NCBI GenBank assembly: GCA_016193365.1
Contig: JACPSI010000003.1
Location: forward strand, 1 to 38,820
Length of the DNA stretch: 38,820 nt
From: Ignavibacteriales bacterium
GTDB taxonomy: Bacteria; Bacteroidota; Ignavibacteria; UBA10030
Direction of reading: 5' to 3'
Of the stretch, positions 1-38,820 are shown piece by piece. The notes beneath the pieces are model-generated. The model was not told the origin of the DNA, made no database searches, and saw only the letters and a list, made by a program, of their open reading frames with translations. The translations under genes and the position numbers were made by a program. How positions within the stretch are numbered: the stretch's first letter is position 1; the number at the start of each line of letters is the position of its first letter.

Positions 1-1547
1 AGTCATTTCCAAAAGTGAACTACGGCACAATTCCTGCCGGTCAGTGGACAGTTATCTCTATACCTATGAGCCAGCTCAACCCAAACAATCTTACGATCCA
101 CCGCGTCGACATCCAGGAGGTGAGCGGTTCGACCAAAACATTCTATGTTGACAACCTGCGTTTGACCGGAACTGTTGCTACACCGACAGCCCCAACGTTG
201 GCATCTCCCGCAAACGGAACAACTGACGTTGCGATCAACCCAACCCTGGCCTGGAATACATTGCTGAATGCATCTTCCTATCAAGTACAGGTTTCTGCGA
301 GCAGCACGTTTTCAACGACGGTCGTAAACCAATCTGCTGTCACTACGACATCGTTGGCCGTCAGCGACCTTATGAACGACGCAACCTACTACTGGCGCGT
401 CAACGCCACCAACAGCAGCGGTACCAGCAGCTGGTCCGGCGTGGCAAGCTTCACAACCGTTTCCGCACCCGACACAACAGCTCCGTCAGTTGCTTTTACG
501 GCTCCAACCAACGGCGCCACGGTCTCCGGAATCATCAATGTATCTGCCAATGCTTCCGACGACAGGTCACTCGTCGGTGTGCAGTTCAAATTGGACGGTG
601 CAAACGTGGGAACTGAGGTAACAAATGCCCCCTTCAGCTACTCCTGGAATACCTCACAGGTTTCCAACGGATCGCACACGCTAACGGCTGTTGCGCGGGA
701 TTCAGCCGGCAATCAGACCTCTGTGTCCGCAACTGTTTCGGTCCTCAACGTGTCAAACGACATGATCGTGTACCAGGATGCAGTGCAAACCCCATGGATT
801 AACGCCTCCTGGAGTGCCACAGTCACGTTTAACAGCACGGAACAAAAGAACTCGGGTGTCGCCTCCATAAAAGTTGTTCAGAAATCGTGGGGAGCGTTGA
901 GCCTCCACCATGGGAGCTGGGGCTCATCGGCGGGAGTGGACCCACTCTCGTATGCAGACTTCGAATTCTACGTGCACGGCGGTCCGTCCGGAGTCTCAAT
1001 CAATGTGTTGCTCGAGAATGACCTTGGCAACTCATTTCCAAGAGTGAACGGAGGGTCCGTCCCTGCAAACACCTGGAAGCTGATTTCAATTCCAATGAAC
1101 CAACTGAACCCAAACCGGTACGCCATTCATCGATTCGACATTCTGGAGGTCAGTGGGACATCGAAAACGTATTTCGTCGACGACATCCGATTTGTCGGAG
1201 GTTCACAGACGGCTGCCAAGTCACACTCTGACGGTACTTTCACCGGAAAGGATGAACTTCCTTCGTCATTCAATCTTTCACAAAATTTTCCAAATCCGTT
1301 CAACCCAACAACGCGGATTTCCTATGCTTTGCCGGAAGTTGCCAGCGTTACAGTCGAGGTTTTTAACGCGATAGGTCAATCTGTTGCCGTCCTCCAGAGC
1401 GGACAGCAACAAGCTGGCGCGCATCAGGTCGAGTTCAGCGCCAGCGGACTTGCTACCGGGATATATTTTTATCGACTCACAGCTCTCTCTGCAGACGGCC
1501 AAAAAAATCTTTTTGTCAAAACACGAAAGATGCTGCTGACAAAATAA
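1..1547 (+). CDS. Secreted carbohydrate-binding-like protein with T9SS sorting domain (5' end missing)
   Basis: The reading frame is open from the first full codon (position 3), so the gene starts upstream. The GTG at 15 is not a start, because the residues before it (SFPK) match an internal repeat (SFPR at 1032). In order: the end of a jelly-roll-like domain (3-173), an Fn3-like domain (about 180-470), an Ig-like domain of the type found in extracellular enzymes (about 475-745), a complete jelly-roll domain (about 765-1203), a linker, and a C-terminal T9SS type A sorting domain (about 1262-1544) with NFPNPFNP, a hydrophobic core and a basic tail (TRKMLLTK). In this group such tails direct export across the outer membrane and surface attachment or release. 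Two carbohydrate-binding-like domains and the chitinase-like gene downstream suggest a role in polysaccharide use. Any catalytic domain lies outside the window, so no enzyme activity is assigned. Confidence 0.85.
   Translation, partial: SFPKVNYGTIPAGQWTVISIPMSQLNPNNLTIHRVDIQEVSGSTKTFYVDNLRLTGTVATPTAPTLASPANGTTDVAINPTLAWNTLLNASSYQVQVSASSTFSTTVVNQSAVTTTSLAVSDLMNDATYYWRVNATNSSGTSSWSGVASFTTVSAPDTTAPSVAFTAPTNGATVSGIINVSANASDDRSLVGVQFKLDGANVGTEVTNAPFSYSWNTSQVSNGSHTLTAVARDSAGNQTSVSATVSVLNVSNDMIVYQDAVQTPWINASWSATVTFNSTEQKNSGVASIKVVQKSWGALSLHHGSWGSSAGVDPLSYADFEFYVHGGPSGVSINVLLENDLGNSFPRVNGGSVPANTWKLISIPMNQLNPNRYAIHRFDILEVSGTSKTYFVDDIRFVGGSQTAAKSHSDGTFTGKDELPSSFNLSQNFPNPFNPTTRISYALPEVASVTVEVFNAIGQSVAVLQSGQQQAGAHQVEFSASGLATGIYFYRLTALSADGQKNLFVKTRKMLLTK
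3..173 (+). repeat. Partial copy of a duplicated jelly-roll domain (partner 1032-1203)
   Basis: Residues encoded at 3-173 and 1032-1203 align without gaps over most of their length. Shared stretches include SFP(K/R)VN, ISIPM(S/N)QLNPN, IHR(V/F)DI and EVSG, each ending in a VD(N/D)(L/I)R strand. The DNA is also close at the start (tcatttccaaaagtgaac against tcatttccaagagtgaac). This is an internal domain duplication in one secreted protein, not a mobile repeat. Confidence 0.85.
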
Positions 1548-1690
1548 TGTGAGACTATGCGAAGGTGTCATGAACGAGTGTATGAGGCCAACCTTTCATC
1601 TCGACGCCTTCGTCATGTCTGGACAGATCGACATAACAATATTTAGGAGATGGCCGTTTATCGGGAGGTAACGGCTGTATCTCTCAACGG

Positions 1691-1722
1691 GCCCGAGTTG
1701 TTCCCCCAACTCGGGCTCTTTT
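1691..1722 (+). terminator. Rho-independent terminator
   Basis: A perfect 10-bp stem, GCCCGAGTTG (1691-1700) with CAACTCGGGC (1707-1716), closes a 6-base loop and is followed by TCTTTTATTT. It lies about 145 bases past the stop of the upstream gene, so it should separate that gene from the chitinase gene. Confidence 0.9.
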
Positions 1723-1821
1723 ATTTCGTTCTCCTCACAGCATCCACTTCAACAAATAAAAACATCACATCTGTTGTTTCATTTTAACTCAAATGAAAAG
1801 TTTTTAAAGAAGTCGATTGGC

Positions 1822-1853
1822 CTTGATTGTGTTTCGCGTATTCTTATCTTTTG
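1822..1853 (+). promoter_or_regulatory. Weak Bacteroidota-type promoter candidate for the chitinase gene
   Basis: CTTG at 1822-1825 and TATCTTTTG at 1845-1853 lie 19 bases apart. The Bacteroidota consensus is TTTG, 19-21 bases, TAnnTTTG. The downstream box has one extra base and the upstream box one mismatch, so this is only a candidate. It would give a leader of about 120 bases. Confidence 0.25.
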
Positions 1854-1978
1854 TAAGTCTTTGATTTTCAGAATCCTCGCAGGCGATGGAGTACAGGTGC
1901 GGCTGTTATGCCGCTCTTGCGTGCGGTTACTTCGAAAAGAATACTCAAACAAAATCATCCACTACGTAAGGGCTGGGG

Positions 1979-4900
1979 ATGTCTCGTTCTCTCGTCAAAA
2001 CAATTCTGCAAGCTCTACCAATCGTATTTTTACCACTTCGACTCGCATTTCCCCAGGCACAATCTCTTCCTGCAGATTCATTGGACATCTGGGTGACGGC
2101 ATACTATGCGGGATGGAGCCAGGGTTGGTTCAATAACGGAGTCTTGCCCGCCGAGGCAATTGACTACTCCGCAATCACACACATTATCCATTTCGCTCTC
2201 GTGCCAAGGTCGGATGGTTCTCTCGACAGCAATTCAAACAGCATTCGCCCGCAAAACGCGGCCGCACTTGTTTCCAACGCCCATGCAGCTGGAAAAAAAG
2301 TGCTTATTTCCGTGGGGGGTTGGGGAACTGACGTGTCATTCCGGGGGGCAACAGGTCCTCTGAACCTTTCTCGCTTTGTTGATAACCTGGTGGGATTCAT
2401 GACCCGCCATGGGTATGACGGTATCGATGTGGATTGGGAAGTCCTCGCCGCCTCGGATGCGGCTCAGTACACTTTATTCATCAAACTCTTGAGGCAACGG
2501 TTAAACGAGATCAGCCCACGCCCCCTCCTCACCGCCGCTGTCATCTGGCAATCTTCAATTTTTGCCTCACTCTTTGACGAGTTTGACCAAATAAACCTCA
2601 TGACGTATGACCTCTCCGGTGCTTGGCCAGGGTGGGTGACCTGGCATAATGCCCCGATTACGGACGGGAGTTTCAAATTTCCCAGTACCGGCAGTCCCGT
2701 CCCTTCGGCACATGGGATGGCATCGACATTTCAAACGGCAGGAGTGCCAGCGAACAAAATTGGCATCGGCATTGATTTTTATGGATATGTCTGGAAAGGC
2801 GGAAACGGTACATCCACGGGTGGGGTAACGAGTCCGCGGCAATCATGGTCCAGCACTCCTCAGGTTCAGGCTAACGTCCCATATTATTCAATTATTCAGA
2901 ACTACTACAAGCCTGAGTCATATCGTTGGGACTCCTCCGCTATCGCGTCGTACCTGAGCATCGATAAACCTGGGTCGGCCGACGATCGTTTTGTGTCTTT
3001 TGATAACGAAGTAACCTGCAGAGAAAAAATTGAATTTGCCCGGGAGGCGGGTCTCGGTGGAGTCATCATCTGGGAACTGGGCGGTGGGCAGCTTCCCCCC
3101 TCATTTCAATACCGCGACAGACTTCTCCAGGCCGTCAAGTATACGCTGTCGAGGACTGTCAATTCACCCACGAAATCCACGCCGGAGTATCCTCTGGACA
3201 GGACCGTTGGAATGCAAATCCATCCCACACTAACCTGGAGTGCATCGCCAACTGCAAGTTGGTATCACCTTCAGGTTTCCCTGGATTCTTCTTTTTCCGA
3301 AACTCTTATAGACCAGCCGTGGATTCTCATGAGCTCATATCCCCTCAGGGGACTCGGCATTCATGATTCTTATTATTGGAGGGTAAGGCCGTCAAATATT
3401 ACCGCATCAAGCGATTGGTCCGTTTCGCGCTTCAGAACCACAGCCGACACTTTGCTTCCCCGCAATTGGCTCTTTATCAGTGAAACTGGAGGAAAAGGCG
3501 ACATTACGATCCCGTCCAACGTCAACCCGAAGGTTGGAAATCTCGCGCTGAAAACCGGAGATCTCGTGGGAGTTTTTCTCAGAGATAATAACAGTTTTAT
3601 TTGCGGCGGATACGAGTTGTGGAAAGACCGAGAAGACATGCATCTCTCCGCCTGGACAGATGACCCTCTTACAGCTCAAAAGGATGGCTTCACCGAGGGC
3701 GATACAATCTTCTTCAAGATTTGGAACTCGCAGAAACATCGGGAATATGAAGCATACGCAACATATCAAACCGGTGGACCTACATTTTTCAACGGGGGCC
3801 AATACATTCTGAAATCCCTCAATGGAACTGCACGCATGATGCACCACATGGTCCTCGCGAAAGGTGCGAACATGATGTCCAGCCATATTGTCCCATCAGA
3901 TTCGTCTCTGGATTCGATCACTGCGGGGTTTACGTCAAAGATAATCCTGATGCTGAACAGTCAGCGGCTGATGTTCTGGCCTGATTCCGGGATTAACACC
4001 ATTGGGAAATGGAATCCCGCTCATGCTTACGAAGTGTATATGAAAGAGAATGCCGGGTTGACAATTATCGGAGACGAAATCTCTCCTGAGCTCACGCCGA
4101 TTGAAATTCAAAACGGATGGAATCTTGTTCCGTACATCAGGAACATCTCCCTGGCTCCTGATTCTGCTCTGGGATCAATCTCAGCCTCGCTGCTTCTGGC
4201 GAAGGACAACGATGGCTACATTTTTTGGCCTGAGTTCAACGTGAACACCATGGGCACAATGAAACCAGGCCAGGCCTACAAGATATACGCAATCAATCCT
4301 GCAACGCTGGTATATCCTGCCAATCAGTTCCTGCCAGTATCGTGGCAACAGCTGCCGTCATCAGCACGGGGCCTTGCACACAGTAAAGCTGCACGCTACC
4401 CACCACTACCGAGCACGGGGCAGAACTCGACGATCCTCATCCAATCTGCTGCTTTCAGGGACGGAGATGAAGTAGCTGCATGGACGGAAGACCGCGTGCT
4501 TGTTGGCCGCGGAGACGTTCTAAGAGGACACGCTGTCGTCACCATCTGGGGGAGGAATGAAATCCTACAAAACATTTCGACACTTGGAGCACGGGAGGGA
4601 GAAGCGCTGACTTTCACTCACTGGTCCCAAACCGATCGTTGGGAGTACACGTTGACACTTACTCAAGTTCAGAATGCCGTCTCCCGAGATAACGTGGAGT
4701 TACCTGTCCGGTACGCCTCTGACGACATTCTTATGTCTCTGGCAAAAACAATTCCGCGGACTTTCTTCCTGGCGCAAAACTATCCCAACCCTTTTAATGC
4801 GGCGACGACAATATCGTATGGATTAGCCTCGCAAATGAGCATTACCCTCGAGATTTTCAATTCGTTGGGTCAGAAAGTCGCGGTTCTAGAGGAGGGCCGG

Positions 4901-5071
4901 AAAAGTCCGGGACAACACGAAATCACTTTTGAAAACGAGATGCACCCCAGCGGGGTCTACTTTTACCGACTGACTGCCACGCCGCTTGACATTCCTCAGG
5001 GCGACGTATGGACCCCCGTGCCACAATCAGGGATGTTTCGTGAAACTCGAAAGATGGTTCTTCTGAAATAA
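1979..5071 (+). CDS. GH18 chitinase-like enzyme with T9SS sorting domain
   Basis: This 1030-residue secreted protein has a signal peptide at about 1-28. The GH18 barrel (about 35-385) shows SVGG at 111-114, the catalytic signature DGIDVDWE at 147-154 (E154 the proton donor, D152 its partner) and MTYD at 208-211. GH18 enzymes hydrolyse beta-1,4 links of chitin or related N-acetylglucosamine polymers by substrate-assisted catalysis; some members only bind or act as endo-N-acetylglucosaminidases. An Fn3-like domain follows (about 395-485), then about 430 residues of beta-rich repeats of the kind seen in T9SS cargo, including two related segments with MFWPD and IFWPE. The C-terminal sorting domain has QNYPNPFN, YFYRL and an RKMVLLK end. 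The ATG at 1979 has a purine-rich but not classical ribosome site. It converges on the next gene with only 8 bases between stops. Confidence 0.9.
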   Translation: MSRSLVKTILQALPIVFLPLRLAFPQAQSLPADSLDIWVTAYYAGWSQGWFNNGVLPAEAIDYSAITHIIHFALVPRSDGSLDSNSNSIRPQNAAALVSNAHAAGKKVLISVGGWGTDVSFRGATGPLNLSRFVDNLVGFMTRHGYDGIDVDWEVLAASDAAQYTLFIKLLRQRLNEISPRPLLTAAVIWQSSIFASLFDEFDQINLMTYDLSGAWPGWVTWHNAPITDGSFKFPSTGSPVPSAHGMASTFQTAGVPANKIGIGIDFYGYVWKGGNGTSTGGVTSPRQSWSSTPQVQANVPYYSIIQNYYKPESYRWDSSAIASYLSIDKPGSADDRFVSFDNEVTCREKIEFAREAGLGGVIIWELGGGQLPPSFQYRDRLLQAVKYTLSRTVNSPTKSTPEYPLDRTVGMQIHPTLTWSASPTASWYHLQVSLDSSFSETLIDQPWILMSSYPLRGLGIHDSYYWRVRPSNITASSDWSVSRFRTTADTLLPRNWLFISETGGKGDITIPSNVNPKVGNLALKTGDLVGVFLRDNNSFICGGYELWKDREDMHLSAWTDDPLTAQKDGFTEGDTIFFKIWNSQKHREYEAYATYQTGGPTFFNGGQYILKSLNGTARMMHHMVLAKGANMMSSHIVPSDSSLDSITAGFTSKIILMLNSQRLMFWPDSGINTIGKWNPAHAYEVYMKENAGLTIIGDEISPELTPIEIQNGWNLVPYIRNISLAPDSALGSISASLLLAKDNDGYIFWPEFNVNTMGTMKPGQAYKIYAINPATLVYPANQFLPVSWQQLPSSARGLAHSKAARYPPLPSTGQNSTILIQSAAFRDGDEVAAWTEDRVLVGRGDVLRGHAVVTIWGRNEILQNISTLGAREGEALTFTHWSQTDRWEYTLTLTQVQNAVSRDNVELPVRYASDDILMSLAKTIPRTFFLAQNYPNPFNAATTISYGLASQMSITLEIFNSLGQKVAVLEEGRKSPGQHEITFENEMHPSGVYFYRLTATPLDIPQGDVWTPVPQSGMFRETRKMVLLK

Positions 5072-5079
5072 AGTTCCGC

Positions 5080-6423
5080 CTATCCGTTATAATGGTGCAG
5101 TTTATTGTGGAGCGTTTTTCGACTGATCCCCAGGATCCTTGCCGCCCGTGATTTGTTGTTGCCGACCGATGCGAGAGTCTGTTCGATAACGAGCTTTTCT
5201 GCAACATCCCTGGTCACCCCGATTGGAATTTTGATATGTTGCGATTGAGGGCTTTTGTTGGTGATGCGTTGTGGAAGGTGCTCTTCCCCGATAACGTTGT
5301 CGGGGCATGTCACGACGAGCCGCTCCAGAACATTCTTTAGTTCCCGCACATTACCGGGCCAGTCATTCTCAGTGAGAAGTTCCACGGCGCCTTCAGAGAG
5401 ACTCTGGTTGTGCTTCTTGTAGCGATTGCGAAACTCTGCAAAGAAATGTTGAGCAAGCAACGGGATATCTTCCTTCCGCTCGCGCAGAGGCGGCAGGTAG
5501 ATTTCGATCACACTGAAGCGATAGTAGAGGTCTTGTCGAAATTCACCTGATTTCAAGGCTGCGGCGATTTTCTTGTTCGTTGCCCCCACCATCCTCACGT
5601 CGACATGGACTTCCTCTTTACCTCCAAGACGCCGGAAGGAATGATGTTCGAGGACCCTGAGAAGCTTCGCCTGCGTGTCAGGGTTCATTTCGGCTATCTC
5701 ATCAAAAAAAAGAGTGCCTTCATTCGCCATTTCGAAGCATCCCGCCTTTTTCACCAAAGCACCCGTGAACGCGCCCCTCTCGTGCCCAAAGAGTTCGTTT
5801 TCGATCACATCCTTTGGAAGTGCAGCGCAATTGATCGCTACGAAAGGCTTGCCTGCTCTTCCGCTTTGTAGGTGAATGGAACGAGCAACAACTTCTTTGC
5901 CGGTTCCGCTGTCTCCCGTGATCAAGACGGCTGTTGTCGAGTTCGCGACGAGCTCGATTGCCGAGCGTACCTCCTCCATAGCAGGGCTTTGACCGATCAA
6001 CTCTACCTCGCCGTCACCGGACATGCCATCTCCCCCTTCCTCGCCGGGAGACTCAACATTCGATGTAATATTTTGCAGTATCGAATCTGCAAGCTGTTGT
6101 CCAATATTCGACGAATTCACAAAATCGACAGCTCCGCTTTTCACGGCTTTCACAGCCGCTTCCACTTTGCTTCGGCTGGCCGATAAGATGACCAGGACGG
6201 GCAATTTGTTCCTTTTGATGAACTCAAGCAATTTAAGCGGTTCGTCGCTCAGCGCCTCTTTTCTGTCGACAAGAAGTTGATACTTGCCCGAAAGCAGCTC
6301 CCGCTGAGCCTCGTCGAACGAACGGACTTCGTTTATTTCAATACCCTGATCGAACAACTGTTTTCGAAACTCCGGTGTCGTCGAACCATTTTGCGAAAAG
6401 AAAAGAATTCTCTGTTTCCCCAC
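5080..6423 (-). CDS. Sigma-54-dependent transcription activator with degenerate receiver
   Basis: This 447-residue NtrC-type protein opens sigma-54 RNA polymerase promoters. The AAA+ domain (about 140-375) has Walker A GDSGTGKE (170-177), the sigma-54 contact loop GAFTGA (217-222) and Walker B TLFFDE (237-242). A Fis-type helix-turn-helix lies at about 407-446 (RAARILGISRKTL). The N-terminal receiver-like domain (1-125) lacks the acidic pair near residue 10 (S10, Q11) and the conserved lysine near 103 (VNSS instead of a K-P motif); D53 may be a remnant phosphorylation site. Activation by normal phosphotransfer is therefore doubtful. The start is GTG with AGGAGG 7-8 bases upstream. No partner kinase is adjacent. 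Dyads in the region upstream could be its own operators. Confidence 0.93.
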   Translation of the reverse strand: MGKQRILFFSQNGSTTPEFRKQLFDQGIEINEVRSFDEAQRELLSGKYQLLVDRKEALSDEPLKLLEFIKRNKLPVLVILSASRSKVEAAVKAVKSGAVDFVNSSNIGQQLADSILQNITSNVESPGEEGGDGMSGDGEVELIGQSPAMEEVRSAIELVANSTTAVLITGDSGTGKEVVARSIHLQSGRAGKPFVAINCAALPKDVIENELFGHERGAFTGALVKKAGCFEMANEGTLFFDEIAEMNPDTQAKLLRVLEHHSFRRLGGKEEVHVDVRMVGATNKKIAAALKSGEFRQDLYYRFSVIEIYLPPLRERKEDIPLLAQHFFAEFRNRYKKHNQSLSEGAVELLTENDWPGNVRELKNVLERLVVTCPDNVIGEEHLPQRITNKSPQSQHIKIPIGVTRDVAEKLVIEQTLASVGNNKSRAARILGISRKTLHNKLHHYNG

Positions 6424-6475
6424 TGCTATCCCTCCTGTCTCTTAAAGAACTAGTGATCGAACGTATTCCCTGCTG

Positions 6476-6500
6476 AATATTCTCCGATCTGGAGAGTATT
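6476..6500. repeat. Imperfect inverted repeat upstream of the sigma-54 activator gene
   Basis: AATATTCTCC (6476-6485) and GGAGAGTATT (6491-6500) pair in nine of ten positions, with a G-T pair at the tenth, around a 5-base centre. The site lies 53 bases before the GTG start at 6423, where an operator could sit. There is no T-run to make it a terminator. Confidence 0.45.
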
Positions 6501-6520
6501 CTCCTTCCGTCGTTCCACGG

Positions 6521-6563
6521 TGACATGTCAGAGCCGCGACCTCTGGCCGTCCTGTTGACATGT
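6521..6563. repeat. Two TGACATGT sites, one a perfect palindrome
   Basis: TGACATGTCA at 6521-6530 is a perfect 10-bp palindrome. TGACATGT recurs at 6556-6563, 35 bases away, touching the stop codon of the small membrane protein gene. Spaced copies ahead of a regulatory gene fit binding sites for a dimeric protein, but no regulator can be named. Confidence 0.4.
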
Positions 6564-6754
6564 TACCCAAAGGATACGCGTTGCGACCTGCGACGAGCCA
6601 CAGCTTTTCTGGAACGTTCGTGTGGCCTTTGCCTCGCCTTTTTCCGCGTTATCATTTTACCGACTTCTTCGTCCCATAAATGAACCTGGCCGAAGAAACG
6701 AAGCATAAGAGCCACAACGATCACGTATATGACAAACACAGCGATAAACGCCAT
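6563..6754 (-). CDS. Small single-pass membrane protein with basic tail
   Basis: I do not recognise this 63-residue protein. Residues 1-21 form one hydrophobic span (AVFVIYVIVVALML), followed by a loop with LWDEEVG and a strongly basic C-terminal half (RKKARQRPHERSRKAVARRR) expected to face the cytoplasm. The ATG at 6754 is chosen because GTGGAAAGGG lies 6 bases before it. In-frame starts upstream (ATG at 6781, TTG at 6811) have no ribosome site. It sits between the NarL-type regulator and the sigma-54 activator on the same strand, so it may be the last gene of the stressosome operon or have its own promoter. The basic tail could bind nucleic acid or acidic phospholipid; that is only a guess. 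Confidence 0.6.
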   Translation of the reverse strand: MAFIAVFVIYVIVVALMLRFFGQVHLWDEEVGKMITRKKARQRPHERSRKAVARRRSQRVSFG

Positions 6755-6797
6755 TGATAGCCCTTTCCACTTGTCGGGCATTAATTTGAAGAACCAA

Positions 6798-6860
6798 ACG
6801 GGGAGTATCAATCGATGAACTACGGTAATTTCAAAACTACAGAACTCATACGGGGAGTAT
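6798..6860 (-). promoter_or_regulatory. Direct repeat flanking a possible -7 box
   Basis: ACGGGGAGTAT occurs at 6798-6808 and 6850-6860. On the minus strand these read ATACTCCCCGT. Between them the minus strand has TAGTTTTG (6832-6839), an exact match to the Bacteroidota -7 consensus TAnnTTTG, but there is no TTTG box 19-21 bases upstream. One repeat copy lies near the missing -33 position, as expected for an activator-dependent promoter reading into the small membrane protein gene. Confidence 0.35.
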
Positions 6861-6898
6861 GGAGGCCGGGGTAGTTAAAACTAAGTAAGAATGGCTTC

Positions 6899-7570
6899 TC
6901 AGACGGCGGCTTCTGCTTTTACCACGCCCTCCTGAATGGCGAAACGCACAAGACTGGCTGTATCATGGATATCGAGCTTTTGCATCATGTTTGCACGGTG
7001 GGTGTTGACGGTACTTGCGCTTAAATAGAGCTTTTCGGCGATTTCTCTGCTCGTCAGGCCTTGTGCAATGTGCCGCAGGATCTCCTGTTCCCGTTTCGTG
7101 AGCTTTTGATCGATAAGGGATTTTTCCGGGCTTGGCTCCTTGGCTCTTTTCACGAATTTTTCGATAATCAACCTTGAAATATTCGGGCTAAAAAAGGGTT
7201 CCGCAGCAGCCACCGTTCGCACTGCTGTAAAGATCTCTTTTTTCTCCGCATCCTTCAGAACATACCCGTTCGCACCGGCGCGAATCATTTCGTAGATGTA
7301 TTCTTCATTTGCGTGAATGGTAAGGATGAGGACCTTGATTTGCGGGCTGTTTTCTTTGATTAGCCGTGTTGCTTCAATACCATTGAGTTTCGGCATCGAG
7401 ATATCCAGAATCGCGATATCCGGATTAAGGCGACCGGCGATACGAACCGCATCCTCTCCGTTCGAAGCCTCTCCGACGACGACAAATTCCTTCGTTGTCT
7501 TGAATAAAGACCGCAGGCCGCTGCGCACAACGCTGTGGTCGTCGGCAAGGATAATTCTGATTTTTTTCAT
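6899..7570 (-). CDS. NarL/FixJ-family response regulator
   Basis: This 223-residue two-component regulator has an intact receiver (1-122): acidic pair D10-D11, phosphorylated D56 (ILDISMP), T84 and K106. A LuxR-type helix-turn-helix at about 156-213 carries LTKREQEIL and the recognition helix region ASTVNTHRANM. Phosphorylation should promote dimerisation and DNA binding. Its ATG at 7570 overlaps the kinase stop as ATGA, so the two are translationally coupled and almost certainly cognate. NarL-type regulators normally pair with the DHp type found in that kinase. It is the DNA-binding output gene of the stressosome operon. Targets are unknown; the direct repeat just downstream (6798-6860) is one candidate site. 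Confidence 0.95.
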   Translation of the reverse strand: MKKIRIILADDHSVVRSGLRSLFKTTKEFVVVGEASNGEDAVRIAGRLNPDIAILDISMPKLNGIEATRLIKENSPQIKVLILTIHANEEYIYEMIRAGANGYVLKDAEKKEIFTAVRTVAAAEPFFSPNISRLIIEKFVKRAKEPSPEKSLIDQKLTKREQEILRHIAQGLTSREIAEKLYLSASTVNTHRANMMQKLDIHDTASLVRFAIQEGVVKAEAAV

Positions 7571-9756
7571 AATGGTATTTCCCGTGAAAGTGGTACTTCG
7601 ACGTGAACTGTCGTCCCTTTGCGGGGCGTCGAGTCGAGTTTAAATGCGCCGCCTATCAACATAGCACGTTCCTTCATGTTTATCAAGCCAAATCCCGACC
7701 AGTCTTTCCGCTGCGGCTGTGATTTGAATTCAAAACCCTTTCCGTTGTCGCGAATCGTTAGCGCCAGGGCATCGCTCTTTCGCTCCAGCTGAACTTCAAC
7801 CCTCCGCGCGCGGGCATGTTTCGAGACGTTGGCAAGAGCTTCCTGAGCGATCCGATAGATGGTTGTTTCTACCTGTACGTCCGTTCCATTCTGCATAATG
7901 CCCTGCGACGCAAAGCGTACTCTGATGCTGTTTGCTTGTTCAAACTCTCTGCAAAGAACTTGAAGAGCCTTGACAAGCCCCAGGTCATCGAGCGTCGAAG
8001 GTCGAAGGTTTGCAGAAATCCGCCTGATTTCATTGATCAAGCCGGTGATTTGTCTCCTCGTCCTTTTGAATTGCTTGAAAACGGCTAATTTTCGTTTTGG
8101 GTATTCCTCTTCAACTGCTTCCATATGAAGTTTTGTCGCTGTCAGGCGTTGACACACGTCGTCGTGAAGCTCCCGCGCAATCCTCCTTCGCTCTTCTTCC
8201 TGAGCCTCCACCACACGTCTGGCGAGTGCGTGCAGGGCTTCATGCGCCCGCTTCCGTTCTGTAATATCCTGGCCGGTTCCGACCATTTGGATGATGTTTC
8301 CTTTCTCGTCCACGACTACCTCTCCCCTCGCCTCGAGGAACCGAATCCCTCCATCCGGAAGTACAATGCGATGCTCATAGGCGAAGGGTTCTTTCAGTCG
8401 CAACGATTCTCCAACAATCTTTTTGACCTTTTCCCTATCCTCAGGGTGAACTCGCTCCAGAAACGCTTCGTATGATCCATCAAACTCATGCGGCTGGACG
8501 CCGTAAATACGGCACATCTCCTCCGACCACCCAACCTTGTTCTCTTCAATGTTCCATTCCCAGCTTCCGATATGTGCAAGTTGCTGAGCCGCAGCAAGGA
8601 GTTTTTCACTTTGTTTGAGCTTTTCGTCGGCAAGCTTACGTTCCGTGATATCCCTTGAAACGACCACAACCCGGTCTATTTTTCCATCCTTGTTCCGGAT
8701 AACGTTCCCCTGCGACTCGATGTGACGAACACCGCCTTTTTTCATGAGCAACCTGTATTCCTCCCGGTGTCCTAATCCCGTTCCAACCGTATTCGAAAAA
8801 ATCATTTTGATTCGTTCACGGTCGTCGGGATGAACATCTGCGAATGAATCTGAACCTTTCAGCTCTTCCGGAAAGCCCAGCAGGGGCCCATAGGAGGGGC
8901 TATTATACAGCCTCCGCCCTTCAGTGTCCAGAATTGCGATGAGATCCGTGATGTTTCCCGTGATGAGCCTGAACAATTCCTCGTTCTGTCGGAGCTTTTC
9001 CTCTGCCCGTTTCCTGGCGGTAATATCTCTGGCTACGCCCAGAACCCCGACAATGCTTGTGTTATTAAACTGGGGGGTTGTAACAAATTCTCCAACAAGG
9101 ATTTCACCTTTTCGGGAGAGAATGCGCAATTCAAACAGGGAAGGTGACTCCCCGCTCAATCCTTTCTTCAGCATCTGCACTGCAAACCCCAGGTCATCTG
9201 CATGGACAAGCGGATGAAAAGGCTTCCCGATCCATTCGGCTCTCGGCCATCCTGTAATATCCTCAAAGGCGGGGTTGAGGGTCGTAATGTTTCCCTCCGG
9301 CGAAAGTGTATAGATCACGTCTCTCGCGGTATCGATAAGCAGCCGGTATCGCTCTTCCGATTCGCGCAGCGCCTTTTCCGCCTGTTCCTTCTCATGTATT
9401 TCCTTTTCCAGTTGTTGGTTGATCTCAGCAAGGTCAGCCGCACGAACTTTTAAAGTCTCGATCGCCTCCTGGAATCCCCTGCTTGTCATTTCATAAGGCG
9501 AGAGGCTCTCCGCAAAAAACCTTGTCGCCGTCTGAACTTTACCGGCCAACTCATTATTCGATTGATCGTCACCGCGCACAATCGCATCGAGAACATCTTC
9601 GTGAATCTTAAGCAGGTCGAGGCATCCAATTCCCTCTTCCACGCCCCTCCGGCCGAGTTCGTAAACCCGCTCCAGCGCAGATTCACCCGTCCCTTTCAAA
9701 TATTCTTGAAGGAGCGCTCTGTAGATTTCAGCCAGCGACTGGATACTCTCTTTCAT
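7567..9756 (-). CDS. Cytoplasmic PAS histidine kinase with RsbU-N-like domain
   Basis: The 729-residue kinase has no membrane segment. Residues 1-103 resemble the N-terminal domain of RsbU, which binds RsbT in Bacillus (ALLQEYLKGTGE, YELGRRGVEEG, a FFAESLSPYEM helix). A coiled coil (about 104-133) leads to three PAS domains (about 134-250, 258-373, 385-501). The DHp domain is the NarX/DegS type, with H531 in RRIARELHDDVCQ. The ATPase domain has an N-box (EALANVSKHA, N643), G1 (DNGKGF, 670-675) and G2 (GFGL). The ATG at 9756 is chosen because it overlaps the rsbX stop as ATGA; a longer frame upstream would run deep into rsbX. It autophosphorylates, presumably, and passes phosphate to the regulator at 6899-7570. 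RsbU-N recognition is by eye; control by RsbT is inferred from position and domain. Confidence 0.92.
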   Translation of the reverse strand: MKESIQSLAEIYRALLQEYLKGTGESALERVYELGRRGVEEGIGCLDLLKIHEDVLDAIVRGDDQSNNELAGKVQTATRFFAESLSPYEMTSRGFQEAIETLKVRAADLAEINQQLEKEIHEKEQAEKALRESEERYRLLIDTARDVIYTLSPEGNITTLNPAFEDITGWPRAEWIGKPFHPLVHADDLGFAVQMLKKGLSGESPSLFELRILSRKGEILVGEFVTTPQFNNTSIVGVLGVARDITARKRAEEKLRQNEELFRLITGNITDLIAILDTEGRRLYNSPSYGPLLGFPEELKGSDSFADVHPDDRERIKMIFSNTVGTGLGHREEYRLLMKKGGVRHIESQGNVIRNKDGKIDRVVVVSRDITERKLADEKLKQSEKLLAAAQQLAHIGSWEWNIEENKVGWSEEMCRIYGVQPHEFDGSYEAFLERVHPEDREKVKKIVGESLRLKEPFAYEHRIVLPDGGIRFLEARGEVVVDEKGNIIQMVGTGQDITERKRAHEALHALARRVVEAQEEERRRIARELHDDVCQRLTATKLHMEAVEEEYPKRKLAVFKQFKRTRRQITGLINEIRRISANLRPSTLDDLGLVKALQVLCREFEQANSIRVRFASQGIMQNGTDVQVETTIYRIAQEALANVSKHARARRVEVQLERKSDALALTIRDNGKGFEFKSQPQRKDWSGFGLINMKERAMLIGGAFKLDSTPRKGTTVHVEVPLSREIPL

Positions 9757-10376
9757 GATTTCTGTCCCACATACCTCGCTACAAGGACCAGTGCGTCGTC
9801 TGTTCCTTTTCCGTACTGGGAACAAATTCGGCTTGCCGTTTTTCCAGGCGCTTCGTGGTTCGTGCGGATGAGCTCATAAAAACCACTTTTAATTCCATCT
9901 GTGGAAAACACAAGAGTATCTCCCTGCGAAATCTGAACGACTGATGCGTACAATTGGGGGAGCTGGTATCCGACAACACCGCCCCGTAACAACACAACTT
10001 CCTGAGCAGGATTTGCGTGAGGGTCGGCTCGAAAGAGAATTCCTTCAACATTGCCCACGCCAATCCATGTCATCGTATTTTCGACTAAGTCGATCGACGC
10101 AAGTGTCATGACAACACCTCGAGTCGGTATCAATTCCTCGTGTACCCGGCGTATTAAGGAAATCACGGATTCATCGGCGAAATTCTGCAAGATTTCAGCC
10201 GCGATAATCGCTGCCGCAGCTGCTTCGTTTCCGTGGCCTAAACCATCAATAGCGCCAACAAGCACGCCATTCTGAAAATGTTGGACCACATGACGGTCGC
10301 CAGACTCTGTTTGGCCTGGAAGCGTGATCGAGGAGACCCCCCAGTCGAGCAGCTTGCTCTCACGAGCCTGAGTCAT
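9753..10376 (-). CDS. rsbX: RsbX-like PP2C phosphatase
   Basis: This 207-residue protein is a single PP2C/SpoIIE-type phosphatase domain. Metal-binding aspartates are visible at D27 (ESGDRH), D44 (IDGLGHG), D160 (FSTDGI) and D193/D194 (GTDDAL). In Bacillus, RsbX removes phosphate from RsbS and RsbR, so the stressosome recaptures RsbT and the response ends. The small size, lack of any sensory domain and place directly after rsbT all match RsbX rather than RsbU. Its ATG at 10376 lies inside the end of rsbT (17-base overlap) with GGAG 8 bases upstream, and its stop overlaps the kinase start. That coupling suggests reset enzyme and kinase are made in fixed ratio. Confidence 0.88.
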   Translation of the reverse strand: MTQARESKLLDWGVSSITLPGQTESGDRHVVQHFQNGVLVGAIDGLGHGNEAAAAAIIAAEILQNFADESVISLIRRVHEELIPTRGVVMTLASIDLVENTMTWIGVGNVEGILFRADPHANPAQEVVLLRGGVVGYQLPQLYASVVQISQGDTLVFSTDGIKSGFYELIRTNHEAPGKTASRICSQYGKGTDDALVLVARYVGQKS

Positions 10377-10836
10377 AATCGGGGCTCCATTTTATCATGA
10401 CGACCGTTGTGCCTCCCCCAACATTAGATTGAATCTCAAACTCATCCATGAGTCTCCGACAACCGGGCAACCCCATTCCCAATCCTTTTCCCGTTGAATA
10501 TCCGTCCTGCATTGCCAAATGAATATCGGGAATTCCAGGGCCCTGATCGCGAGCGACGACAAGAATTCCCCGACGCGAGCTGCGTTGATGGGGGCTCACG
10601 GCCAACTCACCGCGCTTGGCAAAGTTGATAATATTGCGCGCAACCTCCGAGATCGCGGTTGCGATAAGGGTCATATCACTCACGGAAAAGCCCAGGCTCT
10701 CGGCCATCGCCCGCCCACGTTGGCGTGCAATGACAATATCCGCATCTGAAGCGATGGGAATGCGAATTTCCCCGTTCGCAGATAATGGCATGTTGGCCAG
10801 CATCGAACTGACAGACTCCTGGATCTTATTTTTCAC
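10360..10836 (-). CDS. rsbT: RsbT-like switch kinase
   Basis: This 158-residue GHKL-type serine/threonine kinase has an N-box (ISEVARNIINFA, N68), G1 box DQGPGI (97-102) and G2 segment STGKGLGMGLPG (114-125). In Bacillus, RsbT is held in the stressosome, phosphorylates RsbR and RsbS on stress, and is then free to bind a target. It is somewhat longer than Bacillus RsbT at both ends. The start is GTG at 10836, overlapping the rsbS stop as GTGA. Close association with rsbS and rsbR separates it from RsbW-type anti-sigma factors, which share the fold. The expected free-state partner RsbU is absent; the RsbU-N-like kinases here are the likely substitutes. Confidence 0.9.
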   Translation of the reverse strand: MKNKIQESVSSMLANMPLSANGEIRIPIASDADIVIARQRGRAMAESLGFSVSDMTLIATAISEVARNIINFAKRGELAVSPHQRSSRRGILVVARDQGPGIPDIHLAMQDGYSTGKGLGMGLPGCRRLMDEFEIQSNVGGGTTVVMIKWSPDYDSGS

Positions 10837-11240
10837 GCCTTGCGCCTCTTTTGACTCGATTGCCCCACTAACGCAAAACTCTTCCCTCCCTTTGTCCTTT
10901 GGTCCATGATCGCCAGGCCTTCCTCCAAATCCAGCGCGATTCGAACACTTTCCAGGGTCAGCCCCAGTTGAACCATAGCAAATGCAACTTCCGGCTGAAT
11001 TCCAACGATCACGGTATCCGCGCCACGAAGCCGTACCATATACGCCAGACTCCGAAGAGTGCGCGCTGCAAACGAGTCCATCACATCTAGAGCCGTTACA
11101 TCAATGATGACTCCTCTTGACCGGTATTTGCCTACTTGCATGACGAGGGCATCCTGCAATTTCAAAAGATCCTCGTCTGTGAGGGCTGCTTGAAAGGTGG
11201 CAATAAGGTAGGAACCTTGCTTTAGTATAGGGACTTCCAC
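10833..11240 (-). CDS. rsbS: RsbS-like STAS scaffold protein
   Basis: This 135-residue protein is one STAS domain and resembles Bacillus RsbS through its length, starting with the PILK segment near the N-terminus. S56 in LDVMDSFAAR is at the position of the Bacillus RsbS phosphorylation site Ser59. IQPEVA and ALDLEEGL also match the family. RsbS with RsbR forms the large stressosome core that holds RsbT; phosphorylation of this serine releases it. A C-terminal extension (about 115-135) ends in a basic run. The start is GTG at 11240 with AGGGAG about 9 bases upstream. There are 83 bases between the rsbR stop and this start. Confidence 0.92.
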   Translation of the reverse strand: MEVPILKQGSYLIATFQAALTDEDLLKLQDALVMQVGKYRSRGVIIDVTALDVMDSFAARTLRSLAYMVRLRGADTVIVGIQPEVAFAMVQLGLTLESVRIALDLEEGLAIMDQRTKGGKSFALVGQSSQKRRKA

Positions 11241-11323
11241 GATGCTTCTCCCTTGCGTTTAGTCGCGGTCTGGCTGCCCAAAAGTTGGCTATGCAATCGT
11301 CGGTTGCGGAATTGGAGGGCAGA

Positions 11324-12238
11324 TTATACCGACTGGGCCGTTTCGCTGATCGGCACGACCTTGTATCCAAGTAAGCGCTCGGCTTCTTCGATACCTCCTT
11401 GAAGGTCGCCGACGGTGTTCATTTTGGCAAGGTCAACGCCGATGGTAACAAGGGTTTGGGCAATCTCCGGCGAGAGACCGGTGACAATAACTGTGGCACC
11501 TAGTAAGCGCGTCGCCTCGACAGTCTGAACAAGTGCGTTTGCCACGTTTGAGTCCATGGCAGCTACACCCGTTATGTCGATAACAACGACTTTTGCACGG
11601 TTGGTACGAATTCCACGCAAGAGCTGTTCGGTCAACTGGCGGGAGCGTTGTGGATCGATAACGCCGATTATGGGAAGGATGAGTAATCGTTCACGAACCT
11701 GCAACACCGGCGTCGAAAGTTCACGGATGGCCTCTTGCTGTTGACGAATCGTCCGTTCACGTTCCTGAACGAAACCCACGGACACCGTGTTTGCGATTCT
11801 ATTTGCCGCCGGCTCATACGCATCGAGGATTCTGAACAGGAGCGCAAAGTCATGTTGATACTTTGCAAACAGCGACCGGGCAAGCACGTCACGCAAGAGA
11901 AGAACGATTCCGATAACTTCATGCGTTTCAACTCCACGAGGGATGATACGCTCTGACAGGTTGCGTGCGTATGCCTGCAGGGCTTCAAACGTCCCTGTTT
12001 CAAGCGCTTCCACGTAATTATCGTAAACGGCTGTCGCCTCGGTGAAGATTTCCTCCTGACTCATGGCTGTCAGAAGTTTTGCTTCGGTAATACGGCGAGC
12101 CCATTCCTGACGTAATTGCGTTCGGTTTTGTCTCAAGTGAGAGACAAGTTCCCGCAGCAACGCAATGTTGTCTTCTGCGGTGGAAGACTTTTCCGTCGTG
12201 AGGGTCCCAAGATCATGAAGATCATTTCTTTTGGGCAT
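11324..12238 (-). CDS. rsbR: RsbR-like stressosome sensor
   Basis: The 304-residue protein has an N-terminal helical domain of the RsbR/RsbRD type (about 22-165), a linker helix and a STAS domain (about 178-295). S230 in AMDSNVANAL occupies the STAS phosphorylation position (Thr205-like in Bacillus RsbRA). T176 in ELSTPV is near the linker site equivalent to Thr171. RsbR paralogues carry the sensory turrets of the stressosome; the signal is unknown. The start at 12238 is chosen because AAGGAGG lies 6 bases before it, while the longer frame to 12337 lacks a ribosome site. It is the first gene of the operon. Only one RsbR is seen, so its N-terminal domain may be the main input unless other copies lie elsewhere. 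Confidence 0.9.
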   Translation of the reverse strand: MPKRNDLHDLGTLTTEKSSTAEDNIALLRELVSHLRQNRTQLRQEWARRITEAKLLTAMSQEEIFTEATAVYDNYVEALETGTFEALQAYARNLSERIIPRGVETHEVIGIVLLLRDVLARSLFAKYQHDFALLFRILDAYEPAANRIANTVSVGFVQERERTIRQQQEAIRELSTPVLQVRERLLILPIIGVIDPQRSRQLTEQLLRGIRTNRAKVVVIDITGVAAMDSNVANALVQTVEATRLLGATVIVTGLSPEIAQTLVTIGVDLAKMNTVGDLQGGIEEAERLLGYKVVPISETAQSV

Positions 12239-12523
12239 AAGATGCCTCCTTCGTTGTGTGATGTTATCAGTTGGCTGTGTTAAGTGGTTTTCAGTCTTCA
12301 CAGAGTGGTTATTCTGCTTTGCTTGAGTGTTAAGCATTTCTTACACAAACATGCTGACGAAGGATAAAGAATTACTCTTACGAGCACAATCAGGCGTAAT
12401 GTGTAATCTCTTCCACATCAATACAGATGAGATACCTACAGTCATCTACTTAGTATAAACATATGAGGAAAATTACCGCGCCGAATCTATGGCGTATGTG
12501 CTTGAGATTATGCAATATTCACC
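12239..12523. promoter_or_regulatory. Divergent promoter region for rsbR and the coiled-coil receiver gene
   Basis: This 285-base AT-richer region must hold outward promoters for the stressosome operon (minus) and the gene at 12524 (plus). Minus-strand partial matches to TAnnTTTG are CATGTTTG (about 12346-12353) and TATGTTTA (about 12457-12464), neither with a convincing TTTG box upstream. I cannot place either promoter firmly. No sigma-54 site with the GG and GC spacing was found by eye. Confidence 0.4.
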
Positions 12524-14083
12524 ATGCAGGTAATGAAAAAACCGCTTTCTCCCCCCGTTTCTAGCCCCAAAACTACCACTGCTCCGTTGTTAAGTGAGGA
12601 AAACCGAGCGCGAGTAAGTGCACTCCTCAAACAGGCCGACCAGGCTGTTAAATCAAATGATTTGAAGGCTGCCCTCGACAGTGTCCGAAAAGTGTATGAG
12701 CACGACCCAAAAAACATGTATGCACGAGCCTATGAAGACAGAATTGTGACGCTTATGGCCGAATCTGAAGCAAAAAAAGGAACACTTGTGAGCCAAGAAG
12801 CGTCACCGCAACCCGACCCGACCAGGATGCATGAAAAAATCAATGAAATTCACTCCCAACAGGAAATGGAAGCCCTGAAACGGAAACAGAAAGAAAAAGA
12901 GGCTGAAGAGTTAGAGCAGCGTGCACGCCAGGCTTCGGTTAATGAACGCAAAGAACTCCTGGCAAAAGACCTGCAATCGCTTGAGGCAGAGGCGCTGAAG
13001 CGTGTGGAAACGATGGAACAACGAATGAGTGAACAGGTACAGCGATTGCTCGAAGAAGAAAAGCGGCGTCTTGAGGAACAGTCCCGCGGAGCGCTCGAAG
13101 AACTGAAGGCATCAGTTGAGCAGGCCCGTACGGAAAGCATGTCAAAATTGGAGGATCACTCGGCTTTGGATAAGCTCAAAGCTGAGACCGAGGCCGAATT
13201 AGACCGCATGAAGCAACAGTTCAAGTTGCAGATGATCGCCAAAATGGAAGCTGAGCGGCGCCAAATGCAGGCTGAAATATTCAGAAAACTTAAGGAAGAA
13301 CAATCCAAGAAAGAAGAAGAACTTGCTGTGCGAGTTGAGGATGAGCATCAAACGATCCTTCAGAGGGGCGAGCAGAAAACTAGGGAAGTCGCACTTGAGA
13401 CCTACCGCTCTCAAATGATGGTCATGACACAATACAAACTTCCCGCGGATGTATTGGAAAGCCTGTCGAAGGGATTGCGGATTTCACTTTCAATCACCGA
13501 CGAAGAACATGCTCACATTCAACAATCAGTAAGATCGAAAGCGTTCATCGATGCCGTAAAAGAGGCCTGGAAACACGGGAGACTTTCGCACGATGAATCC
13601 GAAGTGATTGAAAATCTCGGTAACTTGTATCAAATTTCCCCGGCTCAACAAAAATCCATACATGCGCAAGCGCGGCAGGAGCTGGGCGTCACGACACAAC
13701 CGGCAGTTATTCTCGTGCTCGATGATGAGGAGTTTATACTGGAATTCGTCGAGATGATCCTTAAGCAAAAATATGGAACTGTCCTGACCGCGAAAAGTGT
13801 CAACCAGGCCTTGAAATTAATGAAACAAACCAAACCATCCCTCGTGATCAGCGACGTGAACCTTGGCACGCCTGAAATCACGGGGTTTACATTCTGTGAA
13901 AAAATGACTCAGGGCGAGTATGGAGAAGAGTTTAAGGAAATCCCGTTTATCGTGATGAGCGCCGTTTCAGACGATTTCTTCATCAAAAGTGCCAAACAGA
14001 TAGGGGCGAAGGCGTATCTCCCAAAGCCTTTTACGAGAGAAAAACTCGAGCGGACAATTCAGTTGGCGTTAGCCGGAGGGTAG
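12524..14083 (+). CDS. Coiled-coil protein with C-terminal receiver domain
   Basis: This 519-residue cytoplasmic protein has a short helical region resembling one or two TPR-like units (about 26-80), a long charged coiled coil (about 105-295), a helical segment (about 325-388) and a receiver domain (about 394-519). The receiver looks functional: D400/D401, phosphorylatable D444 (ISDVNL), S479 (VMSA) and K501 (LPKPF). There is no DNA-binding or enzymatic output, so the receiver probably controls assembly or partner binding through the coiled coil. The ATG at 12524 has no clear ribosome site; ATG at 12533 is an alternative. It diverges from rsbR, suggesting shared regulation, and could take phosphate from one of the hybrid kinases. 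I do not recognise it as a named protein. Confidence 0.88.
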   Translation: MQVMKKPLSPPVSSPKTTTAPLLSEENRARVSALLKQADQAVKSNDLKAALDSVRKVYEHDPKNMYARAYEDRIVTLMAESEAKKGTLVSQEASPQPDPTRMHEKINEIHSQQEMEALKRKQKEKEAEELEQRARQASVNERKELLAKDLQSLEAEALKRVETMEQRMSEQVQRLLEEEKRRLEEQSRGALEELKASVEQARTESMSKLEDHSALDKLKAETEAELDRMKQQFKLQMIAKMEAERRQMQAEIFRKLKEEQSKKEEELAVRVEDEHQTILQRGEQKTREVALETYRSQMMVMTQYKLPADVLESLSKGLRISLSITDEEHAHIQQSVRSKAFIDAVKEAWKHGRLSHDESEVIENLGNLYQISPAQQKSIHAQARQELGVTTQPAVILVLDDEEFILEFVEMILKQKYGTVLTAKSVNQALKLMKQTKPSLVISDVNLGTPEITGFTFCEKMTQGEYGEEFKEIPFIVMSAVSDDFFIKSAKQIGAKAYLPKPFTREKLERTIQLALAGG

Positions 14084-14095
14084 GAGACTCCCGAA

Positions 14096-14112
14096 ATCCA
14101 CTCTCAGTGGAT
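14096..14112. repeat. Small hairpin between convergent genes
   Basis: ATCCACT (14096-14102) and AGTGGAT (14106-14112) form a 7-bp stem with a 3-base loop, over the stop codon of the minus-strand gene at 14104. Neither strand has a following T-run, so it is at best a weak two-way terminator for this convergent pair. Confidence 0.35.
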
Positions 14113-14490
14113 GATCTCAATCTGACTGGTACTTTCGTTCACCCGCATTCGAACGCGAATAGTATCCCGTCCCGAAACAACCCGCCCCACGCCGACAAGA
14201 ACAACTTCGTCGCTTGTTGTATTCTCAATATAGTAGCGGCCGTTAGCCGTTTCAGACCGCGCCGATAACTTTCTGATATCTATACCCTCGAAGCTGTTAT
14301 TTCCGCCTCCCAGATTTAACGGCTTCCAGAAATACGAGCGCGCCTTTGTTGCGAAGAATAGCAAATCATCGACGAGCGCGTTGCGGCTGGACTCTATTGC
14401 GTTTGCTTGGAAAGCCGTTACTCCAACGACAATAGCAATCCCGACAATGATGACGCCCAATGCAACGTACAACATCTGCTGTGTGCCCAT
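14104..14490 (-). CDS. Small membrane-anchored protein of unknown function
   Basis: This 128-residue protein starts with a hydrophobic helix (about 7-28, VALGVIIVGIAIVVGVTAF), followed by a hydrophilic domain likely outside the cytoplasm with a beta-rich end (VVLVGVGRVV, TIRVRMRV). The layout resembles a pilin-like or single-pass anchor, but I see no prepilin peptidase motif before the helix and no pilus genes nearby. The start has GAGGAGG 5-8 bases upstream, and only 9 bases separate it from the stop of the hybrid kinase, so it is the last gene of the nine-gene operon. It might be a sensor subunit or envelope partner of that pathway, but nothing in the sequence proves this. Confidence 0.75.
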   Translation of the reverse strand: MGTQQMLYVALGVIIVGIAIVVGVTAFQANAIESSRNALVDDLLFFATKARSYFWKPLNLGGGNNSFEGIDIRKLSARSETANGRYYIENTTSDEVVLVGVGRVVSGRDTIRVRMRVNESTSQIEIIH

Positions 14491-14499
14491 ACATCCTCC

Positions 14500-17376
14500 T
14501 CAAACTGTGAGACTGTAAGAGAGAAGATCAGGTGTTCGACCTGCATGTACTTCTTGCAAAGTCCTTAAAAGTTTGTCCGCGGTGTAAGGCTTTTCCAGGA
14601 AAGCCTGCACCTGTAAACTCGCAGCTTCCGTCTCTTTCTTGTGCTCAGCGCGCCCGCTTGCAACGATAACGCGAACCTGTGGGTCGATTCGGCGAAGCGC
14701 CCGAATTGTCGCGATGCCATCCATCACGGGCATACTCATATCTGTTATGACCGCCTTGATTTCATTTTTGTTCTTTGCGAATAACCCCACCGCCTCCGTC
14801 CCTTCCATCGCCGTCAAGGCACGGTATCCATGCTTGACCAGGGTTGCCTTTGTCACCTCGAGAACCGAGGATTCATCGTCCACAATGAGAACCAGCTCCC
14901 CATTCCCAGGCCGAAGCGGAACCTGCTGCCTTTCTTCGGCGGCGGCCGTGTGTGCAGGAACGGCGGGAATATAAACACTGAATTGAGTTCCCTTGCCTAT
15001 TTCGCTGTAGGTATTGATGAATCCTTGATGGTTCTTGATGATCGCATGAACCGTCGACAACCCAAGCCCGGTGCCCTTTCCCGGCTCTTTTGTGGTAAAA
15101 AAGGGCTCGAAAATTCTATGAAGTTTGTCGGATGGAATCCCTGTGCCCGTGTCTGCAACCTGGATCATGACGTACGGTCCGGGTTTGGCGTCGAGGTGCA
15201 TCCGGGCATAGTGTTCGTCGAGGAGGATGTTCTCGGCGGCCAGAGTCAGCGTGCCACCATCGGGCATCGCGTCGCGTGCATTCACGGACAAATTCAAAAG
15301 TATCTGATGAAGTTGCGTTGCATCACCCATGATCGTCCACAGGTCCTTGTGAATGCTGGTTTGAGTCCGGATGGATTTCGGAAAGGTCTCTTCGCCGATT
15401 TTTGCCATTTCCTTGATAAGGTGCTTCAGCTGAACCTCAGCGCGCTCGCCATCGACCCTTCTTGCAACGGTCAGGATCTGCTTCACGATGTCTGCACCAC
15501 GTTTCGCGCTCGACTCAACCATATCCAGCATCCTCTGGCTCTCCTCATCACTCAGCCGATCCCTGAAGATTTCCGACGCCATGATGATCGGTGTAAGCAC
15601 ATTGTTGATGTCGTGAGCAATGCCGCCGGCCAGAAGTCCGATGGATTCCAGTTTTTGTGATTGGAGAAGCTGCTGTTCAAGCTGACGCCGTTCCGTCACA
15701 TCCCTCATGATGCCGCGATATGCAAGGATCTTTCCGACGCCGTCGCGCATGGCGCTTGCTGTCACCGCCACAGAGAGTCTCTGGCCATCCCTTTTTCGTT
15801 TCAGTGACAACTCGTAATCTTTCACGTAAAACTGGGTCCGCAAAAGTTCATGATACCGCCCCTGGTCCTCGGGTTGGACAAACAGGTCAACCATGGCTGT
15901 TTTGAGCAATTCTTCCTTCGATGAATATCCGAAAAGTTCCACACCCGCTGGATTGATATCCAGCAAAGAACCTTCCGGAGTGCTCACAAAAACAACGTCC
16001 TTTGACTCCTCGAACAGAGCACGATATTGTTCCTCGCTTTTGCGAAGCTCCTCTTCTGCCTGGTTTTCCTTTGTAATATCCCGGGAGATTCCCATGTACC
16101 CGATAACCGATCCGGCAGCATCCTTCAACAGGGACGCTGACAACAGGCTGGGAAATGTGTCTCCGTTTTTTCGCTTGTTCATCACTTCCTGCGTATAGCC
16201 GCCCTTGTGCACCGTGTTCTTGTGCACTTCCCGGGAATCTCCGGGTGTTGCATACAGGGTGCCAACATCTTTTCCGAGAATTTCTTCCCTCGTGAAACCG
16301 AACGTCTCCTGTGCTGCAAGGTTGAATTCGATGATTTTCCGGTCTTTGTCCACCGCAATAATCATGTCGAGCGAGCTGTCGATAATGTTTCGTGCGTATT
16401 CCTGGGAAAGGCGAAGAGCTTCTTCGGTGCGCTTGCGTTCATGTATTTCCGCAAGCAGACGCTCATTGGTGGCCTGAAGCTCTGATGTTCTCTCTTCGAC
16501 GCGAACTTCGAGCTGGTCTTTTGCCTTATTGAGCTCGCTCCGCATCGTGGCGAGCTCTTTATTCCTCGTCAACAGCTGTTCGTTGATTTCGTGGAGTTGC
16601 TCTGTTTTTTCGGACAACCCCCTTCGAATTCTCCCGAGATTGAGTATGGCAATTTTCTCTCTGTCGAGCAGAATATCGGGCAGAAGGTCGATCACAACGG
16701 GAAACGTTTCAAGGCCGATATAACGGTCAGCGAGATTTCCATAGGACTCCTCGTAAATACGGCTTACAGCTCTTTCTCCCAAACTCGATTCAAGTTTCTC
16801 GTAGAAAGTCCTTGAACACTTCCGAAGGAATCCTATCCATTCCGATTCCTTCAAGGGTACTGATTGGGTTACTCCGAGCAAGGGAACCATCCCTGAAACG
16901 TGGGGAATTTTGTTGACCCATTGAAGAGCGGAGCCAATGTCTTCCTGTAAGCGCCCCCACGCGCTCGATCCAGCCAGGCTAAGCACCAACGACAAGAACC
17001 GCTGGCACAACAGCAATTCCTGGCGTTCGGTCGGGTAAAAAATGAGCTTGAAATTCGGATGACCCTCCAGAACCTGCGCATAGCGGGTTTTCACAATCTC
17101 CCGGAGTTGCTCCCGAAGAAACTTCTTGTACGGGTCCAGCTCAACGAGATATTGCTCGACCTCGAGGTAGATGGCAGGAAGGCTCGATAATTGCTCTGCC
17201 GGCTCCTGAGAACGGAAGGACTCCACCGCATGCACGACCGACGATGCTGACTGAAGGTCCGAGATATGACTTTGGAGAAAATCGATGAGACTTACGGCAG
17301 ATGAAGGGCGCGAAGCCTCCCTTGTTTTCGCCTGCTCGGCGTGTTTGAGTGACGGGTCTCGTATCCAGGTGAACAT
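14500..17376 (-). CDS. Hybrid histidine kinase with two PAS domains and receiver
   Basis: The 958-residue cytoplasmic kinase has an N-terminal helical region that I do not recognise (about 25-250), a coiled coil (about 250-318), two PAS domains (about 323-437 and 446-563), a HisKA domain with H588 (GGIAHDINNVL), an ATPase domain with intact N-box (NLSVNARDAM, N699), G1 (DTGTGI, 742-747) and G2 (GKGTGLGLS), and a C-terminal receiver (about 826-945) with D833/D834, phosphorylatable D879 (ITDMSMP) and K929. It should autophosphorylate and pass phosphate to its own receiver, then perhaps through an HPt protein not seen here. GAGG lies 7 bases before the ATG. The C-terminal half closely resembles the kinase encoded just upstream, but here the catalytic boxes are complete, so this may be the active partner of a pair. 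Confidence 0.95.
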   Translation of the reverse strand: MFTWIRDPSLKHAEQAKTREASRPSSAVSLIDFLQSHISDLQSASSVVHAVESFRSQEPAEQLSSLPAIYLEVEQYLVELDPYKKFLREQLREIVKTRYAQVLEGHPNFKLIFYPTERQELLLCQRFLSLVLSLAGSSAWGRLQEDIGSALQWVNKIPHVSGMVPLLGVTQSVPLKESEWIGFLRKCSRTFYEKLESSLGERAVSRIYEESYGNLADRYIGLETFPVVIDLLPDILLDREKIAILNLGRIRRGLSEKTEQLHEINEQLLTRNKELATMRSELNKAKDQLEVRVEERTSELQATNERLLAEIHERKRTEEALRLSQEYARNIIDSSLDMIIAVDKDRKIIEFNLAAQETFGFTREEILGKDVGTLYATPGDSREVHKNTVHKGGYTQEVMNKRKNGDTFPSLLSASLLKDAAGSVIGYMGISRDITKENQAEEELRKSEEQYRALFEESKDVVFVSTPEGSLLDINPAGVELFGYSSKEELLKTAMVDLFVQPEDQGRYHELLRTQFYVKDYELSLKRKRDGQRLSVAVTASAMRDGVGKILAYRGIMRDVTERRQLEQQLLQSQKLESIGLLAGGIAHDINNVLTPIIMASEIFRDRLSDEESQRMLDMVESSAKRGADIVKQILTVARRVDGERAEVQLKHLIKEMAKIGEETFPKSIRTQTSIHKDLWTIMGDATQLHQILLNLSVNARDAMPDGGTLTLAAENILLDEHYARMHLDAKPGPYVMIQVADTGTGIPSDKLHRIFEPFFTTKEPGKGTGLGLSTVHAIIKNHQGFINTYSEIGKGTQFSVYIPAVPAHTAAAEERQQVPLRPGNGELVLIVDDESSVLEVTKATLVKHGYRALTAMEGTEAVGLFAKNKNEIKAVITDMSMPVMDGIATIRALRRIDPQVRVIVASGRAEHKKETEAASLQVQAFLEKPYTADKLLRTLQEVHAGRTPDLLSYSLTV

Positions 17377-17400
17377 AGCGATCCTCGCTGGCGAACTGCG

Positions 17401-19578
17401 TCAGTTCTTTCGGAGTACTTCGTTCACTGTGTGGACAAGCCTATCGGCGGTGTATGGTTTGGGGAGGAACGAGATCCCATCCTTGCCAATAACTTCTTCC
17501 ACCTGTTCCCTTGAAGTTAACCCGCTTGTTGCGATGATCCTGGCATTCTCGTCGATCTGCAGTATTGCCCGTATCGCTGTATCGCCGTTCATGCATGGCA
17601 TCATGATATCGGTAAGCACAAGCTTGATTTCCGGACAGTGTTCGACAAACATCGCCACCGCTTCCGCACCATCGCTCGCGGTAACCACTTTGTATCCGAA
17701 TGTTTCCAGAGTCGCTTTTGTAATTTCACGAATTGCCGCTTCATCGTCGACAACAAGAATGACCTCTCCTTTGCCCAGAGGCAACTCGCGTTTTCGCTTC
17801 TGGGTTACTTCAGGTTCTTGTGTGTGGATGGCAGGCAGATAAATTCTGAAGTGTGTTCCTTTTCCCACTTCGCTCTCGACACGGATGAACCCCTCATGAC
17901 TCTTTACGATACTGAGGACGGTTGACAAGCTGATCCCCAGATGAGCATTACTTTCAGCGGTTGTGAAAAAGGGGTCAAAGATTCTCTCAATATGATCCTT
18001 TGGAATACCCTTGCCACTATCTGACACGGATATGACAACATACGGACCAGCTTTGGCTTCGGGGTCCATGCCGGCGTAATTTTGGTCTAAGATGATATTT
18101 TCTACTTTGATGGAAAAAACGCCTCCGTGGGGCATGGCGTTGTTGGCATAGACACAAAGACTCATGAACAATTGTTGTAACTGCGTTATGTCGCCCTGAA
18201 TCGGCCAGACATCCTGAGCAACATGAACCCTTGTCTCGACAGCCTTCGGGAGCGCTCCTTCAGCAAACTCTTTGAGCTCTTCGAGGACCGGTTCCAATTG
18301 CAGCGGTGCTTTCTGACCTTCAATACCCCTGGCAAAAGTCAGAATCTGTTTGATCATGTTGGCGCCGCGCTTGATGTTGGCTTCAATCGATTCCACGACG
18401 TTGTGGTGATCCGTGCCGGGCAGTGAGCGCCCCAACGCCTGCACTCCGAGGAGAATAGGCGAAAGCACGTCGTTGAGATCATGGGCAATTCCGCTTGCGA
18501 GAGTCCCCAGGCTTTCCATCCGCCGTGCCCGCAGAAGCCTGGCTTCCAGATTCTTGCGTTCAGTGACATCGGTGTTCACGATGAAGATCGACCGGGGCGA
18601 ATCCTCTCCATTCCGAATCAACATCCAGCGACTTTCTACGACAAGTTCCTTGCCATCCTTATTTTTGTGGGACCACGTTCCATGCCAATCACCATTCCTC
18701 AGAACGAATTCAAGCGCACTGGGGATTTCCGAGGAACCATTGCTCGACATCGTCGTCGCTATTTGTTTTCCCAATGCTCGTTCCGCATCGTACCCAAAAA
18801 ATTGTTGGGCATTCTTATTCCAATAGGTAATCGTGCCAGTGAGGTCGCAGACCACTATGGCATCGTCGGTGACATCAAGGAGGGCCGCCTGCTCGCGAAT
18901 TCTTTCCTCAGCCCTTTTGCGCTCCGTAATGTCCCTTGCAATACCAAGCACGCCCACGACGCTTCCATCCTGGTATTGCGGCGTTGCCTTAAATTCGCCC
19001 ACCAGCACGGCTCCGGATTTTGAAATCAAGCGCAGCTCAAACATCGACGGAACCTGGCCTCGCAAGGTCTTTTCAAACATTTCGATCGCACGGCCCAAAT
19101 CCTCATGATGGATGAGTCCTACAAAATGTTTGCCTATCCACTCTTCTCTCGGCCAACCGGTGATGGTTTCGAATACCGGATTCAGAGATGTCAGAGTCCC
19201 GTGCACGGAGAGCGTATAAATAACATCGAGGGCGCTTTCCACCAGAGTTCGGTATCTCTCCTCCGAGGATTTCAGCGTCACGATCGCATCCTGAAACCCT
19301 CTATGACTCATCTCTATGGGCGCAAGAATCTCCGCAAAGAAATTTGACCCGAGCTTTGCAACTCTCATCCCCTCTTCGGGACTCGGGACATGCACCAGAT
19401 TTGTTGCAAGGGCGTCGTGATGGACGAGGGCCAGATCGATGCTCCCCATTCCTTCTTCGACGGCTTTCCGGCCTAATTCAAAAGCGCGTTTTAGTGCCAA
19501 CTCACCTGCTCCGGCAAGATAACTGCGTAGGGCAGCCTTGTAGTCCTGAGCAAGCTCGTGTGTTCTTACGGTCATCAT
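17401..19578 (-). CDS. Hybrid histidine kinase with RsbU-N-like domain and degenerate ATPase core
   Basis: The 725-residue protein opens with an RsbU-N-like domain (1-103) very similar to the stressosome-operon kinase: RSYLAGAGE, FELGRKAVEEG, FFAEILAPIEM and RGFQDAI. Two PAS domains follow (about 105-222 and 228-342), then HisKA with H366 (SGIAHDLNDVL), an ATPase-like domain and a receiver (about 604-722) with D611/D612, D657 (LTDIMMP) and K707. The ATPase domain keeps G1 (DSGKGI) but the N-box reads FMSLCVYANNAM, with serine and tyrosine at the two usual asparagines, and G2 reads NAHLGISLS instead of GKGTGLGLS. ATP binding is therefore doubtful. Its ATG overlaps the VWA-FHA stop as ATGA. It may be a pseudokinase or be phosphorylated by the kinase downstream. 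Confidence 0.94.
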   Translation of the reverse strand: MMTVRTHELAQDYKAALRSYLAGAGELALKRAFELGRKAVEEGMGSIDLALVHHDALATNLVHVPSPEEGMRVAKLGSNFFAEILAPIEMSHRGFQDAIVTLKSSEERYRTLVESALDVIYTLSVHGTLTSLNPVFETITGWPREEWIGKHFVGLIHHEDLGRAIEMFEKTLRGQVPSMFELRLISKSGAVLVGEFKATPQYQDGSVVGVLGIARDITERKRAEERIREQAALLDVTDDAIVVCDLTGTITYWNKNAQQFFGYDAERALGKQIATTMSSNGSSEIPSALEFVLRNGDWHGTWSHKNKDGKELVVESRWMLIRNGEDSPRSIFIVNTDVTERKNLEARLLRARRMESLGTLASGIAHDLNDVLSPILLGVQALGRSLPGTDHHNVVESIEANIKRGANMIKQILTFARGIEGQKAPLQLEPVLEELKEFAEGALPKAVETRVHVAQDVWPIQGDITQLQQLFMSLCVYANNAMPHGGVFSIKVENIILDQNYAGMDPEAKAGPYVVISVSDSGKGIPKDHIERIFDPFFTTAESNAHLGISLSTVLSIVKSHEGFIRVESEVGKGTHFRIYLPAIHTQEPEVTQKRKRELPLGKGEVILVVDDEAAIREITKATLETFGYKVVTASDGAEAVAMFVEHCPEIKLVLTDIMMPCMNGDTAIRAILQIDENARIIATSGLTSREQVEEVIGKDGISFLPKPYTADRLVHTVNEVLRKN

Positions 19579-21071
19579 AATGCCTCCAGGTTTACATGAG
19601 TTTCTGCAGACTTACCCACAGCCTCGTACCCGATGGTGTAATTTCCCACTTCAATCCTGTCGCCTTCTTTGAGGACGTACTTTTGAATTTCTTCCCCGTT
19701 CACAAACGTCCCGTTTGCACTTCCAAGATCATAAATGACGAGCCCCTCACTTTCCTTGCGGATCTTTGCATGCAGCCGTGAAACGCTCTGGTCGGAACAA
19801 AGAACCTTGCACTGGAGACTTCGGCCAATCAATACTTCGTGCGTTTCAATTTCTACGAGTTCGTCTTTACCCGGACCCTTTACGGCAAGGTATCCAAGCA
19901 CATTTTGCTTCCTTTTCTTTTGGTCGAGAATGACCGTTTTCTCATCGTCGTCTTCCAATGAGGTCAACGTTTCCGTACGTTCATTCGGCGAAAAAGAATT
20001 CAGGGAGTTCAACACCAGTCTCGGTTCATCCGAAAGCTGACCTCTGGCCTGAACCAATGAGTAGGTGGATTCATCTTTTCTTTTTCTGATAAATACCACC
20101 ACCGCCCCGAATCCCGCAAGAATGAGAAAAATTCCTCCCGCATAGTACATTGCGGAACCAGAGAGCAACCGGTCGCTTTTTGAAAGCCCGCCTTCATATT
20201 CTGTTTCAAAACGGTGCTGCACGCCTTCGACGAACAACGTCACCGTCACTTTGTGCATGGTTGGCTCTTCGTCTTTGCCTGCACGGAAGGTCACATGATA
20301 CATTTTTTGATGTTGATTCAAGAATTGCACCATCCCGCTGGAAACGTCACGTGACGTCGGAGCAAACATATACGTCCCGCCTGAAAGCTGAGCGAGCCTC
20401 CTGAGGTCGCTTACTTCACGCTTCGTATTGACATCAAGGATATGGATGTTCACATTCTTGATTTCCTGCACCCTTTGTATGATATCCGCCACTGAAAACA
20501 ATGATTTCGCTTCATCTTCGCCGTCACACATGAGAATGATCTGCTTGTTGCGTTGCAAAGGCCTCGCTTGAAGCTGATTCATCGCCTCATAAACGCCGTC
20601 ATAAATCGCCGTTTGTCCCTTGGGAACGATTCCCCAGATTTTTTCCTTCAGGTGATTTTTATCCGACGTGAATCCCGCGAGGAGATGTGCTTGTGACGTA
20701 AAAACAACGATGGAACAAAAGTCATCCGGTGACATTGCATCGATAAAGGCAAAGGAAGACGCCTTCAGCTTATCTATTTTTCCGTCGAACCGCATGCTCC
20801 CACTCGCGTCCAATACCAGAACAAAATACGTTCTTTCCGAACGCCGCGCCTTTTTGTATTCTAATGTAAAATCGGCCACTTCGTTTCCCTGGTCGAGAAG
20901 CCGGACGTCATCCGGCGGAAGAGATTCGATCGTCCGGCCGTCGCCGTCGAGAATTCTGAACTCAATGGCAATGCTGTCCTGACCCGATTTGTACGTTTCG
21001 TGTGGAACCACGCGCGGACTTTGACCGAGCAGGAACGAAACAGAGAGCATACACAATGCAAGGGTCTTCAT
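19575..21071 (-). CDS. Membrane protein with periplasmic VWA and cytoplasmic FHA domain
   Basis: The 498-residue protein has a signal peptide (about 1-17), a von Willebrand A domain (about 80-255) with metal site DASGS (88-92) and a T near 154, a beta-rich segment, one membrane helix (about 308-328) followed by RKRKD, and a C-terminal FHA domain (about 412-485). The FHA shows GRS (416-418), SRLHAKI (431-437) and DLGSANGTFVNG (448-459), the phosphothreonine-reading surface. Topology puts VWA outside and FHA inside. The FHA probably binds a protein phosphorylated by the adjacent kinase. The ATG at 21071 has GAGG 7 bases upstream; a longer frame to 21128 would run into the kinase gene. Nineteen bases separate it from that gene, and its end overlaps the next start. 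Confidence 0.92.
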   Translation of the reverse strand: MKTLALCMLSVSFLLGQSPRVVPHETYKSGQDSIAIEFRILDGDGRTIESLPPDDVRLLDQGNEVADFTLEYKKARRSERTYFVLVLDASGSMRFDGKIDKLKASSFAFIDAMSPDDFCSIVVFTSQAHLLAGFTSDKNHLKEKIWGIVPKGQTAIYDGVYEAMNQLQARPLQRNKQIILMCDGEDEAKSLFSVADIIQRVQEIKNVNIHILDVNTKREVSDLRRLAQLSGGTYMFAPTSRDVSSGMVQFLNQHQKMYHVTFRAGKDEEPTMHKVTVTLFVEGVQHRFETEYEGGLSKSDRLLSGSAMYYAGGIFLILAGFGAVVVFIRKRKDESTYSLVQARGQLSDEPRLVLNSLNSFSPNERTETLTSLEDDDEKTVILDQKKRKQNVLGYLAVKGPGKDELVEIETHEVLIGRSLQCKVLCSDQSVSRLHAKIRKESEGLVIYDLGSANGTFVNGEEIQKYVLKEGDRIEVGNYTIGYEAVGKSAETHVNLEAL

Positions 21072-21090
21072 CGTAGTACCTCGTTGGAAA

Positions 21091-22407
21091 TTAACCGTTA
21101 GACAAAAGTAGTGTAAGGAGAAGAGCAACTGCTGCTATGGAAATTGCTCCCACAACCGACCACACCGAATGTTTGAACCGACTGAGCATTCCTTTCTTTT
21201 CTTCCGGAAGGATAATTCTTGTGCTTTGTTCAAGCTGTTCTTCTCTATCCCTCATGAACCTCAGAAAAAGGCTTGTGTTTTCTCCCAAAACCACAATGTT
21301 TTCTTTGATAAGTTCAATGGACTGTTTGTGGATGTACGATCCATTCACGAAGCTGCCATTCGTACTGACGTCCGTAAAAAGAAAGCCGTCTTCAACCTGT
21401 TCAATAACGGCATGGAACCTGGAGACAAAAGGATCTTCGGTGTTGATCACGAAATCATTCTTTTGGTCGCCCTCCGGTGTATCCAGTTTTCCTATCCTGA
21501 ACGGAAAATTTGTAATTGTCACGCCGGAGTTGTTCTCCTTGTCCATACAAAGGACAAGTTGAGAGCGATGCGGCGCATCGGGTTCCTCGTAAAACTGATT
21601 GCGGATATTCATCAACGCTTCTTTCAACTCGAGGGCGGATGACACTCGATTCTGCCTGTCCTTCTCCAATAAGCTAAGGACAACCTCATCCAGCTGCTTG
21701 ATGACGCTTGGCCTCCATTTCGAGGGAGCCGAAGGAGAGACGAATAAATGCATTTTCTTGTACTCCTCCACCGACTTTCCGGGAAAAGGAAACATGCCCG
21801 TGAGCGCGTAATACATGAGGACACCGAAAGAATACAGGTCGCTCGACGCATTGTATTCATCTTCTTCCCAAACCTCGGGACTCACGTACGGCGGAGAACC
21901 TATGTTCAGCCCTGGGGCCGAGGCGCCGTCGTACTCCTTAACCGCATTGCCGAAGTCCGAAAGCATAGGGGTATCGGAATCTCGAAAAAGAATATTTGAT
22001 GCTTTGATGTCGCGATGAAACAGTTCCGTCTTGTGGCAGTAACCCAGCGCATCGCACAAGGGGATCGCATAGCCCAGAACGGTCCGCACGGGCAGCCTCC
22101 GACGCGTATGAATCATCCTTCGCAAATCCCCGCCGCCGCAAAATTCCATGGAAAAAAAGTAGGGCCGCTGCGTTGGACCAACCTCATGGATGCGGATGAT
22201 GTTTTCATGGTTACATTTGCGGACGAGCTGAGCATCCTGGAAGAAAGATTCCAAAACCGCCGCGTGATCCTCAAACTCTGTTTTGAGGACTTTCAGCGCA
22301 ACGTCCGTGTTGCCAACGGTGTCGCGGGCCCGGTAGACACGAGCAAACCCTCCTTCACCCAAGAGTGAATTCTCGTCGTAGATATACTGTGAGAGCTTTT
22401 GTTCCAA
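21091..22407 (-). CDS. Tail-anchored Ser/Thr protein kinase with FHA domain
   Basis: The 438-residue protein is a Hanks-type kinase (about 8-272) with glycine loop GEGGFARV (17-24), K39, HRDIKASN (131-138), DFG (151-153) and SPEVW (176-180), followed by an FHA domain (about 300-385) with IGK, SRFHAVI (329-335) and STNGSFVNG (348-356). A membrane helix (about 414-435) ends four residues before the C-terminus. Both domains therefore lie in the cytoplasm, tethered by the tail. Most bacterial PknB-type kinases carry an extracellular sensor after the helix; this one has none, so signals must come from partners. The start is TTG at 22407 with AAGGA about 10 bases upstream, 12 bases after the phosphatase stop. 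The phosphatase and VWA-FHA neighbours are its likely antagonist and target. Confidence 0.94.
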   Translation of the reverse strand: MEQKLSQYIYDENSLLGEGGFARVYRARDTVGNTDVALKVLKTEFEDHAAVLESFFQDAQLVRKCNHENIIRIHEVGPTQRPYFFSMEFCGGGDLRRMIHTRRRLPVRTVLGYAIPLCDALGYCHKTELFHRDIKASNILFRDSDTPMLSDFGNAVKEYDGASAPGLNIGSPPYVSPEVWEEDEYNASSDLYSFGVLMYYALTGMFPFPGKSVEEYKKMHLFVSPSAPSKWRPSVIKQLDEVVLSLLEKDRQNRVSSALELKEALMNIRNQFYEEPDAPHRSQLVLCMDKENNSGVTITNFPFRIGKLDTPEGDQKNDFVINTEDPFVSRFHAVIEQVEDGFLFTDVSTNGSFVNGSYIHKQSIELIKENIVVLGENTSLFLRFMRDREEQLEQSTRIILPEEKKGMLSRFKHSVWSVVGAISIAAVALLLTLLLSNG

Positions 22408-22419
22408 GGCTCAAGTTCC

Positions 22420-23970
22420 TTAACTGAGTGTCTGCGTCCAGCTCCTCTGCGTGCCAACAACACGTACCGTGACCCGTTCGCCGGGAACATAGTTGATATT
22501 CGATGCTTTCGGTAGGATTCGATTCTTTCTTGTCACCGTCATCAGGTCACTTTCTGCAGAGCTGGAAATCTCGATGTCCAGATTTCCTTCTACGTCAAAG
22601 TCTTTGACAACCCACACTTGAATTTTTCCGTCTATTCCCTTGCTGAGGCGAAACATTGGATGCTCTTCCAGAGGCCGGTCCTCACTCGCTGCTAATGGAG
22701 GAGTAGGGGACTTTGCTTCAGCTCCCTTGAATATCAGCAATGTTGCATCCGAGCTCAGAGCAGATTTCTCTTTCATCAATGTGAGCCTTAATTTTTGTGT
22801 CTTTGCTTCTCTGACCGTGTGCGGAAAAACAAAAAGGTTGCGATTGCGTTCGCGTAATTCTGAGAGTGCTATGGTATCACTTACCCCCCTATTTGATGTC
22901 AACACTAACCGGTATCCCCCGCGGTCATTCCCGATGGCGTCGTAAGGTTCAAGCGTGAACGTTATGGGGACAGATTCAGCAATACGCGAAAAACCCGGGA
23001 CATCCAAGAACTTCACTCGGGGAAGGATCGGGACATCGGAATGAGCTTTTTGAAAAGGCTCGACGATCAGCAATGATCCGACAGCCAGTAGTCCGAATGC
23101 TACACTTGCCACCGCAAGCTTGCCAAGAGCGGCAAAGGACTTCGAAGGTCTGCCCGTCGAAGCTCGCCCCGAACGACAATAAGCAACGGCAACTGAAATA
23201 TTGTCTTTGCCGCCCGCTTCATTTGCGACATCAATCAGCCTCTGAGACGCGCTCTCGGCATCCGGCGATGACTTCAGGATGGCCTTGATTTCCTGGTCCG
23301 GAAGCGACCCATGCAAACCGTCGCTGCACAAAAGGACTATGTCATCCGGCTGAAGCCTGATTCTGTTGAACCGCGGAGAAACGGTTTCGACCGTGCCGAG
23401 GGCCTGCGTCAGTACATTCTTTTTAGGATGAACTCTCATGTCCTGATAGGTTATTCTTCCTTTCTTGTATAGATCCCAGACATAACTGTCGTCTTCTGTT
23501 GCCAGAAAGATCTCGTTGTCGCGAACGATATAACAGCGGCTGTCCCCTACCCATCCCACAAGAAGGACGGAGGAACCCGTCTCTGCTTCATAGGAAATAA
23601 GTCCAACGACGCACGTGCAACCCATCGTTCGTAGAAGGTCAAAAGACTTTGCACGCTCAACAATCCTCTTGTTCATCCGCGCGAAGACCTCATTCATCAA
23701 CGCCGGGTATTCGTTGGCGTCGACTCCCATCTCGTGTGCGAGGTTGGCACACCCGCCTCTGACAAAAAGGTGTTCAAGATATTCGCATGTCATCTTGCTG
23801 GCGATATCTCCGGCATCATGACCACCCATTCCGTCTGAAACTGTAAGCACACCGACAACACCGTTTTTCATTCCCGATTTGTCGGATGCGGAAAAACAAT
23901 AATCCTCGTTCAACTCTCTTTTGAGGCCGATATCGGTCCTGTAAGCGGAATCTATATAGAGTTTTCGCAT
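22420..23970 (-). CDS. Membrane-spanning PP2C Ser/Thr phosphatase with periplasmic tail
   Basis: The 516-residue protein has an N-terminal PP2C domain (about 6-266) with NED (21-23), SDGMGGHDAG (45-54), GDSRCY, SDG (216-218) and DNISV (256-260), all the metal and phosphate residues of the family. A membrane helix (about 283-303) is followed by about 210 residues predicted outside the cytoplasm, beta-rich and with two Ig-like stretches. It should dephosphorylate targets of the adjacent kinase. A periplasmic domain on the phosphatase rather than on the kinase reverses the common arrangement. ATG at 23970 fits the usual family N-terminus and avoids overlap with the gene before it; ATG at 24009 is possible and would overlap that gene by 25 bases. 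Confidence 0.93.
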   Translation of the reverse strand: MRKLYIDSAYRTDIGLKRELNEDYCFSASDKSGMKNGVVGVLTVSDGMGGHDAGDIASKMTCEYLEHLFVRGGCANLAHEMGVDANEYPALMNEVFARMNKRIVERAKSFDLLRTMGCTCVVGLISYEAETGSSVLLVGWVGDSRCYIVRDNEIFLATEDDSYVWDLYKKGRITYQDMRVHPKKNVLTQALGTVETVSPRFNRIRLQPDDIVLLCSDGLHGSLPDQEIKAILKSSPDAESASQRLIDVANEAGGKDNISVAVAYCRSGRASTGRPSKSFAALGKLAVASVAFGLLAVGSLLIVEPFQKAHSDVPILPRVKFLDVPGFSRIAESVPITFTLEPYDAIGNDRGGYRLVLTSNRGVSDTIALSELRERNRNLFVFPHTVREAKTQKLRLTLMKEKSALSSDATLLIFKGAEAKSPTPPLAASEDRPLEEHPMFRLSKGIDGKIQVWVVKDFDVEGNLDIEISSSAESDLMTVTRKNRILPKASNINYVPGERVTVRVVGTQRSWTQTLS

Positions 23971-23984
23971 CAGAGGCTCAAATG

Positions 23985-24275
23985 CTAAGGGTTGACCATT
24001 CCAAGGCATCGCAACTCAAATTCAGACGAGATTCCAGCGTCGTGGACAAGCTGGAATTTCTTGTTGAATTTCGAATTGTACATCTCAAAAAAACTCCGAA
24101 TTTTACCGGCTAATTCCAATCCGGTAAAGGAGCGAGAATTGTCCGCGTCCCGATATGCGATTTCCCATGCATATTGATCGTAGTTGTTCATGACCGCGAG
24201 AATATTTTTCAGATAATCTTCCTCGACAAGGTCCCCTCCTTCAAAGATCTTTTTTTCAAGTCGCACGACCGACAT
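23985..24275 (-). CDS. Small protein of unknown function overlapping the gene upstream
   Basis: This frame encodes about 96 residues from ATG at 24275 (TTG at 24284 gives 99). It looks like a soluble, mostly helical protein, with KKIFEGGDLVEEDYLKNIL and a KIRSFFEMYNSKF helix. I do not recognise it. Its beginning overlaps the last 67 bases of the outer-membrane-type gene in another frame, and neither start has a ribosome site, so initiation may depend on coupling. A sequencing frameshift joining the two frames is an alternative. It lies 14 bases before the PP2C gene in the same operon and has sensible protein composition beyond the overlap, so I keep it as probably real. Confidence 0.6.
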   Translation of the reverse strand: MSVVRLEKKIFEGGDLVEEDYLKNILAVMNNYDQYAWEIAYRDADNSRSFTGLELAGKIRSFFEMYNSKFNKKFQLVHDAGISSEFELRCLGMVNP

Positions 24276-25180
24276 GGCCGGCAAGCGGGTTTGAATGTCG
24301 CGTTCTGCCCATTGCTTCCTGCAAAACTGTCCCCGCCCGAAGGATGCTGAGAGGCTGACAGTTCATTTCGGAGGCTTTGTATTTCAGAAACGAGGTTTTG
24401 CACAACGGAAACTAGTGTCGGGGAGTCTTTCGTCTCTTTCTTCTGCGCATCGCGGAGCTTCTCATGCATGGCAACAAGTGAATCCTCGGTCACCCGGACT
24501 CTCTGCCGGAGTGCATCGTTGTATTCATGACTCTCGCGGGTGTTGCTCAACTCACGTCCCAATCCGAAAGACAGGCCGAGATTCAGAGTCTCATACACAT
24601 CCGACCACAGGAATGGCTTTCTGTTGACCGTTGTCCATTGATATTCAAGGGATGCAGTCATGAACTCAAAAAGTTTCACATCCAGGCCGACGCCAATTCC
24701 TCTGGTTAGCACACCCGAAAAATTCCCGGTATTGTAATTCCTCATGGAGGGAAATCCCAACGTTGGAAAAACGGAGATACCCACATTGTCGGAGAATCCG
24801 GACACTTGGAACAAGGGCGAGACCGGGATTTTCATCCCGATCTCAAAGAACTCGACTGTAATATCATTTGCCAGACTGCCTTTCTGATGCCACGTCCCTG
24901 CGCCCGCTTGAACTTGAAGCATCACCTGACGTCCAAAGTAGGAACTCTCACTTCTGCCTGGAGAAATATCAAAAAGAAATATGCTTACGCCTGCGATTCC
25001 AAGTGACCCGTAATGATCGCGGCTCACAATTGCACGCGCCTTGGAGTCGATTGCCACCAGCTCAAAAGCAGAAGCTAATCCGGATTGCTCGTTATACACC
25101 GGTTGGGTCTGAAGTCCCTGTACGAAGACAACAGACAATCCCAGACTTCCAATGACAACTCTCGAGATATGCTTGATCAT
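24209..25180 (-). CDS. Outer-membrane-type beta protein with C-terminal coiled coil
   Basis: The 323-residue protein has a signal peptide (about 1-24) and a series of alternating amphipathic strands (about 55-220, for example SLGIAGVSIFLFD, ITVEFFEIGMKIPV, ASLEYQWTTV), as in small outer-membrane barrels. A helical, coiled-coil-prone segment follows (about 225-290), then a polar, cysteine-containing tail. The start at 25180 has GGAG 6 bases upstream; the longer frame to 25204 lacks one. It is second in the nine-gene operon, 28 bases after the receiver gene. A barrel with a periplasmic coiled coil could pass envelope state to the periplasmic domains of the VWA-FHA and PP2C proteins, but this is inferred only from context. 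The frame overlaps the next gene by 67 bases. Confidence 0.78.
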   Translation of the reverse strand: MIKHISRVVIGSLGLSVVFVQGLQTQPVYNEQSGLASAFELVAIDSKARAIVSRDHYGSLGIAGVSIFLFDISPGRSESSYFGRQVMLQVQAGAGTWHQKGSLANDITVEFFEIGMKIPVSPLFQVSGFSDNVGISVFPTLGFPSMRNYNTGNFSGVLTRGIGVGLDVKLFEFMTASLEYQWTTVNRKPFLWSDVYETLNLGLSFGLGRELSNTRESHEYNDALRQRVRVTEDSLVAMHEKLRDAQKKETKDSPTLVSVVQNLVSEIQSLRNELSASQHPSGGDSFAGSNGQNATFKPACRPCRSCDLKKRSLKEGTLSRKII

Positions 25181-25208
25181 TTGTTCTCCAGATAAATTGC
25201 ACATATCT

Positions 25209-25631
25209 TTATGAGCCCGGTTTCAGGGGAATTACGTTTTGACGACGCACATTGAGATGCTTTGGCAATGTTTTTCTGAGCCTTCCCAGGACTTTCGGCA
25301 GGTCTTCCTTCAGAGAAGCTTTATGGATGTATCCATCCGCACCGATAAGGTCCGCTATAGCCTCGTAGGTGTGCTCGTCGTGAACCGTGACATAAACGAT
25401 ACGCGTGCTTGGAGATTCCAGCTTGAGTTTTCTGCCTACAATAAGCCCATTCAGTACCGGCATGCTAATATCCAGCGTAATGATGTCTGGCTTGAGCACC
25501 TGGGCAAGCAGAATTGTCTCAACACCATCCTGAGCCTGAGCAACGACTTTGACACCCCGTTGCTTCTCAAGGAGTTTTGCAAAAGCTGACCTGAACTCTT
25601 TATTGTCATCCGCCACAAGAATCTTCATCAT
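25209..25631 (-). CDS. Stand-alone response regulator receiver
   Basis: The 140-residue protein is a single receiver domain (about 2-121) with D8/D9, phosphorylatable D54 (TLDISMP), T82 and K104, followed by a short tail (NVRRQNVIPLKPGS) but no output domain. Such proteins shuttle phosphate or bind a partner when phosphorylated. The receiver resembles NarL-type ones (VHDEHTYEA, GADGYIHKASLKEDL), suggesting loss of the DNA-binding half. ATG at 25631 is chosen because GGAGG lies 8-9 bases upstream. It is the first gene of the operon, so it may link the two hybrid kinases to the Ser/Thr branch or to another pathway. Confidence 0.92.
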   Translation of the reverse strand: MMKILVADDNKEFRSAFAKLLEKQRGVKVVAQAQDGVETILLAQVLKPDIITLDISMPVLNGLIVGRKLKLESPSTRIVYVTVHDEHTYEAIADLIGADGYIHKASLKEDLPKVLGRLRKTLPKHLNVRRQNVIPLKPGS

Positions 25632-26037
25632 CTTATCTTCCCTCCGGAACAATGATATGCAACGATAGAGAAGTGAAGACATTTTAACAATCGGTTGTAT
25701 CGTGTAATTTTGGGACTACATCGGTTGCGGGAGCGCAATTACAAATAATCTTGTAGGATATACACACTGTATAAGAAGGTTACAGTGAACGGGCAGCGCC
25801 AAGCTCGCGTTCGAGTTGATCCAAAAGTTTCCAGACTGATTTATCGCTCAAATCTTCTCTTCCCCGAAGGTTCGAAACTAGAAAAGATGAGCATGAATTC
25901 CTTTCGGCTTTCAATGATAAGTACTCGGGAGTGTTATTTCTTTAGCCGCAATTCACTTGATAGCCTTAGAAGTGGCTTCTTTTTGCTTTTCATTAACTTC
26001 TTTGTATATTTACTGCTCAAAAGTCACGCCTGTATTG
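25632..26037. other. Divergent intergenic region before pdhA
   Basis: This 406-base region separates the nine-gene minus-strand operon from the pyruvate dehydrogenase genes. It holds a good promoter candidate for pdhA (25982-26012). I could not place a promoter for the minus-strand operon. A plus-strand open frame of 97 codons (25785-26078) overlaps pdhA in another frame and ends in low-complexity hydrophobic residues; I do not consider it a gene. No riboswitch or RNA gene is seen. Confidence 0.6.
25982..26012 (+). promoter_or_regulatory. Bacteroidota-type promoter for pdhA
   Basis: TTTG (25982-25985), a 19-base spacer and TATATTTA (26005-26012) match the Bacteroidota consensus TTTG, 19-21 bases, TAnnTTTG in all but the last base. 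Transcription would begin near 26018-26020, giving a leader of about 20 bases with no ribosome site, which is common in this phylum. Confidence 0.6.
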
Positions 26038-27066
26038 ATGAACGAGCCTCTTACCGCTGTCAAAGAGTCAAGAATTGAGTCCAAGCTTCAGGGACTACCA
26101 AAGAAAGTCCTTCTGGGCTGGTATGACGAGATGTTGCTTTCCCGGCGTTTTGAGGAAAAATGCGCTCAGTTGTACCAAATGGGCCAAATCGGGGGGTTCT
26201 GTCACCTGTATAATGGCCAGGAGGCTGTTTCCACGGGTGCCATTCATGCGATAAATCATGACGACTATGTCATTACTGCATACAGGGACCATGTTCAGGC
26301 CATTTCGAAAGGCGTTGACCCCAAACCCATTATGGCGGAATTGCTTCAAAAGTACACAGGAACGACGAAGGGCAAAGGAGGGTCGATGCACATTTTCGAC
26401 AGGGATAAGAATTTTCTTGGTGGCCACGCTATAGTTGGCAGCCACATACCAATTGCGGCGGGAGTAGCATTCGCCGCGAAATACAGGAATGAGCGAAAGG
26501 TCTGCCTGTGTTTCATGGGAGACGGCGCAACAAACATCGGAACCTTTCACGAAGCGCTGAACCTCGCATCCCTCTGGAAACTTCCTGTCATCTACATCAT
26601 CGAAAACAATCTCTACGGAATGGGCACGGCAGTCGAGCGCGCTTCGGCGGTTGAAGACCTGACGAAAAAGGCTCTCGCCTACGACATGCGAAGCGCCGTC
26701 ATCGGAGGCCACGATGTGCTTGAGGTCTACCGAACAATCAAGTCAGCAGTGGATCATGCCCGGGAGACCTACGAGCCGTCTCTTATCGAAGTGAGAACGT
26801 ATCGATATCGTGGGCATTCCCAGTCCGACCCGGTCCACGGACACTATCGGACAAAAGAAGAAGTCGAGGAAGAACGGAAAAAAGACCCGATTCTCATTTT
26901 TGCGGGAGTTCTGAAATCTGCAAATCTTATCGACGACGACTACATCGAAAGCGCAGAGAAAAAAGTCAAGAAGATAGTGACCGAGTGCGTCCAATTCGCG
27001 GAAAACAGTCCCGAGCCCCCTCTTGACGAACTGTACAAGGACGTTTATTACGATTCCGGTAGATAG
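26038..27066 (+). CDS. pdhA: Pyruvate dehydrogenase E1 component, alpha subunit
   Basis: The 342-residue protein is the alpha half of the heterotetrameric E1 that decarboxylates pyruvate with thiamine diphosphate and transfers the acetyl group to lipoyl-E2. The cofactor motif starts at GDGATN (161-166) and ends at ENN (189-191), the family spacing. TKGKGGSMH (110-118) and YRYRGHSQSDP match PDH E1-alpha. Branched-chain 2-oxoacid dehydrogenase E1 shares the fold, but the motifs and gene order favour pyruvate. ATG at 26038 fits the usual length and the promoter above; a longer frame from 25957 would include the promoter and is rejected. pdhB follows after 3 bases. Confidence 0.93.
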   Translation: MNEPLTAVKESRIESKLQGLPKKVLLGWYDEMLLSRRFEEKCAQLYQMGQIGGFCHLYNGQEAVSTGAIHAINHDDYVITAYRDHVQAISKGVDPKPIMAELLQKYTGTTKGKGGSMHIFDRDKNFLGGHAIVGSHIPIAAGVAFAAKYRNERKVCLCFMGDGATNIGTFHEALNLASLWKLPVIYIIENNLYGMGTAVERASAVEDLTKKALAYDMRSAVIGGHDVLEVYRTIKSAVDHARETYEPSLIEVRTYRYRGHSQSDPVHGHYRTKEEVEEERKKDPILIFAGVLKSANLIDDDYIESAEKKVKKIVTECVQFAENSPEPPLDELYKDVYYDSGR

Positions 27067-27069
27067 ACC

Positions 27070-28053
27070 ATGCCCCCCGTAAATCTCAGAGAAGCTCTCC
27101 GACAGGCCATCGATGAAGAAATGGCACGCGACGATCGCGTCTTTTTGATGGGTGAGGAAGTTGCCCACTATCAGGGAGCGTACAAAGTCAGTCAGGGCCT
27201 CCTGCAGAAATATGGCGAGCGTCGAATCATTGACACTCCCATCGCCGAAGCGGGGTTCGCCGGCATTGGCATCGGCGCAGCAATGGTAGGACTCCGGCCC
27301 ATCGTCGAATTCATGACGTGGAATTTCTCGCTCGTGGCGTTCGACCAGATTGTTAACAATGCAGCGAAAATGCATTCAATGTCAGGCGGACATTTCCATG
27401 TGCCTATTGTGTTTCGGGGACCAGGCGGTGCTGCACATAATCTTGCCGCAACGCATTCACAAGCTCTGGAATCAATTTATGCCCACGTCCCTGGTCTCAA
27501 GGTCGTAATGCCTTCCACATGCGAGGATGCAAAAGGATTGCTCAAGACCTCCATTAGAGACGAAAACCCCGTGATCTTTATCGAAAGCGAAGTCATGTAT
27601 GGAGACAAGGGTGAAATCCCTGAGGGTGAATACACTATTCCTTTGGGTGTTGGAAAGAAAGTCCGAGAAGGAAAAGACATTACCATCGTGTCATGGGCAA
27701 AAGTTTTAGCCCACGTGACGACAAAAGCCGTTGCGGAACTTGTCCAGGAAGGAATCGATGTTGAGCTCATCGACCCTCGGACCATAAAACCGATGGATTA
27801 CGACCTGATCGTCGATTCTGTCAAGAAAACAAACCGTCTGGTTATTGTCGAAGAGGGATGGCCGTTCGCAGGAGTCGGAGCACAAATTTCTCATGAAGTG
27901 ACAAACCGTGCGTTCGACTATCTCGATTCTCCGGTTGAGCGAGTCACTCAGGAGGATGTGCCCTTGCCCTATGCGCACAATCTTGAGGCGGCCTCACTTC
28001 CCAGCATCGAAAAAATCATTCGGGCCTCGAAAAAAGTACTCTACGCCGATTAA
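27070..28053 (+). CDS. pdhB: Pyruvate dehydrogenase E1 component, beta subunit
   Basis: The 327-residue protein pairs with E1-alpha to form the active sites and binds E2. Family features are NLREALRQAIDEEM at the start, FLMGEEV and a DTPIAEAGFAGIGIGAA segment; the pyrimidine-binding glutamate is expected in the GEEVAHYQGAYK region. PIVFRGPGG and the C-terminal LIDPRTIKP, VIVEEGWPFAGVGA and VPLPYAHNLE segments match PDH-type E1-beta. Length is normal. It starts 3 bases after pdhA and 12 bases before the E2 gene, so all three are one transcript and should be made in similar amounts. Confidence 0.95.
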   Translation: MPPVNLREALRQAIDEEMARDDRVFLMGEEVAHYQGAYKVSQGLLQKYGERRIIDTPIAEAGFAGIGIGAAMVGLRPIVEFMTWNFSLVAFDQIVNNAAKMHSMSGGHFHVPIVFRGPGGAAHNLAATHSQALESIYAHVPGLKVVMPSTCEDAKGLLKTSIRDENPVIFIESEVMYGDKGEIPEGEYTIPLGVGKKVREGKDITIVSWAKVLAHVTTKAVAELVQEGIDVELIDPRTIKPMDYDLIVDSVKKTNRLVIVEEGWPFAGVGAQISHEVTNRAFDYLDSPVERVTQEDVPLPYAHNLEAASLPSIEKIIRASKKVLYAD

Positions 28054-28065
28054 TCAGGATTTCTC

Positions 28066-29316
28066 ATGGCCGTTGCGGTAAAAATGCCAAAATTGAGCGA
28101 TACGATGACGGAAGGTGTCATCCTCAAATGGCTGAAGAAAGAAGGGGAGAAAGTAACGCAAGGCGACATCATCGTTGAAATCGAATCCGACAAAGCGGAT
28201 ATGGAACTGGAGGCATTCGATACGGGAACTTTGCGTAAGATTGTTGTGCCCGAAGGCGGCAAAGCTCCCATCGGATCTTTGATCGCGGTGATCGGTGAGC
28301 CCAGCGAAGATATTTCGTCGGTTCTGGCTTCCGCTTCGATGGCGAATGTGGAAAGCCAAGCCGCTCCGGCGCAGAAACCTCCTCTGGCAGCTGCTTCCGC
28401 ACCTCAAGTGATGTCGGAACCAGCTTCGACAGCTCCAGCGCCAAAGGGTCAGCCAACAGACGGACGCATCAAAGCTTCTCCTCTGGCCAAAAGGTTGGCG
28501 TCAGAGCACAAACTCACCATTCAGTCTATTCCTGGTAGCGGTCCGCTAGGCCGTGTCATAAAGCGGGATATTGAAGCGGCGCTCTCCGGAAAGATTCCGC
28601 TTACTCCAACATCTCAGGTTATTACTCCCGGAACGGCAGAAGAAGTCTCTCTCTCGCCCATTCGCAAGACTATTGCCAAACGAATGGCCGAGAGTAAACA
28701 AAGCGCGCCGCATTTCTATGTCACCATCGAAGCCGATATGGATGCTGCGATCGCTTTTCGCAATCAACTGAACAACGTTTTTGAGGCGAAAATAAGTTTT
28801 ACCGATATTATCATTAAAGCTTGTGCGTCCGCTCTTATGCGTCACCCTCAGGTCAACGCAACCTTTCTTGGGGACAAGATGCGGCAGCATCACTACGTGC
28901 ACATAGGAGTTGCCGTGGCTCTGGAAGACGGCCTCGTAACGCCGATTCTGCGAAACTGTGAACAAAAAGGGATCGGGCGCATCAATCAGGAACTCCGTGA
29001 CCTCGTCGACCGCGCACGGAATCGAAAACTTAAACCGGATGAGTATCAGGGAGCCACATTCACCATCAGTAACCTTGGCATGTTTGGCGTTGAGGATTTT
29101 GTCGCAATCATCAATCCACCCGAAGGAGCCATTCTCGCCGTTGGCGCGATCCTAGAAAAACCCGTGGTCAAGGATGGCCATGTGGTCGTGGGCCATACTA
29201 TGCGCGTGACGCTCTCGTCCGACCATCGCATCATCGACGGTGCAATCGCAGCGAGATTCCTCCAGGATCTGAAGAAAATGCTCGAGAATCCGGCCGCCCT
29301 CGTCTCGATAACATAA
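28066..29316 (+). CDS. pdhC: Pyruvate dehydrogenase E2, dihydrolipoamide acetyltransferase
   Basis: The 416-residue protein forms the complex core and transfers acetyl groups from lipoyl-lysine to CoA. In order: one lipoyl domain (about 2-78) with K43 in EIESDKADME, an Ala/Pro-rich linker (about 85-140), a peripheral-subunit-binding domain (about 142-180, KASPLAKRLA and GPLGRVIKRDI) and the catalytic domain (about 195-416) with the active site SSDHRIIDGA, H387 and D391. AGGA lies about 8 bases before the ATG. No E3 (lpd) gene follows in the window, so E3 must be encoded elsewhere. A terminator lies just after the gene. Confidence 0.95.
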   Translation: MAVAVKMPKLSDTMTEGVILKWLKKEGEKVTQGDIIVEIESDKADMELEAFDTGTLRKIVVPEGGKAPIGSLIAVIGEPSEDISSVLASASMANVESQAAPAQKPPLAAASAPQVMSEPASTAPAPKGQPTDGRIKASPLAKRLASEHKLTIQSIPGSGPLGRVIKRDIEAALSGKIPLTPTSQVITPGTAEEVSLSPIRKTIAKRMAESKQSAPHFYVTIEADMDAAIAFRNQLNNVFEAKISFTDIIIKACASALMRHPQVNATFLGDKMRQHHYVHIGVAVALEDGLVTPILRNCEQKGIGRINQELRDLVDRARNRKLKPDEYQGATFTISNLGMFGVEDFVAIINPPEGAILAVGAILEKPVVKDGHVVVGHTMRVTLSSDHRIIDGAIAARFLQDLKKMLENPAALVSIT

Positions 29317-29342
29317 ATGTCTGCCAACAATTGAGTGGAAAG

Positions 29343-29373
29343 AAGCCCGACGTTCGTCGGGTTTTCTTTTTTT
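29343..29373 (+). terminator. Rho-independent terminator after the PDH genes
   Basis: CCCGAC (29346-29351) and GTCGGG (29356-29361) form a stem around GTTC, extendable by two or three A-T or G-T pairs, followed by TTTTCTTTTTTT. The T-run ends 4 bases before the likely start of the transporter gene, so read-through would be needed if that gene has no promoter of its own. Confidence 0.85.
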
Positions 29374-29377
29374 GTGT

Positions 29378-29989
29378 ATGATCCAATCGGTCAAAGATCA
29401 AATTCGCCGGGAGATGTCGGGGGCTGCACTGCCGCTGATAGCTTTCAGCATGGCTCTGAATCTCTCCGTTGGACAAATCACCGGTGCCTTAAAGATACCC
29501 GTCTATCTTGATTCGCTCGGCACTGTTCTTTCGGCTGTTCTCCTCGGACCTTGGGCCGCCGTCGTAGCTGGATGCCTCTCCAACGTGTTGGCCGCTGCTC
29601 TCGGTAATCCAACCATGATGTTTTTTCTCCCTCCCATGATTGCGATCGGCGTATTTACCGGAATCGTCGCCCGCGCGGGTTGGTTTCGAAAAAGCTCGCT
29701 GTGCATTCTCGGCGGAGTGATACAAGGACTACTTGCTGCAGGACTCTCAGCGCCAATTTCTGCTCACCTCTTCGCAGGAACCACGATGGGAGGCGCCGAT
29801 TTCCTGGTTGTGTTTTTTCGTTCACACGGATACTCCATATTTGAAAGCGTTCTTTTTCAAGGGCTGTTGATGGACCCCGTCGATAAGGTCATAACGTATC
29901 TCGTCGTTTTTTCCCTCACACGCAACCTTCCCGGCCGGCTTGTGACCAGATTCCCGGGGGCATCGCACCTATCGACGTCCGGGGAATAG
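29378..29989 (+). CDS. ECF transporter substrate-binding (S) component
   Basis: The 203-residue protein is hydrophobic with about six membrane helices. Motifs such as KIPVYLDSLGTVLSAVLLGP and WAAVVAGCLSNVLAAALGNP are typical of S components, which capture a vitamin or similar cofactor and dock onto the T subunit. The T and two ATPase genes directly downstream support this. I cannot name the substrate: there is no upstream riboswitch and no biosynthetic gene in the operon. The adjacent PDH genes raise thiamine, lipoate or pantothenate as guesses. ATG at 29378 is preferred to a TTG two codons earlier; ATG at 29417 would also keep the first helix. No good ribosome site is visible for any of them. 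Confidence 0.82.
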   Translation: MIQSVKDQIRREMSGAALPLIAFSMALNLSVGQITGALKIPVYLDSLGTVLSAVLLGPWAAVVAGCLSNVLAAALGNPTMMFFLPPMIAIGVFTGIVARAGWFRKSSLCILGGVIQGLLAAGLSAPISAHLFAGTTMGGADFLVVFFRSHGYSIFESVLFQGLLMDPVDKVITYLVVFSLTRNLPGRLVTRFPGASHLSTSGE

Positions 29990-29996
29990 ACGAAAG

Positions 29997-30731
29997 ATGC
30001 GATTCGGAACCGCGTCGAAGTTTTCATTCTCGTTCGCGCTTGCACTGCTTGCCTTTTTCCTGCCCTGGCAGGTGAGCCTGAGTTTCATGCCTGTTATCGT
30101 ACTTCTGGAAATCTTCCTCTCTCCGTTTCGGCCATTATCCGCAGGTGCGCATAAGAAATTCCTGCAATTCATTGGATATCTCACATTCCTGGGAGTTCTG
30201 ATTGTAGGTATGAACGGCTTGTTGTTGAAAAGCGGTGAAGTAGTCCTGCGCCTTCTTTGGTTCAACATCTACGATGGAGGGATCGAATTTGGCCTGAATG
30301 TTGCCAGTCGCCTGTTGTTGCTGTCTTCCGCAATACTTCTTTTTTTTGTGTCAACACCCATCAAAATGCTCGCTGATTTCCTCGGACACATCGGCCTTTC
30401 CAAAAAGATTGTGACCATTATCCTTCTTGCGACCTTTTACCTGGATCAATTGCCACAGCGAATCACGCAGGTCTTCTGGGCACAAGAAGCTCGCGGAGCT
30501 CCGGTGAGATCGAATATTCTTCAACGCTTGAAATCCTTTTTTAGCATTCTTGCGCCTCTCACGCTTTCTTCGCTCGTTGAGAGCGTAGACCGCGGAATGG
30601 CTCTTCAACTGCGGGGTTTTCAGGGATATGCGTCGCTTTCACAGCCGCGGGATTTACAGGACCTGAAAACGGCCTTCTTGATCGTCTTTTCCTCCCTCCT
30701 GGCGTTGCTCTCATATCTCATATGGAAATAA
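29997..30731 (+). CDS. ecfT: ECF transporter transmembrane (T) component
   Basis: The 244-residue membrane protein has hydrophobic segments near 10-32, 57-78, 100-120 and the C-terminus. The cytoplasmic coupling region carries the two short T-component motifs, here AQEARGAP (about 162-169) and LQLRGFQG (about 205-212), which contact the two ATPases. It links S-component toppling to ATP hydrolysis. It starts 7 bases after the S gene with GAAAG upstream and ends 10 bases inside the first ATPase gene, so translation is coupled. Confidence 0.88.
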   Translation: MRFGTASKFSFSFALALLAFFLPWQVSLSFMPVIVLLEIFLSPFRPLSAGAHKKFLQFIGYLTFLGVLIVGMNGLLLKSGEVVLRLLWFNIYDGGIEFGLNVASRLLLLSSAILLFFVSTPIKMLADFLGHIGLSKKIVTIILLATFYLDQLPQRITQVFWAQEARGAPVRSNILQRLKSFFSILAPLTLSSLVESVDRGMALQLRGFQGYASLSQPRDLQDLKTAFLIVFSSLLALLSYLIWK

Positions 30732-31540
30732 CTCTCGACAGGTTTTCGTTCCACTACGCTCCTTCACAACAGGATGTTGTGTCCGGCATAACCATGGGCA
30801 TTCCGAAGGGATCTTGCTGTGCGGTACTTGGACCAACGGGTGCCGGCAAAACAACCCTTCTCCTGGCCATCAGTGGAGCCCTGGCTGCCCATTATTCATC
30901 CGGTGTGGGCGAGGGGGAAATCGCCATCGGTCCGAAGGTTTTTCGTCCGATGCCCGATAAAATCCTTTTTCCAGAGGTAGGGCTGGCTCTTCAGGAATCG
31001 CATCTGATGATTTCCGGACTTCACGAGACTGTTCGGGGCGAGGTAGGGTTTTCCCTCGAAAACATTGGGACGGACACAAAAGTGAAAGAGGAGAAAATAG
31101 TGTTGGCAATGGAGAACGTGGGGATCCTTCACCTGGCAGAAAGGAATCCATTCATGCTTTCCGGTGGAGAACTACAGCGAGTGGTCCTGGCAGCTCTCCT
31201 CGCCGTACAACCTGCCGTCCTGCTTCTGGATGAACCGTCCAATTCGCTTGACGCCGAGGCTACTGCCATGCTCGTTCGAATACTTCGTGGTCTTCACAAG
31301 AACACAACTGTCGTGTTTTCGGACCATCAACTGGATTTGGCGATTCTTGTTGCGGATAGATTCCTTGTGTTGCAGGACGGCGAAATGGTTTTCTTCGGGG
31401 AAAAGAAACCCTTCCTGAAGAACCTTGAGCAATTCAAGGGATTTCTTCCCGTCGATCAATGGAGTAAGGTCATCCCTCAGCTTTCGCGCAAACATGCACC
31501 GCATATCCGGCTGCTGAGCCGTCTTCTCGAAATAAGATGA
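30722..31540 (+). CDS. ecfA1: ECF transporter ATPase A
   Basis: The 272-residue ABC ATPase has Walker A GPTGAGKT (37-44), Q-loop Q91, signature LSGGE (146-150), Walker B VLLLDEP (166-172), D-loop SLD and switch H202 (SDHQLD). All catalytic motifs are present. It pairs with the ATPase encoded next to power the ECF module. The start overlaps ecfT by 10 bases and the stop overlaps the next ATG as ATGA. Its own signature faces the partner's Walker A, so that shared site should be active. Confidence 0.93.
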   Translation: MEITLDRFSFHYAPSQQDVVSGITMGIPKGSCCAVLGPTGAGKTTLLLAISGALAAHYSSGVGEGEIAIGPKVFRPMPDKILFPEVGLALQESHLMISGLHETVRGEVGFSLENIGTDTKVKEEKIVLAMENVGILHLAERNPFMLSGGELQRVVLAALLAVQPAVLLLDEPSNSLDAEATAMLVRILRGLHKNTTVVFSDHQLDLAILVADRFLVLQDGEMVFFGEKKPFLKNLEQFKGFLPVDQWSKVIPQLSRKHAPHIRLLSRLLEIR

Positions 31541-32292
31541 GTATTTCTGCTAAAGGAGTTGATTTTTCATATCAGACGGGCTCCCCGGTTCTTCAAGACT
31601 TTACTATGGACCTCCGGCGGGGTGAATGTATCCTCATGGTGGGAAGAAACGGTGCGGGGAAAAGCACGTTTCTAAAGCTTCTGAACGGCATTCTCAAACC
31701 AACAAAAGGTGAGATTTATATTAACGGCCGTAACACAGCCACAACACCGACGTCTGAACTCGCGGGCCACGTAGCGGTGACGTTCCAGAACCCCGGAGAT
31801 CAGATTTTTTCACCGACCGTGCGTAAGGAAATCCTTTTCGGCCCCCGGAACCTCCGGCGGGAAAATGCCGAAGAACTCACCGACCGCGCATTAACCCTTT
31901 TGGGGCTCGTCTCGAAAGCCAGTCGCCATCCTTACGATTTGTTACCGGCAGAACGTAAGCTTCTTACCATTGCCTCCGCCGTTGCTATGGACACTCCGCT
32001 TTTGGCATTTGATGAACCAACTGGCGGGCTCTCTCAATATGAGCGTGAGATAATCTCCAACGGACTCCGGCAACTAAAAACCGATGGCCGGTCATTCTTT
32101 ATTGTAACCCATGACCTTGATTTTTTCCTGCCATTGGCAACACAAGTACTTGTTCTGTCTTCGGGAAGAGTAGCCTACAGCGCTCCAGCTGCCGAGCTTG
32201 TTAGAAACGCCCATCTCCTAAGAAAATATGGTGTAACTCTTCCCCTTACGACACGCTTGCTACGTTTGCTTGAGATAGACTCGAAGAGCTAA
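31537..32292 (+). CDS. ecfA2: ECF transporter ATPase A' with degenerate signature motif
   Basis: The 251-residue ABC ATPase has Walker A GRNGAGKS (36-43), Q-loop Q84 (FQNPGDQIFSPTV), Walker B LLAFDEP (155-161) and switch H192 (VTHD). The FQNPxDQ segment is typical of ECF and cobalt-type ATPases. The signature reads LLPAE (135-139) in place of LSGGQ, and the D-loop is GGLS instead of G/S-L-D. In the heterodimer this signature faces Walker A of ecfA1, so one ATP site is probably weak or silent. The gene ends 10 bases before the stop of the convergent lipoprotein gene, with no clear terminator. Confidence 0.93.
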   Translation: MSISAKGVDFSYQTGSPVLQDFTMDLRRGECILMVGRNGAGKSTFLKLLNGILKPTKGEIYINGRNTATTPTSELAGHVAVTFQNPGDQIFSPTVRKEILFGPRNLRRENAEELTDRALTLLGLVSKASRHPYDLLPAERKLLTIASAVAMDTPLLAFDEPTGGLSQYEREIISNGLRQLKTDGRSFFIVTHDLDFFLPLATQVLVLSSGRVAYSAPAAELVRNAHLLRKYGVTLPLTTRLLRLLEIDSKS

Positions 32293-32302
32293 GAGAGGCA
32301 GA

Positions 32303-33388
32303 CTACCGCAGGTCTGTGGAGAGTTTGAACCGAACAATCCGATTATTCCCCTTGTCAGCTACGTACACCGTCCGGTCAAAAACAGCAACACCTGACGGTT
32401 CACGGAATTGGCGCTCACCAGACCCTGTTCCTCCAAAAGAAAACCGTTCAACTCCCCTCGACGAGAATCTATAGAGACTATCCGTTCCGGCGTCGGCCAC
32501 AAAAAGGTTGCCGGAGGCGTCAAGGGTGAGTCCTTCCGGGCGCGTAAACCGATTGATTTTCAGCAAGTCGATGTCCCCGTCCACACTCGGATAAAACTTT
32601 GACAAATAGTTTGTCGTCTGTCCTTCAGTAACGAGACGAATCCACTGGACCTTGAAAAGGCTGCTTGATCCGGTTTGACAGAATACGAATTCAACGCTCC
32701 GGCTTCCTGGAAGTGTCGTGACACCCGTGAGCGCGTGAATCGAGAGTAGTCCCGTGCCGTCTGGCGAAAACGTGGCGGTCACCGGCGAGATCAGTTGGTC
32801 GTCCTTCGAAAAGAGAATAACTGCGTTATCCCTGTCGACCCGTTGTATTTCGTTTTTCGGGCCAACCCGCGTGATGTAATACTTATTGTCGTACATGGTT
32901 GCCACACCCGTGTAGCGTCGCGAGGAGTCGCTTGGGTCATAAAATACCCTCCGTGGAACGACGTTGCCAATTGCGTGATTCACCGACGTCAAATCCAGCC
33001 GGAACATCGTCCCAAACGTCGTTGGGGCAGTTCTTCCCGGTAAGGTAGTGTCAAACTCCGCACACACGAGCAGGTGCAGACGTTTGTCCTGGGCAAGAGC
33101 AACCGGTCGCTTGATGGTTTGAGACGAACCGATCACGTTGCCACCGATATCAAGCATAACGACACGATCATTCTCCGTATCCGCAACATATATAAACGGC
33201 TCGTTGCCAACCGCAACATCCTGTGGTTTGTTGAAACCTTCCCAATTCGGAAACTGCTGCACGTACAATGTATCGCCAAAATTGGTTCTCACGTTCTCCG
33301 TTGGCAGGGACTCCAGCGGAAATCGTTCCTCGCCACAACCGAATAGAACAGGCAGAAATAAAACAGGTATGACAACGCGCATCACCAT
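32303..33388 (-). CDS. NHL-repeat beta-propeller lipoprotein
   Basis: The 361-residue protein has a lipoprotein signal with C18 in PVLFGCGEE, so it should be acylated and anchored in the envelope. NHL-type propeller blades recur, for example KPQDVAVGNEPFIYVADTEN near 55-75, RPEGLTLDASGNLFVADAGT near 285-305 and EPSGVAVFDRTVYVADKGN near 330-350. Such propellers usually bind proteins or ligands. It is the last gene of the TonB-receptor operon. ATG at 33388 overlaps the previous stop by 7 bases; the second ATG (33382) is an equally possible start. Function beyond a surface or periplasmic binding role is not assigned. Confidence 0.88.
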   Translation of the reverse strand: MVMRVVIPVLFLPVLFGCGEERFPLESLPTENVRTNFGDTLYVQQFPNWEGFNKPQDVAVGNEPFIYVADTENDRVVMLDIGGNVIGSSQTIKRPVALAQDKRLHLLVCAEFDTTLPGRTAPTTFGTMFRLDLTSVNHAIGNVVPRRVFYDPSDSSRRYTGVATMYDNKYYITRVGPKNEIQRVDRDNAVILFSKDDQLISPVTATFSPDGTGLLSIHALTGVTTLPGSRSVEFVFCQTGSSSLFKVQWIRLVTEGQTTNYLSKFYPSVDGDIDLLKINRFTRPEGLTLDASGNLFVADAGTDSLYRFSSRGVERFSFGGTGSGERQFREPSGVAVFDRTVYVADKGNNRIVRFKLSTDLR

Positions 33389-34371
33389 AGCTTCACGATC
33401 ATCGAGATTCTATGAACGCCGTCGAGCCGTGAAAAAACAGAATAACCGTAATCCACTGCGAGCGAAGCGATATCGAGGGATGTTGCAACACCCGCCCCGA
33501 AAGAGAATGATTGCTCGTCGACATTAAGCTTGTAGCCACCGCGAAGAAACAAGGTTTTGGACCATTCGTATTCTGCGCCAACACTCAAATTCTCCGAGTT
33601 ATCGTTCGGGTGATTGAGCTGCAGTGCGAGCGTCAAGGAATTCATCTCCTCCTGATAAGGCTCGAAGGCAAAGCCGAATTTAAACATCGTCGGAGGAGAA
33701 AATTCCTGGAATTGCGATATCGATTGCCCGCCGAACGGAGTAGCGGTTCCTTCCGGTGAAACAGGATTGCCAAAATTCGACACGACAGCAGAAAATCGAG
33801 ATGTCCCAAGGCCTGTCCAATAGTATGTTCCTAAATCAACAACAACGCCACGCATTTTGAGCACGTCAAGCGTTTCTTCAAAATATCGAACGGTGGCCCC
33901 GAAACTGAACTGCGATGTCATGCGTCGTCCATACGTGAGTCCGACTGCAAGGTCGCCAAAACGAAAATATTGGCCGTTCCCAAGTGGTTGAACCTCCGTT
34001 GTCACGGGCATATCATCCATATGGAGCGACGTCACGGAGACCCCGACGGCGTCTTCAGGAGATAAATGATAGACGAAGCCGAGGAATTGGTGCTTTGTCT
34101 CTACGAGCCAACTGGCATGAGAAATAACCACCTGGTTTTCATCAAATTGCGTTATGCCCGCCGGATTCCAGTACAACGCGCTCGCGTCGTTCGCCATGGC
34201 GACGAAACTTTCTCCGAGAGCAGACGCCCGGGCACCCACGCCGATTTTCAAAAACTGGACCGATGCGGTCCCGGCACGTTGTGCGCCTAACACCGGCAGC
34301 AGCTGACTCTCTGCCTTCCAGAAAAACAGAATGACAACCGTAAATACTCTGACGATCTCTCTATGATTCAT
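33382..34371 (-). CDS. PorV/PorQ-family outer membrane barrel
   Basis: The 329-residue protein has a signal sequence (about 1-22) and a long run of amphipathic strands ending in an aromatic residue (IVKLW), as in barrel proteins. The segment FLKIGVGARASALGESFVA followed by ALYWNPAGI is the signature of the PorV/PorQ-like family. PorV itself shuttles T9SS cargo; many relatives in this phylum sit beside TonB receptors or secreted enzymes with no proven role. It starts 3 bases after the receptor stop. It may serve export of cargo encoded nearby or act with the receptor. Calling it PorV itself would go beyond the evidence. Confidence 0.85.
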   Translation of the reverse strand: MNHREIVRVFTVVILFFWKAESQLLPVLGAQRAGTASVQFLKIGVGARASALGESFVAMANDASALYWNPAGITQFDENQVVISHASWLVETKHQFLGFVYHLSPEDAVGVSVTSLHMDDMPVTTEVQPLGNGQYFRFGDLAVGLTYGRRMTSQFSFGATVRYFEETLDVLKMRGVVVDLGTYYWTGLGTSRFSAVVSNFGNPVSPEGTATPFGGQSISQFQEFSPPTMFKFGFAFEPYQEEMNSLTLALQLNHPNDNSENLSVGAEYEWSKTLFLRGGYKLNVDEQSFSFGAGVATSLDIASLAVDYGYSVFSRLDGVHRISMIVKLW

Positions 34372-34374
34372 GCG

Positions 34375-37206
34375 TTAGAATCTCATGCTCAGTCCCACAA
34401 GCAGGTTGCGGCCTGCAAGATACCTTGCCGGATTAAACGGAAAAGCCGACACCGGGGCCTGTAAATCCGGATAAAGCGGGTCGTTCCAGCCTGTAGGGGT
34501 TGCATCCCCGCTGACGAACTTTCGTAAAGATGCATCATACACAGCCTCATAGGCGCGTCCGGTGACAGGATTGATAATGGCTGAGTTCTTTCGGTCCGTA
34601 AGGTTCTTCACATTCACTGACAACGTGAATTGAAGTCCGGCGAACGAAAAGCTTTTTTCAAGATTGACGTCGACCCAGAACCAATCCTGGCCTACTTTTC
34701 CCAGGATGTTTGACCGGTCAGTGACGTAGTTTGGCCTTCCGTTGAACAGTGTATCCGCAAGGATCACCGGCGTATATCTTTTTCCCGATTGAAAAAACAG
34801 GCGGACATATACAGAATAGTCATCCAGGATCCCTTCTCCGAAGCCAAAGAGAGGCTCTCCCTTGACCACATTAAACGTCGAGTTGAGATTAAACTGAAGC
34901 GGCCGGTCCCACACGACATAGTTTTCCTTGATGGTTTCGAAATCGTCGCCGCGCGCAACAAGAAGACCCTGGTCGGGCGAGGAACTCTTCCCCGTTGTTA
35001 CGGAATAGGAACCGGAGACATTACCGCGATACCACTGGCCTATCCTCTTGCGAAACTCGACTTCAACTCCCCGCGACCGGGCGTAGTCCTGATTCACGTA
35101 GGTGACAAAGTTGCCCGTGGATAGTCGTGCAGTTGTAAGCCTGGCCTGTTTCGTCGATACGTAGTCAAAGATATCCTTGTAATACGCCGTCACCGTCAGA
35201 ACATCGTTGTTCGTGAACTGTGTCTGGAGCCCGATTTCATAGGACACTGTCGTTTCGGGGTCCAGGTCTGGGTTCCCGAATTTTTGAAATGTCGACTGCG
35301 CATTGGCGGGATTCAATTTCGCATAAACAAACTGCGGCTTTGGTCGCTTCGAAAAATGACCGTACGAGAAGAACAACATTTGATTATCCGAGACAGGATG
35401 GGAGATACCAATGCGGGGACTGAGCCTGGCTTTCATCCTTCGTCCGAAAAGAGAAAACGTTTTGTCGCGATAATCCTGCCTGATCTGATCCGGTATCGTC
35501 AGGACCGCAGGGTTTTCCACCGCATCGTCCACGTATTTCCCCGGTGCCCAGTAGTCAAACCGCAAACCGACATTCAGGATCATTCCGCTAAAGGTTATAT
35601 TGTCTTGAGCGTACAGCGCGCCAAACATCGGGTTCACTTTGTAGATATCGTTGTTCAATCCCAACCTTCCTACCCATGGCTGGTAAATGTCGATATTCTG
35701 CATCTCCTGTAAGGTGAGCTCGAACCCTGCTTTAAACTTGTTCTTTTCAGAGAAATGATTTGTCACATCAAGCTTAATCGTGTTCTCAGAAACATAGTGG
35801 TCGTGCCAGGTGAAACCGTTGCCGAAATCCCATAAACCGTCCCCCGGCACAACACCCACCGTGTCCCGGCCCAGGTTGTAGTAATCTATCGGGAACGTCA
35901 CAATATCTTTTGGTTCACGGTATTCCGTATAGTATTTGCCGTTGGCGTCAGCGCGAAGGTTTGTAAAAAAGTGGGAAAACTTCAGTTCGTAGAAAAATGT
36001 ATTCGAAAGCGTGTGCGTCAACGAGATGCTGTGAATCTGGTTGTTGTGAGTGTACGTGTTAGCATCATCCAGAATGTTCTCGAACTCATATTGATATCCC
36101 GGGCTGGCTTCCACGTATTCCAAATTTGTCTGCAACGACTGCGAATTCTGATTGATGGCAACAGAGTGCGTGTACGTATACGCAAGCTTCGCCATCGGCG
36201 CAACTCTCCAGCTCACTTTCGCAAGCCAAAACCAGTTGTTGTCCTGTTTAGGGGTAAACCTGCTGCCATGGAACGTTGAAGAAATAAGCTGTCCCGCCGC
36301 CTTCCTTGTATAACCATCCGAGAGTCCGGCATATATGTTTGTAAAGAAGGTTACAGGAGTCCCGCCTTCCTGACCTAATAATGGCAGGAGGATCCCTGTC
36401 ACAGGCTCCGGACCGCTCAGGGTCGCCTCATAGATGTCGGAATTGAAGCTGGGGAAACTGCTCTCCGCCAGCCCTATGTGATCTCTTTTGTGCGCGAGGC
36501 TTCCCTGGTAACTCGAAGACCCCTCTTTCAGCGAAACATTCACGACGCCAGAAGTTGCCTGGCCATATTCCGCGTTATACCCGCCGGTAATGACTTGAAC
36601 TTCCTGGACAGCCTCCGTACTCAATTGAAGGCCAAAGCCCGTTCCTGCAAGGGGGTCCTGGATTGACACACCGTCGAGCAAGTATGCATTTTCGTTCGAC
36701 CTCCCCCCGCGGATGTGGATCTCATTATCGGTCTGGACAACGCCTACCTGCTGTGTCACGACCTCTTTCACGTCGGCGACAGCGGTCGATTTCAGATCTT
36801 CGGACGTGACTGACCTGCGGCTCGAAGTTTCTTCAAGATTGAACAGCGGCTTCTCTCCGACAACGATCACTTCCTGTCCGATCGACAGAACGGTCTCGGA
36901 CATTTCTTCGTTGATGATGATTTCCTTATCTTCTTCCACGGTCACACCCGTCCGTTGAATTGTCGTATAGCCGATAAGGGTGATTTCAACTGTATAACTC
37001 CCGGGCGAAACGTTCTGAACACGGAAATTACCATCAATGTCGGAAACAGCTCCATAGTATGTGCCCTTGACCTTAATGTTGACCGCGGGCAAACCATCTT
37101 TAGATTTTGCGTCGATAACCCTCCCTCGTATTGTCCCTTTTGCCTGGGGAAACAGGATCGTCGGAAGAAAAAGAAGTGCTGCAGCTAAGAGATTCTTCAT
37201 GGTCAT
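34375..37206 (-). CDS. TonB-dependent outer membrane receptor
   Basis: The 943-residue receptor has a signal peptide (about 1-21), a carboxypeptidase-like regulatory domain (about 24-100; GTIRGRVID, GAVSDIDGNF), a plug domain (about 115-235; IHIRGGRSNENAYLLDGV, GGYNAEYGQATSGVVNV) and a large barrel to the C-terminus (final F). It imports a bulky nutrient with energy from TonB-ExbBD, none of which are encoded here. The substrate cannot be read from sequence. There is no SusD partner, unlike glycan systems of Bacteroides; a PorV-like barrel and two lipoproteins take that place in the operon. The start at 37206 has GGAG 5 bases upstream and overlaps the previous stop as ATGA. Confidence 0.94.
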   Translation of the reverse strand: MTMKNLLAAALLFLPTILFPQAKGTIRGRVIDAKSKDGLPAVNIKVKGTYYGAVSDIDGNFRVQNVSPGSYTVEITLIGYTTIQRTGVTVEEDKEIIINEEMSETVLSIGQEVIVVGEKPLFNLEETSSRRSVTSEDLKSTAVADVKEVVTQQVGVVQTDNEIHIRGGRSNENAYLLDGVSIQDPLAGTGFGLQLSTEAVQEVQVITGGYNAEYGQATSGVVNVSLKEGSSSYQGSLAHKRDHIGLAESSFPSFNSDIYEATLSGPEPVTGILLPLLGQEGGTPVTFFTNIYAGLSDGYTRKAAGQLISSTFHGSRFTPKQDNNWFWLAKVSWRVAPMAKLAYTYTHSVAINQNSQSLQTNLEYVEASPGYQYEFENILDDANTYTHNNQIHSISLTHTLSNTFFYELKFSHFFTNLRADANGKYYTEYREPKDIVTFPIDYYNLGRDTVGVVPGDGLWDFGNGFTWHDHYVSENTIKLDVTNHFSEKNKFKAGFELTLQEMQNIDIYQPWVGRLGLNNDIYKVNPMFGALYAQDNITFSGMILNVGLRFDYWAPGKYVDDAVENPAVLTIPDQIRQDYRDKTFSLFGRRMKARLSPRIGISHPVSDNQMLFFSYGHFSKRPKPQFVYAKLNPANAQSTFQKFGNPDLDPETTVSYEIGLQTQFTNNDVLTVTAYYKDIFDYVSTKQARLTTARLSTGNFVTYVNQDYARSRGVEVEFRKRIGQWYRGNVSGSYSVTTGKSSSPDQGLLVARGDDFETIKENYVVWDRPLQFNLNSTFNVVKGEPLFGFGEGILDDYSVYVRLFFQSGKRYTPVILADTLFNGRPNYVTDRSNILGKVGQDWFWVDVNLEKSFSFAGLQFTLSVNVKNLTDRKNSAIINPVTGRAYEAVYDASLRKFVSGDATPTGWNDPLYPDLQAPVSAFPFNPARYLAGRNLLVGLSMRF

Positions 37207-38720
37207 TGAACTCCGAATTCATCTCTATAAACTTTTCGAAGCAGTCGAGCAACGTTATCCGGTGGAGATCCGAATCGATGCAACAAGATTCCGAGGAGCA
37301 CGAAGCTCGCTTGATCTGCATCCTTCACTCCCATGATGGGCTGTCCTGACCAACGTGAAGACAATTGCATCCTATACAATACTCGGGCGTCGATTTTCGG
37401 AAGGAGGCCTCTCGGGAATGCGTACGCAGTACCAAGGTTGTCACGAATGAGCGTCGGGTATCCGGATTCAAATGAGACAACCGTATCACCCTGCGACAAA
37501 ATTGTTGTAAACGTGGAGCTTTCGACATTCTCGATAGGTGCAAAATCTACAAGACTTCCCTGGCCGCTGACATTTTCAGGAAAACCGGAGGTGAACAACA
37601 CCTTCCCCCCACTCCTCTTAACGTCAGGAAGGCATGATTGGGCGATATCCAGGCTTGGGGAGTTATCGGAATACCAAAAAATGTACTTGAACAGTTTTAG
37701 AGTTTCTGTAAATGTTGGGTTGATCAAGGGTGGGACGAAATCACCGCGTTTTACGTTTGTCGCACCCTTCTTAATGTCAAAAATATCTCTCACACCCAAT
37801 CTGCCCCCAAGCACGGTGTCAAACATTGTATTGTAAAACGAAGCCGAGATGTCCGTGGGCAGATAATCGTCGACAATGAGAAAATCTCCTTTCGGAGATT
37901 TCACATGCCAGGTTTTGCCGGTATCCGGCATACGCACAATCGGACTGAAAGCGCCGGCAATATCTTTTGCCCTCAGGAAAAAAACATGATCGCCTTGAGT
38001 GAGTGAATCGTTGCGAAACGTTGAAGGGTCGTTGGAAGTAATGACACGGTTTCTGAAGAGTGTCACCCGATTAAACGAACCGGGCAGCTCCCTCCATGAG
38101 CTAGAAACCGTTGTGTCATCGAGAGCATAGTAGTAACGTTCAATGGTCTCGTTCCCGTCTAGATCTGTTCCATTCCATTGAAACGTCGCCACTGCGTACG
38201 TCGTTTCAGGGACGTTTGAGTTCAAAAGAAATGCAACTGTTGGAGGCGTGTTTCGGATTGGATACTGGAGAGAAGCCGGCGTGGGATCGACTGCGCCAAA
38301 ATCCACAAATGGCTCTTCAGAATCGTACTGATTATTCCCGTTAAGGTCTGTATAAGGCTCCGGACCCCATGGCGTCGAGGCGTCTCTTCGGCCGTTCCCT
38401 CCATTGTCCACCGCAGACACATGGAAAATATACGTAGTATCCGTCGTGTTGAGCCGCAGACCAAAGAGGCTGTCGTTCTTCGGAGTGAACGTCCAGTTTG
38501 TGCTATCGAACGAAAACACGAAGCCTATGACAAAACCGTCCGGATCGACTCCCCACCAACGGAGATGTTGCTGGCTTGTCGTCCGCCGAAGCGAGCTGTC
38601 AGGGAACAGGGAAAGAAACGTATCAGGCGCCTGATTACCAACGGGCTGGCTTGGAAATCGTTCCGAACATCCCCACAGGACAAGGAACACCAGAAGAATA
38701 TGAAAGGGACGATATTTCAC
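37203..38720 (-). CDS. Envelope lipoprotein with Fn3-like and C-terminal amidotransferase-fold-like region
   Basis: The 505-residue protein has a lipoprotein signal with C18 (LWGCSERF). Residues about 30-115 and 165-275 are beta-rich with Fn3-like or Ig-like texture (WWGVDPDG, FQWNGTDLDGNETIERYYYALD). The C-terminal part (about 280-490) has DFLIVDDYL, IFWYSDN and GGKVLFTSGF, resembling the class I amidotransferase-like fold found in surface proteins of this phylum but with no visible catalytic cysteine. The start is GTG at 38720; no ribosome site is evident and a hairpin lies just upstream. The stop overlaps the TonB-receptor start, so it is probably that receptor's surface partner, by position similar to SusD but unrelated in sequence. 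Confidence 0.85.
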   Translation of the reverse strand: MKYRPFHILLVFLVLWGCSERFPSQPVGNQAPDTFLSLFPDSSLRRTTSQQHLRWWGVDPDGFVIGFVFSFDSTNWTFTPKNDSLFGLRLNTTDTTYIFHVSAVDNGGNGRRDASTPWGPEPYTDLNGNNQYDSEEPFVDFGAVDPTPASLQYPIRNTPPTVAFLLNSNVPETTYAVATFQWNGTDLDGNETIERYYYALDDTTVSSSWRELPGSFNRVTLFRNRVITSNDPSTFRNDSLTQGDHVFFLRAKDIAGAFSPIVRMPDTGKTWHVKSPKGDFLIVDDYLPTDISASFYNTMFDTVLGGRLGVRDIFDIKKGATNVKRGDFVPPLINPTFTETLKLFKYIFWYSDNSPSLDIAQSCLPDVKRSGGKVLFTSGFPENVSGQGSLVDFAPIENVESSTFTTILSQGDTVVSFESGYPTLIRDNLGTAYAFPRGLLPKIDARVLYRMQLSSRWSGQPIMGVKDADQASFVLLGILLHRFGSPPDNVARLLRKVYRDEFGVQ

Positions 38721-38729
38721 GAGGAGGAT

Positions 38730-38758
38730 GGCCGGAGAAGGAGAAAACTCCCCCGGCC
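38730..38758 (-). repeat. GC-rich hairpin before the lipoprotein gene
   Basis: GGCCGG (38730-38735) and CCGGCC (38753-38758) form the base of a stem, and GGAG (38740-38743) with CTCC (38748-38751) an inner one. It lies between the stop of a T9SS cargo gene and the GTG start at 38720. There is no T-run, so it may be a processing or partial termination structure. Confidence 0.4.
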
Positions 38759-38772
38759 CTCGCTAGTCCCTC

Positions 38773-38820
38773 TTATTTCAGAAACATCATCTTCTTCACA
38801 GCCGCAAAGCCATCTGTCTG
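38773..38820 (-). CDS. C-terminal end of a T9SS cargo protein (5' part outside the window)
   Basis: Reading the minus strand from the window edge gives QTDGFAAVKKMMFLK and a TAA stop. This basic, hydrophobic ending (KKMMFLK) is the usual end of T9SS type A sorting domains and resembles the ends of the two cargo genes at the left of the window (TRKMLLTK, TRKMVLLK). Only 15 residues are visible, so the rest of the protein is unknown. It lies upstream of the lipoprotein and TonB receptor on the same strand and may share their transcript. Confidence 0.65.
   Translation of the reverse strand, partial: QTDGFAAVKKMMFLK

Follow-up and report, generated by a model that had tools for sequence, protein, structure and literature searches.

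A stressosome operon of an Ignavibacteriales bacterium with a histidine kinase as probable docking partner of RsbT

The 38,820-nucleotide stretch of Ignavibacteriales DNA analyzed here (the window) codes for an RsbRSTX stressosome whose output, as read from sequence comparison, is probably a two-component system, with RsbT docking on the histidine kinase HK1 and raising its kinase output. Homology lends good support to the docking step, which is the best explanation of the data in view of the co-occurrence of the two partners, the gene order shared across phyla, the predicted fold of the HK1 N terminus, and an invariant contact residue. In the proposed pathway, RsbR and RsbS would form a stressosome that holds RsbT; when RsbR senses a signal, RsbT would phosphorylate RsbS and RsbR and be released, and free RsbT would bind the RsbU_N domain and linker helix of dimeric HK1. 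Binding would order the HK1 linker, most likely raising autokinase activity as with RsbU, and HK1 would then pass phosphate to a NarL-type regulator and change transcription, with RsbX resetting the stressosome.

Table 1. Features of the window, with roles as predicted from homology
Feature	Positions	Strand	Length (aa)	Description
rsbR	11324..12238	-	304	Sensor/scaffold; N-terminal helical (globin-like) domain + STAS
rsbS	10833..11240	-	135	STAS scaffold, RsbT antagonist
rsbT	10360..10836	-	158	GHKL kinase released on stress
rsbX	9753..10376	-	207	PP2C-type feedback phosphatase
HK1	7567..9756	-	729	RsbU_N-PAS-PAS-PAS-HisKA_3-HATPase_c histidine kinase
HK1 residues 11-89, RsbU_N (docking domain)	9490..9726	-		Pfam PF08673, 8e-10
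Long helix, HK1 residues 86-130	9367..9501	-		AF2 secondary structure; joins RsbU_N to the PAS domains
NarL-type response regulator	6899..7570	-	223	Response_reg 1e-29, GerE 7e-21 (Pfam)
Sigma-54 enhancer-binding protein, degenerate receiver	5080..6423	-		Sigma54_activat 1e-66
HK3	14500..17376	-		Hybrid kinase directly downstream of HK2
HK2	17401..19578	-		RsbU_N-PAS-PAS-HisKA-HATPase_c-REC hybrid kinase

The operon runs on the minus strand from 12238 to 6899 in the order rsbR, rsbS, rsbT, rsbX, HK1, and the NarL-type regulator gene, and the four adjacent rsb genes make up an RsbRSTX stressosome module. All six genes named in the preliminary description (the stressosome genes, a PAS histidine kinase, and a NarL-type regulator) are where it placed them, each with Pfam matches, and RsbU, RsbV, RsbW, and sigma-B, which it gave as absent, are not encoded in the operon. 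The rsbR gene starts at ATG 12238, preceded by AAGGAGG, a good ribosome-binding site, and is separated by 83 bases from the GTG start of rsbS (11240). From rsbT onward every start overlaps the preceding stop, in agreement with the overlaps described earlier: the overlap is 4 bases between rsbT (GTG 10836) and the rsbS stop and 17 bases between rsbX (ATG 10376) and rsbT, HK1 (ATG 9756) overlaps the rsbX stop (ATGA), and the regulator (ATG 7570), which is likely the partner of HK1, overlaps the HK1 stop by 4 bases. A sigma-54 activator, missed by the preliminary description, borders the operon in the window, as in the majority of loci in the order, and may belong to the stressosome-kinase system. 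The search for a sigma-54 promoter near the operon gave a single match in the window, as fits chance, and sigma-70 promoter matches in the window are at shuffle level.

All four stressosome proteins have Pfam matches, and RsbR, RsbS, and RsbX also match solved stressosome proteins. RsbR has a Pfam STAS domain (9e-16) and an RsbRD_N match of 22 bits, just under the cut-off; at full length it matches Listeria RsbR in the PDB (1e-32), and its AF2 model matches the Listeria stressosome 7b0u (Foldseek 2.7e-12). RsbS is a STAS protein (Pfam 2e-13) with a PDB match to Listeria RsbS (1.4e-23), and the PDB alignment shows that it retains the DSF motif with the phospho-serine. The STAS phosphosites are a Ser in RsbS and two Ser/Thr in RsbR, of which the second, Thr262, is invariant and the first is Ser, not Thr. 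RsbT contains a HATPase_c domain (Pfam 5e-12) and is the single match, and so the sole RsbT detected, in the genome; compared by sequence with solved structures it finds no RsbT relative, its best matches being to SpoIIAB. RsbX is a SpoIIE/PP2C protein (Pfam 6e-12) that matches Moorella 3zt9 (1e-16) and RsbX 3w40 (4e-9) in the PDB.

HK1 is composed, according to Pfam, of RsbU_N, three PAS domains, HisKA_3 (5e-16), and HATPase_c (8e-14), and its catalytic motifs ELHDD, NVSKHA, DNGKGF, and GFGL are all present, with the phospho-acceptor His and the N, G1, and G2 boxes intact. The resemblance of its residues 1-103 to the N-terminal domain of RsbU, as proposed in the preliminary description, is borne out by the RsbU_N match over residues 11-89 (8e-10, 39.2 bits), which is not a chance match because the curated Pfam cut-off (PF08673) is 25.5 bits. 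Searched alone against the PDB, the HK1 N terminus gives weak RsbU matches (E of 0.7 to 1.3), so that a profile was needed; one built from 61 such RsbU_N domains has B. subtilis RsbU (2j70, 2j6z, and 1w53) as its best match at 2e-7 and aligns across nearly the whole RsbU fragment (2j70, 2e-7). The AF2 model of the HK1 N terminus (mean pLDDT 94.9) predicts a KaiA/RsbU-type helical bundle followed by one helix over residues 86-130, which in the model stands where RsbU has its coiled-coil linker. Structure comparison of the model ranks the KaiA C-terminal domain first (Z of 10-11), with RsbU 1w53/2j6z at Z 7.8; KaiA and RsbU form one fold class in SCOP. The fold match is counted as supporting only, because helical bundles easily reach mid-range scores.

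RsbU_N and RsbT occur together in genomes. In the order to which the window belongs, 12 of 98 genomes contain RsbU_N, and exactly the same 12 of 98 contain a clear RsbT (at least 98 bits, the next match being 55 bits), with neither count corrected for kinship. A draw of 395 genomes from the phylum includes eight with RsbU_N over the cut-off, all eight with RsbT (8/8, uncorrected for kinship), and 16 with a clear RsbT; within the draw RsbT therefore occurs without RsbU_N and never the reverse. The layout of rsbR-S-T-X, an RsbU_N kinase, and a NarL regulator recurs within the order, with three PAS domains, one PAS domain, a GAF domain (G022), or nothing between RsbU_N and the kinase core, as in G023, in which RsbU_N is joined directly to HisKA_3. 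RsbU_N is thus the constant input, since what lies between it and the kinase core differs from locus to locus. G042 has a truncated kinase that adjoins restriction-modification genes. An apparently free-standing RsbU_N protein of 145 aa (L063/G089) is probably a frameshift, as the next ORF starts just inside a PAS domain.

The arrangement extends well beyond the order. The best 80 of 519 RsbT loci, chosen by closeness to the window RsbT and many of them from MAGs, are labeled as Bacteroidota, Acidobacteria, Verrucomicrobia, Proteobacteria, Chloroflexi, Actinobacteria, Armatimonadetes, Planctomycetota, Methanoperedens archaea, and others, and their shares do not describe stressosomes in general. 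RsbU_N adjoins the module in 77 of these best 80 of 519 loci, and its carriers among them are 61 histidine kinases, two PP2C phosphatases, and seven small proteins that lack an effector, with the remainder cut or unclear. The predicted stressosome output through an RsbU_N histidine kinase is thus widespread across phyla and the most frequent arrangement in the surveyed set, not a proteobacterial curiosity. The closest named relative among the best 80 of 519 is an Ignavibacteriales genome. Apparent RsbX-RsbU_N fusions in several loci are long ORFs that overlie a distinct rsbX in a different reading frame, and were discarded.

The interface of B. subtilis RsbT and RsbU involves RsbU Glu24, Tyr28, Ile74, Ile78, and Arg91 and RsbT Arg19, Arg23, Asn24, and Asp92 (PMC12143880). 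The equivalent of RsbU Glu24 is Glu in all 77 paired sequences; RsbT Arg19 is kept in all but one of the 77, Arg23 in all but three, and Asp92 in 63, with Arg38 and Arg42 of the window RsbT corresponding to B. subtilis Arg19 and Arg23. RsbU Tyr28, Ile74, and Ile78 and RsbT Asn24 are not conserved in the 77 pairs, and the RsbU Arg91 linker contact can be aligned in two registers. The numbering relies on B. subtilis RsbU and RsbT sequences, of which that of RsbU is consistent with the PDB alignment. One charged contact appears to be ancestral, with the remainder of the RsbT-RsbU_N interface remodeled. Covariation between RsbT and RsbU_N in the 77 pairs gives top scores no higher than the RsbS-RsbU_N control and is thus no evidence either way.

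The sign of the RsbT effect is not fixed by the present data, and HisKA_3 kinases are, as a matter of general knowledge, often bifunctional; docked RsbT could inhibit HK1 or set it in a phosphatase mode, such that RsbT release turns the regulator off. We consider this unlikely, given that RsbT activates RsbU and that in the model of PMC12143880 the linker is ordered into an active dimer. There is also a slim chance that RsbU_N is a dimerization module of HK1 and nothing else, with the PAS domains driving the kinase and operon linkage reflecting co-expression: RsbU_N does dimerize RsbU (PMC12143880), HK1 carries three PAS domains, and the known RsbT contacts are conserved only in part, but no surveyed genome of the order or phylum has RsbU_N over the cut-off without RsbT, and RsbU_N is retained where PAS domains are absent. 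Similarly improbable is RsbT acting on HK1 by transient phosphorylation, as a serine/threonine protein kinase and not a docked activator, which its GHKL kinase fold would allow and which was proposed for Vibrio VvD1 (PMC9237108), but for proteins without RsbU_N, whereas here RsbU_N is present and tracks RsbT. The unconserved contact residues count against RsbT docking on HK1, as does the Vibrio system, in which no positive interaction was seen between RsbT and the downstream protein VvD1, itself without RsbU_N (PMC9237108).

Wiring of a stressosome to an RsbU_N kinase has already been proposed by Heinz et al. 2022 (PMC9237108) and Baral et al. 2025 (PMC12143880), and the present operon is thus a known arrangement in a new lineage. 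Heinz et al. noted RsbU_N on some proteins downstream of RSTX and inferred RsbT docking (PMC9237108); their modules share the rsbR-S-T-X order, the two-component output, and the N-terminal RsbU_N, but are from Proteobacteria and have a globin RsbR, whereas this one is from Ignavibacteriales (Bacteroidota), and the present survey adds Acidobacteria, Verrucomicrobia, Chloroflexi, Methanoperedens archaea, and others. Baral et al. described the RsbU_N histidine kinase NreB with an RsbT linker model and an AlphaFold dimer (PMC12143880), similarly in operons with rsbT and with the same proposed mechanism; the protein modeled is gammaproteobacterial, whereas HK1 has three PAS domains between RsbU_N and kinase and is accompanied, at a distance of 10 kb, by another RsbU_N kinase. 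Moorella thermoacetica, in the account of Quin et al. 2012 as cited in PMC12143880, likewise has a stressosome and RsbT, and there RsbU_N sits on an effector other than a phosphatase, the RsbU_N-GAF-GGDEF protein MtG, which is a diguanylate cyclase and not a histidine kinase. RsbR, RsbS, RsbT, RsbX, and the RsbU_N docking domain are shared with the B. subtilis RsbRST-RsbU-RsbVW-sigma-B pathway, but the window genome is without an RsbU_N phosphatase, rsbX precedes the effector, and the output would run through a kinase and a NarL-type regulator. Within the open-licence literature searched, the spread over many phyla and the presence of two RsbU_N kinases may be new. With four small proteins, one kinase, and one regulator, the operon offers a simple, assayable test of the published view of RsbU_N as an exchangeable RsbT-operated switch.

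The second RsbU_N kinase, HK2, was also missed by the preliminary description and lies about 10 kb from HK1 in the same window; its RsbU_N scores 28.1 bits against the cut-off of 25.5 and is 37% identical to that of HK1. HK2 belongs to a gene run of PP2C, Ser/Thr kinase, vWA/FHA, HK2, and HK3, with the HK2 start overlapping the vWA/FHA stop; the run is common to a sister genome, in which the HK2-HK3 arrangement is also found (L043). The N-box and G2-box of HK2 are degenerate in both genomes, with CVYAN(N/S)AM in place of the CVNARDAM of relatives and LGISLST in place of TGLGLST, and HK2 is a probable pseudokinase; its phospho-acceptor His and receiver Asp are retained, and the ATP site of HK3 is intact. 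Tentatively, the single detected RsbT could control both HK1 and HK2. RsbT would then gate HK2, which, as a pseudokinase or phosphotransfer scaffold, would act together with HK3 and join stressosome, phosphorelay, and Ser/Thr phosphorylation. The two-kinase arrangement would allow a test of whether one pool of released RsbT serves several outputs.

No phosphatase with RsbU_N, the mark of an RsbU in a sigma-B response, was found in the genome. Outside the operon, a further 12 SpoIIE phosphatase stretches and three stand-alone HATPase_c_2 proteins occur in the genome, and its only two RsbU_N stretches are both in histidine kinases (HK1 and HK2). RsbU_N also outnumbers clear RsbT in G035, which belongs to the genus of the window, and in G046, G482, and G520.

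RsbR, encoded by the stressosome operon in the window, is unusually highly conserved, with amino acid identities of 70 to 98% (median, 80%) among 22 loci of several phyla, a sample chosen from the better-conserved group among the RsbR of the window and those of L062 to L140 in our RsbT locus survey. In the same comparison, third codon positions approach saturation (0.41), and identities are 59% for RsbT, 46% for RsbX, and 40% for RsbU_N, the N-terminal docking domain of RsbU (PF08673). The combination of high RsbR identity and near-saturated third codon positions looks like strong purifying selection rather than recent transfer. A second RsbR group, found in Methanoperedens and others, is only 54 to 60% identical to the RsbR of the window.

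At seven actinobacterial loci (L095, L096, L107, L108, L110, L137, and L138), RsbT forms the C-terminal portion of a 359- to 440-aa protein, the N-terminal half of which contains sigma-70 regions 2 and 4. The fusion gene is followed by rsbR and rsbS and, in most cases, by a gene for a stand-alone RsbU_N protein of ∼105 to 127 aa without an effector. Such a fusion would allow the sigma factor to be held and released directly by the stressosome; a search of open-licence texts found no publication describing a fusion of a sigma factor to a stressosome kinase. Tandem RsbT-like genes, a short one adjoining one coding for a ∼340-aa protein, are present in four surveyed genomes, of which G489 has two RsbU_N matches and G334, G116, and G277 have none in the phylum search.

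Features in the window and at locus L151
Feature	Location	Coordinates	Strand	Remarks
Sigma-54 enhancer-binding protein	Window	5080-6423		Degenerate receiver; conserved neighbor of the operon at most of the order's loci
rsbR	Window	11324-12238	-	
HK3, hybrid kinase	Window	14500-17376	-	Directly downstream of HK2; ∼320 residues N-terminal to PAS domains without convincing Pfam match
HK2, second RsbU_N hybrid kinase	Window	17401-19578	-	N-box and G2-box degenerate, as in sister genome (L043)
RsbU_N fused to a V4R domain	L151, Armatimonadetes MAG	415-1131		

A sigma-54 promoter was sought near the operon and none was found, the one match in the window fitting chance. At L151, the genes beside the V4R fusion were assigned by eye to KaiC-like ATPases, a HATPase, and a STAS protein; the fold predicted for RsbU_N is similar to that of the C-terminal domain of KaiA.
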